From the NCBI GenBank assembly GCA_018780145.1, contig JADMKA010000089.1:1-64000 (forward strand): a stretch of 64,000 nucleotides of DNA, read 5' to 3'. The DNA comes from Vitreoscilla sp. (GTDB lineage: Bacteria; Pseudomonadota; Gammaproteobacteria; Burkholderiales; Burkholderiaceae_C). The notes below the pieces were generated by a model that was given only the letters and a program-made list of their open reading frames with translations, was not told the origin of the DNA and ran no database searches. Positions 1-64,000 of the stretch are shown in pieces (the first letter of the stretch is position 1; each line of letters starts with the position of its first letter). The position numbers and the translations under genes are program-made.

Positions 1-438
1 AAGCAGAAGACCATCCGCAAGCAGAACGGCCTGGGCATCTTCGACACCCAGAGCCCCAGCGACGTGCTGGAGCACCCCATTGGCCGCACGATGGTCGAGC
101 AGAGCGTCACCAAGATCTTCCTGCCCAACCCGGACGCGCTGCGCGCAGAGTACGTCGAGGGCTTTGGCTTGTCGGACGCCGAGTTCCAGATCATCCGCGA
201 GCTGCGCAGCCAAGGCGGCTACCGCTTCCTGGTCAAGCAGAACCAGCAAAGTGCCGTCTGCGAACTCGACCTGTCGGGCATGGACGACATCCTGACCATC
301 CTGTCCGGCAGCACCGACAACATCGAGCTGCTCGACGCCATCCGCGAGCGCGAGGGCGACGACCCCGCCGTGATCATCCCCGCGCTGCATGAGGCCGTCG
401 CGAGCCGGCGCGCACGTCAACGAGGAGCCTTCGCATGA
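1..438 (+). CDS. virB4: VirB4 ATPase, C-terminal end (partial)
   Basis: The frame is open from base 1, so the gene begins outside the window and only about 145 C-terminal residues are present. The stretch TMVEQSVTKIFLPNP followed by a helical tail (GLSDAEFQIIRELR) is the typical end of VirB4/TrbE/CagE ATPases: the last helicase-like strand and the C-terminal helices. VirB4 is the inner-membrane hexameric ATPase that powers assembly of the type IV secretion channel and pilus. The Walker A and B motifs lie upstream and cannot be checked. Its stop overlaps the next gene by 4 bases (ATGA), which indicates translational coupling in the transfer operon. Confidence 0.85.
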   Translation, partial: KQKTIRKQNGLGIFDTQSPSDVLEHPIGRTMVEQSVTKIFLPNPDALRAEYVEGFGLSDAEFQIIRELRSQGGYRFLVKQNQQSAVCELDLSGMDDILTILSGSTDNIELLDAIREREGDDPAVIIPALHEAVASRRARQRGAFA

Positions 439-926
439 CCCACGCTTCAGGTGCAACGCTGGTGGCGCTGCTGGTCCTTGCCTCGGTCAGGCCCGCCTTC
501 GGTGCGGACTACTGGAACGACGCCGTGAGCGTGGATGCGAAGGGGGTTCGACGGATCGAGCTGCCACCGGTCAACAGCAGTGTCACGGCCACGTCGCCGC
601 GAGCGCCCGCCAGCTGGTCACCGCCCATGCCCATGACGTCCCACGTGATGGAAGGGCCCGACGGCCTGGTCGAGTGCGTCACCAACGACTACCGCGGCGA
701 CGGCCGCTGCCACGCCTACACGCCCGGCCAGTACAGCCAACCCCGACTGCGTGTCTGGGTCGTCAAGCGCAACGGCGGGTGGTGGCAGTGCGCCGACGCC
801 CGAACCCGAAACATGTGCACCCGGTCGGCAAGCGACTGCACGGGCGACGCCAAGTCCACGGACAAGTGCTTTCCCTTGCACCCGGCCTTCAGCGGCTGGC
901 TCGCGCCCGTCAAGGCCCAACCCTGA
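435..926 (+). CDS. Secreted cysteine-rich protein of the T4SS operon
   Basis: A 163-residue protein not recognised as a named family. It starts with a clear Sec signal peptide (hydrophobic ATLVALLVLASVRPAFG, probable cleavage before ADYWND), so the mature protein should be periplasmic. The C-terminal half holds several cysteines (ECVTND, GRCHAY, WQCADA, NMCTRS, DCTGD, DKCFP), suggesting disulfides. It sits between virB4 and virB6 with a 4-base overlap upstream, a place often used for small periplasmic channel or pilus accessory proteins. It could be an accessory or entry-exclusion type protein; that role is inference from position only. Confidence 0.7.
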   Translation: MTHASGATLVALLVLASVRPAFGADYWNDAVSVDAKGVRRIELPPVNSSVTATSPRAPASWSPPMPMTSHVMEGPDGLVECVTNDYRGDGRCHAYTPGQYSQPRLRVWVVKRNGGWWQCADARTRNMCTRSASDCTGDAKSTDKCFPLHPAFSGWLAPVKAQP

Positions 927-950
927 CGCGACGAACCAAGGAAGCCCACC

Positions 951-1988
951 GTGTTCACCTACGTCGGAACGCTCATCGACACCATGCTGGCCACCTACCT
1001 GACCAGCACCTTGATGGCGGTCATGGGCGTCCTGGTGCCCATCGTCGTCGCGGGGCAGACCCTGTGGATGCTGCTGTATGGCTATGACGTGCTGCGCGGC
1101 CAGGTGCAAGAGCCGGTCATGACCTTCACCTGGAAGGTCATCAAGGTCATCTTCATCTGCACCGTCGCGCTAACAGCGAGCGTCTACCAGTTCTACGTCC
1201 AGGACACCACCACCGGTCTCACGACGGGCATGGTGGCCACCTTCATCCCCCCAGGCAGCACTGTCAACACCACGAACGTCTGGACCATCCTCGACAGCTT
1301 CAACGCGGCGGCGAGCGATCTGGTTCTCAAGGCCATCGACGCTGACGAAGGCGTGGCTTTTCCGGATCTGATGCCCTACTTCGCGGCAGCGCTGTTCTCC
1401 ATCGGTAACTGCGTCCTGCTCATCGTTGCGTTCTGCGTCACCTTGTGGGTCCGGGTGATTCAAACCTTCGTCTTCGCCGTCGGCCCCATCTTCATCCTCG
1501 CGGCGGCCTTCCGGCCCACCGCCCGCTTCTTCGACGGCTGGGTCGCGATGCTGTTCAGCACCGTCGTCCTGACCTGGCTGGTCTTCTTCGTGCTTGGCTT
1601 CAGCATCGGGACCGGTCAGACCTTCATCGAAAAGATCACCCTCAATTTCGAGACGATCAACCTGCTCGCGGAGGCGCTCAGCTACGTCGTGATCATGGTC
1701 GTCTTCGCCTTCCTGCTCTACCAGTCGCCCAGCGTGGCCTCGTCGCTCACCGGCGGCGGCCCCTCGCAGTACGGCGCCGGGCTGATCCAGCAGGCCGCCA
1801 TCACCTACCGGATGGTGCGTGGCATCGGCGGCCCGAAGGGCGGTAACCCAAGCGGCGGGCCAGATCACGGTGGGTCCGTTCAGCGCGGCGCCGGGGCCCT
1901 GTACGGGGCAGGCTCCGCGGCCGGTCGCGCGGTGCGCGGCGCCGCCCATCGAGCGTATCAGTCGGCCGCACGCCGCGGCCGCCATTGA
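951..1988 (+). CDS. virB6: VirB6/TrbL-like inner-membrane channel protein
   Basis: A 345-residue polytopic membrane protein beginning at GTG. Hydrophobic segments occur near residues 20-45, 65-85, 140-165, 175-195, 200-220 and 240-260, matching the TrbL/VirB6 family, which forms the cytoplasmic-membrane part of the type IV channel and contacts the DNA substrate. The C-terminal tail from about residue 265 is Gly/Ala/Arg-rich and not membrane-spanning, as is common for the family. The order virB6 before virB5 differs from the classical Agrobacterium order but is seen in other VirB-type systems. The stop is 11 bases before the next start. Confidence 0.85.
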   Translation: MFTYVGTLIDTMLATYLTSTLMAVMGVLVPIVVAGQTLWMLLYGYDVLRGQVQEPVMTFTWKVIKVIFICTVALTASVYQFYVQDTTTGLTTGMVATFIPPGSTVNTTNVWTILDSFNAAASDLVLKAIDADEGVAFPDLMPYFAAALFSIGNCVLLIVAFCVTLWVRVIQTFVFAVGPIFILAAAFRPTARFFDGWVAMLFSTVVLTWLVFFVLGFSIGTGQTFIEKITLNFETINLLAEALSYVVIMVVFAFLLYQSPSVASSLTGGGPSQYGAGLIQQAAITYRMVRGIGGPKGGNPSGGPDHGGSVQRGAGALYGAGSAAGRAVRGAAHRAYQSAARRGRH

Positions 1989-1999
1989 GGAGCGAAACC

Positions 2000-2704
2000 A
2001 TGAAGCGTCTGAAGTCGTTGTTTGTCCAATGCACTGTCTTGCTGGGTTGCGTGTTCGGGGCCACCGGGCCTGCGCACGCGGGGATCCCCGTGATCGATGT
2101 GGCGTCGCTCACGCAAGCCGTCATGCAGGTCCTGAACGACGTGACGGAGATCGAGAACCAGATTCAGCAGATCATCCAGCTGCAGAGCCAGGTCGACAAC
2201 ATCTCCGGCTTCCGGGGACTGGGCTCCATCCTGAACAGCGCCGGCCTGCAGAACTACGTCCCTGCGAACGCGCAGAACACCCTGAACGCCATCACCAACG
2301 GCGGCTACAGCGGTCTGTCCGCGTCGGCCCGCTCGCTGCGCAACGCCACGATGGTCTACAACTGCGCCGACAAGACGGGCGCGGCGAGAACGCGCTGCCA
2401 GGCGCAACTGGCGCAGCCCTACCAGCAGAAGGCCTTCATGCAGGACGCGCTGGCCAAGGCCAGCGGGCGCATTGACCAGATCAACGCGCTGCTGAGCCAG
2501 GTCGATGGCACCACCGACCCCAAATCCGTGCAGGAGCTGCAGGCGCGCATCGAGGGCGAAAACGCGCTGCTGACCCACGAGATGTCTCAGCTGCAGGCTG
2601 CGCAGTACATGGCCGAGGCTGAGCGCAACACGCAAACCTCGGCCGTGATCGAGCGCCGCCGCGAAAACATTCGCCGCACCTACCGCGTCGCCGAGGACCT
2701 CTGA
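2000..2704 (+). CDS. virB5: VirB5/TrbJ-like minor pilus protein
   Basis: The ATG at 2000 is chosen over the TTG at 1985 because GAGGAG lies just upstream and the protein then begins with a signal peptide (MKRLKSLFVQ, hydrophobic core, cleavage after AHA). The mature part is almost all helical, with a heptad-rich region (VLNDVTEIENQIQQIIQLQS) typical of VirB5/TrbJ. These proteins are periplasmic or extracellular and sit at the pilus tip, where they contribute to recipient attachment. Length (234 residues) fits the family. Its neighbours virB6 and virB8 support the call. Confidence 0.85.
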   Translation: MKRLKSLFVQCTVLLGCVFGATGPAHAGIPVIDVASLTQAVMQVLNDVTEIENQIQQIIQLQSQVDNISGFRGLGSILNSAGLQNYVPANAQNTLNAITNGGYSGLSASARSLRNATMVYNCADKTGAARTRCQAQLAQPYQQKAFMQDALAKASGRIDQINALLSQVDGTTDPKSVQELQARIEGENALLTHEMSQLQAAQYMAEAERNTQTSAVIERRRENIRRTYRVAEDL

Positions 2705-2705
2705 C

Positions 2706-3434
2706 ATGAACGCCCCCGAGCGGCTCGAAGTCCATGACAGCCCCGCCGCGGCGATGGCCTCCACGTTCATGCGCAATCGCGGCTGGGAGCGCGACCAGCT
2801 GGAGATGCTGCGGCGCAGTGATCGCCGCGCCTGGTCGGTGGCGGCAGGTGCCATCGTGATCGCCATCCTGGGCGTCGGCGCCGCTGCGGCCGGAGGCGCG
2901 CTGCGTCAGACCGTGGCGGTCCCCATCGTGGTCGACAAGACCACCGGGGAAACGACCATTGTCCAACGGTTGTCGGAGGAGACGGTGCCGGCGCTCGAAG
3001 CGCTGGACAAGCACAACGCGGCGAAGTACGTCCGCTCGCGCGAGCGCTACTACTGGCAATTCCTGAACGAGGACATGCGCCAGGTGGCGCGCACCACGAC
3101 GCCCCCCGCGTTTGGCGACTACCAGAAGCGCTTCACCAAGGGCAGCTCGCTGGCCGACCAGCTCAAGCGCAGCACCGAGTGGCGCATCAACGTGGTCGGC
3201 GTGCGGTTCACGGCCGCTTCCACCTTCGGCCGCAAGGGCGAAGCCATCGTCACCTACGACAAAGAGGAGTTCAGCCTTGACAAGGATGCCGTGTCCGCGA
3301 AGACGCGCAACGTCGCGACCCTCGTCTACGAATACCAGCCGAAGGTCAAGCTCAGTGAGGCCGATCGCATGGAAAACCCGCTGGGTTTCCTCGTCACGGC
3401 CTACCGCACCGACCCCGAGCTGGACAGCCACTAG
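2706..3434 (+). CDS. virB8: VirB8 inner-membrane assembly protein
   Basis: A 242-residue bitopic protein: short cytoplasmic N-terminus, one membrane helix around residues 42-68 (AWSVAAGAIVIAILGVGAAA), then a periplasmic NTF2-like domain. The segment RERYYWQFLNEDMRQVA is the typical start of the VirB8 periplasmic fold, and the end VKLSEADRMENPLGFLV carries the conserved NPxGF-like signature. VirB8 nucleates assembly of the channel and contacts VirB9 and VirB10. It starts one base after the virB5 stop. Confidence 0.93.
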   Translation: MNAPERLEVHDSPAAAMASTFMRNRGWERDQLEMLRRSDRRAWSVAAGAIVIAILGVGAAAAGGALRQTVAVPIVVDKTTGETTIVQRLSEETVPALEALDKHNAAKYVRSRERYYWQFLNEDMRQVARTTTPPAFGDYQKRFTKGSSLADQLKRSTEWRINVVGVRFTAASTFGRKGEAIVTYDKEEFSLDKDAVSAKTRNVATLVYEYQPKVKLSEADRMENPLGFLVTAYRTDPELDSH

Positions 3435-3442
3435 GAAGCGCC

Positions 3443-4348
3443 ATGAGAACGATGATTGCTGGATGTGCTGTGCTGTGGGCCTCCGGTCAGGCCCTGGCGG
3501 CTGACCCGCGCATCCGTGAGGTCGCCTACGACCCCACAGCGGTGGTGTCGGTCGAAACCAAACGCGGCTCGGTGACCCACATCGAGCTGCCGGCCGACGA
3601 GGCGATCCGCTTCATCGCCAGCGGCCAGGGCGCCGACTGCCGCCAGCCCGACATGACTTGGTGCATTGACGGCGCAGCCGGCCAACGCAACATCTTCCTG
3701 AAGCCCCGTGCGCACGCGACGGCCAACACGCTGTCCATCGTCACCGACCGGCGCAGCTATTCCTTCGCGCTCACCGTGCTGCCGGAGTCGGCAACGAAAG
3801 CCGCTACCCTGCGCCTGATCGTTCGGGGACCGCGCGAGCTCGCCTCGGCCAAGCCCCCACCCGCCGGCACCACCCAGGCTGAGCAGCTGGCCACCCTGCA
3901 GGCGATCCTGGCCGCCAGAGCCCAGGAAGAGGGCGCACGTGCCTTGCTGGAGTCGCGCCTGCAGATGGCACCCGAGGTGGTCAATGCCGCCTACTCCATC
4001 GCCCTCGGGCAGCACAGCGAGGAGATCGCACCGACGGCCGCCTATGACGACGGGCGATTCACCTACCTGGGTTTTCCGGGCAACCGGGAGTTGCCGGCCG
4101 TGTTTCAGGTGGCCGAGGACGGCAGTGAATCGATGGTCAACGCCCGCATGGAAAACGACCGGCTGGTGGTGGACCGTGTGGCCAAGCGCCTGGCCCTGCG
4201 CAAGGGTGACGCCGTCGTGGCGGTGATCAATGACGAGTTCGACCTGATCGGTCGGCCACCCGTCAACGGCACCACGGCAGCCGGCGTGATGCGGGTCCTG
4301 GCGCTCGGCGACGGAGCGGGTCGACGTGATGGAGGGCATGCGCCTTGA
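3443..4348 (+). CDS. virB9: VirB9 outer-membrane core protein
   Basis: A 301-residue protein with a signal peptide (MRTMIAGCAVLWASGQALA, cleavage before ADPR). The N-terminal half has the VirB9/TrbG strand pattern (DPRIREVAYDP, HIELPADEAIRFIASG, NIFLKPRAHATANTLSIVTDRR). The C-terminal half contains the beta domain that docks with VirB10 and VirB7 (FTYLGFPGNRELPAVF). VirB9 forms, with VirB7 and VirB10, the outer-membrane core complex. The C-terminus is extended past the usual end. The stop overlaps the virB10 TTG start. Confidence 0.92.
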   Translation: MRTMIAGCAVLWASGQALAADPRIREVAYDPTAVVSVETKRGSVTHIELPADEAIRFIASGQGADCRQPDMTWCIDGAAGQRNIFLKPRAHATANTLSIVTDRRSYSFALTVLPESATKAATLRLIVRGPRELASAKPPPAGTTQAEQLATLQAILAARAQEEGARALLESRLQMAPEVVNAAYSIALGQHSEEIAPTAAYDDGRFTYLGFPGNRELPAVFQVAEDGSESMVNARMENDRLVVDRVAKRLALRKGDAVVAVINDEFDLIGRPPVNGTTAAGVMRVLALGDGAGRRDGGHAP

Positions 4349-5772
4349 ACTCAGACCCCAAGACCCCGGGCCTCGAGCCCCTGGCAGGCGAAGCCGGTAT
4401 TCCGAGCGTGAATGCGCCGCGCAAGGGCAACCTGAGCTGGAAGGCGGTGGTGACACTGGGCCTGCTGGCCCTCGTACTGGTCGCCATGGCCGTGGTCGGC
4501 GTCAAGCGATTGACCGCCCCCAACCCCGCCAAAGCGGAAGCCAAGGCGATGGCGGCCGCTCCCAAGCCAGTGTCGGCCACCTCGAAGACAGCCAACGTCG
4601 AGGTTCCCGGTGCGGCGGCCCCCGCTTCCGCAGTGGCTGTGCCTGGCAAGCCGTCGAGCGGAGGAACCACCGTCCCGGCCATCGACCCGTCGGACGAGGA
4701 GGCTGCACCAATTCCTGTGCGCGGCCGCGAAGGCAGCCCGGCCGGACGCACCGCGCAGCCCGGCAAGTCGCGAACGATCGACCCGACCGACGCTCCCTTG
4801 ATGGTGACCAGCGACAGCCGGGGCCTCAGCGCCAGTGCCAAGGCGGGTTCGTCAGGGACCGGCGTGCCGGATGAGGCGAACGCCCTGGCCCCCAACGGCG
4901 CCAGCCACAGCTCGGACCCTCTGGAGGCCACCCGCGCGAACATGCGGGAGTACCGCGAGCAGCTGCAGGGCATGCTGCGCAACCTGCAGAACGTGACGGA
5001 CGCGGCCACCAAGGGGCGCGCCCCGACCGGTACGGGTGCTGGACCCGGTGCTGCGACGGGTGCGGTCGGGAGTCCCTTCCCGGCGGCCGCAGGCACCTTC
5101 AGCGGGAGTCCGGCAGCGGAGGGTGGGGCAACCACCAACGGCACGGCGCGCGTCTACGCCGGCACGCTCGGCAATCGCAGCCTGACGCTGCCCAAGGGCA
5201 CCACCTTCACCTGCGCCCTCAAGACCCAGGTCATCGCCTCGGCCTCGGGACCGGTCAGCTGTCAGGTGATGCGCAACGTGTACTCCGACAACGGCCGCGT
5301 GCTGTTGATCGAGCGCGGCACGCATGTCGACGGCGACTACAAGATGCAGAACGTGCGCCCCGGCATGGTGAGCATCCCGGCGATCTGGACGCGCCTTCGT
5401 ATGCCCAACGGCGTGGTGGTGGATCTGGATTCCCCCGCCACAGGTCCGCTGGGGGCCGCTGGCATCGACGGCACGGTGGACAACCGTTGGCCGGAGCGCA
5501 TCGGCGCGGCGCTGATGGTGTCGCTGATCGGCGATTCCATCCAGATCGCTATCGCCGACCAGCAGGACGGGGCGAGCCTGGCCACAACCACCGGCACCTA
5601 CGCGCAGACCACAACGACCACCGGAGCCCTGGCCAGCGAAGTCCTCAAGTCCACCATCAACCTGCCACCGATCATCTACAAGAACCAGGGGGGCGTCGTC
5701 GGCGTGTACGTCAGCAAGGACGTGAACTTCGAGACTGTCTATGCGCTGAAGGTCGCGGATGAGCGCCGCTGA
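4345..5772 (+). CDS. virB10: VirB10 core complex protein
   Basis: The 475-residue frame starts at TTG overlapping the virB9 stop (TTGA); no better ATG exists before the membrane helix at about residues 32-52. A long Ala/Pro/Ser-rich periplasmic linker (about 55-240) leads to the TrbI beta-barrel domain (about 270-470), recognised from the segments TFTCALKTQVIASASGPVSC, LLIERGTHVDG and GVVGVYVSKDVNF. VirB10 spans both membranes and senses ATPase activity to open the channel. Its end overlaps virB11 by 14 bases. Confidence 0.93.
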   Translation: MNSDPKTPGLEPLAGEAGIPSVNAPRKGNLSWKAVVTLGLLALVLVAMAVVGVKRLTAPNPAKAEAKAMAAAPKPVSATSKTANVEVPGAAAPASAVAVPGKPSSGGTTVPAIDPSDEEAAPIPVRGREGSPAGRTAQPGKSRTIDPTDAPLMVTSDSRGLSASAKAGSSGTGVPDEANALAPNGASHSSDPLEATRANMREYREQLQGMLRNLQNVTDAATKGRAPTGTGAGPGAATGAVGSPFPAAAGTFSGSPAAEGGATTNGTARVYAGTLGNRSLTLPKGTTFTCALKTQVIASASGPVSCQVMRNVYSDNGRVLLIERGTHVDGDYKMQNVRPGMVSIPAIWTRLRMPNGVVVDLDSPATGPLGAAGIDGTVDNRWPERIGAALMVSLIGDSIQIAIADQQDGASLATTTGTYAQTTTTTGALASEVLKSTINLPPIIYKNQGGVVGVYVSKDVNFETVYALKVADERR

Positions 5773-6889
5773 CCTGGCACTCGTCAGGCCGACACCGGCT
5801 TGCGTCCCCGCCGGCAGGGCAGCCCTACCCGGCGAGGCGCGCAGCCAGGTGCGGGCCGACACGTCGGTCCGGATGTTCCTCGCACCGCTGGCGCGGTTTC
5901 TGGACGAGCCCGGCGTGCTGGAGGTCTGCATCAACCGTCCCGGCGTGGTGTTCTACGAAGGCGCTTCCGGCTGGAAATCCGAACCGGCCCCGGAGCTGAC
6001 CTACGAACACCTGTTCTCGCTGGCGCGCGCGGTGGCCACGCTCACCGGACAGAGCATCAACGAGGAGCGGCCCCTGCTGTCGGCCACGCTGCCCGATGGC
6101 GAGCGCGTGCAGTTCGTCTTTCCGCCGGCCTGCGAGCGCGGCGCGGTCAGCGTCACGATCCGCCGACCATCGAGCCGCATCTGGACCTTGGATGAGTTCG
6201 CGGCCCAGGGGATCTTCGAGGGCACCCAGATCCTCACCGACTCGCGCGAAGAGGTCCAGCACTCCGCTGTCCAGCTCCGACCTGTCGAGCTGGAGCTGTT
6301 GGACATGCTGTGGGCGCGGGACGTGGCCAGCTTCTTCCGCGCGGCGGTACCGGCCCGGCTCACCACCGTGGTGAGCGGTGCCACGGGCAGCGGCAAGACA
6401 ACCTTCATGAAGGGGCTGATCCAGGAGTGCGGCGCCGAGGAGCGCCTGGTGACCATCGAGGACGCCCGCGAGATCCTGCTGCCGCGGCACGCGAATGCGG
6501 TGCACCTGCTGTACTCCAAGGGCGACCAGGGGGTTGCCAAGGTCACCGCCCGGGATCTGCTCGTCTCCTGCCTTCGCATGCGTCCCGATCGCATCCTGCT
6601 CGCGGAGATCCGCGAGGACGAGTGCTATGACTTCCTGCGCAATGCCGCCAGCGGTCATCCGGGCAGCATCACCAGCCTGCATGCCGGCACCTGCGCGCAG
6701 GCCTTCGAGCAAATGGGCTTGATGATCCGCCAGTCGCCAGCCGGATCGGGCCTGTCTCACTCAGAAACCCAGCGGCTGCTGCGGCTGCTGGTCGACGTCG
6801 TCGTCCAGTACAGCAAGGACAGCCGGGGGCGCCGGGTGAGCGAAGTCTGGTACCGACCGCTGCACAAGAAGGAGCTGGGACGCGCATGA
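5759..6889 (+). CDS. virB11: VirB11 traffic ATPase
   Basis: A 376-residue hexameric ATPase of the VirB11/TadA type. The Walker A motif is GATGSGKTTFMKG (about residues 206-218), followed by the Asp box (LVTIEDAREI), Walker B-like LRMRPDRILLAEIREDE and the His box GHPGSITSLHAG. The N-terminal domain carries the usual LEVCINRPGVVFYE strand-turn. It works on the cytoplasmic face and switches the machine between pilus assembly and substrate export. It overlaps virB10 upstream and virD4 downstream (4 bases). Confidence 0.95.
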   Translation: MSAADLALVRPTPACVPAGRAALPGEARSQVRADTSVRMFLAPLARFLDEPGVLEVCINRPGVVFYEGASGWKSEPAPELTYEHLFSLARAVATLTGQSINEERPLLSATLPDGERVQFVFPPACERGAVSVTIRRPSSRIWTLDEFAAQGIFEGTQILTDSREEVQHSAVQLRPVELELLDMLWARDVASFFRAAVPARLTTVVSGATGSGKTTFMKGLIQECGAEERLVTIEDAREILLPRHANAVHLLYSKGDQGVAKVTARDLLVSCLRMRPDRILLAEIREDECYDFLRNAASGHPGSITSLHAGTCAQAFEQMGLMIRQSPAGSGLSHSETQRLLRLLVDVVVQYSKDSRGRRVSEVWYRPLHKKELGRA

Positions 6890-8838
6890 GTGCCGCCCGC
6901 AAAGCCGCCATCGGCTTGGCTGCCGTCGTCGGCGTAGGCGCCCTGGCCACCGCGGCGCTCTATCTGACCGCCGTGCTGTTCCTGGTCATCAACAAGACCA
7001 ATCCCGCCAAGGCTCACCCCTTCAGCGCGATCCAGTACTGGAAGCTGTACGCAGCAGATCCGGCTCAGCGCAAGCGCTTGAAGGGCGCCGGCGTCTTCAG
7101 CGGTGGGATCTGCCTGGTGGTCATCCCCTTGCTGGCCATCACCGGCGCGCGGCGGACGCGGGCACTGCACGGATCGGCGCGTTTCGCGACCCTCCCTGAA
7201 GTCCGCCAGGCCGGCCTGATGAGCACCAGCGGGCTGATCGTCGGCAAAGTCGGCGGCCAGTTCCTGCTGCTGCCGGGTCAGCTCTTCGTGCTGCTGGCCG
7301 CTCCGACGCGCTCAGGCAAGGACGTGGGCATCGTCATCCCCAACCTCCTGCATTACCCGGGATCAGCGATCGTCAACGACATCAAGGGCGAGTTGTACGA
7401 CAAGACAGCCGGCTACCGCGCACGTGGCGGCCAAAGCATCTTCAAGTTCGCCCCGTTCGACGAGGCCTCGCGCTCGCATCGCTACAACGCGCTCGGTTAC
7501 GTTCGAAACGATCCCCGCTACCGGGTGGCCGACACGCTCAGCATCGGCCATGTGCTGTATCCCAACGATGGCCAGACGAGCGGCAGCGAGGGCTTCTTCA
7601 ATGACCAGGCCCGCAACCTGTTCCTGGGCCTGGCACTGTATCTGCTGGACACGCCCGAGCTGCCCCGCACGATCGGACAGCTGTTGCGCGTCTCCAGCAG
7701 CGTCGGCAAGCCGCTCAAGGACCACCTGCAGGAGCTGATGGTTCAACGCCAGCAGGGCGACCGACCCCTCGGCCCGGACACCTTGGAGGCACTCTCGCGC
7801 TTCCTGTCCAACCCGGACAACACGCTCGGCTCGATCCTGTCCACCTTCAATGCACCGCTGACGACCTTCGCCGATCCGCTGGTGGACCTGGCCACATCGG
7901 CGAATGACTTCTCGCTGCACGACGTCCGCCGGCGGCCGATGTCGATCTACGTCGAGATTCCACCGCCACGCATCAAGGACGCCCGCCTGGTGCTGAACCT
8001 GTTCTTCACCCAGGCCATCTACCTCAACACCCAGGAACTGCCCGAGAAGAACCCTGCGTTGAAGGTGGAGTGCCTGCTGGTGATGAACGAGTTCACGGCG
8101 CTCGGCCGGGTGGGCATCCTGGCCGACTCGATCGGCTACATCGCGGGCTACAACCTTCGATTGTTGACCGTCGTGCAATCCATGTCACAGCTGGGCGCCG
8201 TCTACGGCGACAAGCTGGCACGCAATTTCGCGACGAACCACGCGCTTCGCATCCTCTACGCCCCGCAAGAGCAGGAAGACGCCAAGGAGTACAGCGACAT
8301 GCTGGGCACCTTCACCCAGAAGGCGGAGTCCCGCAGCCGCAACACCAGCCACGGCGCCAAGGGCGGCGGGTCCAGCCACGGGACCAGCTCGAGCGACCAG
8401 CGCCGCGCTCTGATGCTGCCTCAGGAGATGCGTGAGCTGGGCGCCTGGCGTCAGGTCATCGTCTACGAGAAGTGCAAGCCGATCCTGGCCGACAAGATCC
8501 GCTACTACAGCGAAGGCGTATTCACCGCGCGCCTGGTGCCGGCACCGAAGGTACCCCAGCTGGACTGGGTGCTCTATCGCGCCCGCACCGAAGGCCGGGT
8601 GCGTCGACTGGCCGACAGTGAAGCGCCATCGATCGAGCTGCGGCGCCTCGCCCACGACGTGAGCGACCTGCCGGCGATTTCCAACGCCTCGTCTGACGAG
8701 GAGATCTCGCGCTTTGTCGACGCGTACTTCGCGCGCCTGGAGATCGCGCCGCTGGACTTGCCGATCGAGGCCGGCGAAGGCAACAGCTCCGCCGTCAACG
8801 AGATCAGCCACAACGCCGCGCTGGCCGAGCGCGCATGA
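6886..8838 (+). CDS. virD4: VirD4/TraG type IV coupling protein
   Basis: A 650-residue coupling ATPase. Two N-terminal membrane helices (about residues 8-35 and 65-88) are followed by the nucleotide-binding domain: Walker A APTRSGKDVGIVIPNLL (about 142-158) and Walker B CLLVMNEFTALGR (about 391-403). The signature GYNLRLLTVVQSMSQL is typical of the family. It brings the relaxase-DNA complex to the VirB channel. In Walker B the usual Asp before Glu reads Asn (MNEF instead of DEF), a deviation also reported as a finding. The C-terminal tail is acidic and probably mediates substrate contacts. Confidence 0.95.
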   Translation: MSAARKAAIGLAAVVGVGALATAALYLTAVLFLVINKTNPAKAHPFSAIQYWKLYAADPAQRKRLKGAGVFSGGICLVVIPLLAITGARRTRALHGSARFATLPEVRQAGLMSTSGLIVGKVGGQFLLLPGQLFVLLAAPTRSGKDVGIVIPNLLHYPGSAIVNDIKGELYDKTAGYRARGGQSIFKFAPFDEASRSHRYNALGYVRNDPRYRVADTLSIGHVLYPNDGQTSGSEGFFNDQARNLFLGLALYLLDTPELPRTIGQLLRVSSSVGKPLKDHLQELMVQRQQGDRPLGPDTLEALSRFLSNPDNTLGSILSTFNAPLTTFADPLVDLATSANDFSLHDVRRRPMSIYVEIPPPRIKDARLVLNLFFTQAIYLNTQELPEKNPALKVECLLVMNEFTALGRVGILADSIGYIAGYNLRLLTVVQSMSQLGAVYGDKLARNFATNHALRILYAPQEQEDAKEYSDMLGTFTQKAESRSRNTSHGAKGGGSSHGTSSSDQRRALMLPQEMRELGAWRQVIVYEKCKPILADKIRYYSEGVFTARLVPAPKVPQLDWVLYRARTEGRVRRLADSEAPSIELRRLAHDVSDLPAISNASSDEEISRFVDAYFARLEIAPLDLPIEAGEGNSSAVNEISHNAALAERA

Positions 8839-8855
8839 CCCGAAGGAGGATCCGC

Positions 8856-9539
8856 ATGGCCACTTGTCCGAAGACCCCGACCCAGCGGCCACGCAGTGCC
8901 CTCCTGGGGCTCGTTCTGTGTGCCGCGGGGTTCGCCTCGTGCTCGACCTCGAAGCCGCCGGCGCCACCGGCAGTCGATGAATCAAGCAGGCGCCCGGCGA
9001 ATGACGTGCAATCCCTGGAAATGATCCGCCTGCAGGGGCAGGTTCGCAACCTGGAGCTGCAGGTGCATGCACAAGCCCAGCAACGTTCGTCGGCTGCGCT
9101 GCTGGCCGCCGCGGTGACCCAGCGCGAAGCGGCGCAGCGCACGGAGGTGCGGCCGCCACCGGCCGCGAACCAGGTGTTCGTGGTGCCCTTCGGTTTCGGG
9201 CAAACGCAGATCAAGCTGGGCAGCACCGAGCTGAGCCAGCTGGTGGAAGCTGCGAAGGGCAGCGCCTACATCGTCGTCCGCGGCCGCACGGACGGCTCGG
9301 TTGACAGCCTCTCGGAAGCCCGGATCGCCCGCGAACGGGCCGCCGGCATGAAGGCATTCCTGGCCGGGTTTGGCATCGACGCCTCGAAGATCCGTACGAC
9401 CTACCAACCGACAGGCGACCACCTGTCCGACAACGCCGCGCAAGGCGGCCGCGACCTGAATCGCCGGGTCGAGGTCGAGCTTTACGCCGTCAAGCCGGCG
9501 GTCGCGCTGCTCGGCGCACCAAGCACCCACCCGCAGTGA
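8856..9539 (+). CDS. OmpA-like lipoprotein of the transfer operon
   Basis: The start at 8856 is preferred to the upstream ATG at 8835 because AGGAGG lies at 8844-8849. The protein (227 residues) has a hydrophobic leader ending in a lipobox-like FASC, so it is probably a lipoprotein. A short coiled coil (LEMIRLQGQVRNLELQVHA) leads to an OmpA/MotB C-terminal domain, seen from IVVRGRTDG, ARIARERAAGMKAFL and GRDLNRRVEVEL, which normally binds peptidoglycan. Position directly after virD4 suggests anchoring of the transfer apparatus to the wall, possibly replacing a classical VirB7 or TraO-like part; that role is inference. Confidence 0.75.
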   Translation: MATCPKTPTQRPRSALLGLVLCAAGFASCSTSKPPAPPAVDESSRRPANDVQSLEMIRLQGQVRNLELQVHAQAQQRSSAALLAAAVTQREAAQRTEVRPPPAANQVFVVPFGFGQTQIKLGSTELSQLVEAAKGSAYIVVRGRTDGSVDSLSEARIARERAAGMKAFLAGFGIDASKIRTTYQPTGDHLSDNAAQGGRDLNRRVEVELYAVKPAVALLGAPSTHPQ

Positions 9540-9546
9540 GGAATTC

Positions 9547-10572
9547 ATGGCCACCACCAGCTCACCCGTCAGCAGCGCCTCCGACAGCGCGAGCTGCCCG
9601 ATCAACAGCATTGAGCAGGGCCCTGACACAGTCAGACGGCGCCCGTTGAGCGAGCGCATCCAGACTGACCAGCCACGGGAGACGAACCCCACCAACACCA
9701 CAAGGGACCACAAGTCGCCACGCCCGAGTCAAACCTCGCAATCAGCCGATATCGAAACCGCGAAGCGCGAGCAGGAGCGGAATCCACGCGCCTACATCGC
9801 GGAAAGGCAAGGGGGCGGCCCGCAGGAACCTTTGCGGCCGCACTCCGAAACAGGCGTAAGGCCACCGGGACCCGCTGTCGCCCCTGGCGCTCAGAGCGCC
9901 GACCCGCTGCGACACGACGAAGCCGACGCCTTCGAACAGCGCAAGCTGCACCTGGAGGCGACCCTGCGGGACCGCTACATCGTTAGAGTTCATGTCCTCA
10001 AGGGCGACGAATACCGCTTCCGGGGCAATGAGCACCGGGTCGCGTTCGAAGACCATGGCCGAAAGCTCTCGACGACGTACGACACGCCGGCCGTCGTGCG
10101 CAGTGTGATTGACCTGGCGGAAGCCAAGGGTTGGCAGTCCGTTCGCATCGGCAGCGAGTCCACTGCCGAGTTCCGAAGGAACGTGTGGCTGGAAGCCTCG
10201 CTGCGCGGCATCAAGGCGATCGGCTACGAGCCCACGACCGACGACCAGAAACGCCTGGAGCGCGAGCAATTGCGCGCCGCCGCGAACAGCGTAGAGGTCG
10301 CCAGCGGCAGGGTGCCGGCGCGACTGCAAGGCGTGGAGCGGACGACCCCTTCGGCCGCTGCCGAGCTGGCCACGCGCGAGGCCCACGCGCGTGGCGTGAC
10401 TGACCCCACCGTGCTGGCCAAGGTGCACGCTGTATCGCAGGAGCGCCAGGAGACCCTGGCAACACGAGGGGTGGCCGCCGTGGCCCGTGTGGTGGATACC
10501 GCGCTGCCCCGTGCGGCGCCGCAACTCGACTTGGTGCAATCCGAACAGGCGCGCGCCGCGCGTGCGCGTTGA
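9547..10572 (+). CDS. Free-standing LPD7-domain protein
   Basis: A 341-residue soluble protein. Residues about 1-120 are low-complexity and charged. Residues about 130-240 look like the large polyvalent protein-associated domain 7 (LPD7): RDRYIVRVHVLKGDEYRF, KLSTTYDTPAVVRSVIDLAE, GWQSVRIGS, FRRNVWLEASLRGIKAIGY. LPD7 is usually fused to the C-terminus of MOB_P relaxases. Here the relaxase (18806-19810) lacks it and this gene supplies it separately at the end of the virB operon. The C-terminal 100 residues are helical and basic. Role in relaxosome assembly is inferred. Confidence 0.75.
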   Translation: MATTSSPVSSASDSASCPINSIEQGPDTVRRRPLSERIQTDQPRETNPTNTTRDHKSPRPSQTSQSADIETAKREQERNPRAYIAERQGGGPQEPLRPHSETGVRPPGPAVAPGAQSADPLRHDEADAFEQRKLHLEATLRDRYIVRVHVLKGDEYRFRGNEHRVAFEDHGRKLSTTYDTPAVVRSVIDLAEAKGWQSVRIGSESTAEFRRNVWLEASLRGIKAIGYEPTTDDQKRLEREQLRAAANSVEVASGRVPARLQGVERTTPSAAAELATREAHARGVTDPTVLAKVHAVSQERQETLATRGVAAVARVVDTALPRAAPQLDLVQSEQARAARAR

Positions 10573-10606
10573 CGAACCGGCCTGCGAAGACGCAAGCAGG
10601 GGAGCT

Positions 10607-11350
10607 ATGCCACGGGCTATGAAACCGCCGGCCAGGTTGTCTGTGCCTGCTCGCATCGGGCCCCCTGCGACTGAGGAACTGCCGACGCTCACGATGGCGG
10701 ACGGCACGCTGAACGCGCTCAAGTGGGGCGCGTTGGTGCTCATGATCCTGGACCACGCCAACAAGTGGCTCTGGCATGGCCAAGTGGCATGGGTGTTCGC
10801 CCTGGGTCGGCTTGTGGCGCCGACCTTCTTCTTCATCCTGGCCTACAACCTGTCCAGGCCGGGTGACGCCAAAGGTCGGCTACAGAGAACCGCCGTGCGG
10901 CTGGCTGCGGCGGCCGCTGTTGCGTCGGTGCCCTTCGCAGCGCTGAATGGGTCTCGGTGGCCGGGCAATGTGCTCTGGCTCCTGTTTGCCGGCGTCTTGG
11001 TGCTCATGGGTTGGCGGGCAGGCACCTGGTGGGGTCGCGCGTTCGCACTGCTCGCTTTCGTGGTGGGTGGAGCATGGGGAGAATATTTCTGGCCAGGTCT
11101 GCTGACATTCCTGGCGGCCTTCGGCTACTGCCGCCGACCGACGGCATGGCGGCTGGCCCTTTTGGCGTTGGCGACGGCCACCCTGACGCCGATCAACGGC
11201 GGCTGGTGGGCCATGGCTTCGATCCCCCTCATCCTCGGCGCAGCGCAGCTGCGCGTCACGGCCCCTCGCGGGCAATGGGTCTTCTATGTGGCCTATCCAG
11301 GCCACCTTGCCTGCCTCTGGGCCGTGCTCAACGCAGGCACTGCGTCGTGA
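10607..11350 (+). CDS. traX: TraX family membrane protein
   Basis: The ATG at 10607 is chosen for the AGGGGAG just upstream; the frame stays open further 5'. The protein (247 residues) has about eight hydrophobic segments and the TraX hallmark LKWGALVLMILDHANKWL near its start, plus FALGRLVAPTFFFILAYNL. TraX in F-type plasmids is an acyltransferase-related membrane protein that N-acetylates pilin; homologues are common in conjugative elements without F pilin, where the substrate is unknown. It follows the transfer operon on the same strand. Confidence 0.85.
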   Translation: MPRAMKPPARLSVPARIGPPATEELPTLTMADGTLNALKWGALVLMILDHANKWLWHGQVAWVFALGRLVAPTFFFILAYNLSRPGDAKGRLQRTAVRLAAAAAVASVPFAALNGSRWPGNVLWLLFAGVLVLMGWRAGTWWGRAFALLAFVVGGAWGEYFWPGLLTFLAAFGYCRRPTAWRLALLALATATLTPINGGWWAMASIPLILGAAQLRVTAPRGQWVFYVAYPGHLACLWAVLNAGTAS

Positions 11351-11592
11351 GGTCCTGTCACGTCAAACTGCAGGGAGGTGAAGAGATCACCGAAGAATGC
11401 GCTCAGGCCCACGTGGGGCAGAGTGGGGCGCTTGAGCTATACGCACTGGAGTTCACCGCAGTGGGCACGAAGCATCTACTGGTGCGGGCGTTTTCATCGG
11501 GGGTGTGGCTTGAGTTCAGGTGGAGCGTTCCGCCTGGCAGAGGAGAGCCCGCAAATTCTCTGTGCCACCCGCCCCAAGAATCGAGGGAATAG
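11347..11592 (+). CDS. Small uncharacterised ORF after traX
   Basis: An 81-codon frame starting with GTG that overlaps the traX stop by 4 bases (GTGA). The product (containing VKLQGGEEITEECAQ and FTAVGTKHLLVRAF) is not recognised. The overlap and the fairly normal amino-acid composition support translation, but there is no homology or motif to confirm it, so it could also be the remains of a longer gene. Confidence 0.35.
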   Translation: MRSCHVKLQGGEEITEECAQAHVGQSGALELYALEFTAVGTKHLLVRAFSSGVWLEFRWSVPPGRGEPANSLCHPPQESRE

Positions 11593-11965
11593 GAACAGGT
11601 GTACTGACATAGCCGGCCACCGTGGGGCAGTTGCAGGCCGACGCGCCGGGTCCAGCGCCAACCATCGTCCGAGCCCGACAGAACGACTGCTCCTCCTGGC
11701 TTCGACGGGTCACTGCCGACCCCTTGCAGCCGCTCTCGGCTCGTAGCTCACCGACCGCTATGCAGCGGTTGCGGTCGTTCGCCCGAGACTGCCAGATGCG
11801 AGGTCTCGGCTCGCATCCGGTCATTGGCTACTACCCAATGCGGCCCCCAATGCCCGGAATGCTGAGAGTTGCCGAGACTGCCAACTCGCATGCTCGGTCG
11901 TCAAGAGCGACTTATGAGCAGCGCCGTATCATGGCGCGACCAATTTAGACATCTAGGGGAGTACG
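11593..11965 (+). other. Intergenic region before the GTPase/caspase operon
   Basis: About 370 bases without a convincing gene. It separates the transfer genes from the cargo operon and probably marks the cargo boundary. The last 15 bases hold an AGGGGAG ribosome-binding site for the next gene. No insertion sequence ends or clear terminator were found. Confidence 0.5.
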
Positions 11966-13255
11966 ATGGGGAAGAGCCTGCTCCAAGAATTCCTGAGCTT
12001 GCGCCTTTTGGACATTGGCGCCGAGGACTCTCGCCTCGAAAAGCTTGAAAGCACCTGCGGCGAGCTCGCCAAGACGTACGCCATCAACCCGCAAGGTGCT
12101 CTCTCGCCCCTCCTGGCGGCGTGGGATCCCAGCGCCGGTGAGGACCCGTCGCTCCTGCATATTGGTTCGGTCCTTCAAGGCCACTGGCCGACTTACCGGG
12201 GGGCCTTCACTGGGGAACCCCTGACGCTCTACCGCGCGGTGGTTCTGGAGTCGGTCATGCGGGCGATGGAGTTGCAGGGCGTGCTTGCTGTGGCTGTGAA
12301 CCTGGTTGCGGCCAACCTCCTCCCCCAGCTGAAAGTCGGGCAGGAATCCCGCATTCTCGAAATCCTTGTCGGCCGCGCAGATGCCATCACTGCTGAGCGG
12401 CTCAAGCAGGTCTGGCCGGACCAGAACAGCGCGACCAACTTAGCGCCCATGGCTGTGCCGCCTATGAACAGCCTGAAGAAGATTGACGAGAACACGTGGT
12501 TCGCTCAGGTGGCCGCAGCTGCTGGATCTAGCACTAATCGAAGTGGCGTGACCCTCTCCAACGCAAATCCGAACTGGCCGAACCAGGGCCCCCCCTGGTC
12601 ATACGAATTTGCTGAGCGCATGACGCCAATCTTGGCCGACATGCACGACAGGGCGGCTGCGAATGCACTGAAAGTCGCTGGGGCGGCTTTCAAGTCTTTG
12701 GCGGATGCTGTGACTGCCAAGCTGAACGAGTTCGTGACAGCAGAACAGGCGCGAAGCAACCAGCGCGAAGCAACCGGCCACCTTCTGTGGTGGCGCCAGA
12801 GTCTCTACTCGGAAACGGCGGAGAAGCCGTATCGCAAGCTGCCGGCGGCGCTCGTTGCTTGGCACATGGCGCTGGACATGTCCGACCTGCTGCCTGAGGT
12901 GTATCCGCCGGCTGTCGAGTCGCTCCTGTTCGAGTCGGTCGACGCCGCAACGGGAGCTCAGGGCGATACTGAACTCACTCTGGGCGAGCTGCTACAGGTG
13001 AATGGCGCGACCTCGCAGCTGGCGCAGCTCGGATGGCTAACCGAGCAACGGACCACCGCGTCGAGGACTCTGCTCGTTCAGGCGCTGGCGAACTCCTACG
13101 CCGCAGGTAGTCCGGAGGCAGCCAAGCTCGGGGTAGACGCTGAGCTCAAGATGCTGCCGGGCGACTGGGCGATTTGGCTCCTGCGCGAAATCAAAGCGCT
13201 CGAGGCTTTGGCGACACCGGATGCAGTCGAGCAGCCCGCGGAGGCGGACGCGTGA
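11966..13255 (+). CDS. GASH-like helical protein of a GTPase-associated system
   Basis: A 429-residue, mostly helical soluble protein with no enzyme motif. It begins MGKSLLQEFLSLRLLDIG and is the first gene of a five-gene operon. Its position directly upstream of two GTPases and a GAP1-like protein, and its all-alpha composition, match the GTPase-associated system helical (GASH) protein described computationally by the Aravind group (Kaur et al., eLife 2021). It starts after an AGGGGAG site; the stop overlaps the next gene by 4 bases (GTGA). The family assignment rests mainly on operon context; the role is probably a scaffold or sensor. Confidence 0.65.
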   Translation: MGKSLLQEFLSLRLLDIGAEDSRLEKLESTCGELAKTYAINPQGALSPLLAAWDPSAGEDPSLLHIGSVLQGHWPTYRGAFTGEPLTLYRAVVLESVMRAMELQGVLAVAVNLVAANLLPQLKVGQESRILEILVGRADAITAERLKQVWPDQNSATNLAPMAVPPMNSLKKIDENTWFAQVAAAAGSSTNRSGVTLSNANPNWPNQGPPWSYEFAERMTPILADMHDRAAANALKVAGAAFKSLADAVTAKLNEFVTAEQARSNQREATGHLLWWRQSLYSETAEKPYRKLPAALVAWHMALDMSDLLPEVYPPAVESLLFESVDAATGAQGDTELTLGELLQVNGATSQLAQLGWLTEQRTTASRTLLVQALANSYAAGSPEAAKLGVDAELKMLPGDWAIWLLREIKALEALATPDAVEQPAEADA

Positions 13256-14220
13256 GCCGTCAGTGTTCGCATCCCGGGTGTGTTGCCCCCGATGAACTCG
13301 GCTGCCAGGTAGGGGAAGGCTCGCTGCAGCAGTGCAAGTTCTGGCTGAGCAGCCGCGACGCGCAGGAGCAAGCTGCGGCAGCTGAGCCTGATGATGGCGC
13401 GCGGCTTCCCTGGACAGGCAATGCCATGGGCGCCGGTGCCATCGGCTTTTTAAGTGGCGCGGCGCGCACGCGGCTGGTGGGCGTCTTCGGAGTCGCTCGC
13501 AGCGGCAAGACAGCTCTTCTGGGTGCGTGGTACCTGCTCATCGGCCTTGGCATCGGACCCAGAGGCATCTCATTCGCCGGCTCACTGACGCTTGAGGGTT
13601 GGGAAAACATCGCGGGCAATCTACGCTGGACCGGCGCCCATGGGCCGTCCTTTCCACCGCACACATCCAGCGGCAGTGGGCGGCACCCCGGGCTGCTGCA
13701 CCTGGACTTGCAAGTAGACGATGGACGACATGACCTGCTCTTTGCCGACGCGCCTGGCGAGTGGTTCAGCCGATGGTCGGTGCGTCGCGAAGCAGAAGAC
13801 GCCGTTGGTGCTGCTTGGCTCTCAGGCGCTGCAGACGTTCTCCTGGTAATTGCTGACTCCGAGGAGCTGGCGGGGCAACAGCTCGGGACAGCGCGCGCGA
13901 GCCTACAGAGTCTTTTGCGAAGAGTTGGCGCGGAGCGGCGTGGCCGCCCCGTGGCGCTGGTCTGGACCAAGTGCGACGTACAGGTTGATGAACAGATGCG
14001 CACGGCGGTGAAGAATGCGGCCGACTTGGCGCTCGGCACGTACGAGACGTTCAGCGTGAGCATGCACGCGGCACCCGGACAAGAGCCGTACAACCGCGGC
14101 CAAGGGCTGCTGGAGCTTCTGGATTGGGTCGTCCGAGTTGGCGACGCCACGTTCCCGAAGAAGGCGTTGCCGAATCCGGAACAGGACCTTCTGCAAATCG
14201 TTGGAGGCGTCCGTGCCTGA
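13252..14220 (+). CDS. DO-GTPase1-like GTPase with N-terminal Cys cluster
   Basis: The GTG at 13252, overlapping the previous stop, is chosen because the resulting N-terminus carries a Cys cluster (CSHPGC, LGCQ, QCKFW) typical of this GTPase group; no ATG fits. The 322-residue protein has a P-loop GVARSGKTALL (about residue 79), a switch/G3-like segment LLFADAPGEWF, and a G4 motif LVWTKCD. GTPases of this type sit beside a second, different GTPase in GTPase-associated conflict systems and are thought to act as nucleotide-dependent switches for an effector. The last 8 bases overlap the second GTPase. Confidence 0.8.
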   Translation: MSRQCSHPGCVAPDELGCQVGEGSLQQCKFWLSSRDAQEQAAAAEPDDGARLPWTGNAMGAGAIGFLSGAARTRLVGVFGVARSGKTALLGAWYLLIGLGIGPRGISFAGSLTLEGWENIAGNLRWTGAHGPSFPPHTSSGSGRHPGLLHLDLQVDDGRHDLLFADAPGEWFSRWSVRREAEDAVGAAWLSGAADVLLVIADSEELAGQQLGTARASLQSLLRRVGAERRGRPVALVWTKCDVQVDEQMRTAVKNAADLALGTYETFSVSMHAAPGQEPYNRGQGLLELLDWVVRVGDATFPKKALPNPEQDLLQIVGGVRA

Positions 14221-15049
14221 GGCGACCCTGAAAATTGCCTTGTTCGGCGAATCCAACGTAGGCAAGAGCCACTTCGGCGCCCAACTGATTGGCCGCCTGA
14301 ACGCAGAAACTGGAGCGTTTCGGATGCGCGGCGCAGCTGCGGACCTGGGCGCATTTGAGGAGGTGGCCCAGTCGCTCAGTAGCGGTGTGCCCGGCGCCCA
14401 TACCTCCGCAGGCACATACACCGAGACACTGCTTCCGGTGCAGTCCGATGGCACGGCCATCGACCTGAACTGGCCTGACTACGCGGGCGAGCAAGTCAGC
14501 CAGCTCCTGCAGGAGCGGCGTGTCCCCACCTCATGGCAGCAGCGGGTAGAGACTGCCGATGGCTGGATTCTCATGGTGCGGCCCAAGCACGTGCCGTTGG
14601 GCCACGACATCTTCTCCAAGCCGCTTAGCGACTTGCAGGCGTCGCGCTCGGGTGGCACCGCGGAGTGTTCGCCGCAGGCGCGCTTGGTGGAGCTGCTGCA
14701 GATGCTGGTGTACACCTCGCGTGCGAGAACCGGAAGACGCAAGCCCGCGCTAGCAGTCCTGCTTTCGTGTTGGGACGAGCTCGAGGAGCCGCAGGGAACC
14801 ACTCCTCCTGACGTGCTTCGCAAGAACCTGCCGATGCTGGCCGACTACATCAGAAACAACTGGAGCGAGCAGCGCCGAATCGTCCTGGGACTCTCGGCGA
14901 CGGGAGTCGCGCTCACCAAGGCATCGCCCAACCAGGATTTCATCTACAAGGGTGCTGAAGCGATGGGCTGGGTTGTCGACGCTGACGGCCAGCACTCCCC
15001 AGACCTGACGCTGCCCATCGCCAGACTCGCTGCGGCAATCCAGAATTGA
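14213..15049 (+). CDS. DO-GTPase2-like GTPase
   Basis: The GTG at 14213 is supported by GGAGG at 14203-14207 and gives a protein (278 residues) that starts right at the first GTPase strand: LKIALFGESNVGKSHFG, with P-loop GESNVGKS at about residues 12-19. A G3-like segment LNWPDYAGEQVSQLLQE and a G4-like SCWDELEEPQG follow. It is distinct in sequence from the upstream GTPase, so this is a pair rather than a duplication. The pairing matches the double-GTPase arrangement of GTPase-associated systems. The stop overlaps the next ATG (TGATG). Confidence 0.8.
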   Translation: MPEATLKIALFGESNVGKSHFGAQLIGRLNAETGAFRMRGAAADLGAFEEVAQSLSSGVPGAHTSAGTYTETLLPVQSDGTAIDLNWPDYAGEQVSQLLQERRVPTSWQQRVETADGWILMVRPKHVPLGHDIFSKPLSDLQASRSGGTAECSPQARLVELLQMLVYTSRARTGRRKPALAVLLSCWDELEEPQGTTPPDVLRKNLPMLADYIRNNWSEQRRIVLGLSATGVALTKASPNQDFIYKGAEAMGWVVDADGQHSPDLTLPIARLAAAIQN

Positions 15050-17517
15050 TGCGAATTCACAAGGCTTGGTACGGCCCCAAGGGCGGGCATGCGCTGCTGC
15101 ACTGCACAGACCCGAACCTGCAGGGCGTGTTTAGGCAGGCTGCATGGCTCACGGACTTACCGGGCACCGCTCCGGCGGGCCTGGCCTGGGCACCCTACTT
15201 TCGCACCGGCATCCAGCAGGACTACTTTGTGCTTGTGCATACGCGGCCGAGCCAAGCCTCGGACAGGGCGGGAATGGTCGATTCGGTCGCCGCATTCGTC
15301 CCGCTGAACGAGCTGGCCCAAGTTCCCGACATGAGGGCTCTGGCCGCGAACGTGCGGGAGTCTCACGAAAGTCAGTCACAGCAACCGTTCGACGCAATTG
15401 AAATCGCGCGGGAGCCGACGGGCTCGCCGCAGCCAATGCTCCTGAGCATCGCCGACGCGCTCATTGCGGCAGCAACGCGGCCCGTTGTGCATGTTGGCCA
15501 GGAGGGGTTCGACGACATCATGCTGGACCTGCTGCAGCTGGTCCCCCCGCAGCTGCGGCGACAGGTCCTATTCAGCCTGAGCTTTGCTCCGGGAGAACCT
15601 GGCGAGCCGTTTGCAGTCGCTGCGCCGCGTGAGCTGGCTCCACGCTTTGCGCCAGCGCAAGTGCTCAAGCCCACTGAGACGGGCCCAACCACGCGCGTGG
15701 CGGCTCTCTTGGACATGCCGGAAGGCAGGCCGTTACTGGAGTTCGGAGAGCAAGCAGGCTTTGACTTGCAGTCGCCAGGCGCGCTCGTTCTGTTGGACCG
15801 AGCGTTCGAGCTGTGGACGGCTGAGACGAGCGTTGACAACGCAATCACCCTCGTGCGCCTTCTGGCAGCCAAGTCGTCCGACACTCCGATAGCGCGCGAG
15901 CTTCGAGCCGCCGCCCTGGAGCGCCTGACGGCAACAGCTGATCAGTGGACACCGGCCGACGTTCTTTCGATGCGCAACCTACCGCTGGAGCGCTTCGATT
16001 CCGGCGCGTTGACCCAGGCACTTCAGGATTGGGTAGCACGCAGGGCCGGCAGCGTACGTGCGCCACTGCCTGAGGACCAACAGCTCCTTAGGCAAGCATC
16101 TCACGCGGCTGCGCAGCAGGATTGGTGGAACCGGCGCGCGCAGGAAGGGTTTGCGGTTGCGAGCAAGGCATCCCCTGCTGCCGTGAGCTCGCTCGCGTGG
16201 GGCACGATGGCGAGCTCGCCGCAGGACATCGAGCCGCTCCTCAGTTTTCTTGACGAGCAGAAGCTTCTGACCTCCCTGTCTGAAAACGCGCCTGCCACTT
16301 TGCCAGCTCCAGTTGCTGAATCGTTAGCGCAGGTCAGCGCAATTCGCCAGGCGTGGGGGCTGTGCGGCGCAGCACTAGCAGCTGCGCACGCTCCTGCCAA
16401 GGCCCTGAGCGAAGTCCTCAAGCTCGCGACGACCAAGAGTGCGCAGCGGGCGGCTATCGAGTTTGCACTGAAGAAAGCTACCCCGGCCGAACTCGTCGAA
16501 CTTGCGGTAAGCAGGGACCTTGAAGAGGTGACGGCCCTGGCAGCCAACGCAGTCGTGAGCCGTCCGAGCCTCATTGGTGACTTCGACTGGAGCTCGCCCG
16601 TGTGGTTTGACATCCTGCAACTGGTTGCCGACAAGCGCCGCGGCACCGTGGCCGACGTCCCCAATCGCATGAAGGGACTACAAGGCGTCATCGCTGCAGG
16701 AGAGAAGTCCAAGCGCGTTTGGGCTCCTCTGGTCAGCACAGGCTTGGCAGACCTCTCCAAGGTGAAGAACCGCGCTGATGCTTGGGCGCTCATACCCAGC
16801 GAGCTCCTCAGGGACGTGGTTTCCCTGACCGCCAAGGGCTGGGTCGCCTCACTGCTGGATGGCACGGCGCCGATGGCAGCCCTAGAGGACCCCTTGGGTA
16901 GCGAAGTACGCGTGATGCTCCGCGGCTCCAGTGAGCTGGTTACGGTTGCTCAGGAGCACCCCGCGCTCTTCATGAGCGTCGTCAAGGAGGTGCACCCGCA
17001 CAGCGACCAGGACTGCGTCAGATTGCTCGACTCGTTGTCCGGCGCCGGAACGCGGCTGTCGCCTGGACCAGCTGCGGCCATTGGAGCCCTTATCAGGGAG
17101 CGGTTCTGGCGTTCGGCAGCTTCGCGCGCGGCGAGCTTGGCTCGAACGCGCGACGAGTTCCTGGCAGTGTGCAAGGAGTGCCTGAACGTGCTGCCATGGT
17201 GGGAGAGCTTCCACTTGTCCCTTCGCATGGGCAAAGCCGTCGAAATCCGACCGGATGAGGCTTGGCAGATGTTCGAGGAAACGCTCACCAAGCTCTATCC
17301 TGGCGGTCCTACCGACCAGGAGGTCTGGAGCAGAAGCGGCGGAAACAACGAGGACCTCGATTGGAAGGGAAATGGAGTCGCGCAGTGGCATCGCTGTCTC
17401 AAGCAAGTTCGCTCAGGAAGCGGGCCACGTCTCTCGAATCTGCTCGACACCTCGCTGCGCGACTTCGGCGACAACCCGGTATTGCAAGTTCTGCGCGAAA
17501 GCCGCGCGTTAGGCTAG
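15049..17517 (+). CDS. GAP1-like protein with C-terminal effector-associated domain
   Basis: The ATG at 15049 overlaps the previous stop by one base. This 822-residue protein has the look of GTPase-associated protein 1: N-terminal segments GPKGGHALLHC, WAPYFRTGIQQDYFVL and SDRAGMVDSVAAFVPL, then a long helical middle. The last 80 residues form a separate domain beginning LTKLYPGGPTDQEVWSRSGG. The caspase gene next door ends with a clearly related domain, so the two are expected to bind each other by homotypic contact (effector-associated domain, EAD1-like). The protein probably couples the GTPase switch to the protease. No enzyme motif was seen. Confidence 0.75.
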   Translation: MRIHKAWYGPKGGHALLHCTDPNLQGVFRQAAWLTDLPGTAPAGLAWAPYFRTGIQQDYFVLVHTRPSQASDRAGMVDSVAAFVPLNELAQVPDMRALAANVRESHESQSQQPFDAIEIAREPTGSPQPMLLSIADALIAAATRPVVHVGQEGFDDIMLDLLQLVPPQLRRQVLFSLSFAPGEPGEPFAVAAPRELAPRFAPAQVLKPTETGPTTRVAALLDMPEGRPLLEFGEQAGFDLQSPGALVLLDRAFELWTAETSVDNAITLVRLLAAKSSDTPIARELRAAALERLTATADQWTPADVLSMRNLPLERFDSGALTQALQDWVARRAGSVRAPLPEDQQLLRQASHAAAQQDWWNRRAQEGFAVASKASPAAVSSLAWGTMASSPQDIEPLLSFLDEQKLLTSLSENAPATLPAPVAESLAQVSAIRQAWGLCGAALAAAHAPAKALSEVLKLATTKSAQRAAIEFALKKATPAELVELAVSRDLEEVTALAANAVVSRPSLIGDFDWSSPVWFDILQLVADKRRGTVADVPNRMKGLQGVIAAGEKSKRVWAPLVSTGLADLSKVKNRADAWALIPSELLRDVVSLTAKGWVASLLDGTAPMAALEDPLGSEVRVMLRGSSELVTVAQEHPALFMSVVKEVHPHSDQDCVRLLDSLSGAGTRLSPGPAAAIGALIRERFWRSAASRAASLARTRDEFLAVCKECLNVLPWWESFHLSLRMGKAVEIRPDEAWQMFEETLTKLYPGGPTDQEVWSRSGGNNEDLDWKGNGVAQWHRCLKQVRSGSGPRLSNLLDTSLRDFGDNPVLQVLRESRALG

Positions 17518-17521
17518 GAAC

Positions 17522-18619
17522 GTGAGCAAGTCTTTCCACTTTGGTCGGGCCCTCATCGTCGGAATCGGCGACTACGACACTTTGTCGGACTTGGGTCTAG
17601 CTCCTGTTTACGACGCTGACGACGTGGAGAAGTTGCTGGTCAGCCCGAGGCACTGTGGTTACCCCGCAGGCAACGTGCGCGTCCTTCGCAATCGTGAGGT
17701 ATCGCGCGGTGCAATCATCTCAGGCCTGCAGGGGCTGGCCGCCGACGCCCAGCCTTCTGACACGGTTGTCGTCTACTTTTCGGGACACGGCGCGCAGCGC
17801 ACGTCGGGTCCAGACGCGGGCACGTACCTGTGCCCACCCGAGTTCGATAGCGACCGACCGCGCGAGACCGGCATTGAGGCGGAGGAACTCTCAGACCTGC
17901 TGCAGCAAATCAAGGCCGAACGCCTGCTTGTCCTCATCGACGCATGCCGCTCCGGTGGGGTGGCCCGCATCAAAGCGGAAGGCGGCGAGGACCTGATGAA
18001 GTGGGAGTTCGGTGGGGCACGCCTTGACAAACTCGCCGCGGGCAAGGGGCGCGTCATCATCTCGGCAAGCGACTCGCACCAGAACTCCATGATTCTTGGG
18101 CGCTATCGAAACAGCGTATTCACCCACTTTGTTCTCAAGGGCCTTCAGGGTGGCGTGGACGACCGCTCGGACGGTCTAATTCACGTCCTGGACCTTTTCC
18201 ACTATGTCGCACAGAACGTCAGGAAGGAAGTCGGTGACCAGAACCCGGTGCTGACGACCAGAACGCAAGACAACTTCCCGGTCGCCCTGCGCAAAGGCGG
18301 CCTTCTCAAATCCGAGGAAGACGTTGACGCGGATGCCAGCGCGCAGGCGTCTGGCACGACGGTGGCCGACCCCAAAGAGGTCGAGGACCTCATGGCGGTC
18401 CTTTATCCGCAAGGGCCAACGGACCGCGAGATTTGGTCGCGCGCTGGTGGGGATCCCGCAAGCCTGCGTGCAGCGAGCACTGGGCGTGCCGCTTGGCATG
18501 CTGCACTCCGCGCGCTTTCGCTCGGTGGTGGTGGCGCCATCACAATGGATAGCCTGCTGAAAGAAGCAGCAACTGAATACGGGAACAACCCCCAATTGCG
18601 CCGATTGCTTGGCGTCTAA
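17522..18619 (+). CDS. Caspase-like protease with C-terminal effector-associated domain
   Basis: A 365-residue clan CD (caspase/metacaspase) peptidase. The catalytic His lies in VVVYFSGHGAQ (about residue 90) and the catalytic Cys in LVLIDACRSGG (about residue 143), each after a hydrophobic strand as in caspases. The fold start FGRALIVGIGDYDTL also fits. A linker leads to a C-terminal EAD1-like domain (about residues 289-365; LYPQGPTDREIWSRAGG) matching the end of the GAP1-like protein. It starts at GTG 4 bases after that gene. As effector it probably cleaves host proteins to cause abortive infection or dormancy when the GTPase module fires; substrates are unknown. Confidence 0.88.
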   Translation: MSKSFHFGRALIVGIGDYDTLSDLGLAPVYDADDVEKLLVSPRHCGYPAGNVRVLRNREVSRGAIISGLQGLAADAQPSDTVVVYFSGHGAQRTSGPDAGTYLCPPEFDSDRPRETGIEAEELSDLLQQIKAERLLVLIDACRSGGVARIKAEGGEDLMKWEFGGARLDKLAAGKGRVIISASDSHQNSMILGRYRNSVFTHFVLKGLQGGVDDRSDGLIHVLDLFHYVAQNVRKEVGDQNPVLTTRTQDNFPVALRKGGLLKSEEDVDADASAQASGTTVADPKEVEDLMAVLYPQGPTDREIWSRAGGDPASLRAASTGRAAWHAALRALSLGGGGAITMDSLLKEAATEYGNNPQLRRLLGV

Positions 18620-18805
18620 CGCTCACGCGGCGTAGGCAGGGCGGGTAAGACGTTTTAGTCGTTCAATGTCCGGTATCGGCGACCGCCGTCATTCGCGCGG
18701 TTTCACTTGACCGACCGGTCCCAGTCTGATCCTGCCCCTCGGCCACCGATCAAACGCGGCATGCTGCCCGGGGCTACGCCAGCCCACACAGGTGCGACCG
18801 TAATC
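18620..18805. other. Convergent spacer between caspase and relaxase genes
   Basis: A 186-base gap where the plus-strand cargo operon and minus-strand mobilization operon converge. No ORF and no clear bidirectional terminator were seen. Confidence 0.4.
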
Positions 18806-19810
18806 TCAGTTGCCTCGTTCTCCGTCGCCCCCAGGCCGTGGAGCAAGTCGGTGTTCGGACTGAGGCTGTCGCCCACCTTCTGCGGTCCCGAGCATGTCGC
18901 GGGTTGACTGAATGCGGGGGTCGGTCCCTAGCCACCTCCCGAGCTGGGCAGCAAGCTCCTTGTCCTCGCGATGCTCCGAGCCGGACAGCGCTTGGTGCAC
19001 ATGCGCCCACGCGGCCAGCGCCTCCAGACGCGAGCGCTTCGCCGATGCCGAATCGCGAATGCCAGGACGGTCGGTCCTAGCCCGACCCTCCTGACTTGCT
19101 GCCACCCGCCACCGCGGCGGATGATTGCGCGAGGCACCATGAACGGGCTGCCGCGTGGCCACCGCCTCAATGCCTCGATCACGCAACTCCTGCGCGAACA
19201 CCTCGCGCCACCGCGCCAGGTCGGCCTTCCTCGGATTCAGCCGCTTTCCTGAAAACCCCTGGGCACGCACCGCCAGGTGCACGTGCGGGTTCGCCTGGTG
19301 CTCATGAAGCACCATCGCATAGACGTGCCCGGCAAACTCGCTCTTGGCGACCGCGGCCGCCGCTTCCTTGATGGCCACCGGCGACGTGCCGTCGGGCATC
19401 GAAAAGATGATGTGAAACGCCTCCCTCCGGGTTGAGGTCTCTGGCACCGGCGAGTGCCCGCCGATCCGCCACTCGTTCATCACGTCGCGAAGGGCTTCCT
19501 TGCCCTGCACAACCTCCCCGCGCTCCGTTTCCATTTCCAGTTTGCCGTGCTTGGCGATGTAGGTCAGATGGGCCCGGATGGCCTTCATGCCGCGGCCGCC
19601 GCCGCTGATCTTGACCATGACCTGGATGGCCTTGGGCGTGGCCAGCCGCGCCACACGAACTCGAATGTCGGCGGCGCGCTTGGCCAGGCTGGCGGCGTAG
19701 GCGGCCTTCAAGGGATCGGCGCCCTTGGGGGACTTGGTGAACTTGCGCCGGCCGTAGAAGAGGCGGTCGCCCCATTCCACCAGCACGCCGTCGACTTCTT
19801 GAGGGGTCAT
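18806..19810 (-). CDS. MOB_P-type relaxase
   Basis: A 334-residue VirD2/TraI-like relaxase. Motif I with the candidate nicking Tyr is HLTYIAKHGKLEME (about residue 87); motif III with the metal-binding histidines is HEHQANPHVHLAVRAQG (about residues 168-184), the HxDxNPHxH-like signature of MOB_P enzymes. It should cut one strand at the nic sequence near 20514 and pilot it through VirD4. An N-terminal extension of about 60 residues precedes motif I. It ends after a short basic tail and lacks the C-terminal LPD7 or primase domains often fused in this family. The start overlaps the stop of the upstream accessory gene. Confidence 0.9.
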   Translation of the reverse strand: MTPQEVDGVLVEWGDRLFYGRRKFTKSPKGADPLKAAYAASLAKRAADIRVRVARLATPKAIQVMVKISGGGRGMKAIRAHLTYIAKHGKLEMETERGEVVQGKEALRDVMNEWRIGGHSPVPETSTRREAFHIIFSMPDGTSPVAIKEAAAAVAKSEFAGHVYAMVLHEHQANPHVHLAVRAQGFSGKRLNPRKADLARWREVFAQELRDRGIEAVATRQPVHGASRNHPPRWRVAASQEGRARTDRPGIRDSASAKRSRLEALAAWAHVHQALSGSEHREDKELAAQLGRWLGTDPRIQSTRDMLGTAEGGRQPQSEHRLAPRPGGDGERGN

Positions 19811-20430
19811 GGCTGCAATGTCCTCCTGGCCCGGCGGGGCCTCTGGGCGGGCCCGAGCTGGGCGATCACGGCGCTGGCCAGGTCGACGTGGCTGCGCGCC
19901 GTGGCGACGGCCTTGGCGATTGCCTGGCGCTCCGTGCTGGTGGTCAGGCCTGGTTGGGCGTGCAGCGAGCGGGCGATCTGGTTCAGGTTGCGGGCGAGCC
20001 CGGCGAGCTCGTAGGTCGAGCGGCTGAGGGCCTCGATCTCACCAGGGGTCAGGCCGGCGGTGCCGGCGCCTGCGTGCCGGCCCATCGCTTGGCGTTCGAT
20101 CCAGCGGGCGCGGGTGATGCCTTCGTGGGCGGCGTGGGCCGTGAGGTGCGCGAGGGCGGTGGCTTCGAGGCGCAGGGTGGTTTTGATGAAGACGGGGGGC
20201 GATTCGTCATCGGCTGGGATTCCAGTCTGACGGCTCTGGGCCGGTGTCGACGCCGGCGGTGGCGGCCCCGGCACCGCGGATGGGGGATCAGCGAGCCGCC
20301 TGGCCAAGGATGCGCGGACCCATTCGGAGACGGTCACGTTGGCTGCTGCAGCGGCGGCCGCAACGTCGCAGCGCATGGCGCCGAGGTCGACGGAGACGAG
20401 GCCTTGGGGGCGGGCGCGGGGTTGGGGCAT
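19807..20430 (-). CDS. MobC/TraJ-like mobilization accessory protein
   Basis: The minus-strand frame is open further upstream, but ATG at 20430 is chosen because the protein then starts MPQPRARPQGLVSVDLG and leaves the oriT region untranslated. The 207-residue product has a ribbon-helix-helix-like N-terminus (VTVSEWVRASLARRLA) and a C-terminal MobC-like helical part (LSRSTYELAGLARNLNQIAR). The ELAGLARNLNQIAR block is the usual signature of relaxosome nicking accessory proteins, which bend oriT and help the relaxase open the strands. It overlaps the relaxase gene by 4 bases. Confidence 0.8.
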   Translation of the reverse strand: MPQPRARPQGLVSVDLGAMRCDVAAAAAAANVTVSEWVRASLARRLADPPSAVPGPPPPASTPAQSRQTGIPADDESPPVFIKTTLRLEATALAHLTAHAAHEGITRARWIERQAMGRHAGAGTAGLTPGEIEALSRSTYELAGLARNLNQIARSLHAQPGLTTSTERQAIAKAVATARSHVDLASAVIAQLGPAQRPRRARRTLQP

Positions 20431-20482
20431 GCGCGAGTTCGTGGGGCGGAAGAGGCGGGTTGGGGGAAGCGTGCGAACGGAT

Positions 20483-20520
20483 GATATATCCACGACGGCG
20501 GTTAGCCTATCCTGCACTAA
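20483..20520 (+). other. oriT: Putative oriT nic region
   Basis: The plus strand carries TATCCTG-C at 20508-20515, matching the MOB_P nic consensus YATCCTG/Y, with cleavage expected between 20514 and 20515. An 8-bp palindrome GATATATC lies at 20483-20490. The site is in the divergent gap between mobC and stbA, exactly where R388-like and IncP-like elements keep oriT. Confidence 0.65.
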
Positions 20521-20546
20521 AGCAATCCACTTTCCCCCTTCAGTCA

Positions 20547-20666
20547 CTTGGATCGGTTGACCTACCGTTGAAGTGCGTTGAACGGCCTTGATACGGCGTC
20601 TCGGTGCCGTTGATGGCGGTTGGAGCACGTTGAAATGCCGTTGAATCGACTTGAACGCACGTTGAA
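20547..20666 (+). repeat. Helically phased GTTGA(A) repeats (stb-type direct repeats)
   Basis: Short repeats (G/C)TTGA start at 20556, 20567, 20577 and 20587, then after a one-turn gap at 20609, 20619 (GTTGGA), 20629, 20640, 20650 and 20661. Spacing is 10-11 bp throughout, so all copies face one side of the helix. Two blocks upstream of an stbA-like gene recall the stbDR repeats bound by StbA in plasmid R388. They probably control the stb promoter and may segregate the element. Confidence 0.7.
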
Positions 20667-20759
20667 TGCTCTTTCAGAGCAAGTTTCGCTTGTTGACTGG
20701 CGTTCAACTCTGGTTAAATTGCACTTCTAGAGCTTTTTTCGTTGTCAAGGTGCCCAACA

Positions 20760-21131
20760 ATGGACGTCGACGAGTTCGAAAGAACGGTGCCGGTGGCGGT
20801 TCCAAAGTCGCCGCTGGCGCCGTTCAAGGACCAGCTCTCGCGGCTCCGCAGCGCTGGCTACACGCTCGCGCAGCTGCGCGAGTTCCTGCATCGCAATGAC
20901 GTGCAGGTGTCCATAGCCGCGATCTCGGCGAGCTTGCGTCGGATGCAGGGCGCTCAGGCCAAGGGGGCTGTCGGTGGTGCGGACTTGTTGCCGGCGCCGC
21001 TCAGCGTGCCTCTGGAACCGTCAGTTCAGCCGCCGGCCGGAAGTAGCCTGGCCGGGGATCCCACGGTCACGCGCATCCAGCCAGATCTGGATTCGTTGAT
21101 CCGCCAAGGCAGAAGGATGAAACGCTCATGA
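20760..21131 (+). CDS. stbA: StbA-like DNA-binding stability protein
   Basis: ATG 20760 is preferred to the upstream TTG at 20742. The 123-residue protein has an N-terminal helix-turn-helix-like stretch (LSRLRSAGYTLAQLREFLHR, then VQVSIAAISASLRRM) and a Pro-rich C-terminus. Size, position before a ParA-like ATPase gene, and the phased repeats just upstream match StbA of R388, which binds direct repeats, represses its operon and balances segregation against transfer. Overlap with stbB is 4 bases (ATGA). Confidence 0.7.
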   Translation: MDVDEFERTVPVAVPKSPLAPFKDQLSRLRSAGYTLAQLREFLHRNDVQVSIAAISASLRRMQGAQAKGAVGGADLLPAPLSVPLEPSVQPPAGSSLAGDPTVTRIQPDLDSLIRQGRRMKRS

Positions 21132-21838
21132 AAGTCGCTGTCGTCAACTTCTCGGGCAATGTGGGCAAGACCACGGTTGCAGCCCACTTGCTCAAGCCCC
21201 GGATGGGCGATGCGCCGATCTTCTCGGTGGAGTCGGTGAACCAGGACGCGTCGACCCAAGGGATCGAGGTCGAGCAGATGCGCGGCAAAGCCTTCGGCGT
21301 GCTGGTCGAGGAGCTCATGGACCGCGATCGGGCGATCGTCGATGTGGGAGCTTCAAACGTCGAGGAGTTCTTGAAGCTGATGCAGCGCTATGACGGCTCG
21401 CACGAGGAGTTCGACTACTTTGTGGTGCCGGTGGTACGGGAGCGTAAGCAGCAGGCCGACACCGTGGCCACGTTGCGCGCCTTGGCCGCACTCGGTGTGC
21501 CAGCCTTGAAAATTCGCCTGGTCATGAACAAGTTCGACCCGGATGATTCACTGCAGGACGAGTTCGCCGCCTTCTTCGCTTTGGAAAAGCTGGAGCACGG
21601 CTTCACGTTGCGCGAATCCGCCGTGATCCACGAAAACGAGGTCTTCGAGCTGTTGAAGCAGGCCGGGATGTCCCTGGGGCAGGTGACCAACGATCCGGTG
21701 AACCACCGGGCCCGCTTGCGTGATCTGCCGCCTGGCGATGAGCGCGAGCAATGCCTGCGTCTGATTGCGCTGCAACGGTTGGCGGTGACGGCGAACCGAA
21801 ACTTGGACCAGGTCTACGACGCGTTGTTCGAGGGGTGA
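21128..21838 (+). CDS. stbB: StbB-like ParA-family ATPase
   Basis: A 236-residue ATPase with a deviant Walker A near the start (VNFSGNVGKTTVAAHLL) and the conserved block IVDVGASNVEEFLKLMQRYDG, seen in StbB proteins. A switch-like stretch YFVVPVVRERKQQADTVATL follows. In R388 StbB is needed for conjugation while StbA is needed for stable inheritance. Here it is the middle gene of a three-gene operon with 4-base and 1-base overlaps. Confidence 0.85.
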   Translation: MKVAVVNFSGNVGKTTVAAHLLKPRMGDAPIFSVESVNQDASTQGIEVEQMRGKAFGVLVEELMDRDRAIVDVGASNVEEFLKLMQRYDGSHEEFDYFVVPVVRERKQQADTVATLRALAALGVPALKIRLVMNKFDPDDSLQDEFAAFFALEKLEHGFTLRESAVIHENEVFELLKQAGMSLGQVTNDPVNHRARLRDLPPGDEREQCLRLIALQRLAVTANRNLDQVYDALFEG

Positions 21839-22293
21839 TGAGCACGCGGCCCGCAGCTTCGAGAGCAGCGCGCGAGGCGCTGATGTCGGAGCTGTTCGGC
21901 GACGTGGACGCGTTGTTGCGTCGAGTAGAGCAGCTTCCTGCTGTACTCGACGTCGCCGCTCAGCGCCTAGATGTAGCGGCCGCCGACGTTTCCCGATGCT
22001 GCGATCAAATGAAGGTGCTGATGGCTGGCCTCCAAGGGTCAGCTCGAGATGAACTCAGCGCCATGTTGTCTCGACGCGCAGCGGACGCCGCTACAACGGC
22101 TGCCGAGCAGGCAAGAGACGAGATTCGAATCGCGCTACGCGAAGCGTTGGGGACTGCGCTGCACGAACAAGCCGACTGCCTACTGGAGAGACGGGAACGC
22201 GAGCGCCGCCAGGAACTGCGGATCTTAGTGGGGTCGATGGCTCTACTTGCGCTCTGCGCTGCAGCGACTGTGCTCACTGCGGTCACGATGTAA
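21838..22293 (+). CDS. stbC: StbC-like coiled-coil membrane protein
   Basis: The ATG at 21838 shares one base with the stbB stop. The 151-residue product is a long helix-rich protein with one C-terminal membrane segment (residues about 130-148, LLALCAAATVLTAV). The third gene of stb operons is of unknown function; a membrane-tethered coiled coil is reasonable. Identity with StbC is positional. Confidence 0.6.
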   Translation: MSTRPAASRAAREALMSELFGDVDALLRRVEQLPAVLDVAAQRLDVAAADVSRCCDQMKVLMAGLQGSARDELSAMLSRRAADAATTAAEQARDEIRIALREALGTALHEQADCLLERRERERRQELRILVGSMALLALCAAATVLTAVTM

Positions 22294-22954
22294 TGTTCTT
22301 TCGGCAAGCAGGCCGCGTTGACCATGCCACAGGTGGAGCGCAACGGAATGGGCAAGGCGGGCTACCCAGCTCGATCCGCCTTAGCGCTGATCAATGCCCT
22401 ACCGGGCCGGCTCCTACCGCCGAAGTCTGCCGTCCATCGGACGGCTGGCCGAACCCTAGATGCCACTGAGAACGGCCGACGGGCGAGCCCAGGCCCAAAT
22501 GCGGCGTGTTACTGCGCTGGTGTCGGCTGAGGCGATGTTCGTGGTGAGAGGTCCGTCGACGAAATGAATTGGAGCTCCTCAACGCTCGGGCCCGCGCTGA
22601 CGGGGGCCCTGGCCGGGGAGGGTGCCGCTTTCGATTCGGCTTGCCATGTCGGTTCGGACATTCAACGACGCTGATGCGTAGGCAGCGCCAGTCAAGCCGC
22701 GCGCTGCCACTTCGCGGGAGAGATCGTCCAGGAGCGCGAAGCGATGGCCTCATCCTGCGTCCATGTTTCCATTCTTGGCGCCCAGGTTGACCTTTTACAC
22801 TGTACTCGGACCGACCTTGGACATCCTGATCTTGATCTGCCTGCCCTAGGGTCGGGAATTTCGGTTGCCGCCGCTCGCACACCAACTTCGCTCCCAACCA
22901 TCGTCTTCGTCCCGTGAGAGTTGCCACGACTCCGCCTACGGCGGCTGATCCCAC
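22294..22954. other. Gene-free stretch with a remnant of a plasmid hypothetical gene
   Basis: No intact gene. On the minus strand around 22735-22800 a short frame reads STWAPRMETWTQDEAIA, a phrase I associate with a common hypothetical protein of Burkholderiales plasmids and islands, cut off on both sides. The rest shows no coding character, which suggests a decayed region left by earlier insertions. Confidence 0.4.
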
Positions 22955-23908
22955 ATGACCTCAGCCGTCGTCACCGGTCGCGGGATGGTGGGCGCGCTGG
23001 GCTTGATCGTGCTCGGCCTGTCTGGAGTGCTTGTCCCGATGGCGATGTCCGAGACCAGACCACCGTTCTGGATATGGCAATGGATAGGCAGCGCGTCGAT
23101 TCTGCTGGGCTGTTTGGTAGTTGTGAGTAACGCTCGAGCGGCGACCGAAGAGTCTCGACAAGGCAAGGTCCAAGCGGACGCTGCCCTGGCTGCCGTCAAG
23201 TCCGCAGGCGAAGAAGTGCAGAAAACGCTGCAGGTTCGTACTGCGATATTGGGCATGACATCGCACGAATTGAGGACCCCCCTCAGCAAGATCTTGGCGG
23301 CCACCGAATTGTTAGAGATCGTTGCGCATGGGGAAGGTGTGGCCGAGGCAACTGCCGAGTTGTATTCGGCCGCAGAAACCATGACCCATCAGCTGACTGA
23401 CCTTGCCTCATATGCGGAGCTCGCCGGCGCCAAACCACGCCCGCGTACCGAGCAACTGGACCTGCGGAAATGTCTCGCAGAAATCGTGCGCGCAGCGCAG
23501 TCAATGACGGATGAGCACAGAGTAACCGTTGAGGTGGACGTGGCACCCGAAGTGCCGTCGACAGTGCGTCTGGATGCCCTGCGGGTTGGCCAGGTCGCAG
23601 CCAATCTCATCACCAACGCGGTGAAGTACACAAGGGATGGCAGCGTCATCGTCCGAGCTCGCATGAGTGTGGACGAAGGGAACGCTTTGGAGCTGGTGGT
23701 GCAAGACACGGGTCGCGGAATTGCGCCCGGCGAACAGGCGCTGGTTTGGGAGCCGTTCTATCGCTCGCAGTCGGCAACTGAACCCGGGTCAGGTTTGGGC
23801 CTGGCTGTCGTGAAGTTGGCGCTGGACAAGTTGGGGGGACGGGTCCGCCTGGACAGTACCCTTGGCCACGGCTCAACTTTCACGGTCAGCCTGCCGATCT
23901 CCGCCTAA
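22955..23908 (+). CDS. Membrane sensor histidine kinase
   Basis: A 317-residue kinase with two N-terminal membrane helices (about residues 11-30 and 41-60) and hardly any periplasmic loop, so it probably senses a membrane or cytoplasmic cue. The H-box SHELRTPLSKI (about residue 107) holds the phosphoacceptor His. The N-box NLITNAVKYTRDG, G1 VQDTGRGIAPGE and G2 GSGLGLAVVKLALDKLGG are intact. Its 3' end overlaps the converging response-regulator gene by 36 bases. There is no output transcription factor nearby. Confidence 0.93.
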   Translation: MTSAVVTGRGMVGALGLIVLGLSGVLVPMAMSETRPPFWIWQWIGSASILLGCLVVVSNARAATEESRQGKVQADAALAAVKSAGEEVQKTLQVRTAILGMTSHELRTPLSKILAATELLEIVAHGEGVAEATAELYSAAETMTHQLTDLASYAELAGAKPRPRTEQLDLRKCLAEIVRAAQSMTDEHRVTVEVDVAPEVPSTVRLDALRVGQVAANLITNAVKYTRDGSVIVRARMSVDEGNALELVVQDTGRGIAPGEQALVWEPFYRSQSATEPGSGLGLAVVKLALDKLGGRVRLDSTLGHGSTFTVSLPISA

Positions 23909-24370
23909 CCAGGCCCGGGGCACTTGCAACGCCATCTGAATTTCGGCGGCAAGCCGCCGCGGGCTGTAGGGCTTCTGGCGCAGCCTCACCTGATAGCGCG
24001 CGAGTGTCAACGCAACCGCCGCTTCGGCGGGTGTGCCATCAACTACTAGCTGCCCAGTGTGCAAGAAGATGGGGGTCGTCGGATACAAGCTCTGGCGCAA
24101 GCGTGCGATCACGGTGTCCGCAGTGACCCCTGCCAGATCCCAATCGAGCACAAAGGCGTCGTACCTGGTCAGCCTGACGGCCTCCTCAAACGCCGCTACG
24201 CTGCTGAACGAACTTGCACCCAATCCGCACGCGCGCAACACCAGACATATCGTCCGCGAAAGTGAAGCGTCATCATCCAGAACCGCGATGGCATGCTCGC
24301 CAGCGGGCGGAATTGCCTGGAGCACCGCGAGTGCCTCGCGATCGCAAGTGGCTTGCTGCGTGCTGCTCAT
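23873..24370 (-). CDS. Single-domain response regulator
   Basis: A 165-residue receiver (REC) protein. The acidic pocket is AVLDDDASLSR, the phosphoacceptor Asp is in YDAFVLDWDLAG (about residue 95), and the Thr/Lys region follows (FLHTGQL, RLRQKPYSPRRL). There is no DNA-binding or enzymatic output, so it must work through protein contacts or as a phosphate sink. It converges on and overlaps the kinase gene, which suggests a partnership under tight antisense-type coupling. Confidence 0.85.
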   Translation of the reverse strand: MSSTQQATCDREALAVLQAIPPAGEHAIAVLDDDASLSRTICLVLRACGLGASSFSSVAAFEEAVRLTRYDAFVLDWDLAGVTADTVIARLRQSLYPTTPIFLHTGQLVVDGTPAEAAVALTLARYQVRLRQKPYSPRRLAAEIQMALQVPRAWLGGDRQADRES

Positions 24371-24450
24371 CGTGGATCCTCACTGGGAAACCTTTGTGTG
24401 GTGTGAGTCTGCTGACAGCGACCGGCTGGCGAAAGTGTCAAGCCTCGCAC

Positions 24451-24479
24451 TTGACATCGTGCAAACAGTTGGATAGTGA
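24451..24479 (+). promoter_or_regulatory. Sigma70-type promoter of the Cas12-like gene
   Basis: TTGACA at 24451-24456 and TAGTGA at 24474-24479 with a 17-bp spacer. Transcription should begin around 24486, the start codon itself, so the mRNA may be leaderless. No Shine-Dalgarno sequence precedes the ATG. Confidence 0.55.
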
Positions 24480-24485
24480 ACACCG

Positions 24486-26015
24486 ATGGTGAAGCGGGGT
24501 CGAGACGACAAACAGACGCGAACCTACAAGTTCGGCGTTCTGCGCGTACTGTCAGGCGAAGAGGCGGCGCTCGCCGAGTTGGACAGCCAGCATGACCTGT
24601 GGGAATTGCTATGCGCCGAGGAGGCGCGCAGCCGCAAGCATTTCGACCGGTGGCTCGTAGAGCGGGACCCGGCACTTGGCGAGCTCGATGCCCGGATCAA
24701 AGAGGCGACCATCGCACTGGCTGCCCTAGGTCGGCATGACCCCGGTGAAGGCGCCCCCGACTGCAAGGAAACCGCGCGGGCCACGCTTGATCGAATCATC
24801 GGTGCCGCGGCCAGCGAGGCACAGACGCGCCGCCACGCCCTCATGGCCAGGGAACACGCGGTAGTAGCCCAAATGCGTTCGGACACCCGTAACCGGCTCT
24901 ACAACGCAGCCAAGGAAGTCGACCTTTGGTGGTGCCACCGCGAGGCAGTCCTGGCTTGGTTCGAAACAGCGCGCTGGAACGCCATACGAGCCGGCGTCCA
25001 CGTGTGGCCGAAACGAGGCAACGGGGGAGGCACCCTAAAGGCGCGATTCACGGGCTCCGGCAAACGGATCACCGTGGGCGACCTCTTTGACGGCAAGACG
25101 TCCTCTTGCTCGCTTCGAGAGGCGCGCGCGGACGAGCTTGGCCCACGTATGCTCGGCACCAAAGGCGACGGCGGCCGTCGCGTCGCAGTAACGCTTCGCG
25201 CTTCCGGCTCGTTCATTGGCGGGCAGACGCAGGTCACCTTCCTGACCACGTTGCACCGCGATTTGCCAAGGGACCTGGTGGTCAAGGAAGCACTACTGAC
25301 CTGCCGCCCGCTGGCTGGTTCTAGGCCCTTGGCCACTTGGTCCTTCGGGCTCGTGGTGGAAGGTCAGACGCCCCAGAGAGTGCTCGAGCACGGGCACATC
25401 GTCGTTGATGTTCTCAGCACCGGACCATGCGCCCCGGTTGATGACAGCTTCGTTGTGGCGAATGCGACATGGGAGACCGAACGGTTTCGGGCGACGATCC
25501 CCGTGAAGTGGGCCGAGCGCCTGCAACGCGCGAACGCTGTTGAGGCCAAGCGCGACGCCCTGCAGGCACAGACATTGAGGTGGCTGCAGCAACGCGTAAG
25601 AGAGATTTCAGGCCCCGAACATGCCGCGTTCGCCAGTGCCATTGAGAACCTTTTGAGCGCCCCCCTGGGGCGCAGGGACCTGCAGCGCGCGTTCTCTGAC
25701 CCTGGCCTGCGTGCGGCGACAGAGAGTGCGATGGGATCCGCAAACACGGAGCAGCTCCTGAGAGAAATCGCGGAGATTGTTCGACTGACCGAGCAGGTGG
25801 CACACACGCGCGCTGGGTTCGCACGCAGCCGCCAGCATGAGTACAAGGTGTTTGCTGCAAGGGTGGTTGCAATCGCCCGATCGGTTGTGATTCGCTACGA
25901 CAAGGGCGATGCCGAGCAGTCAAACCGGTGGCTGGTGCCCATCGAAGTGGTGCGAAGTGTCCAGAGCGCCTGTCTTCGCGACGCCGTCCCCTGTGCAATC
26001 GAGAGCATGAACTAA
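24486..26015 (+). CDS. Cas12m/TnpB-lineage protein, RuvC apparently inactive and truncated
   Basis: A 509-residue protein. Features recalling Cas12m (type V-U1/V-M) effectors appear in the right order: an N-terminal strand TYKFGVLR (about residue 12), a helical REC-like region, DLWWCHREAVLAWFETAR (about 144), a GxG turn ARFTGSGKRITVG (about 185), and TLHRDLPRDLVVKEALLTC (about 255), typical of the WED part. The RuvC-I position reads HIVVDVLSTG and the RuvC-II position VVIRYDKGD, without the expected catalytic Asp and Glu pattern. The protein ends soon after, with no Cys zinc finger or RuvC-III. It is therefore probably a nuclease-dead, RNA-guided DNA binder. No CRISPR array or cas1/cas2 is nearby. 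Alignment was done from memory. Confidence 0.6.
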   Translation: MVKRGRDDKQTRTYKFGVLRVLSGEEAALAELDSQHDLWELLCAEEARSRKHFDRWLVERDPALGELDARIKEATIALAALGRHDPGEGAPDCKETARATLDRIIGAAASEAQTRRHALMAREHAVVAQMRSDTRNRLYNAAKEVDLWWCHREAVLAWFETARWNAIRAGVHVWPKRGNGGGTLKARFTGSGKRITVGDLFDGKTSSCSLREARADELGPRMLGTKGDGGRRVAVTLRASGSFIGGQTQVTFLTTLHRDLPRDLVVKEALLTCRPLAGSRPLATWSFGLVVEGQTPQRVLEHGHIVVDVLSTGPCAPVDDSFVVANATWETERFRATIPVKWAERLQRANAVEAKRDALQAQTLRWLQQRVREISGPEHAAFASAIENLLSAPLGRRDLQRAFSDPGLRAATESAMGSANTEQLLREIAEIVRLTEQVAHTRAGFARSRQHEYKVFAARVVAIARSVVIRYDKGDAEQSNRWLVPIEVVRSVQSACLRDAVPCAIESMN

Positions 26016-26044
26016 GGGGAAAGCGCTGCTATGCTCGCGCTGGC

Positions 26045-26100
26045 CTGTCCGGTGGCTTGCGAAAACCGGAACGTAAGATTGACTCCGTTCTCGGAGCAAC
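26045..26100 (+). ncRNA. Two hairpins downstream of the Cas12-like gene, candidate guide RNA
   Basis: Thirty bases after the stop codon lie a CCGGT...ACCGG stem (26049-26053 with 26065-26069) and a CTCCG-TTCT-CGGAG hairpin (26083-26096). Neither is followed by a T run. TnpB-type guide RNAs are encoded at this position; assignment is speculative. Confidence 0.25.
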
Positions 26101-26117
26101 CTTCAGGGGCTTTGAAC

Positions 26118-26525
26118 CTAGCCGTTGGCGGGGTGACCCAAAGCTTCCATGACCGCATCGAGCCACCCGGTTCGATGCACTGCTGTCGCCAGGGCTGGCA
26201 GGCACTGAAGTGGGTGCAGTTCCTCGCCTGCGCGCACCAAGACTGCATTGGTGGAAATGCTGGTCAGGTCGCTGATCACTGGTAAGCCAGTCGCGATCTC
26301 GGCCCAGCTCCAAGCCACGCCAACCCGGCGACCGGCGGCTTGACTCAGCCACAGTGTCGAGCCGTGACGCAGCCCGTTTTCAGGGGACGGCGTGTTGGCG
26401 ACCGTTGACAAGACGTGGTCGAAGTGGAGATCGGTGAACTCGACGTCAGTCAGGCGCGCATCGCCATAGCGAACCAGGCGCGCGAACGGCTCAAGAAGGG
26501 CCTCGGCCTGCCGCCCAGACATCAA
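26118..26525 (-). CDS. RsaM-like (DUF4902) quorum-sensing modulator
   Basis: A 135-residue protein related to the one at 28747-29223: both share a VAL/VAW-x-W-WAEI-x-G core (here VGVAWSWAEIATGLPV), then a Ser/Thr-Asn turn (STNAVLV) and a C-terminal helix with GWLDAVMEAL. I recognise this pattern as the RsaM/DUF4902 family, small proteins that repress or tune AHL quorum sensing in Pseudomonas and Burkholderia. It follows a LuxR gene on the same strand by 15 bases, probably co-transcribed. Confidence 0.65.
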   Translation of the reverse strand: MMSGRQAEALLEPFARLVRYGDARLTDVEFTDLHFDHVLSTVANTPSPENGLRHGSTLWLSQAAGRRVGVAWSWAEIATGLPVISDLTSISTNAVLVRAGEELHPLQCLPALATAVHRTGWLDAVMEALGHPANG

Positions 26526-26540
26526 AGCCCGCGCTCCGTT

Positions 26541-27263
26541 CTACAAAGGAATCCATCCCAGATGGAGAGCCCGCGCGGCGGCCTGGTGCTTGCCCGCACA
26601 CCCGAGTTTGGTAGCAGCGAGGTGACCGTACTTCGCAACCGAGGCCTCCGTCATATTCAAGAGCTTGCCAACTTCGTTCGCCGTTTTGCCGGCGAGGGTC
26701 CATTGGAGCACTTGAACCTCATCCTGTGTGAGCGGTGATTCATCAAGGGACGCGCCTTCACTGCGCACCCAGGCTGCCTCATGAAGGTGAATCGCGAACA
26801 GCTGCACTTGTGCGATGACTGGAGTCAGCGAAGCCGCGTCGCGGCGAATCGATCGGTCCACGTCGAAGCTGACGATGAAATTCCGCCCGTGCGGGAGTCG
26901 CAGCGCGAGGCAGACCCCTTGCTCCAGGCCGTATTCCGACATCGCGACGTACAGCTCTCCTTGACCTGCATGTTGGTACAGCGCGGCGTCCCAGACGCCG
27001 AGTAAGGAAGTACGTGTGACGTGCTTCAGGACCACATCGAGCGTTGGCCCAGGCCGCTCGTGGACGAGACTGGGTGCATGCTCCTCGAACACCTGGAGCT
27101 CGATGCCTTGGAAGGACGTCGATCCGGGCTGCTCCTCCACGGCAACCGCTGTGCCCCAGCGAAACCCGAACTCCTTGATGGCCAAGTTAAAGGTATCGGC
27201 GATCTCGCGCTCAGTTGTTGAACGCCCCAACGAGTCCAGTAGATTCAGAATGCTCAGGCTCAT
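26541..27263 (-). CDS. LuxR-family regulator 1, divergent ligand pocket
   Basis: The frame is open to 27440, but ATG 27263 gives the normal LuxR length (240 residues) and start (MSLSILNLLDSLG). Residues 1-165 form the autoinducer-binding domain: GVWDAALY and LEQGVCLALRLPHG are recognisable, but the usual Asp-Pro pair is replaced in PGPTLDVV, so ligand choice may be altered. The C-terminal HTH (LTQDEVQVLQWTLAGKTANEVGKLL) also departs from consensus (Asp-Glu-Val for Arg-Glu-x). No luxI exists in the window, so it is a LuxR solo. An RsaM-like gene follows. Confidence 0.85.
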   Translation of the reverse strand: MSLSILNLLDSLGRSTTEREIADTFNLAIKEFGFRWGTAVAVEEQPGSTSFQGIELQVFEEHAPSLVHERPGPTLDVVLKHVTRTSLLGVWDAALYQHAGQGELYVAMSEYGLEQGVCLALRLPHGRNFIVSFDVDRSIRRDAASLTPVIAQVQLFAIHLHEAAWVRSEGASLDESPLTQDEVQVLQWTLAGKTANEVGKLLNMTEASVAKYGHLAATKLGCAGKHQAAARALHLGWIPL

Positions 27264-27440
27264 CGCCTTCGAGGGCCCATCGTGAAGTCGTCGTTGATAC
27301 CCGACCCGTGGCGCAGCTGCTGCGGCCAGGAACTCACCCGCTAGTCGAACGGCTTCTGCCAGTGGCTTTCGACGCTCCTGGCCCCATGGCATATCGGTCT
27401 GCGGGTGAGTCGGAAGTGGGCGCATGCCGATCGGCGACAA

Positions 27441-27479
27441 AAAAGTGGGTGCTGGCAGCGATGAACGTCGCCAGCACCC
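27441..27479 (-). terminator. Rho-independent terminator (leftward)
   Basis: A perfect 10-bp inverted repeat GGGTGCTGGC / GCCAGCACCC (27447-27456 and 27470-27479) with a 13-base loop. On the minus strand it is followed by a short T run (AAAAAA on the plus strand just left of it). It should end a short leftward transcript coming from about 27800. Confidence 0.75.
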
Positions 27480-27684
27480 GGTAAGTCAACCAACTTAGAC
27501 CCAAAGGCCGCATCACTTGGATGCCACCTAGCCAAGCCAGACGCTGGTTGTGGAGGGATTCTGAAACGCTTGTCCTGGGCAAATTGGGCCAGTCGACATG
27601 ACGCATCGACTGGCGCGGATGGCGTGGATGCTTCGCTACGGATTGATGAGGGGTGGTGCCGAGAAATCGTTACGACTGACGATG

Positions 27685-27744
27685 TCAGCCGCCTGCGTAC
27701 GGAAAACCGCAACGGGCCATCAAGTCGCAGAAAAATTCAAACAT
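27685..27744 (-). CDS. Nineteen-residue peptide ORF behind a lux-box-like site
   Basis: A 19-codon frame with AGGAG seven bases before ATG 27744 and stop at 27685. The peptide has aromatic residues, two Cys and ends FPYAGG. It is too short for certainty, but it has its own ribosome-binding site, a lux-box-like palindrome about 75 bases upstream and a strong terminator downstream, so the transcript looks real. It may be a leader peptide, a signal, or part of a regulatory RNA. Confidence 0.35.
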   Translation of the reverse strand: MFEFFCDLMARCGFPYAGG

Positions 27745-27817
27745 GGGGTGCTCCTGGTAGGTGCTGTAGGGTCTCTCGCGCTGAATGAGATTTCAGCAGA
27801 ACGAGGCTACTTGCGAA

Positions 27818-27835
27818 CCTACAAACCCTTGTAGG
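27818..27835. promoter_or_regulatory. lux-box-like palindrome
   Basis: CCTACAAACCCTTGTAGG: 7-bp perfect arms with a 4-bp centre, 18 bp in total, the size and dyad type of LuxR-family operators. It lies between luxR gene 2 and the 19-codon ORF. Confidence 0.55.
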
Positions 27836-27900
27836 GTCGGCACACCAAGATGCGATAGTTACAACCAGCAACCCTTCGAGGGTGGGGCAATGAGCGTGCC

Positions 27901-28617
27901 CTACTGCTTGATAAGTCCCAGCGAAATGGCCTTCAACACCGCGACTTGCTTCGAGGACGCATCGAGCTTCCTGAAGATGTTGCGCAGGTGAAAGTTGACT
28001 GTGTGCTCACTCATGCCGAGCAGCTGCCCAGTCGCCCACGCCGACTTGCCTTCCATCGATCGCAGAAGCACCTCACGTTCACGCGGGGTGAGAGTAGGCG
28101 CAGGTGTCTTCGGGGGCTCTGGAGTAAGGAGACGTTGCGCGGCGTCTTGGCAATGGACCGCAAGGAGCTGGAGATCTGCCAGCATGCGAGTGATCTTTTG
28201 CTCGCTGCGCGGAAGCGGGCGCTCCCGATCAAGGCCCAGAAGAAATTGCTTGTTTCCTGGCAGGCGAAGCGCCACTGAAATCCCAGTTCGATACCCATAG
28301 GGCGCGGCGCGCTCCCACAGCTCCGGAGCCCCGGCCTGAACGTAGAACTTTTGGTCGTAGAGAAACGGCAGCCCGTGGGTCCGCAACTGGGTAAGGACCG
28401 GGTCCTTCTTCGAAATGTCCTTGTCAGCCGACAGCGAGGCAAAGTCCTCGGGTCTATTGCCCACATACAGGAAGTCTGTCTCACTACCTGGCCTTTCGAC
28501 CACAAGTACCGATGAGACCAGGCCGAAATCCATCGCGTGTGCGAAATCAATGAGTCGGCGGCGGAAGGTCGTTTTGTCCGCTGACTGACTTACGTCAAAA
28601 AAGTTCTGCAGCTGCAT
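27901..28617 (-). CDS. LuxR-family regulator 2
   Basis: A 238-residue AHL-type LuxR protein. The ligand domain (1-165) has FLYVGNRPEDF, the Asp-Pro pair in SKKDPVLTQLR, and GYRTGISVALRLPG, but the tryptophan usually following the Pro-x block is replaced (LPFLYDQ), hinting at a non-standard ligand. The C-terminal HTH is canonical: LTPREREVLLRSMEGKSAWA, then HTVNFHLRNIFRKLDASSK. It is divergent to the RsaM-like gene at 28747, with a weak dyad CCTACCAAGGTTGG at 28668-28681 in between that could be a second lux-box-like site. Confidence 0.92.
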   Translation of the reverse strand: MQLQNFFDVSQSADKTTFRRRLIDFAHAMDFGLVSSVLVVERPGSETDFLYVGNRPEDFASLSADKDISKKDPVLTQLRTHGLPFLYDQKFYVQAGAPELWERAAPYGYRTGISVALRLPGNKQFLLGLDRERPLPRSEQKITRMLADLQLLAVHCQDAAQRLLTPEPPKTPAPTLTPREREVLLRSMEGKSAWATGQLLGMSEHTVNFHLRNIFRKLDASSKQVAVLKAISLGLIKQ

Positions 28618-28746
28618 CTGACCCTCCGCGCGCCTCTGATCTGGTCCGGTGCGCGCTGACCCCTACACCTACCAAGGTTGGCGGGTTGAACCGGGACGGA
28701 ACGCAGCGGAAACTGCAGCGTACCGCAAACAACATGGGAGCATCCT

Positions 28747-29223
28747 ATGGGGCAACAAGCAATGACAACGATTGGAATGTGGCGGCCTGTGCAGAAGCAC
28801 TTGGCAGAATGGGCAGACGTGGCTTCACAATTTCGGCAACTTCAGGTGGTACAGCAACCACGCGAAGGCTTGAGCGTGGCCCGTCAAGGGCAAGTCATCT
28901 GGGGCTGCTCTGTCGGGGACTCGCCTGTCGCCCTCGGTTGGGACTGGGCCGAAATCCGCAGCGGCGTCGTTGTACTGGCCTGCCCGATGAACGTGTTCTC
29001 GAACGTCACCCTGTTGTCCGCAGACGGCACGAGTCTGGATCAGGGCAAATCGCTTCTCGAGCTGAACAACACAATTCATGAGCTTGACTGGCAACGTGCC
29101 GTCTGCTCTGAATTGTTCTGGCCGCGCGCACTTCCGGCGCGGTTTGCCGAACGGACAGCTAAGAGCGGCGTTGCGCGTCGTCGTGCCGGGTCGATCGATG
29201 CGGAGCATCGCCTGGCCGCCTGA
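28747..29223 (+). CDS. RsaM-like (DUF4902) protein 2
   Basis: A 158-residue paralogue of the protein at 26118-26525. The shared core is VALGWDWAEIRSGVVVLACP, then FSNVTLLSADG and a C-terminal LLELNNTIHELDWQ. RsaM-type proteins damp AHL signalling, usually next to a luxR gene, as here (divergent from luxR 2). GGGAG precedes the ATG. An in-frame ATG five codons further is an alternative start. The C-terminal 30 residues are basic and variable. Confidence 0.65.
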   Translation: MGQQAMTTIGMWRPVQKHLAEWADVASQFRQLQVVQQPREGLSVARQGQVIWGCSVGDSPVALGWDWAEIRSGVVVLACPMNVFSNVTLLSADGTSLDQGKSLLELNNTIHELDWQRAVCSELFWPRALPARFAERTAKSGVARRRAGSIDAEHRLAA

Positions 29224-29229
29224 AGCAAT

Positions 29230-29448
29230 TCATGGCTTGAACACACGCGGGATTGCCCTCGTGGCAGGTTGGTGCGGTTGGTCGTCGCGACGCCACACCC
29301 AAAGCGCTACAGGGGCAGCATCGGTCCACAATCCGCGCCGTGAGGCCTTGGCCTCACGCTCAAACGCCTTGATGGCCGGGTCCGTCAGGTACTTGGCGCA
29401 GGGTGTCGCCATCCGTGATGGCGATGACGAAGCAAAGGAGAAGCACAC
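29230..29448 (-). pseudogene. C-terminal fragment of a thermonuclease-like (SNase) gene
   Basis: The frame contains AKYLTDPAIKAFEREAKASR and RGLWTDAAPVALWVWRR, the typical end of staphylococcal-nuclease-family proteins (Glu-Ala-Arg-rich helix, then GLW and a W-x-WR end). The N-terminal catalytic barrel is missing, so this is a truncated remnant. Confidence 0.6.
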
Positions 29449-29564
29449 TCATTGGCCGGAGTGTCGTCCATGCACCCATCCTGTGTTAGGAAACGGATAC
29501 TCAAATCGCCCACACACCGGGTGATTCTCCGCTAAGCTAATGCGTCGCCGATGAGGATGAAGCG

Positions 29565-30299
29565 ATGACGAGCACGATGTTGCGGGAAGAGTTTCAAACC
29601 GTCTTGGCGGCCACCTCTGTCGAGGATTTCCGGGGCCAGCTCGTCCGCTACGCACACCAAGCTGGATTCGAGTTCGTGGGAGGCATGCTCGTCATAGATC
29701 ACGATGGAGGTCGGTCCGACTTCATCAATGTTGACAACATGCCCGAAGCCTATCGAAATGGGGCGGGTTGCCTTGCGTCGAACTATCGACGTGATCCCTT
29801 GATGCAGCATTGCAAGCGCAGCTCCTTGCCGATCGTCTGGGATCAGTCCACCTATGTGCGCGATGGCGCCGCTGATTTGTGGGAAGACCAAGCCGCATAC
29901 GGCTACCGCTCGGGAATGGCGGTCACCCTCCATTTGCCTCTGGGCATCCACTTCATGATGGGGCTCGACTGCAACCGGCATGGCCAGATTTCGGACCCGG
30001 AGCTCCGGGCACGTGTGGCCGACCTGCAGTTGTATGCAACTCATGCCTGCGAGACCGCTCAGCGGCTTTTCGGTGTGCACAAGCCCGAACACGATCCCAT
30101 GTGCGCGCTGAGTACGCGCGAGGTTGAAGCACTGAAATGGACTATGGAAGGGAAGACGGCTTGGGAGGTTGGGATGCTCCTGAATGTCGCTGAGCGAACT
30201 GCGAACAAGCATCTTCAGAACGCCATGCAGAAGCTGGATGCACTGACCAAGCATCAAGCGGCACTGAAGGCCTTGCGATTGGGACTACTGAGCCTGTAG
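29565..30299 (+). CDS. LuxR-family regulator 3
   Basis: A 244-residue AHL-type LuxR protein with the best-conserved pocket of the three: YRRDPLMQHCKRSSLPIVWDQ carries the Asp-Pro pair and the Trp, and GYRSGMAVTLHLPLG follows. The HTH reads LSTREVEALKWTMEGKTAWE and RTANKHLQNAMQKLDALTK. A GAGGATGAAG purine-rich stretch precedes ATG 29565. No luxI is seen, so it answers an imported, external or non-AHL signal unless the synthase lies elsewhere in the host. Confidence 0.92.
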   Translation: MTSTMLREEFQTVLAATSVEDFRGQLVRYAHQAGFEFVGGMLVIDHDGGRSDFINVDNMPEAYRNGAGCLASNYRRDPLMQHCKRSSLPIVWDQSTYVRDGAADLWEDQAAYGYRSGMAVTLHLPLGIHFMMGLDCNRHGQISDPELRARVADLQLYATHACETAQRLFGVHKPEHDPMCALSTREVEALKWTMEGKTAWEVGMLLNVAERTANKHLQNAMQKLDALTKHQAALKALRLGLLSL

Positions 30300-30429
30300 G
30301 GCGTCTCTCCCAGTACCGCTGTGTCCGCATTTGCAGCGACACAATGTCTGCACGGCGAGGCATCGCGCAGGCCCAGCCATTGGATTGCGCCCACCGGTAA
30401 CGCGCTCAAGGCGCGGCCGCGTTCCGCCC

Positions 30430-30463
30430 CATAAGAAAAGCCCGCGACCATCGCTGGCGGCGG
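30430..30463 (-). terminator. Hairpin with T-rich tail (leftward)
   Basis: AGCCCGC ... GCGGGCT arms (about 30438-30463), with AAGAAA on the plus strand at the left side, i.e. TTTCTT after the hairpin in leftward transcripts. No clear minus-strand gene lies to the right, so the transcript it ends is unknown; it may also end the luxR 3 transcript. Confidence 0.4.
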
Positions 30464-30634
30464 GCTCGACTCCCGGACATCACGTCGCTCGTGGCGACCC
30501 GAAGACGGACTCTCTGCGCTGGGTGACGGGTTCCCGTGGACTGTCGTCCAACTCCGCCCAATGGTGCGGTCGGTTTTGCGCGTTGAAGTCGTCACTATAA
30601 CCGCGCCATATGGCAGCCACGTGTCAGGACACAC

Positions 30635-30914
30635 GTGCCCGCGAAACCATCCTGCCCTCGGCCCTCGCGGCCCACGGGCGTGCTGACCCCCAACCTGCTG
30701 CTCGAGGTCAACGATGACGCACCGGCTGCCTCCAAGGCGACCCTGCTGGTGGCCCACTGCCCGGGCGACACGGCCGCCCAGGCCGCCTGTGGTGCCGCCA
30801 AGGCCCGCCGATCAATAGCCTCGCCAACTCCGTCACCGCCGTGACCAAGCTGTCGATCGGACCGCTGGGCAGTTCCAAGCGGGCCAGCCCTCCGCAGTTC
30901 CCGGATCCGCTGCT
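30635..30914 (+). pseudogene. Gene remnant interrupted by the transposon (5' side)
   Basis: Two partly overlapping frames look coding but are shifted against each other: one reads GVLTPNLLLEVNDDAP, the other NSLANSVTAVTKLSIGPLG and continues to PPQFPDPLL at the insertion point. Removing the transposon joins this frame to 40366-40418 and gives an end AVSDHCPLVADMEL-stop, which resembles the C-terminus of endonuclease/exonuclease/phosphatase family proteins (SDHxPLVAxx). The gene was already damaged upstream. Confidence 0.45.
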
Positions 30915-30952
30915 GGGGTGATCTCGGTTTCGGTGTAATTCGTAGCGGTAGC
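30915..30952 (+). repeat. Left terminal inverted repeat of the Tn3-family element
   Basis: 38 bp, two mismatches to the right end. Subterminal similarity continues inward around GGGTAAACCCGGCA. Directly preceded by the CTGCT duplication. Confidence 0.9.
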
Positions 30953-31038
30953 CCACCCGGGTAAACCCGGCACGGCGTTTCCGCTCGCCACCGTCATAGT
31001 TCCAGCCCCGCGCCGCTGCGTCTCGCCGGAGCCCTGAC

Positions 31039-33981
31039 GTGCCGAGTTTCCATCTGCGGTTCGTTGGCCAAACCTCGCTGCCCAAGTCCATCTCGCAGGC
31101 GGACGTGGACGAGGCGTTCAGCCTCAGCGCCAAGGACGTCGTCGACGTCCGAGAGAAGTTCAGAAGCGCGCGGCTCGGCGCCGCTCTCCAACTCGTCTTC
31201 GTCCGTGCCACCGGCCGATCGCTCGACGCGGTATCCGGTGTCCCGCGCGTGCTGCTGCAATCGCTGTGCACGGCCCTGGGTCTCAACGAGACTGCCATCG
31301 CGTCTTTGAGATCGCTGTACAAGCGACCAGCGACGCGGTTTGCACACCAACGCTGGGCACGGGAGTACTGCGGGTTCTCACCCGCCGAAGAGACTGCGTT
31401 CGCTGAGCTTCGAAGCGCGCTGGTCACCCTTGCCGGCTCGGCATCGTCGGTCGATGACCTGGTCAAGCAGACCGAACTCTGGCTGTTCTGCAACAAGTAT
31501 CTGCTGCCTGGCGATCGCGCACTGCGCGACATCGCCCGCGAGGCGTTCTCGACGCAGGAGCGCAGTGCCCTCGAGATCGTGCGCCGACAGATCCCGGAGC
31601 GCGAACTTCGTGCAGCCATCACGAGGCTTCTCTCCAAGCGCAAGGGGCGCACGGGAGGAACGATGCTCGAGTGGTTGCGCACCCCGCCGGCCAAGCACGG
31701 GCAGGCGACGCTGAGCGCGACAACGCAGAAGGTCACGTACCTGAAGGCGCTGGGCGTGCACCAGTGGGACCTGTCCGCGATTCCCTCGGCGCGACTGCAA
31801 GCCTATGCCCAAGCCATCATCAACCGGCCACCGTTCGACACCGAGCGGCTGAGCGAGAACACCAAGGATCTGGAGGTCGCCTGCTTTCTCGTCGCCACAT
31901 TGCTGGAGCTGACCGATGCGACGGCTGAACTTGCCGGGCGTCGGGTGTGTGATTTCATCCGGCGTGCCGCGGGTCACGTGCAAGAGAAGCAGGCCCGCAG
32001 CGCGATCGATCTGCGCCAGGAGCGCGAACAGATCAGGACAGTGCTCTACAAAGAGGGTCCAACCGCGGAGCAGAAAATTGCCGCGCTGAAAGCACTGATT
32101 GCGCCGGAGAGCCAGGGCGACTGCAGTCGCGCCGCGCTCGTTCGTGGCGCGCTTGTTGAAGATGGGCGCAACATCACGGCGCTGCTGAACGCGGTTACCG
32201 TTCTCGAGTTGCACGGCGACGACACTGATCGGGCGATAAGGCAGGTCAAGACACTGCGGGAGCTCGCGCGGCACGGCGCCACCCAGTTGCCAAAGGACTT
32301 CGACTTGTCGGTGGCCGATCCTGTGTGGCACGATCTGTTGAGGGTGCCGGATCGCGGAAAGGCGCTCGCCGCGTTGAGGGCCTGCGCCGTTACCTCCATC
32401 CGCAAAGGCCTGAAGGGCGGCCGGCTGTGGCTCGCGCACAGCCGCAAACACCGGGATCGCGAAGACATGCTGATCCCGCCCACCGAGTGGCAGGCCAAGC
32501 GCCAGAGCTTGGTCAGTGCACTGAGCCTGACGGCGGAGCCGAAGAAGTACCTCGAACGGCTTCACACGAAGCTCAACGACTGCCTGGCAGCGCTGGCCCA
32601 AGCGGTCACCGAAGGCCGGGTGACGATCGATGCCGAGGGCCGCATGCATCTGCCTGCTCTGCATGCCGCAGACATCGACGCCGAGGCCGCGCGCAGCCGG
32701 GACGCGATGTTCGGCATCATCGGCCCGGTTCAGTTCGGCGACATGCTCGTCCAGGTCGACTCCCGGTCGAACTTCAGCGAGGCGATCCTCGGCCGCCGCG
32801 CGAATTCCGTGCAGGAGCTTGTCGCGGCGTACGGAGCGCTGCTGGCGCACGGCACGGAGAACGATGCCAAGGGCGTCGCTGCGATGGTGCCGGGCTTGGA
32901 GGTGTCTCACATCACCGCGGCGATGCGCACGATAGAAGCGACCGGTCGTCTGCGGCGGGCCAACGAACGCGTCGTGGCTTTTCAGCAGTCGTTTGCGATC
33001 GCGCTCAGTTGGGGCAACGGCGAAAGAGCCTCTGCGGACGCCATGTCGCTGGACGCCTCGCGGCACCTTTACACCGCCCGCCTCGACCCGCGACGCAAGA
33101 GCCCTGCGATGGGGGTCTATACGCACTACCTGGATTCGTATGGCCTGTTCTATGACCAGCCCATTGTGCTGAACGAGCGCCAAGCAGCCGCGGCTGTCCA
33201 CGGCGTGGAGGCGCACAACGCCACGCGCAGCGAGGACCGTCTCCGGCTGGCGCTGCTGGCCGTTGACACGCACGGCTATACGAACGCCGCCATGGCCGTG
33301 GCCAAGCTGCTGGGCTTCGACCTGTGCGTGCGCCTGCGCAACCTTTCCGAGCGGATGCTGTACTTGCCGGCGTGCATCGTGCTGCCTGACGCGCTCGCGC
33401 AGCTGAAGATCGGCCGCGTCAGCGAGCGCAAGATCAAGACAGGCTGGGACGAATTGCTGCGCCTGATTGCCTCGATCCGCGGCGGCCGGCTGACGGCCAA
33501 GGAAGCGTTGGACAAGCTCGGCAGCGCCGCCAAGGGCGATGCGCTGCACGCAGCGGCCGACGAACTCGGCAAGCTGTTGCGCACCATCTTCCTCTGCGAC
33601 TATTTCACCAAGCCCGACTTCCGCCGGGAACTCCACACGCTGCTGAACCGTGGTGAGTCCGCGCACCAGCTTCAGCGCGCCGTCTACCACGGCCGGATCG
33701 CTCCGGAGCGTGGCCGGCGTGGCGACGAGATGCGAGCCATCTCCGGCGCGCACGCGCTGCTGACCAACGTCGTCATCGCCTGGAACACGATGAAGATGCA
33801 GGAGGTGGTCGACCGCTGGCGCGTCCGGAGGCACCCGATCCGTGACGACTGGCTGCGCCGCATGGGGCCGGTGCACTTCGGGCACATCAACTTCAGGGGC
33901 ACCATCGCGTTCAAGATCGCCGAGTTCATCGATGCCCTCGTTCAACGCTCCACGCCACAGCGAGCCGGGACGACCAGATAG
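31039..33981 (+). CDS. tnpA: Tn3-family transposase
   Basis: A 980-residue protein starting at GTG, the normal size for Tn3 TnpA. The N-terminal half is the DNA-binding region that recognises the 38-bp ends. The catalytic half includes AVDTHGYTNAAMAVAKLLGF with a candidate DDE Asp (about residue 741) and LNRGESAHQLQRAV with a candidate Glu (about 877), then the conserved NVVIAWNTMKMQEVV end. It performs replicative transposition through a cointegrate, which the tyrosine recombinase at 38497-40194 would resolve. The gene is intact. The antisense strand has a long open frame of 855 codons, which is a shadow. Confidence 0.96.
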   Translation: MPSFHLRFVGQTSLPKSISQADVDEAFSLSAKDVVDVREKFRSARLGAALQLVFVRATGRSLDAVSGVPRVLLQSLCTALGLNETAIASLRSLYKRPATRFAHQRWAREYCGFSPAEETAFAELRSALVTLAGSASSVDDLVKQTELWLFCNKYLLPGDRALRDIAREAFSTQERSALEIVRRQIPERELRAAITRLLSKRKGRTGGTMLEWLRTPPAKHGQATLSATTQKVTYLKALGVHQWDLSAIPSARLQAYAQAIINRPPFDTERLSENTKDLEVACFLVATLLELTDATAELAGRRVCDFIRRAAGHVQEKQARSAIDLRQEREQIRTVLYKEGPTAEQKIAALKALIAPESQGDCSRAALVRGALVEDGRNITALLNAVTVLELHGDDTDRAIRQVKTLRELARHGATQLPKDFDLSVADPVWHDLLRVPDRGKALAALRACAVTSIRKGLKGGRLWLAHSRKHRDREDMLIPPTEWQAKRQSLVSALSLTAEPKKYLERLHTKLNDCLAALAQAVTEGRVTIDAEGRMHLPALHAADIDAEAARSRDAMFGIIGPVQFGDMLVQVDSRSNFSEAILGRRANSVQELVAAYGALLAHGTENDAKGVAAMVPGLEVSHITAAMRTIEATGRLRRANERVVAFQQSFAIALSWGNGERASADAMSLDASRHLYTARLDPRRKSPAMGVYTHYLDSYGLFYDQPIVLNERQAAAAVHGVEAHNATRSEDRLRLALLAVDTHGYTNAAMAVAKLLGFDLCVRLRNLSERMLYLPACIVLPDALAQLKIGRVSERKIKTGWDELLRLIASIRGGRLTAKEALDKLGSAAKGDALHAAADELGKLLRTIFLCDYFTKPDFRRELHTLLNRGESAHQLQRAVYHGRIAPERGRRGDEMRAISGAHALLTNVVIAWNTMKMQEVVDRWRVRRHPIRDDWLRRMGPVHFGHINFRGTIAFKIAEFIDALVQRSTPQRAGTTR

Positions 33982-34853
33982 ACCGGCCCATGGAATCGCT
34001 GCCGTTCATTGCCTACCGCTGCGATTTGCACGCGGACCGTGAGTGCCTGAGCACTTGGTGCAGCGTAAGTCGTTGATTGATCGGGGACGGAGCGCACGCT
34101 ACCGCTACGATTTGCACGCATCCCAAAGCGAGCGGCGTCGATCTGGCGGCCGCGAACCCAGAACGGTCAGTCGTGATTCCAGCAGCTGCCACCAGCGGTC
34201 GTTTAGAGGGCTGAGATGAAGGGGAAGCGGTCGCTCGCGCCGCGGCATGCGCGACGTTCTCTGCACGCCTCCCTTGAGAGGGAAGGCGCGCCAGGCAAAA
34301 AGGCGACAGGACCATCGTAACAGATAGTAACCTTCATTGCCGACCAAAAGAAGAGCGGCCTAACATCAAAAATAGGACTGCTCGCAAGCGTAATTGCCTG
34401 GGCGAAGTTGCGGAAACGCCGTGAGGCGTCAAGCGCACATTGGGCTTCCCGGCTGGCTGGAGTTAATTTTTCCAGGGAGGGAATATGTCCGAGCGTCGCG
34501 CGGTATGCGTTTTGCGCCGACACGTAGCGGTCCGCGAAATAGTGCAATTGGGACGCGTCGACTGGCGCATTCGCGGGCGATATCGCCCGATACGGAGCGC
34601 CCACGCTCTGACTGCGAATAAGCCAGTCACGTCAGACAACAACGTTTGCCCGGGGCCGCCCGTTCCTGGATTAGGGATCTCCGCGTCGCCACGCGAGTAC
34701 GGCCTAGGCGACAGGCACGAAGCAGCCATCACAAGCCAAACTGCGCGATCGCCGCCCGTCTAGCGATGAAGGGTGATCAAGCGCTATCCGGCGTGATCAA
34801 CGATTCAGCGCGTTGACCCGCTCTTGTTCAACGGCAAGAAAGAGGGAATTCTC
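33982..34853. other. Intergenic part of the transposon with internal end-like repeats
   Basis: About 870 bases between tnpA and the passenger genes. Two stretches, TACCGCTGCGATTTGCACGC near 34015 and TACCGCTACGATTTGCACGC near 34100, resemble the inner half of the terminal repeat (TACCGCTACGACTTGCACCG) but then diverge, so they may be end remnants or transposase-binding sites. A minus-strand frame at 34203-34604 (133 codons) and a plus-strand frame at 34485-34763 with GGGAGG before its ATG overlap each other; neither product is recognised and neither is called. Confidence 0.5.
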
Positions 34854-36341
34854 GTGAGCGACCCCATAGAAGTTTTTCGAGACTATCTTGGCTTTAGTCC
34901 ACTTGGCGGCGTGGTCTTGGTAAACAGTAGCGACTTGCCGGGTGACATCCCGACAAAGGTCGCAGAGGTCAACCCGCCCGATCCACCCCCTGACGGCTCG
35001 CCGGCCGGTAGAGGCAGGCTGGTATATCTGCCGTCCGGACGCCTTACTACCCCGGAGCTGGATTTATCCCAAGGGCAGAGCTTGTGTGGCGTTAAGGGGT
35101 CCACCATCCTCACGCTTGAAAGCGACGCCACGCTAACGAAACGCGATGTCAGTGGCGTTGGCGCGTACATCACTATCCGCGATGACTATTACGCCGAGGG
35201 AGGGATTGCTGGCCAAGGAGTTATCGAGGATCTGGACATCGACGCCAAGAATCTGGACACAGCAACCGGCACCGGTGTGACAAAATTCTATGGGTTATAT
35301 GCTCCGCCGCGAGACCCGGACCCCGACCACCATGCGAACCTGCATACCATTCGCAATGCGGCCGTCTACAACGCCAAGGACAACGGGATCCATTTTGACC
35401 TCGGCAATGATAAGTTGGTGTGCGATAGGATCCGCCAAGAAGGTGCCGGCGGAGTCGGCATTTACTTGGCAGGCGGCGATGTGAAGGCTAGGGCCGTTGG
35501 ATCTGCTTCTGTTGGCACTGCGCTATACGTCAGTGGCGCCGCAGTGGAAATTGACCAATTCGACCTTTGGCGTAGCATAGACGCCAATGTGGATCAACCC
35601 ACACTGGACATCGTTGGTGGCGCTAACGGCTGTGTGATCAAGAGCGGCACCGTCGAGGGGTGGACGCGGTTCATTGGGAAGAATGAGGGTGAGGACCCCC
35701 CTCCTCCATTCGATCCGGAAAGCCCTGCCGCCAGCCACTATCTCAACAGCAAGGCTCAGTTCGCCTTTGTCCACTTTAAATACAGCAAGGACTTATTGCG
35801 AGCAGACCCCGATCCGACGTGCTACTTCGAAGCGCAGTCAGCAGACTTGGTAGAGCTGATTTCGTGCAAATTTGGAGTTAGTGGTACTGAAAAGCCCAAT
35901 GCCGGGCACACGTACGACTACCTAATCATGATTACCAACTCAAGCAACGATGCTAGCCGAAACGGATTGGTGAAGATATCCGGCGGTTCCGGGATGCTGC
36001 GTTATCTGGGCAGAGTAGATGGCAATCGAAATAGGATGTACATTGATGCTCTCAAGCACATTTGCAATGTGCCTAAGCGTCTGCTATTTGACTGGGGCCG
36101 AATGGGAACGGTCGAAATAGTCCCAAACTGGGCAGTAGACTCTAGTGATCCAATGATCCGCACCCATCTGCGCTGCGACGGAACGCAATACAACAAAGTG
36201 GACCAGCCATTTGGCTATTTGAATGTCGGGGCGTATCGAGGCGCCAATGTCACTCTGGACGATGGCATTGGGACATTTGATATGCCGAGGTTGCCAATAG
36301 TCTCAAGCGACTGCGTATTTGCAATTCGCGCCATTCCATAA
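34854..36341 (+). CDS. Parallel beta-helix (tailspike/pectate-lyase-like) protein, Tn passenger
   Basis: GTG 34854 with GAGGG upstream is preferred to TTG 34824. The 495-residue product has the look of a right-handed parallel beta-helix: short strands with Asn/Asp/Gly turns (LVYLPSGRLTTPELDLSQGQ, IRNAAVYNAKDNGIHFDLGN, GGVGIYLAGGDVKA, GCVIKSGTVEGW). Such folds occur in phage tailspikes and polysaccharide lyases. There is no signal peptide, so a secreted enzyme is unlikely without another export route; a particle- or tail-associated protein is more consistent. The region is AT-richer than its surroundings, a sign of separate origin. Catalytic residues cannot be assigned. Confidence 0.6.
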   Translation: MSDPIEVFRDYLGFSPLGGVVLVNSSDLPGDIPTKVAEVNPPDPPPDGSPAGRGRLVYLPSGRLTTPELDLSQGQSLCGVKGSTILTLESDATLTKRDVSGVGAYITIRDDYYAEGGIAGQGVIEDLDIDAKNLDTATGTGVTKFYGLYAPPRDPDPDHHANLHTIRNAAVYNAKDNGIHFDLGNDKLVCDRIRQEGAGGVGIYLAGGDVKARAVGSASVGTALYVSGAAVEIDQFDLWRSIDANVDQPTLDIVGGANGCVIKSGTVEGWTRFIGKNEGEDPPPPFDPESPAASHYLNSKAQFAFVHFKYSKDLLRADPDPTCYFEAQSADLVELISCKFGVSGTEKPNAGHTYDYLIMITNSSNDASRNGLVKISGGSGMLRYLGRVDGNRNRMYIDALKHICNVPKRLLFDWGRMGTVEIVPNWAVDSSDPMIRTHLRCDGTQYNKVDQPFGYLNVGAYRGANVTLDDGIGTFDMPRLPIVSSDCVFAIRAIP

Positions 36342-36360
36342 TTCATTTAGAAAGACAGCC

Positions 36361-36984
36361 ATGGCAGATTTTCAACTCGCCTCTGCGCTTTTCGCTAGTG
36401 AGTCGGTTATTCGGGGGACCATTGGTCTGTATCCCAATCAGCGTGCCTACGCATCAGATCAAAATGGCGCAGAAATGTTTTGGGACGATACAAATGACAA
36501 GTGGCTTTGGGCGACCCACGCACAAAGCATTTTTCGCTGGTATGCCGATGTCAATTCTACGTCATCCACCGCCGTTCAGGAGCTAAAAACTTATCCTAGC
36601 CTACCGATTTTGGCTAGCGAAGATTCGCTCAAGATATCGGCCCTTTTTACACTCGGCGCCGCCGCCACCAAGATATTGCTCAAGTTCGGTCCTGCCGTGT
36701 CGCTCGTTGATGCGTATTCCATGACCGTGAATGCCACCGGTGACCTTGGCCTCAACTTGGAGGCCGAAATGCGCAACTATGGAGACGCTTCCCACCAGAA
36801 GTGGTCGACTCCAGATCGACGTGTTTTAGGCGTTGTCAGTAATGGCAGCGGTCCAACGCTCACCACAAAAAATACAGGCATTACGGGAAATACACTTGGC
36901 ATTTACTGCGACAAAGTCGCATCGGGTGATGTCGTCGTGATGAACTGGTTTGAAGTATCAGTCTGCGGCGGCGGGATTCCGTGA
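36361..36984 (+). CDS. Uncharacterised protein, tail-tip-like, Tn passenger
   Basis: ATG 36361 follows the beta-helix gene by 19 bases with AGAAAGA upstream. The 207-residue protein has an N-terminal stretch IGLYPNQRAYASDQNGAEMFWDDTNDKWLWATHAQ, written here only in part as GAEMFWDDTNDKW, recalling display or tail proteins that begin with a small anchoring motif, then a beta-rich body ending in a Gly/Cys tail (WFEVSVCGGG). No family is recognised with certainty. It is probably co-transcribed with the beta-helix gene and may form part of the same structure. Confidence 0.5.
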   Translation: MADFQLASALFASESVIRGTIGLYPNQRAYASDQNGAEMFWDDTNDKWLWATHAQSIFRWYADVNSTSSTAVQELKTYPSLPILASEDSLKISALFTLGAAATKILLKFGPAVSLVDAYSMTVNATGDLGLNLEAEMRNYGDASHQKWSTPDRRVLGVVSNGSGPTLTTKNTGITGNTLGIYCDKVASGDVVVMNWFEVSVCGGGIP

Positions 36985-37104
36985 TTCCACTTTCGCGCTT
37001 CGGAGGCTCAACTTGGGGGGTGGTCTCCATCGCCTAGGAGGCGTGTAATTGCATTCCTGCGAACTTTGTCCATCCGACGAAGCCGCTGCCTCTGGGAGAC
37101 ATAC

Positions 37105-38289
37105 ATGACAGTCTACTTTCGTGCGGTTTTCGCTGCAACGTGCGCCGCTGCCGCCATTGCGATGCCCGCGACGGCAGGTACCGGCCGCATCACGCTCAAC
37201 GACACCGGTATGACGCAATGCATTGACCACCACAAGGATTGGTCCTCGGATTGCACCAAGAGCCGACAGGATGCCGCCGACGGGCGCGACGCGGATGTCA
37301 ACATTCCGGACGATGGTGCAGCGGGATTCAGCTTTCAAAAGGTCTGTCGGTCCGGCCAGATGGCAGGGGATGGAAGTTGCCCTGTCGATCCGCCCCTCGG
37401 CAGCGGACCTGACGACTGGGGCTGCGTCTATGACAACGTCACCCAACTGACGTGGGAGGCCAAGACTGATGACAGCGGGATGCATGACTACCAGCGCTTC
37501 TACACCAACAAGGGCGAGAAGGCCCGTGGTGACAGCTCCGATGTTGCCTGGCTGGTCGACGCTACAAACGCCGAGACTCTGTGCGGTGCAACAAACTGGC
37601 GCTTGCCGGGTGTACTGGAACTCCAGTCAATCGTTGCCTATGGCAACGGCGCCCCCGGCATGCCATATCCTTGGATTGATCCCACCTTCTTCATTTACAC
37701 GTTGGGCGGTCATGCTTGGACGAGTGTCGAGGACGTTCACGAGCACAGATTTGTTTGGTATGTCCATTTCGGCAATGGCCGCGTTAGCTCCGATGCCCGC
37801 TTCAAACCCTATGGGGTTCGCCTCGTGCATAACCTCACCGCACAAGGCCAGGCGTCGCTGGGCAAGGCTCGATTTATCCCTTCGCCAGACGGCACGGAAG
37901 TGACGGATATCATGACTGGCTTGGCGTGGCGACGCTGCGCGGAGGGCATGGCTTGGAACAACGATGCACAGACCTGCGACGGCCTTGCGACCTTGTTTGA
38001 CTGGCAGGACGCACTGGACCACGCCCGAGCTAATCACGAGGGTGGATGGCGCATACCTAACATCAAGGAACTCTTAAGCCTTGCCAATCACAAGAAGAGG
38101 CACCAAACTCTCGATGAGTTAGCTTTTCCGAATTCACCGCTTAGCTTCCTTTCTTCGACAGCGGTCGATAGTAATGGGGACGTGTTCGTGAAGTACGTTG
38201 GATTCACTAAAGGCTCTGTTGAAGAACGGGCCGCCTACAACAACAACGCGCCCCTACCACTGCGCTTTGTACGCCGCGGCCGCGAATGA
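37105..38289 (+). CDS. Secreted DUF1566 (Lcl-like) protein with two domains, Tn passenger
   Basis: ATG 37105 with GGGAG upstream. The 394-residue protein has a signal peptide (cleavage after ATA or TAG, residue about 22). Two tandem DUF1566 domains follow: LTWEAKTDDSGMHDY ... TNWRLPGVLELQSIVAYG in the first, and GLAWRRCAEGMAWN ... GWRIPNIKELLSLANHKK in the second, each ending with YGVRLVHN or LRFVRRG. The domain has a C-type-lectin/FGE-like fold and occurs in surface and adhesion proteins. Its link to the two neighbours is their joint presence in one transposon. Confidence 0.75.
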   Translation: MTVYFRAVFAATCAAAAIAMPATAGTGRITLNDTGMTQCIDHHKDWSSDCTKSRQDAADGRDADVNIPDDGAAGFSFQKVCRSGQMAGDGSCPVDPPLGSGPDDWGCVYDNVTQLTWEAKTDDSGMHDYQRFYTNKGEKARGDSSDVAWLVDATNAETLCGATNWRLPGVLELQSIVAYGNGAPGMPYPWIDPTFFIYTLGGHAWTSVEDVHEHRFVWYVHFGNGRVSSDARFKPYGVRLVHNLTAQGQASLGKARFIPSPDGTEVTDIMTGLAWRRCAEGMAWNNDAQTCDGLATLFDWQDALDHARANHEGGWRIPNIKELLSLANHKKRHQTLDELAFPNSPLSFLSSTAVDSNGDVFVKYVGFTKGSVEERAAYNNNAPLPLRFVRRGRE

Positions 38290-38439
38290 ACCCTGATGGC
38301 GCCGCCTTTAGGCTGAGGGCTTCTCCAGCAAGGCAAGGGCTTTAGCCCTTGCCTTTGGTCCGAGCGCAAGCCGCGGCGGCGCATCTTCCTCGAGCGGCGC
38401 GGTCTCAAGCTGAGACTGGCAGGCGTTGCCGAGAAGGTG

Positions 38440-38469
38440 CTATTGCGATAAGTCTTCTTATCGCAATAG
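38440..38469. other. Candidate recombination core site for the transposon recombinase
   Basis: A perfect 13-bp inverted repeat CTATTGCGATAAG / CTTATCGCAATAG with a 4-base centre, 28 bases upstream of the recombinase start. Tn3-family elements of the TnpI type keep such a core directly before the recombinase gene. It could also act as an operator for that gene. Confidence 0.55.
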
Positions 38470-38496
38470 GCATATTTTCTGCCTAAACTGGCGACC

Positions 38497-40194
38497 ATGA
38501 AAACGCGCCTGTCCTCGCCGGCAGAAGAGGTCGAAGCTGGAGGCCTTCCGGATGCAGCATCGCTGGCTGCATTGCGCGGCTGGTACGAAGGGCTCTCCAC
38601 CCGGGAGGCCGTTGTCCGATACCTCGGGCACACCAAGGCCGACGGCCAGTCTTCGCGCAGCATGCTTGGCGTCATTCGGCGCCAGCTGATCTTGCTGGCC
38701 AGGCGTAGGCACCGAGAGGATCTCGCCGCGCTGTTCGACCACCCGCTATCCGAGCGAAGCAAGCATGCCCATGCCGTGACACGCGCGATCGCGCTACTGC
38801 CGTCATTGCCGACGCCCGAACCTCTGATTGGCGATGACATCGCGCAGTGGCTGGAGCCGCGCGCAGTGCGCGCGCTGCTGGCCCAAGGCATCAGGACGCT
38901 CGCCGCGTTGACAGTCCGAATTCCGCGTCGGCGCCGGTGGTGGGCAGCAATTCCCGGTCTGGGCTCCGCGGGTGCTCGGCGCATTGAGGTCTTCTTCGCC
39001 AAGCACCCGCAGCTCACTGATCGTGCGCGAGCGCTGGTCATGACCGACGCGCCGCAGAGCATCCTGCCCTGGGAGCGCCTCGCTGTTCCAGATGAGGTCG
39101 ACGGGTCGCGCGGGACGTTTCGGGCGCCGCGATCGACGTGCACTCTGGGCGCGACCAATGACTACGAGGCCGTGCAGGCCTGGCTTGCGCTCCACGAGTC
39201 GGGAGCCACGCAACGCGCGTACCGCAAGGAGGCGGAGCGGCTGATCCTGTGGGCCATCATCGAGCGTGGACGCGCACTGTCGTCGCTGACCACGGAGGAC
39301 GCGGTGGCATACCGTGCCTTCCTTCGCCATCCCGCGCCACGCGGCCGCTGGGTCGGTCCGCCGCGCCCGCGCTCGTCGCCAGAATGGCGGCCGTTCGCTG
39401 GTGGCCTCTCGGCGCGCTCGGTGGCCTACTCCCTCTCGGTCCTGGGCGCCATGTACCGCTGGCTCATGCAGCAGCGCTACGTGCTCGCCAACCCTTTCGC
39501 CGGCATCAAGGTGCGCGGTGCGGCCCGTGTGTCGTCCCTGCCCGCCTCGAGGGTGTTCGCAGAAGGCGAGTGGTCGATGATCCAGACCGTGGCTGAGGGC
39601 TTGGAGTGGTCCTATGGCTGGGAGCCGGCCGCCGCCCAGCGGTTGCGCTTCTTGGTCGACTTCGCCTACGCGACGGGCCTGCGCGCCAGCGAGCTCGTGG
39701 GCGCCACGCTCGGCATGATCGAGGTGGATGCCGAAGGTGACCATTGGCTGCACCTCGTTGGCAAGGGGAGCAAGGCCGGCAAGGTCGCCCTGCCGCCACT
39801 GGCGCGCGCCGCCCTCGATCGCTACTTGGTCCAGCGCGGATTGCCGACGACACCGACGCGGTGGCAGCGGTCGACGCCGCTGGTGGGTAGCCTCGAACAG
39901 AACAGCGCGGCGGGGATCACGGCGACCCGGCTGGGGGCGATCACGAAGCGATTCTTTGCGCAAGTCGCGGAACTCATCCAGGACCAGAACCCGTCGACTG
40001 CGGAGAAGCTGCGGCGCGCCAGTCCCCATTGGATGCGTCACACGCACGCCACGCATGCGCTGGCGCGCGGCGCTGAGCTCACGACCGTGCGCGACAACCT
40101 GCGGCATGCGTCGCTGTCGACCACATCGATCTATTTGCACGGGGAAGAGGTCAAACGGGCGCGGCAGCTTGGGAAGGCGTTTGCTGCGCGGTGA
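38497..40194 (+). CDS. tnpI: Tyrosine recombinase (TnpI-type cointegrate resolvase)
   Basis: A 565-residue tyrosine recombinase with a long N-terminal extension (about 200 residues, including a helix-hairpin-like IPGLGSAGARRIEVFF). Core residues are seen: Arg I in FAYATGLRASELVGA, Lys in VGKGSKAGKV, His-x-x-Arg in HWMRHTHATHALARG, the second His in DNLRHASLSTTS, and the nucleophile Tyr in SIYLHGEE. It lies just inside the right end of the Tn3-family element, beside a 13-bp inverted core, so resolution of transposition cointegrates is the likely job. An integron-like or phage integrase role is less likely. Confidence 0.85.
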   Translation: MKTRLSSPAEEVEAGGLPDAASLAALRGWYEGLSTREAVVRYLGHTKADGQSSRSMLGVIRRQLILLARRRHREDLAALFDHPLSERSKHAHAVTRAIALLPSLPTPEPLIGDDIAQWLEPRAVRALLAQGIRTLAALTVRIPRRRRWWAAIPGLGSAGARRIEVFFAKHPQLTDRARALVMTDAPQSILPWERLAVPDEVDGSRGTFRAPRSTCTLGATNDYEAVQAWLALHESGATQRAYRKEAERLILWAIIERGRALSSLTTEDAVAYRAFLRHPAPRGRWVGPPRPRSSPEWRPFAGGLSARSVAYSLSVLGAMYRWLMQQRYVLANPFAGIKVRGAARVSSLPASRVFAEGEWSMIQTVAEGLEWSYGWEPAAAQRLRFLVDFAYATGLRASELVGATLGMIEVDAEGDHWLHLVGKGSKAGKVALPPLARAALDRYLVQRGLPTTPTRWQRSTPLVGSLEQNSAAGITATRLGAITKRFFAQVAELIQDQNPSTAEKLRRASPHWMRHTHATHALARGAELTTVRDNLRHASLSTTSIYLHGEEVKRARQLGKAFAAR

Positions 40195-40327
40195 CGTCGA
40201 GCCCTGCGTGGCATTTCCCAATAGCGCGAAGGCGAGAGAGCGTTTGTGCAGCAGGCTGTTGCACAAATGTCGGGTACGCCTGCATGCTTCCTATCTCAGG
40301 CAATGCCTGCCGGGTTTACCCCCAGGC

Positions 40328-40365
40328 GCTACCGCTACGACTTGCACCGAAACCGAGATCACCCC
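40328..40365 (-). repeat. Right terminal inverted repeat of the Tn3-family element
   Basis: Inverted copy of the left end, followed by CTGCT at 40366-40370. The subterminal GGGTAAACCCGGCA-type stretch is also present inside this end. Confidence 0.9.
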
Positions 40366-40418
40366 CTGCTGGCCGTCTCGGACCACTGTCCGCTGGTCGC
40401 CGACATGGAACTCTGACG
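40366..40418 (+). pseudogene. 3' side of the gene split by the transposon
   Basis: Starts with the second CTGCT copy and reads in frame LLAVSDHCPLVADMEL followed by TGA. It continues the frame that stops at 30914. The SDHxPLVA pattern suggests an endonuclease/exonuclease/phosphatase C-terminus. Confidence 0.5.
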
Positions 40419-40520
40419 GGCCGCATCCACCCCCAAAAGCAACTTGAGCCGGAGGCAAATTGGCATAATCTGCCAATCGCGGCCCAGCGAGCCCGCTCGC
40501 GCACTTTCGGAGTCCACACC

Positions 40521-40811
40521 ATGCCGACACGCAACGTCGTTCTGAGCGACCATCAACAAGCGCTGGTAGAGGCCCTCGTGCAATCCGGTCGCTACCAGAA
40601 CGCCAGCGAGGTACTGCGCGAGGGACTGCGCCTCATTGAGGAACGCGAACGCATCGGCGAGGCCAAGCTGCACGCCTTGAAGCAAGCGGCACGGCAGGGC
40701 TGGGCAGATGTCTCCTCAGGGCGATACGCCGATGTGGGCGACGACCAGCTTGAGGAGTTCATTGGGCAACTAGGTCGCCGTGCTGCTCAGCTGGCCAAGT
40801 CCGCGAGTTGA
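40521..40811 (+). CDS. parD: ParD-family antitoxin
   Basis: ATG 40521 gives a 96-residue protein with the ribbon-helix-helix start MPTRNVVLSDHQQALVEALV, then SGRYQNASEVLREGLRLIEE, the ParD signature. The flexible C-terminus would wrap the toxin. ParD binds its own promoter and neutralises ParE, here encoded directly downstream with a one-base overlap. The pair gives post-segregational stability to the element. Confidence 0.92.
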   Translation: MPTRNVVLSDHQQALVEALVQSGRYQNASEVLREGLRLIEERERIGEAKLHALKQAARQGWADVSSGRYADVGDDQLEEFIGQLGRRAAQLAKSAS

Positions 40812-41176
40812 TGCTTCGTTATCGGCTGTCGGCCGCTGCCCAGGCCGATGTCATCAACATCCTCGCTTGGACGCACGAGCAATTCGGCGAGGCCGCCCGA
40901 CTTCGCTACGAGAGCCTGATCGTCGCAGCACTTCGAGACGTGGCGACACAGCCTGACCGGCCGGGCAGCATCGCGCGGGTCGAACTCGGCAAGGGTGTGA
41001 GATCGTGGCACCTGCGGCTGAGCCGGGATCACGTGGCAACGGGTTTGGAGATGGTCCGCCGGCCGCGCCACTTTTTGGTTTACCGAGTTGAACCCTCCCT
41101 TCTCGTGATCGGCCGGGTGCTGCACGACGCCATGGAGCTGGAGCAGCACTTGGACACCGATACGACCTGGGAATAG
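40811..41176 (+). CDS. parE: ParE/RelE-superfamily toxin
   Basis: A 121-residue toxin starting at ATG 40811, sharing one base with the parD stop. The RelE-fold pattern is clear: LSAAAQADVINILAWTHEQFG, then ARLRYESLIVAALRDVA and the C-terminal HFLVYRVEPSLLVIGRVLHD with the basic/aromatic strand of ParE proteins. ParE poisons DNA gyrase when not bound by ParD. Confidence 0.92.
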   Translation: MLRYRLSAAAQADVINILAWTHEQFGEAARLRYESLIVAALRDVATQPDRPGSIARVELGKGVRSWHLRLSRDHVATGLEMVRRPRHFLVYRVEPSLLVIGRVLHDAMELEQHLDTDTTWE

Positions 41177-41347
41177 ATGCAAGCGCACGATGGCGGCCTC
41201 TTGATCGAAGCAAGCTTGGCAAGGGCGCTGCTTCAGCCGCTGGCGTTTGAAGAGCCGCCTGTGGCCATTGATTCCAGATAGCCAACAGAGAACCGCCACG
41301 GCCCGCCAGGACCTGCCTTCGCGGAAGGCGCCATTGCAATCGAGGCG
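41177..41347. other. Convergent spacer
   Basis: 170 bases between the convergent parE and primase genes with no gene-like content or clear terminator. Confidence 0.4.
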
Positions 41348-42415
41348 TCAGCCCTGCGCTGACCTCAGTCGAAGCCACATCTGCCGGACCACCGACTCCG
41401 ACTGACCGAGCAGAACAGCGCACCGCCACACCAGCATGTCCCTCGCCGGCGACGGCGGCACCAGGCGCCAGACCTGCCCCAACTGCGCCGCGCACCGGGC
41501 TCGACCTTCAGCGATGGTCAGGTCGCAGCCGTCACCAGCGCACTGGGCCGCAAACACTTCGAACGCCACGGCCTGGCGAACAGAACGCCACAGGGCAGCC
41601 GGGCCCTCGGACTGCAGCAGGCTGGCCGGGTCCTGGCCCGGCGGCAGCATCGCGAAAGCGAAGCGCCGCCCGGCACTGGCGAACGGCGCCACCAGATGCA
41701 ACGCACGCCGAGCAGCCAGGCGACCCGCTTCGTCGGCATCGAAGCAGAACACCAGACGGGGTGCCAGCGCCAGCAAAGACTGGACCTGATGGACGGACAG
41801 CGCCGTACCCAGCGAGCCCACGGCCACCTCCAGCCCGGCCTGCACCGACAGCAGCACATCCAGGTAGCCTTCCATCACCACGGCGAAGCCGTGCTGTCGA
41901 ATGGCGTGCTGGGCCTCATGCAAGCCGTACAGCAGCTCACGTTTCCGAAAGCACGACCCCTCGGGCGAGTTGAGGTACTTCACCATCCCGGGGCCACGGT
42001 CACCAACCGCGCGGGCCCCGAAGCCGGCCACCTGGCCCTCCAGATCCCGGATCGGGAACATCAGCCGATCCCGAAATCGATCGAAGCCCCCTGCCCTCCT
42101 TCCGCCGGGATGCGGCACCACCAGCCCCGACGCCGCGATCTCGTCCTCCCCATAACCTCCCAGCACCTCGCCCAGATCGCGCCAGGCGCTGCACGCGTAG
42201 CCGAGCTCGAAACGCTGAGCCACGACGTAGCCCACCCCACGCGCTTTGAGGTAGGCCAGCGCGCCCGGCGCCCCTGCAAGTGAACGCCGGTAGTGAAGCG
42301 CAGCCTGGGCCAGCAGATCGTGCACGCGCCGGTGGCCCGCTGGCGTTGTGACAGCGGGCCCCGACGGGCGCCCTACGCCGGACGAACAATCGGCAAAGGT
42401 GTTCGGGATCAACAT
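41348..42415 (-). CDS. Toprim (DnaG-like) primase without zinc finger
   Basis: Start ATG 42415 is supported by CAGGAG upstream; the open frame extends farther but without a better start. The 355-residue protein has the DnaG catalytic core: ALHYRRSLAGAPGALAYLKARG, FRDRLMFPIRDLEGQVAGFG, then Toprim motifs VVMEGYLDVLLSVQAG (Glu) and RLVFCFDADEAGRLAARRAL (DxD). The N-terminal CHC2 zinc-binding domain is absent, as in several plasmid primases. It probably primes the complementary strand after conjugative entry. It lies next to ssb on the same strand. Confidence 0.88.
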   Translation of the reverse strand: MLIPNTFADCSSGVGRPSGPAVTTPAGHRRVHDLLAQAALHYRRSLAGAPGALAYLKARGVGYVVAQRFELGYACSAWRDLGEVLGGYGEDEIAASGLVVPHPGGRRAGGFDRFRDRLMFPIRDLEGQVAGFGARAVGDRGPGMVKYLNSPEGSCFRKRELLYGLHEAQHAIRQHGFAVVMEGYLDVLLSVQAGLEVAVGSLGTALSVHQVQSLLALAPRLVFCFDADEAGRLAARRALHLVAPFASAGRRFAFAMLPPGQDPASLLQSEGPAALWRSVRQAVAFEVFAAQCAGDGCDLTIAEGRARCAAQLGQVWRLVPPSPARDMLVWRCAVLLGQSESVVRQMWLRLRSAQG

Positions 42416-42557
42416 GTCCGGCTCCTGATGGCGAGACGTGACGCTGAGGCAAGGCTGCCGGTGAGCGGTTCGCTGCGAGCGCCCCCCGTCCGGCTGCCCG
42501 CTCCCTTCAGAATTTCGGCTCGCACATCTCCTCGGTGAGGGTCCACAGCGCCAGGCT

Positions 42558-43031
42558 TCAGGCACCTGCGCGCGCCGGCCGACGCGCGCCGCGGCGCGAA
42601 CCCGACCCGGGAGACTGAGACGCCCCAACCGAAGATCCCGCGCCACCGGCCGGCGCATCTGATGGCTCACCCCGCGCCCGCCGGGCCTCAGACTCCGCAC
42701 GGCTGTCCAGGTAGTCGACCTCGTCCGCCGTGAAGTCGAAGCCGTAGACCACCTCGCCCGCCTTCTCGTAGTGGTTGTTGCGCAGACGCCCGACGATGTT
42801 GACGTGCGAGCCCTTGCCCAGGTACTCGGCCGCGTTCTCCGCTTGCTTGCCCCACAGCGTCCACTGGATCGCCGTCGCCTCCTCCTCGCGTGCATCCCCC
42901 GCGCCCCGCCGCACGCTGCTGATCGCCGTCAGCACGGCCTTCGCAATCGGCCCTTCCCGACCATTGACGAACTCCAGCTTCACCGCACCGGCCAGATGCG
43001 CATTGCGCTGAAAAACTTGAACAGTAGCCAT
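42558..43031 (-). CDS. ssb: Single-stranded DNA-binding protein
   Basis: Start ATG 43031. The 157-residue protein has an OB-fold (LAGAVKLEFVNGREGPIAKA, ATAIQWTLWGKQAENAAEYLG, GSHVNIVGRLRNNHYEKAGE, VVYGFDFTADEVDYLD) and a disordered Gly/Ser/Arg-rich tail. The acidic C-terminal tip of chromosomal SSBs is missing, so recruitment of host partners may differ. It is the first gene of a minus-strand run and is preceded by a copy of the repeated leader module. Confidence 0.88.
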   Translation of the reverse strand: MATVQVFQRNAHLAGAVKLEFVNGREGPIAKAVLTAISSVRRGAGDAREEEATAIQWTLWGKQAENAAEYLGKGSHVNIVGRLRNNHYEKAGEVVYGFDFTADEVDYLDSRAESEARRARGEPSDAPAGGAGSSVGASQSPGSGSRRGARRPARAGA

Positions 43032-43087
43032 GACATCAACTCCTTGAGTCTTTGCGAAAGCGACCAGCCGGGTCCCGATCCGGAAAC

Positions 43088-43460
43088 CCTGCAAACTGAT
43101 CCTCTCGCTCGGACTCACCTCGCTCCCGCCCACGGGCGGGCGGGGGGTGGGCAAGGCCCCGTCCCTCACGGGAAGGGGTCGGAGATGGGTGGGGTCTGTC
43201 GCAGCCGAAGCAGTGCGCCGGCTTTCCGGCCCACCGCTTGAAGATCCCCCCACAAGTCCCCCTCGCCGAAGACGGGGGCGCCGCTGGGGGGAGCGCGGTG
43301 GGACGCCCGGCGCACGGGCTGCCCTCCCCTCGCGCAGCGCAGCAACGCGTAGCGGCGCGTCACACCATGAGCGGCGGCGCCCCTGCGGCCGACGTGCCAC
43401 CAAGGACGCCGAAGGCCGACGACTGGCGCGTTGGTCGAGCCGCCGCGAACGAATCAAGCT
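43088..43460 (-). repeat. Repeated leader module, copy A (upstream of ssb)
   Basis: Begins with CCTGCAAACTGATCCTCTCG next to the ssb start and contains a G/C-rich dyad (CCCCCCACAAG near 43246, GGGGGG near 43289), here degraded on the right arm. It ends with a decayed version of the TTCGCG palindrome. Related copies lie at 52169 and 54265. Confidence 0.7.
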
Positions 43461-43855
43461 CCTCAGCGGCCCGGCTGCGGGTGTGGCGGGGGCACGGGGT
43501 GTCGATCTGGACGGAGCACAGCCAACGCAGCGCCGCGAAGGTGGCGAGCACCGGACCAGTTCGGCAAGCGGGCGAACGTATTCCCATGACGTGCACGCGC
43601 AGCGTGCGGGTCATCGTGAGCCCGCGGTCCCCGGGCCCGGGAAGGGCCGCCTTGTGGTTTGAGCTGAGCGGATCCAGCGTGACCCTGGTCTGAGGAGCCC
43701 AGCTCACCACGACGACATCGCAGCCCCCCATGGCACGGCGTCCAACCGGGATGACCCGACGCCGAGATCAACGCGAGCGGCCGCACACGCCACGTTGGAC
43801 AACTCTGGAGGCACCCGCTGAGGCAGGAGCGGGCAGCCAGCCGGGGTTTGGACGG
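43461..43855. other. Gene-free stretch between module A and a DUF2384-like gene
   Basis: About 400 bases; overlapping open frames exist on both strands but none has a ribosome-binding site or recognisable product. Confidence 0.4.
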
Positions 43856-44095
43856 CTACGGCCTGTCCAGGCCGTGTTTCAGCATCGCCACCAAGACCTG
43901 ACGCAGACGCTGTTCGCCCTCCGGCATGCCAAGCACCTGCAGCGGCGACCGCCCCTGCAGCTCCGGCCGAGGCTGGACGATCCACAACGACAACGGCCCG
44001 ATGCGGCCTTCAGCAGCCTCCGGCAAGAGCTGGTATCCCAACTCGACCAGCAAGCGGCGCACGGTGGCAATGGCCATGAGGTCGTTCACGGTCAA
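43856..44095 (-). CDS. Small DUF2384-like (Xre/MbcA/ParS toxin-binding type) protein
   Basis: A 79-residue protein. The C-terminal part PRPELQGRSPLQVLGMPEGEQRLRQVL follows the pattern of the Xre/MbcA/ParS antitoxin C-terminal domain (WL...P..ALGGR-x-PL.LL); only SPLQVLGMPEGEQRLRQVL-type residues support it. No RES-type toxin lies beside it, so it may be an orphan. Function as an antitoxin is unproven. Confidence 0.55.
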   Translation of the reverse strand: MTVNDLMAIATVRRLLVELGYQLLPEAAEGRIGPLSLWIVQPRPELQGRSPLQVLGMPEGEQRLRQVLVAMLKHGLDRP

Positions 44096-44322
44096 CGTCC
44101 AGCACGCGAGTCACGACACAGGCGCCGAGTCGATGCGCTCCGCCCACGCAAAGCCGGCAGGCTCGGCCTTGTCTGGTACCCGATGTCGACGGCGCATGAG
44201 CCGATGGCAGTGGCGAGTCCCGGATCCCCAACGCAACGGTTCAAGGATCCGATCCAGGCGTCGGCGCCAGACGCAGAACGCGCCTTAGACTGACGGCATA
44301 ACGAATCTTCGGAGCGAACAGG

Positions 44323-45204
44323 GTGGCACGTGGAAAAAGGGACAACGGGTTCGAAGTTCTGATCGACGCCGTCTCGCGACTTCCGTGGTGGGTCGGCCTG
44401 GCGCTGGCCATCATCAGTTACGTCGCGCTGCACGCGCTGGCCCAGCCGGCAGCCGCCGGCACCCCTGCGCCCAAGCCTGCATGGCAGGTGGCGAAGGCCG
44501 TGGCCAATGCCGCACAGTACATCGTCCCGCTCGCCTGTGCGCTTGCGGCCGCGTTGTCCGCCTACCGACGACGCGAACGTCGCCACCTTGTCGCCAACGC
44601 CACTACATCCAGTGCACCCGATGCACTCCATGACATGACATGGCACGAGTTCGAGCAGCTCGTGGGCGAAGGATTTCGGCAACAGGGTTACCAAGTTGCG
44701 GAAACGGGTGGCGGCGGTGCCGACGGGGGCATCGACCTGGTCTTGCGCAAGGACCGCGAGAAGTTCCTGGTCCAGTGCAAACAGTGGAGGGCCTTCAAGG
44801 TGGGCGTGACCACTGTGCGGGAACTGTACGGCGTCATGGCCGCACAGGGCGCGGCCGGCGGCTTCGTCGTCACCTCGGGTCGCTTCACCGAGGAGGCCAC
44901 CGCCTTCGCCTCCGGCAAGAACATTCGAATGGTCGACGGCCCGAAGCTCTTGGCGATGCTCAAACAGGCCAAGTCCGCCCGCACGACGCCGGCAGCCGCC
45001 ACAAGGACGGCCGCGGCGCGCGCAACCGGTCCAACGGGAGTGCCGCCCACCCCCAAGCTGCCTGCCAGCGATCCAACCTGTCCGATATGCGAGAGCACCA
45101 TGGTCCTTCGCACCGCGCGTCGTGGCGCGAATGCCGGGGGCACGTTCTGGGGATGCGCCAAGTACCCGGCCTGCAGAGGTACGCGACCGGCGGAGGTGGG
45201 CTGA
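44323..45204 (+). CDS. Membrane-anchored Mrr-type restriction endonuclease with zinc ribbon
   Basis: A 293-residue protein starting at GTG. Two membrane helices (about residues 22-40 and 65-80) precede an Mrr_cat nuclease domain (about 105-215): MTWHEFEQLVGEGFRQQGY, the catalytic Asp in GGGADGGIDLVL, and the QxK motif in FLVQCKQW. The C-terminus carries a topoisomerase-type zinc ribbon (CPICESTMVLR, then FWGCAKYPACRGTR). Such membrane-Mrr fusions are expected to cleave DNA close to the membrane, perhaps incoming or modified DNA. It stands alone with no methylase partner adjacent, as expected for a type IV-like enzyme. Confidence 0.88.
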   Translation: MARGKRDNGFEVLIDAVSRLPWWVGLALAIISYVALHALAQPAAAGTPAPKPAWQVAKAVANAAQYIVPLACALAAALSAYRRRERRHLVANATTSSAPDALHDMTWHEFEQLVGEGFRQQGYQVAETGGGGADGGIDLVLRKDREKFLVQCKQWRAFKVGVTTVRELYGVMAAQGAAGGFVVTSGRFTEEATAFASGKNIRMVDGPKLLAMLKQAKSARTTPAAATRTAAARATGPTGVPPTPKLPASDPTCPICESTMVLRTARRGANAGGTFWGCAKYPACRGTRPAEVG

Positions 45205-45423
45205 GTCGGCCATGAGAAGTTCGACTGCGCGGTGGCGCTGACTTTGAGCGACCGGCGCCAAGCTATGTCGCGCAGCAGCCAGATTCTGTCCGGCGCCAAG
45301 GCAATCGCCACACTGCGCTCAGCCCCAGGCCAGACAGCAGCCCTCCAGAAGCCCCTCACCAGGGGCGCGCATGCAAGGGCGACATCCTCAGACTGCGAGC
45401 TCCCGGCCCGAGGCGGGGCGCTT
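45205..45423. other. Convergent spacer
   Basis: Between the Mrr-type gene and the DUF1173 gene; nothing recognisable. Confidence 0.4.
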
Positions 45424-46614
45424 TCATGCCAGAGCCGGCAACGCCGGCATCTCCCCCTCCCGGGCTCGCCATAACCAGCTGCCCAGGCCAGACCCATCCG
45501 CCAGGTCCCGAATGACAGTTTCAACGGACTCAGGCGCCTCCGCAGGCACCAGGTAAAGCGCGGTTGGCTCCGCCGCGTCGTTCAGGATCGCACTGGCCAG
45601 CGGCCGGCCGCTCGGTAGGTTGTAGCGCTGCCCTTTGGTGAAGCGCCGGTGCGCCAGCGCCTCGAGCAAGGCATGCTCTTGCATGCTCTCGAACGGCAGC
45701 CAACCGGCGTTCACGTTGACCAGGCAGGCCGATTCCAGCTCGTACGCCCCCGGCACGGCCTGCGAGAACACCCCGATGACCAGCATGTGCGTCTCCTCGA
45801 GCTGGGCCCACAGCGCCAACGGCCCCCGGAAGACGGTCGTCAGCCGGCGGTGCAGGTCGTCGTTCACCTGCAGCGGCAGGTCGGGCAGGTGCTTGCACAC
45901 CAGGCGGTGGCCGAAACGCGCCGGCTCCAGCGCCTTCACCTCGGCGATCAGCAGCATCCGCGCCGATGTGGTGTCCGACAACCGGGACAAGTGCTGCGCC
46001 TGCCGCGCCTGGATCGCTGCCTTGTCCTCGGAATGAAACGTCTCAGGCACGAAGAGCAATTCGTTCAGCGCCCTGCCCTTGGTCACCTTGTTGGCTGCCG
46101 CGGCCAGCAGCTCACGTTGCACCACCGCCCAGGACCGGCGCCCCGCCATGCGCGGCGACCACCGGGTCAGTCCGGCCTCGTCCCACAGATAGTGCAGCGT
46201 GGCCCGCAGCGTCAGCTTGGTCCCGTCGCTGCGCACGCTCTCGTGCTCCGCCGCCACCGAGGCGGCTGGGGCACGCGACGGCCCCTTGGTCAGCGCGAAA
46301 TCAAGCGACAGCGTGGTGATCTCGGCTTCCGGGTCCTCCCGGATCGCATGCCCCACCACCTGCCCCAGGCCGGACAGCTCCGGCGGCGGCTCGTAGTGCT
46401 CGCAGTGCGGTGCATGCAACGCGCCCGACAGCGGCATGCGCTTGACCACATGGGCGCCCTTCAGCGCGGCGATGTACATCGGTGGCTCGCTCCCTTGGGT
46501 GTGACACAGGCACACCGGCCTGTCCTTGCCGCGGTAGGCCTGCGCCACCACCGCAGCCCAGCCAGGAGAGTCCGGCGAAAAGACGAAGCCGTCCCGGAAA
46601 CGATAGCTCGGCAT
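45424..46614 (-). CDS. DUF1173 family protein
   Basis: ATG 46614 (with AGGGAG upstream) gives 396 residues beginning MPSYRFRDGFVFSPDSPGW. The segment RPVCLCHTQGSEPPMYIAAL with Cys residues and LHAPHCEHYEPP is typical of DUF1173, a family common in plasmids and islands of proteobacteria. The paired Cys/His residues near the N-terminus suggest a small metal site. The function of the family is unknown. It may share a transcript with the small winged-helix gene upstream. Confidence 0.8.
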   Translation of the reverse strand: MPSYRFRDGFVFSPDSPGWAAVVAQAYRGKDRPVCLCHTQGSEPPMYIAALKGAHVVKRMPLSGALHAPHCEHYEPPPELSGLGQVVGHAIREDPEAEITTLSLDFALTKGPSRAPAASVAAEHESVRSDGTKLTLRATLHYLWDEAGLTRWSPRMAGRRSWAVVQRELLAAAANKVTKGRALNELLFVPETFHSEDKAAIQARQAQHLSRLSDTTSARMLLIAEVKALEPARFGHRLVCKHLPDLPLQVNDDLHRRLTTVFRGPLALWAQLEETHMLVIGVFSQAVPGAYELESACLVNVNAGWLPFESMQEHALLEALAHRRFTKGQRYNLPSGRPLASAILNDAAEPTALYLVPAEAPESVETVIRDLADGSGLGSWLWRAREGEMPALPALA

Positions 46615-46683
46615 GTCGTTCTCCCTGTTCGGTTTCATCGGCTGTGCGCTGAAAGGAGCTGCTGCTCCACACCCTGCCACGCC

Positions 46684-46974
46684 CTACCCGATAGGGCGAA
46701 CCAAGCCCACCCGTCCACGCATCGCTTGCTGCGCCCCGTCCCGCTTGAGAACGGGCCCCCAGTCTTCGATCCAGTATCGCGACCCGTCCTTGAACACAGT
46801 CACCCCCGCCTGGTCGATCGCCTTGAGCAGCAGGTCGCCGACGGTCTTCTTGTCCAGGCCCGTGAACCTGGCCAGGTTCACCAGGGTGGCCCGCTCGCCC
46901 AGGCGATCGATCGCCGCCAGCACGGCCAGCATGCGCCGAAGGTCCCCCTTGGGGTAGTGAACACAGTCGCTCAT
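46684..46974 (-). CDS. Small winged-helix-type protein
   Basis: A 96-residue protein with a probable winged helix: RRMLAVLAAIDRLGERATLV, then NLARFTGLDKKTVGDLLLKA and a wing-like VTVFKDGSRYWIEDWG. It is probably a local regulator or DNA-binding accessory protein. It lies 69 bases upstream of the DUF1173 gene on the same strand. Confidence 0.7.
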   Translation of the reverse strand: MSDCVHYPKGDLRRMLAVLAAIDRLGERATLVNLARFTGLDKKTVGDLLLKAIDQAGVTVFKDGSRYWIEDWGPVLKRDGAQQAMRGRVGLVRPIG

Positions 46975-47134
46975 GGGTGCGTTTAACGCGCCAATCTAGC
47001 AGGAGAATGCCGACCCGTAAACCCCGACATTGAGGTACCTGACATGTGGCTCCCCACAGGTCGGAGATTCCCGGCGTCGTGCTCCTATCGTCGTGCTGCG
47101 GGCCGTTCGCGGCACACGACCACGGAGGAACTTC

Positions 47135-47236
47135 ATGACAATGCGCCGACTGACAACCATCCAACTCGTACTCGGCAGCACCATGTCGCTCTGCGGCATT
47201 GCCTCAGCGCATGCCGGGTCGAACTACGAAACTGAC
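47135..47236 (+). pseudogene. N-terminal fragment of a secreted protein
   Basis: ATG 47135 with GGAGG upstream starts a signal peptide (MTMRRLTTIQLVLGSTMSLC, then AHAGSNYETDH). The frame then runs into antisense deaminase sequence, so only the leader of the original gene survives. Confidence 0.45.
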
Positions 47237-47395
47237 CACGCGGCTGGGCGCGGCGCCCATGATGATCTCGCCGCGCAAGACCACCGCGCCAAAGGGCTGG
47301 TCGCCGGCGAGCAGCGCTTCGTCTCGAAGTGCCTCGGCCTGGCGCATTGCCGCGCGCAGCGTCGCGTCGGCCGCCAGCACGGGCCCGTGCAGCCA
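47227..47395 (-). pseudogene. N-terminal fragment of a nucleoside/cytosine deaminase-like gene
   Basis: The minus frame reads DATLRAAMRQAEALRDEALL then AGDQPFGAVVLRGEIIMGAAP, the usual first helix and strand of the cytidine/guanine deaminase fold. The zinc-binding HAE and PCxxC motifs are missing, so it is a remnant fused to unrelated sequence. Confidence 0.6.
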
Positions 47396-47854
47396 AGGCT
47401 AGGCCGCAAGCAGGCAGCTTCGACGGCGAAGGTCCGATGGGCAAAGGCGAAGACGAAGCGGCACGTCAGCATTCTGCCCACCAAGGAGCAGCTTGGCACG
47501 GGGTCGGGTTGCACGCCTCGCAACGGCGTGCAGATGCGTCAGGCTGCCGGACGGCGCACGATCACGGTCGGCCGCTCATGGCCGGGAGTGCCATCGCGCT
47601 GCAGGTCGGCTTCCGAACCGACTTCCAACGGTCGAAATCGCATTCATCGGCGGCAGATCAACGGCCCGCCAATGCTGCCGGTTGAAGTGAGAAGCCGCCA
47701 AGACACGCGCCGACACACAGATCGCGAGCAGGCCGCAGTGCGGGTGCTAACCGAGATGCGAGATGGATTCGCGCCTAACCCCCTCTACCCCCATTCGTCG
47801 ACAGCAGGCTGGCACGGTCTGCACAAGCACGAGCATCGTTGGGTGACGATTCGC
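47396..47854. other. Gene-free stretch
   Basis: Open frames cross this region on both strands but none shows a family pattern or start signal; probably decayed DNA between remnants and the TerB-like gene. Confidence 0.4.
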
Positions 47855-48913
47855 TCAGCCGTGTTTGCCCGGCATACTGCTGGGCGTGCCGGCAACGTCG
47901 CTCTCCGGTTGTGTGGCGGACGGGCTGCCGGGGGGCGCGGGCAACTTGTCGTGGGCCCAGTTCACAGCCTTACGAAGCGACTTCAGTGCTTGGCTAGTTG
48001 CAAGGGCCGTACCGGTGCGCAACTGCTCACCAGTGGGCGTGTTCTGCTGCGCCCAGTCAGCGGCCATGCTGGCCGACTGCCGCAGGCGTCCAGCGGTGTC
48101 GCCAGCGTGCGACCTGGCTTTGAGCCATGCCTTGCTCCATTCACCCGCCGGAGCGGTGGACAGCGTTGTCATGACCAGGGCCAAGGTGACTTCTTCTTGT
48201 GCTGTCAGCGCTCCGCTGGCCTCGAGCATTTGGCGCAAGAACTGCGACAACTCGCCAGCAATGGCGCGGTGGTTGCAGTCAGGGTTGGCATGCAGAAAAT
48301 CTGCGAGTTCCTTGGCCATAGCTTCGATGTTGCCGTGCATCACCTCCGGTTCGATTGCCCGGATGCCCCGCGTCACAAACTCGCGGTTCAGCCCCCACTC
48401 ATCTACCAGGTGAGCGGTCAGGAACTCCCTCTCCTGCGGATCCACCTGACCGTCCACTGCCGCAAGCCGAAGCGCCACGGGCGCCACCAGATCGAACATG
48501 CCCAGGCCCAGCGTGTCGAGCGGCGTGTTTAGGAACTTCGGTATCTCGATGACCCGGCTGCCCTTGGCATTGCCGAGTAGCCGGTACAAGCCGTAGCACG
48601 CGCCACCCGAGGTCAGCGCTGCAAAGGCCACCCAGCCAATAGGTGTGACGGCGGTTCCGATTCCCAGCAGCCCCAACAGACCGGTGGGCGCGAAGAACGT
48701 GGATGCCACCACGCTCGAACTGGCGACGGCGGCCCCTGTACCTGCTGTCCCCAACACATCCCAAAGCTCACGGCCGCGGTTAATCGTGCGCAGTGAGGCG
48801 TAGGCGTTCTCGCCGATCATCAACTTCGCCTTGAAGCGCAGCGGGTCGGCGACAACCTCCTCAATGCCATCCAGCAGCGACTTCGGGCCGGCTAACGAGG
48901 GTGGCTGTGTCAT
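47855..48913 (-). CDS. TerB-like protein with hydrophobic middle
   Basis: A 352-residue protein. Residues about 60-115 form a Gly/Ala-rich hydrophobic hairpin (TFFAPTGLLGLLGIGTAVTP, WVAFAALTSGGACYGLYRLL) of the kind that inserts in membranes. Residues about 135-260 look like a TerB-type helical domain with the acidic pattern AAVDGQVDPQEREFLTAHLV. TerB domains bind metals and occur in stress and phage-response complexes. It forms a two-gene unit with the membrane protein just upstream (4-base overlap). Confidence 0.6.
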   Translation of the reverse strand: MTQPPSLAGPKSLLDGIEEVVADPLRFKAKLMIGENAYASLRTINRGRELWDVLGTAGTGAAVASSSVVASTFFAPTGLLGLLGIGTAVTPIGWVAFAALTSGGACYGLYRLLGNAKGSRVIEIPKFLNTPLDTLGLGMFDLVAPVALRLAAVDGQVDPQEREFLTAHLVDEWGLNREFVTRGIRAIEPEVMHGNIEAMAKELADFLHANPDCNHRAIAGELSQFLRQMLEASGALTAQEEVTLALVMTTLSTAPAGEWSKAWLKARSHAGDTAGRLRQSASMAADWAQQNTPTGEQLRTGTALATSQALKSLRKAVNWAHDKLPAPPGSPSATQPESDVAGTPSSMPGKHG

Positions 48914-49362
48914 GAAGCCAGTCCGGAAAATTCTGTGACGAAGTCACGCACACGTGTCTCGAGGTCAGGTGATTGAAAGTCCAACGCGCCGCCCACTACG
49001 ATGCCCAGCGCCAGGGCCAGCGGCCCGAGCACCGATGCGAAGGCCAGGCCGATGAAGGGCACCAAGGAGATCAGCGCGGTCGCCACCAGGGCTACGAGGG
49101 CGGCAAATCCCAAGTGGGGAAATGCTCGCAACAGGGACAACACGAAGTCGATGATCTTGCGGCCGACCCGCAGCACCGTCTGGCCCACGCGGGTGGCCAG
49201 CTTGAGAAGATCCGCCAGCAGGGCCTTGGCATCGGCCGATACCGACAGCGATTCGATCTGCCGCAGGATCTGAGCATCGCTGCGCTCAGTGGTGTTGATG
49301 AACGTCACCACCTCGGGTGAAGCCATCACATTCGCGTCCGAAACCTCATTCTGAGCCATCAA
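48910..49362 (-). CDS. Small membrane protein paired with the TerB-like gene
   Basis: A 150-residue protein with a soluble helical N-terminus (ILRQIESLSVSADAKALLAD) and two strong membrane helices (about residues 84-105 and 107-127; LGFAALVALVATALISLVPF). Not recognised as a family. Overlap with the TerB-like gene suggests that the two proteins work together at the membrane. Confidence 0.65.
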   Translation of the reverse strand: MMAQNEVSDANVMASPEVVTFINTTERSDAQILRQIESLSVSADAKALLADLLKLATRVGQTVLRVGRKIIDFVLSLLRAFPHLGFAALVALVATALISLVPFIGLAFASVLGPLALALGIVVGGALDFQSPDLETRVRDFVTEFSGLAS

Positions 49363-49712
49363 TCACTCCTTCCAGTTCACACCCCATGCCAGTATGGCAG
49401 CGTAGACTTGGCATCTGACCAACAGGTTGCCTCAGGCGCCCAAACCCTACGCTGCTGACGCGGCGCAGCCTGCGATTTTGGGAGGTTTTCAGACCCGGGC
49501 CTACCCTGGCCGTGCGAACATGCCACCTATAAAAGAGGGCTCGCGCGGCTGCCCCGGTGATCGGTCGCTGGCCTAGCGACCGCCCGCCAGACGGGCGTCC
49601 GTTGCCAGTCCACGCAGTTTGCTCACGCCTGCGGCCGCGAGAGGGTCGTTGGCCCTTGGCTGTACTCCGCGCGCCGCAAGGCGGCGGCGTCTGGCCACGC
49701 GAAGGGCTCACG

Positions 49713-50027
49713 ATGGATCCTCAAGATCGCGCTCGAGGACCTGGGGCCGCCCCCCTGATGGCGGCCAAGGTTGCTCCCTCGGTGAGGGATGCCGTCGTCG
49801 AGGCGCAGTTCGGCCAGATTCAGATCTCGGCTGAGTACTGGCCGGCGCATGCCAAAGAACATCGGCGGGCGAAGTCGCACCCGCTGGGCATGATCTGCAC
49901 CGGGCTCGTGAGCTACCTCATCGTGCGCTTTGACGGCTACCTCTGGGTGCCTGTTTCAGCTGCCCATCTTCTGGTGAGTACCTCGTGGTCGCCAACGACG
50001 CGAGCGCGGCCAGCTGAGATGTCCTGA
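49713..50027 (+). CDS. Uncharacterised small ORF
   Basis: A 104-codon frame from ATG 49713 (MDPQDRARGPGAAPL) with one possible membrane segment (LGMICTGLVSYLIVRF). It is not recognised, and no strong ribosome-binding site precedes it. It lies in an 815-base gap between minus-strand genes that also holds a 7-bp dyad GGTCGCT/AGCGACC at 49563-49581. Could be spurious. Confidence 0.3.
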   Translation: MDPQDRARGPGAAPLMAAKVAPSVRDAVVEAQFGQIQISAEYWPAHAKEHRRAKSHPLGMICTGLVSYLIVRFDGYLWVPVSAAHLLVSTSWSPTTRARPAEMS

Positions 50028-50177
50028 AGCTGCCCGTCGCAGGCGTCAGCTGATGTCCGCCAGGAGCATTCGAGCTGGCCGCTCCCTTCCGTCATTCGAA
50101 TGCAGTGCGACCGCTGTGACCCTGCCCGTGACCGTGGTTGGTGGCCAACCTCAGGCCCTGCGGTGCCCCTCTGGCGC

Positions 50178-52127
50178 TTAGAGGTGCATTCTCAGAAGCG
50201 CAGGCAACCAGCGCTTGCCGGCCAGCAACGCCTCGGCCTTGGCAACGGCTTCGCCCTTCTTCAACTTGCCCAGGAGCACCGACTCATCCGCCATGCCGGC
50301 CTCTGTCACTGCACTGGCGATCATCGCCTTGGACACCCGCGAGAGGTACTCCTCGCCGGTTGCCTCCCACCACTCCGCCATGTCCAGGCCCACCGCTTCG
50401 GCCAGTGCATCACTCGGATGCCCCTTGCCGCCCGTCGACACCCCGTTGACAGTCCAGGCCGCGCACAGCGCCAGCAAGTCGCACAGCTGCTCGATCGGCA
50501 GCGCGATCAGCCAAGGCAACAGCTTGTCCTGGTCGCCTGGGATGCGCTCGCCCCACTGACCGCGTAGACCCTGCAGCTCGACCCAGGCGCGGCATTCCTG
50601 AATCGCCGATTCACCACACGTCGCCAGCTGGTGCTCACAGCCCCTGGCGGACAGATCCAGCGCAGTCACCGGACGCACCTGATCCAGCATGCGTTGCAGG
50701 AGGTTGTGGGCCAGCGCCGCCAGCGCCACCTGCGTGTTGTCAGCCAACGCACGTTGCAGCGCCACGGTGCGATGTGCCGTCAGCCGGCGCGCCAGGGCAT
50801 CAGACACCCCGTCTTTCGCATGACCCGCCTCGGTCGCGACGGCAGCACTGGCCGGTGTCGAGCCCAGCCGAGCCTTGGTGGCAGCTGTCTCCGCTTGCTT
50901 GGCCGCCTTGCGATCCTCGGGCCGCACCAGCCCTCGATGCACGCTGACCTTGCCATTTCGTTCCAGGCAGACCATCGCCCCGGCATAGGAGAGCACATCC
51001 GGTGTCCACGCCGCGTACTTCTGCTCCAGCCTGCCAACCTGCTGATTCAGCGCCCGCTGCCGCTTCTCCAAATCCTCGATGGCGCCAGCCTCCGCACTCT
51101 CGTCGTCGTCCTGGTCATACAAGGCGTCGACCTGCTCACCCAACACCGCCGCCTCGCTCTCCAGGCGGGTCAGCTCTGCCTGCTCAGGGTCAGTCAAAGC
51201 CCGCCGCCCCTGACACGCCCGGCTGAAGCCATACAAGAAGTTGCCGGCCACGTCCGCCCGCACCTCCACCCACCGCCAGCCCTCAGCCCGAACCGGCTGA
51301 GCCACCTTGTCCAACTTCTCATCGGCCAGCCGCCGCAACAACTCGACATCGACCACAAACCCCTCATCCTCCCCTCCAAAGAGATCCCGCCGCACCGGCC
51401 CCCCTGCCGCCTCGTAGGCTTTGAGGCCGACAAACAGCGCCACCGGGCTGCCAGTGGAAATCTCGCGCTCCGTCAACAGCCGGCGCAACGCCTCGGGCTC
51501 CCGCTCCCACTGCCGACCCTTGGTCGCCTTCCAGACCCGCTCCTGCGCCTCGTGGTCGTCGGTGACACACAAGGCCATCAGCTGCTCCAGCGTCATCTGG
51601 TTCTGGCGGTAGACCTCGAACAGCCTGGGCGATGCGCTGGCCAGCTTGAGCCGCTGGCGCACCATCAGTTCGGTCACCCCAAAGAAGGCGGCCACCCACT
51701 CGACACTGCCGCATTGGTCGAACAGCGTCTGATAGGCCACGAACTGGTCGGCGGGGTGCATCGCCTCGCGCTGCAGGTTTTCAGAAGCGCTGGCGGCGAT
51801 GCCTTCTTCCTCGGGCACCTCGATGACCGGCACCGGGAAGTCATCGGTGAAACCCTCCACATCGGGCACCCCGCCGTCGCGCAGCAGGCACAGCGCCAGG
51901 CGGCGGGTTTCGCCGGCGGCGACACCGGCACGGCCTGTGGGGCGGCCATCCTTGACCTCCGGCACCACCACCAGGTTCTGCAGCAGACCGCCGTGGGCGG
52001 CGATGGACAGCGCCATGCGCTTGATTGCATCCGGGCAACGGCTCTTGCGCACGTTGCTCTCGGAGGCAAACAGCGCGCTCAGCGGGTAGGACTTGAAGCC
52101 AGCAGGCTGAGACAAGACGGACGACAT
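50178..52127 (-). CDS. ParB-like (ParB/RepB/Spo0J family) DNA-binding protein
   Basis: ATG 52127 (with AAAGGA upstream) gives 649 residues. The N-terminus is the ParB nuclease-like domain: the SNVRK-like ESNVRKSRCPDAIKRMALSI, AAGETRRLALCLL (GERR-like box), ASENLQREAMHPADQF, then an HTH (VEWVAAFFGVTELMVRQRLKL). Residues beyond about 250 form a long helical C-terminal part with a coiled coil around 330-370. It is much longer than partition ParBs, so it may be a KorB-like global regulator or a nuclease/partition hybrid. No parA is adjacent. A repeated leader module precedes it. Confidence 0.85.
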   Translation of the reverse strand: MSSVLSQPAGFKSYPLSALFASESNVRKSRCPDAIKRMALSIAAHGGLLQNLVVVPEVKDGRPTGRAGVAAGETRRLALCLLRDGGVPDVEGFTDDFPVPVIEVPEEEGIAASASENLQREAMHPADQFVAYQTLFDQCGSVEWVAAFFGVTELMVRQRLKLASASPRLFEVYRQNQMTLEQLMALCVTDDHEAQERVWKATKGRQWEREPEALRRLLTEREISTGSPVALFVGLKAYEAAGGPVRRDLFGGEDEGFVVDVELLRRLADEKLDKVAQPVRAEGWRWVEVRADVAGNFLYGFSRACQGRRALTDPEQAELTRLESEAAVLGEQVDALYDQDDDESAEAGAIEDLEKRQRALNQQVGRLEQKYAAWTPDVLSYAGAMVCLERNGKVSVHRGLVRPEDRKAAKQAETAATKARLGSTPASAAVATEAGHAKDGVSDALARRLTAHRTVALQRALADNTQVALAALAHNLLQRMLDQVRPVTALDLSARGCEHQLATCGESAIQECRAWVELQGLRGQWGERIPGDQDKLLPWLIALPIEQLCDLLALCAAWTVNGVSTGGKGHPSDALAEAVGLDMAEWWEATGEEYLSRVSKAMIASAVTEAGMADESVLLGKLKKGEAVAKAEALLAGKRWLPALLRMHL

Positions 52128-52168
52128 GGTGAATCCTTTCAGGGAGGCCAGCCGGGCAGCGAATGCAC

Positions 52169-52562
52169 CCTGCAAACTGATCCTCTCGCTCGGACTCACC
52201 TCGCTCCGCCCCGGGGCGGCGGGGGTGGGGAGTATTCGGTTCTTCAGCAGCCGAAGCGGCGCGCCAGGTGTCTGGCTCGCCGCTTGAAGATCCCCCCACA
52301 AGGCCCCCTCACCCTTGACGGGGGCTTGTGGGGGGAGCGCGGCGAGTCTGATGCTGCGAAGGCTGCCCACGCCCCGCAGGGGCGCGCCGAGGGCCCGCAG
52401 CACCTGCGGCGGCTGTGACAGCTGGCCTGGCGCAGCCGCCGCGCGCAGGCGCCCGCCCCACATCCCGCGGCCCGGCGTTGCTGAGAATGACGTGACCGCT
52501 CGGAGCGAGCGGGCGGGTCGGTTGAGCCGGGCCGCGCCGGTCAGCCTTCGCGACCGCGAAGG
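52169..52562 (-). repeat. Repeated leader module, copy B (upstream of the ParB-like gene)
   Basis: Starts CCTGCAAACTGATCCTCTCG and has the best-preserved dyad: CCCCCCACAAG (52292-52302) with CTTGTGGGGGG (52325-52335). It ends with the palindrome CCTTCGCGACCGCGAAGG at 52545-52562. Confidence 0.75.
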
Positions 52563-52590
52563 CCCGCGCCCCCTGAGGCAGGCCTCATGC

Positions 52591-52947
52591 CTACAAGACC
52601 GCCAGGAACTCGGGCGGCAGCTCGCAGTTCACCGGCGCGTCGCGGAACATCGGTGCAATCTGCGACGGGCGATAGCCCGCCAGCCCGCACCCGATCGGCG
52701 TCACCTCAAACACCTGCTGCGAGTGCATCGCTGCGTAACCCTTGAAGATGTCGACGTGCGCGGCGATCACCTCCAGCGGCAGCGTCCTGAGTTGGGCATC
52801 CTTCGTCGGGATGGCGTAGGCGTGCCCCTGAGGCCCCTCGCCTTGGCCATAGATCGCGCCATGCTCGCGCCTGGCGGCCAGCGCCGCACCCTTGCCATGG
52901 CGCCCGGCCAGGTTGGATCCAAAAACGAAGACTTTGCGTGCTGCCAT
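52591..52947 (-). CDS. Macro-domain-like protein
   Basis: ATG 52947 is preferred to 52962 because GGAGGG lies just upstream of it. The 118-residue protein has a pattern known from small plasmid/phage macro-like proteins: KVFVFGSNLAGRHGKGAALA, then GHAYAIPTKD and FEVTPIGCGLAGYRPSQIAP. The GSN and GKGAA loops resemble the ADP-ribose-binding loops of macrodomains. A role in ADP-ribose or nucleotide turnover is plausible but not shown. It follows the methylase-like gene within the same minus-strand run. Confidence 0.7.
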   Translation of the reverse strand: MAARKVFVFGSNLAGRHGKGAALAARREHGAIYGQGEGPQGHAYAIPTKDAQLRTLPLEVIAAHVDIFKGYAAMHSQQVFEVTPIGCGLAGYRPSQIAPMFRDAPVNCELPPEFLAVL

Positions 52948-52965
52948 CCGGCCCTCCGACATCGC

Positions 52966-53796
52966 CTAGAACAGCGTCAGCTGATCCGCCTTCTCGATAC
53001 GCTGCTCGACCACCACAGCACGCAGTTCCGCCATGCCGGCACCGGCGCTCGATGCGGCGGGCGTCGGCGCCGCCGCTTCGGCGCCCTTCGCCGGCTGGTC
53101 AGCAGCCCGCCGAGCTCGCTGAAGCTTCACATCCCAACGCCCGAGCACATGCGCCGGCGTCACCCAGTGGTCCCACTCCTTCAGCGTCAGCGTGTTGCCG
53201 TGCACCACGATCGCCGGGACATACAACAGCGCAAGCTGCACATAGGTCATGTGCACCGCCGTCGCATCGATGTCCTGCGCCGTGACATGCATCGCCTCCT
53301 GAAAATTCACCCCACAGTCGAGGGCCGCCTCGGCGACAGCGATCACCATCGCACCTGCACCGCAAGCCGGCTCGCCGACAGTCACAAAGCCATCCCGCTC
53401 CACGTCGGCCTTGAGGTCCCCCAGCGTCAACCGTGCCATCAACGACGCCACCGGGTACGGCGTGAAGAACTGCCCCTTCCACTGGTCGCCGAACTCGAAG
53501 GACATGAACAGCGCTCCCAACGCATCATGAAAACCCGCCTGCAGCGACTCCACCAGGTGCACCAGCATCGCCGGGAAGCGGTGCACCTCCTCGTTGCTGT
53601 ACTGCGCGACGATCTGCAGGTATCGCGCCTCGCGCCGGTCGCGTTGCAGGCGATCCACCGCGTTGCTCAGCGAGATGGCAGCCATCTCGCAGAAGTCGGC
53701 GAACACCCGGTGCAGTCGATGCCGCTGGGCATTCAGCCGAATGAGCTTGGCGATTTCCTTCTGGTGCGGGTCCAGGCCGACATCGGTTTGGGCCAT
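52966..53796 (-). CDS. N6-adenine methylase-like protein lacking the NPPY motif
   Basis: A 276-residue protein with the HsdM-type N6_Mtase start (KGQFFTPYPVASLMARL) and the SAM-binding motif I (TVGEPACGAGAMVIAVAEAA), followed by VTAQDIDATAVHMTYVQLAL. The catalytic NPPY/F motif is absent: the chain goes from HGNTLTLKEWDHW to a Pro/Ala-rich tail. It may therefore bind SAM or DNA without methylating, or belong to a plasmid subfamily with a changed motif IV. It is the middle gene of a three-gene run. Confidence 0.75.
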   Translation of the reverse strand: MAQTDVGLDPHQKEIAKLIRLNAQRHRLHRVFADFCEMAAISLSNAVDRLQRDRREARYLQIVAQYSNEEVHRFPAMLVHLVESLQAGFHDALGALFMSFEFGDQWKGQFFTPYPVASLMARLTLGDLKADVERDGFVTVGEPACGAGAMVIAVAEAALDCGVNFQEAMHVTAQDIDATAVHMTYVQLALLYVPAIVVHGNTLTLKEWDHWVTPAHVLGRWDVKLQRARRAADQPAKGAEAAAPTPAASSAGAGMAELRAVVVEQRIEKADQLTLF

Positions 53797-53800
53797 GACA

Positions 53801-54202
53801 TCAGCCCTCGCCCAGCTGCAGGATCGTGATGACCGGCTCGCCTCGATCGCCGGGCCCGCAGACCATGCTCAAGGTCACCAGACGGGGTGTCACACCGCGC
53901 CCGCCCCGGGGCAACCGGTACAGATCAAACGACGCCTGCGCGCCCCCTCGGCGGGCCGCCAGGCTGGCCATCCAGATCACATCCCACAGCCGCCCGGCCT
54001 GGTCCTGGTGGGCCTGGCGCCGGCTGTCCTCGTCGCTCCACTCCACGCAGTCCACCCAGGCCGCATGGGTCATGGCCACCGGAATCCGAAACCCAGCCTC
54101 CTTGGCCACCTCAGTGCAATCAATCAGCACGCCATCGGCAATCGCCTGCGCGCGCGAATAGACATGAATCGGCTCCCCGAAAACGCCGCAACGGTTCTGC
54201 AT
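53801..54202 (-). CDS. DUF6573 family protein
   Basis: ATG 54202 gives 133 residues: CGVFGEPIHVYSRAQAIADG, then LIDCTEVAKEAGFRIPVAMT and RLWDVIWMASLAARR, ending VTLSMVCGPGDRGEPVITIL. I recognise the pattern FGxPIxxYTRAQAIxDGVL as DUF6573, a family found beside methylases and ParB-like genes on mobile elements; its function is unknown. It heads the three-gene minus-strand run and is preceded by the third leader module. Confidence 0.75.
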   Translation of the reverse strand: MQNRCGVFGEPIHVYSRAQAIADGVLIDCTEVAKEAGFRIPVAMTHAAWVDCVEWSDEDSRRQAHQDQAGRLWDVIWMASLAARRGGAQASFDLYRLPRGGRGVTPRLVTLSMVCGPGDRGEPVITILQLGEG

Positions 54203-54264
54203 GGCCCCGCTCCTGTGAGGTTCGATCACGAGGGACCAGACCGCCCGGATTGGCATGCCTGGAA

Positions 54265-54683
54265 GATCCTCTCGCTCGGACTCACCTCGCTCCGCCCGGG
54301 GGCGGCGGGGGTGGGCGACAGCCCCTTCCCTCACGGGAAGGGGTGGGGGTTAGGTGGGGTTGGAGCCCCGGCAGCCGAAAGCGGCAAGCCAGGCATCCGG
54401 CTCACCGCATCAAGATCCCCCCACAAGTCCCCCTCGCAAGCCGACGGGGGGTTGTGGGGGGAGCGCGGTGAGCCCTCCTGGCGCCCGAGCTGCCCATCCC
54501 ACCGAAGAGGGCCCGCAGCACCTCAGCCGGTGTGACAGCCCCGCCTGGCGCACCAGCTGAGCGAAGGAGCCCGCCCACATCACCGCGGCCCGGCGTCGCC
54601 GCGCCCGCCGTGCCACCAAGCGCCAGCGACTGGCGCGCCGGGCGAGCCGGGCCACGCAAATCAGTTTTCGCGCCCGCGAAAAC
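54265..54683 (-). repeat. Repeated leader module, copy C (upstream of the DUF6573 gene)
   Basis: Starts GATCCTCTCGCTCGGACTCA, holds the dyad CCCCCCACAA / TTGTGGGGGG near 54417-54460 and ends with GTTTTCGCGCCCGCGAAAAC at 54664-54683, a 9-bp perfect palindrome with a 2-bp centre. Confidence 0.75.
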
Positions 54684-55123
54684 GGCCACCCGGCAACTGG
54701 CCCCAGGCCGCAAGGCCAGGCGCCTTTGCGCACGCAATGGCGCGGTACCCCGGGGGTGGGCAAGCGAAGCGCGCCGGGGGTTGGTGGGTCAGCTGCGGGC
54801 GCAGTGCAGCGCCAGCGAAACGCAGCCCTCAGCAGGCCCAGCAGCCCCCACGAGGCAAGCCCGAGGGACAAGGTCACTCAGGCGCTGCAGCCGCCGCCAG
54901 GCGGCGCAAGGGGCAGGCGCTGAAAGCCCGCAGGGGCGAGACAAGCCGCAGGCGCCGGCTCGATGCCGCCCGGCACGCCATAGCCGGTGGCCAAAGGCGG
55001 CCAGCCCTCAGCCCTTGTCTATCACATCGACCGCAAGGAAGAAGAAGCCAAAAGCCAGCAAAAGGAAGCTGATCTAGGTTGGCGTTCACTTGATGCGCAT
55101 GGGGGCTCGCATAGTTCGGCCCC
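54684..55123. other. Gene-free stretch after module C
   Basis: Very GC-rich, with several overlapping open frames but no recognisable product. It ends before the fused remnant at 55124. Confidence 0.4.
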
Positions 55124-55450
55124 ATGGACCCTGAAGTCACATCAGCCGCCCCCGAGTCACTGCTTGGAGCGGTCGCGGATCCCGCCAAACTGGTCAAGTT
55201 CTTCAAGATCAAGATCACCAGCCAGTCCAACCCCACCACGCTGATCAGCCTGCTCGACAACATCGCAACCGAATGGATCGTGGCGGCTGAAGAACAGTGG
55301 GCCGGTCTACATCGAGGGCAGCCTGAAGACCCGCAAGTGGCAGGACAAAGACGGCAACGACCGCTACACCACCGAGATCGTCGCCGACACCATGCAGTTG
55401 CTGGGCGGCCGCGAGGGCGGCGGTGGCGCCTTCTGCAACGACAACATCAC
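55124..55450 (+). pseudogene. Fused remnant: unknown N-terminus joined to an SSB fragment
   Basis: From ATG 55124 the frame reads MDPEVTSAAPESLLGAVADP and [10 protein letters not shown]. It then meets, in a different frame, [20 protein letters not shown] and [20 protein letters not shown], an unmistakable SSB OB-fold segment (55297-55440). The SSB part has neither start nor end, so two broken genes were joined. Confidence 0.7.
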
Positions 55451-55942
55451 CGTAGTGCACGCGAAGAGCAGTTTCCTAGGACAAACCTCAAACAGTACCC
55501 AGTACCCGTACAACGCGCAATCCCTGGCAAGGTAGGGGAGAGGGGTTTACTCACACCCCTACGCCCTTGCCCGCGTCCGAAAAAAAGGCGAATCTAGAGG
55601 TGAACCGAACGGCTCATCGAATCGAGGTACCTCGCACTTCACTACACTGTTTCTATGAACCAGCGATTAGGCCCACCCGACATGCCATGAACCACTGAAT
55701 AGGCAGCCAAGCACGACAAAAGCAGCTCCACAAATGACTCAGCCCAGCAACCGCGACCTTTGCGAGAGGTCACAACGCTGGGCTGAACCGGCCAGGCGAA
55801 TACAGCTATGAACTGGCCACCTAACCACTCCGGACGAGTGGTGGGAATGTACCGCGACCGTTGACGAAGCTGCAAGCCCAAGCTTGTCAGCCCTAGTCCG
55901 CGCGCATCAAAGCTCACGGTCCATCTTGAGAAAGGAGTTGCC
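55451..55942. other. Gene-free stretch
   Basis: About 490 bases with no convincing gene on either strand. The minus frame 55642-56073 has no family pattern and crosses the small gene that follows. Confidence 0.4.
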
Positions 55943-56080
55943 ATGACGGCAACCTTCGACTCGAACCACCCGTTCCTGGAATGGGCACCGCACTGGGCAT
56001 GGCTCCCGGTGATGGTGGCCAAGCTCCTGGCCATCTGGTGGGGCGCGAAGCAGGCCGGTGCGCGCAAGCGCACCCGGTAA
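55943..56080 (+). CDS. Small single-pass membrane protein (45 residues)
   Basis: ATG 55943 is preceded by AAAGGAG at good spacing. The 45-residue product has one membrane helix (WAWLPVMVAKLLAIWWGAK) and a basic cytoplasmic tail (GARKRTR). The strong ribosome-binding site and tidy topology argue that it is translated. Function unknown. Confidence 0.6.
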   Translation: MTATFDSNHPFLEWAPHWAWLPVMVAKLLAIWWGAKQAGARKRTR

Positions 56081-56276
56081 CCTGCTGGGGCGTGGCATCA
56101 GCCGCGCCCCACTTCGCCTTACACGGTGCGGCGCCGGCTCGATCACGCAGCAAACGCCACGCCGCCAACCCCAAGTCCCCTACGTCAACGCAACCCGAGC
56201 GCTTTCACCGGGCAGCGATGTTCGTGCTCGCCGAGGTCAAAAGCGTGCATTCCTTCTGCCGGTCGTAAGGGCGAAT

Positions 56277-56663
56277 TTGACCATCGTCAAGGTGCCGAAT
56301 CGCCTTGCGGCCCAAGCTATCGGCACCATGGGGGTCCAACAAGCAAACTCAACGCCACGTTGGCCGTTGGCCGGCACGCGATTCGCCTGCCTGGTCGGCG
56401 CCGAGGGCGAGCCGCTGTCGCAAGCCGAGCAGATGGCGACGCGCCTCGGGGCCACGGTGACACGCCTTCGGCGGGCCGACTTCTTGAACGATACTGGCGG
56501 CCGCCATGTGCGCGCCATCAGCCTGCTGTGCTCGCTTTATGACGGCATGCTTTTCAGCGGGCACGAGAGCGAAACAACGCGAAGCCTGCAGCGACTGTCT
56601 GGGCTGCACGTGCAGGACGCCAAGTCGCTGCAGGCGTGGGATACCGCCGAGCAGCAGGCCTAG
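56277..56663 (+). CDS. Uncharacterised small protein
   Basis: The frame encodes LTIVKVPNRLAAQAIGTMG, then RFACLVGAEGEPLSQAEQMA and SLYDGMLFSGHESE. TTG 56277 or ATG 56328 could be the start; neither has a strong ribosome-binding site. The composition looks protein-like, but no family is recognised. The end lies close to a duplicated ParB fragment. Confidence 0.4.
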   Translation: MTIVKVPNRLAAQAIGTMGVQQANSTPRWPLAGTRFACLVGAEGEPLSQAEQMATRLGATVTRLRRADFLNDTGGRHVRAISLLCSLYDGMLFSGHESETTRSLQRLSGLHVQDAKSLQAWDTAEQQA

Positions 56664-56699
56664 GCCACGCAAACCGCGGACTGGCGCCGCGAGTCGGAC

Positions 56700-56762
56700 A
56701 CGCCAGGCCTCGAACAGCCTGGGCGATGCGCTGGCCAGCTCCAGCCGCTGATGAACCATCAA
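56700..56762 (-). pseudogene. Duplicated fragment of the ParB-like gene
   Basis: Minus-strand MMVHQRLELASASPRLFEAW closely matches the HTH end of the ParB-like protein (LMVRQRLKLASASPRLFEVY, about 51600-51670). Only about 20 codons are preserved, so it is a duplication scar. Confidence 0.65.
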
Positions 56763-56925
56763 GCCCCCTGCAACGTTGCGTTACGCGCCCGGCAGATTCC
56801 TGCAGTTGGTTGACTTAAACTTCACCCCGGTCGATCGCATTTCCTCCCTACTGATCGACCACTTGAGCACCGCCGAGCACACCTGCTTGCGGTGCTTTTT
56901 TCTGTGCCCCGAGCACAGCTCCGGG

Positions 56926-57393
56926 CTACTGATCCCGCCTGTACCGTCCAGCCTCCAGACCGCTCGGCGCCCATTGATGAAACTCGTCCCAGGCGACAGT
57001 CTCAGGGCATTCATGCCGCAAGTCTGGATACAGCCGCTGCCCCATGGCCGCGAGGAAGTTGGTCGCCACGTCGGGCCGAAGTTCACCGAGCACCGACACG
57101 AACCGCTCGACCCACGGCCCTTCCTCTGCCAGCTGGAAATCAGGCCGATTCCTCAGGTCGACGGGTGAAGCGCTGTCGTAGATCAGCTCGCCGGCGACAG
57201 CGAAAATTCCCGCGCGCACCTTCGAGTCCGCGACCAGGCCCTCGACAACTTCCAGCGCCTCAACCAGGTTGTCGTACTCCGTCCGTTCGTCGCTGAAGGC
57301 GCTATCCCACCCGAAGTGGTCGTCGCGGATGATCACCACGTCGCGCCAGCGCCTGGCGAGCGCCTCAACATCAAAGACCTGAATGCGGTACAT
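56926..57393 (-). CDS. Uncharacterised protein
   Basis: ATG 57393 with GGAGG seven bases upstream, preferred to 57414. The 155-residue acidic protein (MYRIQVFDVEALARRWRDVV, LVEALEVVEGLVADSKVRAG, VERFVSVLGELRPDVATNFL) is not recognised. It has no signal peptide or membrane helix. It lies after (upstream on the minus strand has) the gene at 57451, possibly one transcript. Confidence 0.6.
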   Translation of the reverse strand: MYRIQVFDVEALARRWRDVVIIRDDHFGWDSAFSDERTEYDNLVEALEVVEGLVADSKVRAGIFAVAGELIYDSASPVDLRNRPDFQLAEEGPWVERFVSVLGELRPDVATNFLAAMGQRLYPDLRHECPETVAWDEFHQWAPSGLEAGRYRRDQ

Positions 57394-57450
57394 CTCGAGC
57401 CTCCTGCAAGTCATCTGGCCCGACCCAGCCGAAGCGTGATTGGGCAGCCA

Positions 57451-57846
57451 TCAGCGACGATCTTCAACAACGACAGGGCCTAGTTGCCTGGCCGGCTCCG
57501 GCGCGACGCGCCGGGGCCCGGCCGCAGGTTGGTCCGCCGCATGAGGGAAGACGATGAACCAGCTCTGTCGGTAGCTGTCGCTGCGTTTTCGGTCCCAGCG
57601 AACCTCGGTGCCAGTGAGCACGACACCCCGGCTGTCCCAGAGCTGCAGCTGCACATGGTGGAGCTGCAGCAGCACTTCGGTGCCACCGTCTTCGGCCATG
57701 AGCATAGCCATCCGCGACCACTGGCCCATTCGGCCGCCCGGCTCACGCGTCACTCGCACATACCCGTCATAGGGTGCCGAGGCGCGCACCCTCGCCAGAG
57801 GGATGCGCTGCCCCCTGTCGCGCAGCAAGTAGACGGATAGACGCAT
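57451..57846 (-). CDS. Uncharacterised protein with upstream palindromic operator
   Basis: ATG 57846 gives 131 residues: MRLSVYLLRDRGQRIPLARV, GYVRVTREPGGRMGQWSRMA, TEVLLQLHHVQLQLWDSRG. It reads like a small beta-rich fold of unknown family. The palindrome TTTTCGCG-GA-CGCGAAAA lies 35-52 bases upstream of the start, in promoter position, so the gene may be under the control of the factor that binds the repeated palindromes. Confidence 0.6.
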   Translation of the reverse strand: MRLSVYLLRDRGQRIPLARVRASAPYDGYVRVTREPGGRMGQWSRMAMLMAEDGGTEVLLQLHHVQLQLWDSRGVVLTGTEVRWDRKRSDSYRQSWFIVFPHAADQPAAGPRRVAPEPARQLGPVVVEDRR

Positions 57847-57880
57847 GTCACTGGATAAAACAACAGTGTAGCGCGAAGGA

Positions 57881-57898
57881 TTTTCGCGGACGCGAAAA
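57881..57898. promoter_or_regulatory. TTTTCGCG-GA-CGCGAAAA palindrome
   Basis: Eight-base perfect arms with a 2-bp centre. Sister sites are at 52545-52562, 54664-54683 and 63034-63049. It is probably an operator for the leftward gene at 57451-57846. Confidence 0.6.
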
Positions 57899-57904
57899 CT
57901 AGCA

Positions 57905-58110
57905 GCCAGGCGGCGGCAGCTCAACGGTCCCTGCGCCTGGCCATGCCGGTGTCGGGCTACGGGGTGCAGGGCGCTGTGAGCGCCCTGCAGGCCTACCGGC
58001 CCGGCTCCTACCGCCACACCCAGCAGTCCGCCGGGCTGCTGGGCTTCGGGCTCGATGGCCAGCCACCTACCGCTGTGGCGACCCACCGGTCCAATACCGA
58101 GCTTTGATGG
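57905..58110 (+). pseudogene. 3' remnant of an unknown gene
   Basis: The plus frame reads LRLAMPVSGYGVQGAVSALQ, then AYRPGSYRHTQQSAGLLGFG and ends THRSNTEL-stop. It has no start and is not recognised. A short echo of the same phrase (CCGGCTCCTACCGCC) occurs near 22405, suggesting related debris elsewhere on the element. Confidence 0.35.
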
Positions 58111-58143
58111 GGGGAGCAGCGGTGGACCACTCGCCGGCCTGGC

Positions 58144-58800
58144 TCAAAGCACCGGCACGGCGTCGAAGGTTTCCACCGGCGTCAGCCGAGCCAGCTTCGC
58201 GGCATCGTCCACCGACCCGGTCAGCCAGAGCTCAAAGTCTTCAGGCTCCAGCGCCACGACCGATCGCTTGTCCTGCTGGTCCGGACCGAGCTTTGGGTCG
58301 GGCTTGTGCATGCGCGACATGAGCGGGTGGGTGTCGGCGTTCAGTGTGAGCATCGTGTAGCTCTCGACGCGCTCACCGGTTTCCTTGTCGGTCCAGGTAT
58401 TCCACAGACCCGCCAGGCCCCACGGCAGCCCGTCTGCGCGCCGAAAACGCCACCAGACGTTCTTGCCGCTCTCCCAGTTGGGCTCATCGAAGCTCGCCGC
58501 CGGGATGATGCAGCGCTGCCCTCGGGCCCAGGGCAACTTGTACGAGGCCTTGGCGCCCAGCTCCTCGAACCGTGCGTTGTTGGTCGCATAGGTCAGCTTC
58601 GGCGTCTTGGCGAACCACGGCACCAGGCCCCATTGCCCCACAACCAGTTCGCGTTCGGTGCTGTCGCGCACCAGGCGGACAAAGGGCCCAGGGGCCCGCG
58701 GGAATACCTCGCGGCCGCTCCAGGTGCCGCCACGACCCCGGCCGATATGAAACAGCTGCTCGATTTCGGCAACGTCCGGCGGCACGTAGCGATTGCACAT
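58144..58800 (-). CDS. yedK: YedK/HMCES (SOS response-associated peptidase) family protein
   Basis: ATG 58800 gives 218 residues starting MCNRYVPP with the catalytic Cys2. Conserved blocks follow: VVGQWGLVPWFAKTP, TNNARFEEL, RCIIPAASFDEPNW, and TLNADTHPLMSRMHK with the active-site His. The family forms a covalent crosslink with abasic sites in single-stranded DNA and protects them, which would suit single-stranded transfer intermediates. It is often carried on mobile elements. Confidence 0.93.
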   Translation of the reverse strand: MCNRYVPPDVAEIEQLFHIGRGRGGTWSGREVFPRAPGPFVRLVRDSTERELVVGQWGLVPWFAKTPKLTYATNNARFEELGAKASYKLPWARGQRCIIPAASFDEPNWESGKNVWWRFRRADGLPWGLAGLWNTWTDKETGERVESYTMLTLNADTHPLMSRMHKPDPKLGPDQQDKRSVVALEPEDFELWLTGSVDDAAKLARLTPVETFDAVPVL

Positions 58801-58874
58801 GCGCCGATGGTAGCGGCCCCATCCGGGGGGGTGGGCCCACAATCTACCTCCTTCCGCCGCTCGAGCTAGAAGCC

Positions 58875-59423
58875 ATGGATCAAGACAAGTTTGCATTTTT
58901 CGTAGCCAAGTTCAGGGCATTTGATGACGAGGAGTTCTTGGAGACTTGCCAACGATCGAACAGCCTTGCTGAAGAAGCAGAGGCGGCAGTAAGACAGGTG
59001 GCCTCCGAACGCGGCACCTCCTTGCCCGATCGCAGCAGCCAAGACACAGCCGCAGCAGGCACGGAACTTACCGACGCTGAGCGACGTGAACAGACTCGAC
59101 AATCAACCGAACTCTGGAACGGATCTCTTTCCAAGCGTGTCCAGCTTCAGTTTGCATTTCACGCTATCGTGTTCTCAGGTGCACTTCTTGGAACGTCTGG
59201 CCTGAGATTTGGTGCTCTTTGGCTCCTGGCTCTATGTGTTGCTCTGTACTACCCCGCCAACAAGATTGGCCGCAGCTATACGCGATCCATCTGCGCCAAC
59301 GGAGAGACATCAGTCGAGCAGAAGCGCGCATCGCTTCGCACGTCAAGCCTTGTGCTCTGGCCTACTCTCGTCGTCGCAGCGATGCTCGGAGCAGGCCTCG
59401 CGAACATGCTGCGTGGGGCCTGA
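58875..59423 (+). CDS. Uncharacterised membrane protein (possible cassette gene)
   Basis: ATG 58875 gives 182 residues: a soluble N-terminus with FAFFVAKFRAFDDEEFLETC and RSNSLAEEAEAAVRQVASER (a pattern seen in small membrane proteins of cassette arrays), then two or three membrane helices (FHAIVFSGALLGTSGL, WLLALCVALYYPA, LWPTLVVAAMLGAGLA). Its stop codon lies in an attC-like sequence, so it may once have been an integron cassette. Confidence 0.6.
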   Translation: MDQDKFAFFVAKFRAFDDEEFLETCQRSNSLAEEAEAAVRQVASERGTSLPDRSSQDTAAAGTELTDAERREQTRQSTELWNGSLSKRVQLQFAFHAIVFSGALLGTSGLRFGALWLLALCVALYYPANKIGRSYTRSICANGETSVEQKRASLRTSSLVLWPTLVVAAMLGAGLANMLRGA

Positions 59424-59495
59424 CCCCTCGTTCAACCGGACCCGCTACGGAGGCAACCTCCTGCCGGCTAACTCGAACGTTAGCCGCCCACTCCC
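59418..59495 (+). repeat. attC-like sequence after the membrane protein gene
   Basis: GCCTGACCCCTCGTTCAACC near the stop codon and GGCTAACTCGAACGTTAGCC at the end form the left and right halves typical of chromosomal-integron attC sites. The final GTTAGCC deviates from GTTRRRY at one place. A tandem CCGTCCGACC repeat follows. Confidence 0.4.
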
Positions 59496-59668
59496 AACCC
59501 GTCCGACCCCGTCCGACCCCGGAGCCGAGCATATGTTTTCAAATGAGCTGCCACTCAATCAAACGATCGTGGTCGCGCAAACAGACATCTTTCGCTCGAC
59601 CGCAACTCGCACCTCAGCGAACCGCAGGCCGCCCGTTGCGTCGAGCAACAGGCCGCTAGACTTGCTAC

Positions 59669-59854
59669 ATGGACGACAAAGACCTGAGCCCGAAGGCCAC
59701 CATGCTCCTACAGGCGCTCGAGGCCCTGTGCAAGGGTCAAGGCGTGCAGCTGACGGTCGCCGGAGAAGGCGTTCTCGAGCTGTGGCCCTTGCAGCTGGAC
59801 GACGATCCCGCCTACATCGAAAACGTTGCCGATCACTTGGGTCCTGCAGAGTAG
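59669..59854 (+). CDS. Small uncharacterised protein (61 residues)
   Basis: The frame from ATG 59669 reads MDDKDLSPKATMLLQALEAL, GVQLTVAGEGVLELWPLQLD, then ENVADHLGPAE. It has a natural composition with a helix followed by strands. No family is recognised. Confidence 0.45.
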   Translation: MDDKDLSPKATMLLQALEALCKGQGVQLTVAGEGVLELWPLQLDDDPAYIENVADHLGPAE

Positions 59855-59878
59855 CGGCCACGCGCCGAGGCAAGGCGC

Positions 59879-60553
59879 TCAGGTTGAGGCAGTAGTCTCG
59901 GGCGGCTCGCCGGTGACCGGCAGGCAGGGCTCGAACGACCGATACAGGTGCGTCACCTTGTCCATGCGCCGCTGTGAGCCGGTCAGGCCGGCCAGCAGCC
60001 GGTACGCGAAGTGCATCATCGCGTTCGAAAACGTCAGCAGCTTCAGCGCCAGCTCGGTGGGGAAACCCGTGCGGGTGCGCGCCAGGGGGTGGATGCCGGC
60101 GTGCACGAACGAGTTCAGCGCGTGACGCGAGTACTGATTGAACTCAGCCAGCGGCTTTGACAGCCCTGCAGGTGCGGTGCGCCCGATCGCCCCGAGCATG
60201 TCCGACGATGGGGGCACGTTCTTGCTGGCGAGCTCGGCCGCAGCGTCGAGCGTGCGCGTCAGCTTGGCGACCTGGTCGGCCGAGGCCGCGTACAGCAGCC
60301 ACGCCGATCGCAATAGCGCTTCGTACTGCAGCCGCAGCAAGGCGGCCGCGGAGTTGGGCGCGTTGACGGCAAAGGCAGCGCGCACGGCGACAGCGTGTTC
60401 AAGTGTCAGCTGCGCGGCTGCGGCGGCCAGCTCGTGCTTGGGCGAGCTATCGGCAAGCAACAGGGCGCCTTCGGGAAAGCAGCCCTGCAGCGCCGCTTCG
60501 AACTCGCCCGACAGGTCCAACACTGTGAGGAAATCGTCGGTGGTGGTGGTCAT
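59879..60553 (-). CDS. DUF6988-like helical protein
   Basis: ATG 60553 gives 224 residues, almost all helical: LDLSGEFEAALQGCFPEG, AALLRLQYEALLRSAWLLYA, HALNSFVHAGIHPLARTRTG. The RLQYEALLRSAWLLYAA block fits the DUF6988 group, related to other helical families with HEPN-like layout, but no RxxxxH-type active site is evident. It lies just after the TIGR02391-like gene on the same strand, probably one operon. Confidence 0.6.
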   Translation of the reverse strand: MTTTTDDFLTVLDLSGEFEAALQGCFPEGALLLADSSPKHELAAAAAQLTLEHAVAVRAAFAVNAPNSAAALLRLQYEALLRSAWLLYAASADQVAKLTRTLDAAAELASKNVPPSSDMLGAIGRTAPAGLSKPLAEFNQYSRHALNSFVHAGIHPLARTRTGFPTELALKLLTFSNAMMHFAYRLLAGLTGSQRRMDKVTHLYRSFEPCLPVTGEPPETTAST

Positions 60554-60573
60554 GGGTCTCGGCGCCTGCGTAG

Positions 60574-61374
60574 CTAGACCTTCGTCGCGCCATCGAGCTT
60601 GCGGTGCACGAACGACACCAGCGCGAAGATGTCCAGCGCATCTTGCTCCGGCATCGGCCAAGTGACTTTCGGCGCATGGGCTGCCGGGTTGCGCACGGCA
60701 CCGAACAGGCCGATGAGCAGGTTGCCGAAGCCCTTCTGTTCGCTGATCTCAGTGTCTGTGGTCAGGGTATTGATGGCGATGATCGGCGCCTTCATGCCCA
60801 GCGCCTGGCCGACCAGCTCCGCACCATCGCTAGTCAGGCCCGAGAGCTTGCGCAACCGTTCGGCCACGCCCTTGATTGCTTCCAGCACCGCGTGGAAGTA
60901 GTTCTGGTCCAGCAGCTCGGGCGTGCAGTAGGCGAAGACCTCGGCGTGCGTGCCGCGGGCTTCCAGCGTCCTTTTCAGACGCTGGGCGCGGGTAACGGCG
61001 CCGGCGACCGTCGTCTCGCGCGTGGTGAGCACAACTTGGCCGCGGTCGTTCACGCCGTAGCCGGCCAGCGACAGCGCTACATTCAGGCCGTCCTGTAGCG
61101 CGGTGAACTGCCCGGGCTTCTTCACTAAGCGCGCCGGCGCCATCGCGCGGTTGATGAACATGAGCAGGTGGCTACCCACCTGGTGCTTGTTCTGCTGCAG
61201 GACGATCGCGTTGAACAGCCGCTTCCACTTCGTCATTCCCGGGTCCGGGTCGTCCGCGCCCATCTGGGCAAGCAAGTCGCCGATCTCCGAGCCGGTCAGG
61301 CCGTGGGCGGTGTCGCCCAACTCGCGGCAGGCGGCCTCGATCACGGAAGCGTCAAAGCAAGGGATGTGGGTCAT
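60574..61374 (-). CDS. TIGR02391/Ymh-like family protein
   Basis: ATG 61374 gives 266 residues starting MTHIPCFDASVIEAACREL. The N-terminal half resembles small abortive-type proteins (GLTGSEIGDLLAQMGADDPD, TKWKRLFNAIVLQQN). The C-terminal half contains the TIGR02391 signature: FHAVLEAIKGVAERLRKLSG, then FGNLLIGLFGAVRNPAAHAP with an RNPxAH motif of HEPN-like type. Such RN-x-x-x-H motifs are typical of HEPN ribonucleases, so an RNase role in defence is plausible. It shares a short operon with the gene at 59879. Confidence 0.7.
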   Translation of the reverse strand: MTHIPCFDASVIEAACRELGDTAHGLTGSEIGDLLAQMGADDPDPGMTKWKRLFNAIVLQQNKHQVGSHLLMFINRAMAPARLVKKPGQFTALQDGLNVALSLAGYGVNDRGQVVLTTRETTVAGAVTRAQRLKRTLEARGTHAEVFAYCTPELLDQNYFHAVLEAIKGVAERLRKLSGLTSDGAELVGQALGMKAPIIAINTLTTDTEISEQKGFGNLLIGLFGAVRNPAAHAPKVTWPMPEQDALDIFALVSFVHRKLDGATKV

Positions 61375-61518
61375 CGTCGGTGAATGGGCTTGAGAGGGGT
61401 CAAGCCTCGCGGGGCTTGTGAGCGAATACTGGCCAAGGCCTCGCACGGCCCTGTCGGCTTCATCTTCTATGTGCTCAGCTTGGGTTGAAGAGGCTGCAAT
61501 GCGTTCGCTGATTGGGTT

Positions 61519-62100
61519 TCAGTCCTGACCCGACCGCTTCTCCTTGAGCGCACGCATCTTCGCGATGATCTCGCCGAACTCGTCGTTCCTGAAGTTCGAC
61601 CCATCTTCGATCGGCAGCTTCGCATGTGCCCGAAGGTCTCTCGCGGTTCCTGAAACATCCAGGCCCAGTTCCGCATAGCCGAGCTGCCGCTCGACGATGT
61701 AGTCCGAGCCATCTTCGTCGTCATGCTCGGTGTAGCCAAAGATCCAACTGTCCAGTTGCTTGCGCTTGTCTGGGATCGCAAGGATTGCGTAGAGCAGATC
61801 CTGAGGCAGGACTCGCCATTCGACATCGATGTTTAGTGGGGCGAACTCAGGCGCCTTAACGGTGGGCTTGTAGTACTGGTCATCTCCGGCAGGCCGGCCG
61901 TACGCAGTGCCGTTGTCACGGGCAACGCTCAGGCACCCGTTGACGAACCGGTCCAGTTCGGACACGACGAGGATCGCCAAGTACGCCTGCTCTTCCTTCT
62001 TCTTGCGGTGACGTGCCCACTGGTCAGCGCCGATGGTCAGAAGGCCACCCAACAGCACACCGAACAGGCCGATACTTGCCGTGATGATTTCGTCGCTCAT
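61519..62100 (-). CDS. Uncharacterised protein with N-terminal membrane helix
   Basis: A 193-residue protein: one membrane helix (residues 7-25, TASIGLFGVLLGGLLTIGA), then a basic stretch ARHRKKKEEQ and a soluble domain (YLAILVVSELDRFVNGCLSV, RVLPQDLLYAILAIPDKRKQ). The layout resembles small membrane proteins found in phage-related regions. No family is assigned. It is separated by 145 bases from the TIGR02391-like gene. Confidence 0.6.
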   Translation of the reverse strand: MSDEIITASIGLFGVLLGGLLTIGADQWARHRKKKEEQAYLAILVVSELDRFVNGCLSVARDNGTAYGRPAGDDQYYKPTVKAPEFAPLNIDVEWRVLPQDLLYAILAIPDKRKQLDSWIFGYTEHDDEDGSDYIVERQLGYAELGLDVSGTARDLRAHAKLPIEDGSNFRNDEFGEIIAKMRALKEKRSGQD

Positions 62101-62273
62101 GCCCTACCCCCTATGTGGATCGTAGCGCAGGTAATATTCAACCCGTGGCCTCTTGCGGCCGGTGCTCCGCAGTTCCTTCCCTTTTCGTCCGCGCACCGGC
62201 CTCATGTGTTTGAGGGATGCACGGAGCCGTGAGGCCGGGTGTGGGTGGGCGAAACGAACTTGGAAAGCGAACG

Positions 62274-62989
62274 ATGCTAATTACGGCCCGTCAAAGCTTT
62301 GTTCAGACGGCGATTCCAGCCTATGAGGCCTTCATGCAGAGCATGAAAGGGCGGTCTATCGGCCTTGGGCGCTCGCCGACGTTGCGCTGGCCCTCCTGCA
62401 CCTGCCTGACTTCTTGATGAAGGAGACACCGCCGCTGCCCGCGCTGAGCGGATTCAAGGATGAGCGCGACTATCGAAGATCACTGGCTAGTAACCTCCCA
62501 TACAAGGTCCTATGCGATTTTGGCAATGCGTTCAAGCATCGAACACTGACGCAGGGTGCACCTGTGCTCACCGGGATTTCCAGCGTCAAGCAAAGGTACG
62601 CCGTTTGCAAGTTCAGCGACGCACAGGGGGAGTACTTTCGGACCCTGAAGGCCGTGACCTTGGAGGACAGCGCCGGGGTCCAACATGAGGGGCGACGCCT
62701 CATCGTCCCTTCAATGAGGTTTTGGGCTCAAGAATTGTTCCGCATGGGAGTGATTCCCCAGATGGACGCGCGGTTGTTCGAGCTCGACGAGTTTGTGGCG
62801 CGCTCCGACCAGAGCTACCTTGGACCGCTGACATTCATGGGCATGGCGGGCGAGCCGCTAGAGTTCCATCCGCTGTCGCTCGACTACTCCGAAACGGAAC
62901 GAGCCTTGGTCTTGGCGCCCGCCGGCACCCAGTACGTCGACAAGGCTGAGTTCGCGTTTGAGATCCAGGAAAGCAGGTTTTCGCCCTAG
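62274..62989 (+). pseudogene. Frameshifted uncharacterised gene
   Basis: From ATG 62274 the frame reads MLITARQSFVQTAIPAYEAF MQS; within about ten bases of 62345 the sense continues in another frame: HERAVYRPWALADVALALLH, then LPDFLMKETPPLPALSGFKD and on to the stop at 62989. A single missing base explains this. The 3' part alone (ATG 62414, 191 codons) is still open and could be translated. The full protein would be about 238 residues; it is not recognised. Confidence 0.65.
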
Positions 62990-63033
62990 GCCAAGGATCG
63001 CCGCGGACCTGCCCCGGGGCGGGTGCCGATAGA

Positions 63034-63049
63034 TTTCGCGCCCGCGAAA
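63034..63049. promoter_or_regulatory. TTTCGCG-CC-CGCGAAA palindrome
   Basis: Seven-base arms (longer with one bulged A: AGATTTCGCG to CGCGAAAATCT). Located between converging genes, ten bases from the recombinase stop, so here it is not in promoter position. Confidence 0.6.
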
Positions 63050-63058
63050 ATCTCTCCC

Positions 63059-64000
63059 CTACCCCTCCGCAAACGCCTTCTCCATCGCCGCCTGGCGTCT
63101 CTCCATCTGCGCCCGGTAGTACCTCGCCGTCGTGCGCGGATCAGCCTGCCCCAGGTTCTCCTGCAGGATGTCGGGCGGCACCTCCCTCTCGGCTGCCCTC
63201 GTGGCATACGTGTGCCGAAGCCAATGCATCGAAGAACGCAGCGCCTGCTCCCTCTCATCCAACGACAGCCGGCTCGCCTTAATGGCCCGGTTGACAAACC
63301 GCGTGAAGGTCTGGTGCAGCGCCTGGTAGGAGATTGGCGCCGAACGATCGTCCAGTGCAGCCAGCAGCGGGGTCTCGCCGGGGTCATCGTCGAAGTCCCC
63401 GCCTCTGGCTTTGAAGTACACCCGCGTCGCGTCGATCGCGACCTTCGGCACAGGCACCAGCCGGTTCCTGCGGCCCTTGCCATGCACCCGGATCACCCAC
63501 CCGCTGGGCCTCTCGACCAAGTGCCGGCGCTCGGCGCGCAGCAGTTCGGCGGCACGCAGGCCCACCGCCTGTTCGAAGACGCAGAGCCAACGAAGGCGAT
63601 CCGTCGACGCCGATGTTGATCCGGCCAGGTGGCCGACCAGCGCAGCCCACGCCGCCGGCGTGAACGCTCGTGAGGTGGCGTCCCCAGTATCCCCGGCGAG
63701 CTCGTCATCACCGAGTTTTCGGTTGACGAGGATCCACGGGTTGCCGGCCAGGTACTGGGCTTGGACCAGCCAAGCGTAGAGGGAACCCAGGATGTTGAGC
63801 GCCAGCTGCCGGCTGGCGAGTGTCAGCTGGCCCTTGAACGGCGCCCAGCCGGGCGCCATGCGCTCGACCCGGCGCCGGCTGATCCACTGGGGTGGGATGC
63901 TGGCCAGGAAGTCGATGTAGGCCCGGCAGTCCTCGGCTGTCGCGTCCGACAGCGCCTTGCGCCGCTCCAGCGCGCACCACAGCACGAAGCGCTCGGCTTC
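63059..64000 (-). CDS. Tyrosine recombinase/integrase (N-terminus outside the window)
   Basis: The minus frame is open to the window edge, so the start is missing. The visible 314 residues contain a SAM-like N-terminal domain (RAYIDFLASIPPQWISRRR, NILGSLYAWLVQAQYLAGNP) and the catalytic domain: Arg I in FEQAVGLRAAELLRAE, Lys in VHGKGRRNRLVPV, HxxR in MHWLRHTYATRAAE, a second motif with GQADPRTTARYYRAQME (Tyr). It could be the element integrase or belong to another transposon. No attachment site was found at its 3' end. Confidence 0.9.
   Translation of the reverse strand, partial: EAERFVLWCALERRKALSDATAEDCRAYIDFLASIPPQWISRRRVERMAPGWAPFKGQLTLASRQLALNILGSLYAWLVQAQYLAGNPWILVNRKLGDDELAGDTGDATSRAFTPAAWAALVGHLAGSTSASTDRLRWLCVFEQAVGLRAAELLRAERRHLVERPSGWVIRVHGKGRRNRLVPVPKVAIDATRVYFKARGGDFDDDPGETPLLAALDDRSAPISYQALHQTFTRFVNRAIKASRLSLDEREQALRSSMHWLRHTYATRAAEREVPPDILQENLGQADPRTTARYYRAQMERRQAAMEKAFAEG

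Follow-up and report, generated by a model that had tools for sequence, protein, structure and literature searches.

The window, by which is meant the whole 64,000-nucleotide stretch of Vitreoscilla sp. DNA that was analysed, contains a complete Tn3-family transposon at 30915-40365, with cargo lying between tnpA and a tyrosine recombinase gene, Table 1. Its terminal repeats are alike at 36 of 38 bases, and when the whole genome was scanned these two were the only sites found at ≤3 mismatches. Repeats of ∼38 bp starting with GGGG and a 5-bp target duplication on both sides of the element are as expected for the Tn3 family. TnpA is a Tn3-type DDE transposase (DDE_Tnp_Tn3, PF01526, E 5.5e-98; NCBIfam transpos_Tn3, NF033527, 685.8 bits against a cut-off of 500). 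One copy of the transposon was found, in one draft genome (280 contigs, 96.5% complete).

Table 1. Features of the transposon and its borders, in window coordinates.
Feature	Position	Strand	Remarks
Left target-site duplication	30910..30914	.	CTGCT; identical to 40366-40370
Left terminal inverted repeat	30915..30952	+	38 bp
tnpA	31039..33981	+	Tn3-family transposase, 980 aa; nearest annotated relatives IS882-type
Double box	34013..34117	-	inner half of the terminal repeat, present twice without mismatch at 34013-34031 and 34099-34117, 86 bp apart
Stretch without recognisable gene	34120..34853	.	GC 0.60
Passenger 1 (P0001)	34854..36341	+	predicted right-handed beta-helix, phage spike-like, 495 aa, GTG start
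Passenger 2 (P0005)	36361..36984	+	phage knob-like, predicted lectin-like jelly roll, 207 aa
Passenger 3 (P0002)	37105..38289	+	two Lcl_C (DUF1566) domains, host-type family, 394 aa
Palindrome CTATTGCGATAAG-TCTT-CTTATCGCAATAG	38440..38469	.	candidate recombination core, just before the recombinase gene
Recombinase	38497..40194	+	DUF3701 tyrosine recombinase, Tn4401 TnpR type, 68.5% identity
Right terminal inverted repeat	40328..40365	-	38 bp
Right target-site duplication	40366..40370	.	CTGCT

The backbone joins an IS882-like TnpA to a Tn4401-type recombinase. TnpA is 47.6% identical to an IS882-family transposase of Cupriavidus necator, 56.8% identical to a Comamonadaceae plasmid transposase bearing the name IS882 and ∼35% identical to that of IS1071, whereas the element differs from those of IS882/IS1071 type in having a tyrosine recombinase and cargo within the same ends. 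The usual cargo of Tn4401 is blaKPC; the passengers found here match no resistance or beta-lactamase family in Pfam. The recombinase, which lies far to the right behind the cargo, matches over 97% coverage a protein annotated 'Tn3-like element Tn4401 family resolvase TnpR', the comparison with Tn4401 being one of recombinase and cargo. DUF3701 is given as the mark of the Tn4401-type subgroup in the accessible part of PMC8138268.

Three sister transposons (G366, G311 and G325) are built alike. Each has inverted repeats, a tnpA on the left and a recombinase towards the right end, and the genes in between are other ones. The cargo is TctC and a TPR regulator in G366 (10,991 bp, present end to end on one contig), MerA/MerB/MerC/MerR in G311 (38,386 bp) and a copper/heavy-metal ATPase in G325 (24,177 bp, no target duplication seen), metal resistance thus being the cargo in two of the three. 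The interval between tnpA and the Tn4401-type recombinase is probably an exchangeable cargo slot. G366 also has an extra ORF (DUF7685/7686/7713) between recombinase and right end. G413 was not counted as a sister, its 73% recombinase adjoining a 57% TnpA in inverted order with no cargo and no terminal repeats found, and nor was G365, where both genes are present but on different contigs. The TnpA relatives L050, L052 and L056-L061, examined via ORFs or repeats (L050 also via Pfam), were likewise not counted. The sister elements outline a cargo-swapping set with an IS882-like TnpA and a Tn4401-type recombinase, which helps to trace the origin of Tn4401-like backbones.

The palindrome before the recombinase gene is a candidate resolution site. 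The corresponding position in G413, G311 and G325 also holds an inverted repeat of like form, and one can be read in G366. At ≤7 mismatches the palindrome pattern was found before the recombinase gene in G413 (3 mismatches), G311 and G325 (6 each); it gave no site in G366, in which reading showed an imperfect repeat spaced by 6 bp at that place. The double box after tnpA resembles one that the sister elements have at their right end. A third match resembling the inner repeat lies at 38254-38272, within the last part of the DUF1566 gene, with 3 mismatches. It was disregarded because 9 of 100 order-1 Markov simulated sequences hold at least one match of that quality.

The first-pass annotation had placed three open reading frames, for a beta-helix protein, a small tail-tip-like protein and a double DUF1566 protein, between tnpA and the recombinase, and all three are present at 34854-38289. 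It had also called such cargo unusual for Tn3-type elements, and the passengers are indeed unlike the cargo named in the sister elements. The accessible part of PMC7157771 lists resistance, metal, catabolic and virulence genes as Tn3-family passengers. It also describes TnXax1 and the Xanthomonas minimal insertion cassettes, Tn3-family elements with the non-resistance passengers xopE and mlt, which differ from the present element in having a TnpS/TnpT resolvase and passengers for plant virulence; that part of the source mentions no phage spike pair. A literature search for phage tail or spike genes with Tn3 or transposons found nothing relevant, most subscription journals lying outside its coverage. 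What is new is the phage-pair cargo; the kind of element carrying it is known.

Relatives of P0001 were found, among all places searched, in three phage contigs only, with 50.9-53.4% identity over 459-462 aligned residues. In all three a relative of P0005 lies directly downstream, the gap being 17-23 nt in the phages and 19 nt in the transposon, and a profile search with P0005 returned those three contigs holding P0001 relatives. Genes 1 and 2 are therefore a real pair. In the two contigs tested (L002 and L003) the neighbours of the pair belong to portal, head-morphogenesis and virion structural families, and the phages are apparently different ones, since the pair follows portal and head genes in one but adjoins a neck-type structural gene in another. 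In the window P0001 is transposon cargo and not placed among virion genes, unlike its two phage relatives tested. These results support a phage origin for two of the three passengers.

Neither P0001 nor P0005 matched any family of Pfam, PHROGs or NCBIfam with an E-value below 0.1 (the PHROGs comparison covered the five transposon proteins). P0001 was not found at 1e-5 in annotated plasmids (72,556 records) or phages (50,697 records), nor P0005 at 0.01 in annotated phages. P0001 or its profile was found in its own genome only, i.e. in 1 of 300 genomes of the order, 1 of 16 of the genus and 1 of 398 of the phylum, and the P0005 profile likewise in 1 of 199 relatives. Scans with P0001 and its profile gave 109 and 256 pattern matches in genome contigs, none of which was confirmed, and in viral contigs 3 of 7 and 3 of 95 pattern matches were confirmed, these being the identical three contigs; such scans use short peptide patterns and may miss distant relatives.

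The structure model of P0001 fits the right-handed beta-helix of tailspikes and polysaccharide lyases, in keeping with its first description, albeit as a model of low confidence (mean pLDDT 53.5, 4 aligned rows). Across tailspikes, lyases and epimerases VIA Z was 18-23, with RbmB lyase at Z 22.9 (rmsd 3.4, 307 aligned) and, among phage tailspikes, Sf6 at Z 22.6 (rmsd 4.0, 314 aligned), CBA120 TSP2 at Z 22.4 and HK620 at Z 18.5. Unlike these tailspikes, P0001 does not have the N-terminal stretch of its phage relatives, and a profile search of PDB sequences found none at E ≤ 1; the model gave no match in BFVD at E ≤ 0.001. The model of P0005 is of middling confidence (mean pLDDT 67.6, 4 aligned rows) and fits a lectin-like jelly roll, nearest the TNF/C1q type: the TNF-like domain of Pgp3 gave Z 9.7 (rmsd 3.5, 120 aligned), BC2L-C lectin Z 8.5 (rmsd 2.8, 109 aligned) and TNF/C1q-type chains Z 8-9.7 overall, though other jelly rolls also reach Z 8 and legume lectins, CBM22 and IBDV VP2 lie within ∼2 Z of the best match. 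The P0005 profile had one weak match in the PDB (E 0.097). Its phage-tail-like model and phage relatives agree with the tail-tip-like protein first proposed.

Both proteins start differently from their phage relatives. P0001 has no counterpart to their N-terminal stretch, nor was one found elsewhere in 33001-39000, and P0005 does not have the signal-peptide-like start present in them. The stretch is called a virion anchor from its position only, since the N-terminal 92 residues of the L002 spike, compared as a possible known virion anchor, gave no match in phages. By reading, a clear signal peptide is missing from the start of both transposon proteins, an argument against simple surface display, and a crude hydropathy measure fails to separate P0001 (1.98) from P0002 (1.99). 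Judged from their sequences, neither phage protein has an evident route to a surface. This bears on the suggestion that the genes are decoy or phage-defence cargo, in which free spikes would mask or destroy the receptor of phages using the same spike. Kinship to phage spike genes and carriage by a mobile element would suit such a role, but there is no evident export route and a phage infecting this host and bearing that spike did not come up in these searches, and we regard it as very improbable.

The passenger DNA is AT-richer than its surroundings, as had been noted from the letters. GC is 0.547, 0.516 and 0.582 in passengers 1, 2 and 3 against 0.657 in tnpA and 0.684 in the recombinase gene, and third-position GC is 0.605, 0.538 and 0.658 against 0.825 and 0.806. 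The pair also differs from its phage relatives, with third-position GC of 0.54-0.61 against 0.84-0.89. For P0001 this gap is 0.26-0.28 at third codon positions and ≤0.04 at first and second, which indicates that it arose while the protein was kept; the gap is silent on which side changed, transposon or phage, and on timing relative to capture. A GC shift at the cargo in a draft genome of 280 contigs might also be produced by an assembly artefact in which phage DNA was joined into the transposon contig. However, the assembly would have to be misjoined twice within an element whose ends match and whose target is duplicated, and the third-position GC of the pair is unlike that of the phage relatives while that of gene 3 is also low (0.66), so that we give an artefact hardly any credence.

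Within 33001-39000 only the pair matched ORFs of the three phage contigs L002-L004 (ORFs of at least 60 aa kept after an overlap filter), the exception being one 27-aa match, E 0.001, from a reverse-strand phage-contig ORF in the region of gene 3. With no further gene of these contigs beside the pair, the captured fragment would be the pair and little else. The stretch at 34120-34853, searched for gene remnants, holds three ORFs, none of which matched a Pfam family, and the ORFs of the three phage contigs gave no match there either. A sigma-70-type promoter scan gave no site before the passengers, its sole match lying inside gene 1 (shuffles averaged 2.6). The pair could be idle prophage debris from one faulty or one-ended transposition, intact through recent capture and useless to host or transposon. 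Its single occurrence among the genomes searched, the absence of the N-terminal stretch and the signal-peptide-like start seen in the phage proteins and the poor promoter match would all fit, and the double box after tnpA, which looks like an old right end, suggests capture of DNA lying beyond a former end. Against this, both frames are intact, with no stop or frameshift across 495 and 207 codons, no other phage-contig gene accompanies them and the composition gap falls mostly at third positions. Debris is a possible explanation, though on balance an unlikely one.

Passenger 3 is of another kind. P0002 contains Lcl_C (PF07603) in two stretches (136.5 bits against a gathering cut-off of 34.9, whole-protein E 6.7e-40), as the double DUF1566 description implied, and its start reads like a signal peptide. 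Its nearest relatives, 57, 52, 42 and 41% identical, lie in its own genome, it has separate relatives in the host genus, no relative in viral contigs was confirmed and phmmer found none in the PDB at E ≤ 0.1. On this evidence gene 3 is of host type, a member of a host paralogue family unrelated to genes 1 and 2, and a place for it in a phage module is unsupported. P0002 as the target of a diversity-generating retroelement was rejected because no reverse transcriptase was found: PF00078 gave 0 matches in its own genome (96.5% complete), the control being positive in 3 of 14 named genomes.

The phage derivation proposed in the first-pass annotation thus holds for genes 1 and 2 and not for gene 3, and of the single module it envisaged the pair stands while gene 3 falls away. 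The opposite outcome, three unrelated genes in random association, applies by half, gene 3 being unrelated and genes 1 and 2 paired. The trio was found in no other genome or contig searched, and joint evolution of the three is unlikely. They might still form a glycan-directed surface or adhesion module of spike, knob and lectin spread by the transposon. All three have a glycan-related fold or family (beta-helix lyase/tailspike, lectin-like jelly roll, Lcl_C) and lie on the same strand with similarly low GC; for Lcl_C, glycosaminoglycan binding by Legionella Lcl is reported in the accessible part of PMC11162425. The absence of the trio elsewhere in the searches, the separate relatives of gene 3 in the host genus beside that one short phage-contig match, and the want of a clear export signal in genes 1 and 2 make such a module improbable.

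The reading that we prefer, and consider fairly probable, is a Tn3-family transposon whose exchangeable slot now holds a phage-derived spike/knob pair beside an unrelated host-type DUF1566 gene. TnpA would move the unit, which would be copied into a new site as a cointegrate, and the recombinase would resolve this at the palindrome that precedes its own gene. The cargo would have entered as adjacent DNA. Less certainly, proteins 1 and 2, probably as soluble trimers, may still bind surface polysaccharide, which protein 1 would perhaps cleave; since they have neither the phage N-terminal stretch nor an obvious signal peptide, their action would be confined to the time after cell lysis or to the particle of a partner. 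Phage spike and knob genes as cargo would add a route for receptor-recognition genes out of the phage gene pool via transposons, and the element would offer a well-delimited case in which to ask if loose phage spikes are of use to bacteria. A bolder proposal, which we hold to be doubtful, is that the transposon is a carrier of phage receptor-recognition cassettes, which would spread the pair, without virion anchor or export signal, from one bacterium to another and possibly return it to prophages, the pair serving as a soluble glycan-active tool or spare host-range cassette. In our preferred reading protein 3 would have an extracellular, lectin-like role of its own. P0002 shares Pfam Lcl_C with the C-terminal domain (DUF1566) of Legionella Lcl and differs from Lcl in having two copies of the domain and, by reading, no collagen-like stalk.

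A complete transposon of the Tn3 family is present in the window (see table). Both 38-bp terminal repeats match one pattern, for which no further site was found elsewhere in the Vitreoscilla genome at up to 3 mismatches, and the terminal arms extended to 58 nt are 88% complementary. The transposases nearest to its TnpA are of the IS882 type. The recombinase shares 68.5% identity with annotated TnpR genes of the Tn4401 family; according to PMC8138268, DUF3701 marks this subgroup. Three passenger genes lie on the same strand between tnpA and the recombinase gene, at exactly the positions given by the first-pass annotation, which also correctly described them as AT-richer (GC 0.547, 0.516 and 0.582 for genes 1, 2 and 3 versus 0.657 for tnpA and 0.684 for the recombinase).

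Features of the transposon, its surroundings and related elements
Feature	Sequence	Position	Strand	Remark
LuxR-type regulator	window	27901-28617	-	autoinducer-binding domain
LuxR-type regulator	window	29565-30299	+	autoinducer-binding domain
Transposon	window	30915-40365		CTGCT at both sides
Left terminal repeat	window	30915-30952		38 bp
tnpA, Tn3 transposase	window	31039-33981	+	family match
Double box	window	34013-34031, 34099-34117		86 bp apart
P0001 (gene 1)	window	34854-36341	+	spike-like
P0005 (gene 2)	window	36361-36984	+	knob-like
P0002 (gene 3)	window	37105-38289	+	DUF1566
Palindrome	window	38440-38469		ahead of recombinase gene
DUF3701 tyrosine recombinase	window	38497-40194	+	precedes right end
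Right terminal repeat	window	40328-40365		38 bp, inverted
ParD/ParE pair	window	40521-41176		toxin-antitoxin
Second tyrosine recombinase	window	63068-64000	-	window edge
Sister transposon	G366:C75			10,991 bp
Sister transposon	G311:C70	47858-86243		38,386 bp; target repeat GAGCC (5 bp)
Sister transposon	G325			24,177 bp
TnpA-recombinase locus	G413:C15	6876-9347
Phage knob gene	L002	7864-8559
Phage knob gene	L003	9389-10042
Phage knob gene	L004	1563-2216

Family searches gave no useful match for P0001. Its AlphaFold2 model, built from 4 aligned rows (mean pLDDT 53.5), matched right-handed beta-helix proteins at Z 18-23 among the 50 matches listed. Near the top of this list are the polysaccharide lyase RbmB (Z 22.9; 307 residues aligned at rmsd 3.4) and the Sf6 tailspike (Z 22.6; 314 residues aligned at rmsd 4.0). 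Its BFVD matches were the same in kind (phage beta-helix, pectate-lyase and tailspike proteins), none of them at E <= 0.001. The P0005 model (pLDDT 67.6) aligned from residue 52 onward to jelly rolls. TNF/C1q-type domains ranked first, namely those of Pgp3 (Z 9.7; 120 residues aligned at rmsd 3.5), the BC2L-C lectin (Z 8.5; 109 at rmsd 2.8) and a capsule depolymerase of phage origin, 6tku (Z 8.2; 102 at rmsd 2.9); as legume lectins, CBM22 and a viral capsid protein appeared at about Z 8, the jelly-roll type is not settled. BFVD gave 95 matches to P0005 at E <= 0.001, and 37 of the 50 listed were named phage proteins, four of these carrying the major-tropism-determinant N-terminal name. Given these jelly-roll matches and phage names, 'tail-tip-like', the term first applied to P0005, is a fair description.

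The viral contigs L002, L003 and L004 each encode a relative of P0001 (50.9-53.4% identity over 459-462 aligned residues). The L003 and L004 relatives are 90.2% identical to each other, so that two lineages are represented and not three. A P0005 relative starts 17, 23 and 23 nt past the spike gene in L002, L003 and L004, respectively; the gap in the window is 19 nt. P0005 shares 40.1% identity with its L002 counterpart and 23.5-24.0% with those of L003 and L004, and a separate P0005 profile search yielded just these three contigs. In L002, the tested neighbours fall into portal, head-morphogenesis and virion structural families, the portal being 38-41% identical to phage portal proteins among the matches listed, some annotated DUF1073. 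Two of the tested neighbours in L003 match structural-protein families, a 1541-aa neighbour matches none, and one neighbour resembles a Burkholderia phage structural protein named 'neck to tail adaptor' or 'virion-associated'. Judged by these neighbours, the phages of L002 and L003 look different from each other. Two genes of phage type, a spike and a knob, are very probably cargo of the transposon. Among the titles listed in the literature searched, none described a phage spike pair carried by a Tn3 element. That both proteins still bind glycans is plausible, with about an even chance of being correct, and use of the genes by the host is rather unlikely.

The phage spikes carry an N-terminal stretch, different in L002 from that in L003 and L004, which has no counterpart in P0001. 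An in-frame stop is present upstream of P0001 at 34794, and a search of 33001-39000 showed no remnant of this stretch. The first segments of the phage knob proteins are hydrophobic and signal-peptide-like, their best 10-residue hydropathy being 2.4-3.2; P0005 begins just past where these segments end and is without one (1.35). Loss from the transposon copies or gain by the phage copies may account for these differences. Knob-type proteins that begin with such segments and adjoin spike genes are unusual as virion parts. The start of P0002 resembles a signal peptide on reading, yet its hydropathy of 1.99 is not above that of P0001 (1.98).

The GC content of P0001 differs from that of its phage relatives by 0.26-0.28 at the third position and by at most 0.04 at the first and second. 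For P0005 the difference is about 0.31 at the third position and up to 0.07 at the others. Since drift without constraint would alter all positions, the difference arose, on either side, while the proteins were kept. The difference could be older than the uptake of the genes into the transposon.

P0002 contains two Lcl_C domains, as does its nearest relative in the same genome, where relatives at 57, 52, 42 and 41% identity and one weaker match are present. Some match at E <= 0.001 was found in 35 of 100 related genomes and matches at 1e-20 in 2 of 398 genomes of the phylum, the Vitreoscilla genome included in both counts; no relative was confirmed in the viral contigs searched. Third-position GC is 0.658 in P0002 versus 0.878 in the nearest relative. 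To judge from these sequence relationships, gene 3 is of other stock than the phage pair, and the proposal that the three genes form one module is weakened, a joint function being unlikely on present evidence. The low GC common to all three genes suggests a joint arrival from a lower-GC source.

A recombinase match at E <= 1e-80 was found in 6 of 199 related genomes, including the Vitreoscilla genome. All six also match the window TnpA, five of them on the same contig. Sister transposons could be read between their ends in G366, G311 and G325. Each begins with tnpA and has its recombinase gene close to the right end, with one additional ORF behind it in G366. Their cargo is TctC and a TPR regulator in G366, mercury resistance in G311 and a copper or heavy-metal ATPase in G325. 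The 38.4-kb G311 transposon also contains ORFs that, by eye, resemble cobalamin synthesis genes. The G366 contig is exactly one transposon end to end, its ends being alike at 37 of 38 bases, as expected if several copies collapsed during assembly.

The inner part of the terminal repeat occurs twice at the right end of each of the three sister elements, the copies being spaced 84-85 bp apart. The window transposon has such a double box right behind tnpA and a single copy at its true right end. Exact copies number four in the element, two of them at the ends that served to define the pattern, and none occurred in 100 simulated sequences. The position of the double box, as at sister right ends, places the cargo between the present right end and what seems to be an earlier one. 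This arrangement would fit uptake of neighbouring DNA via a more distant end. The double boxes are perhaps binding sites for TnpA or the recombinase, or a former right end. In G413 a 73% identical recombinase and a double box, both inverted, directly follow a 57% identical TnpA without cargo; no terminal repeats were found at this locus.

Inverted repeats of the same form as the window palindrome stand at the corresponding position in G413, G311 and G325 and, by reading, in G366. The arms end in TAA and start with TTA around a 6-bp spacer, and their letters vary among elements, a form that would fit a recombination core changing together with its recombinase.

The ParD/ParE pair lies immediately beyond the right end of the transposon and the two LuxR-type regulators near its left end. 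The second tyrosine recombinase is 33% identical to that of the transposon.
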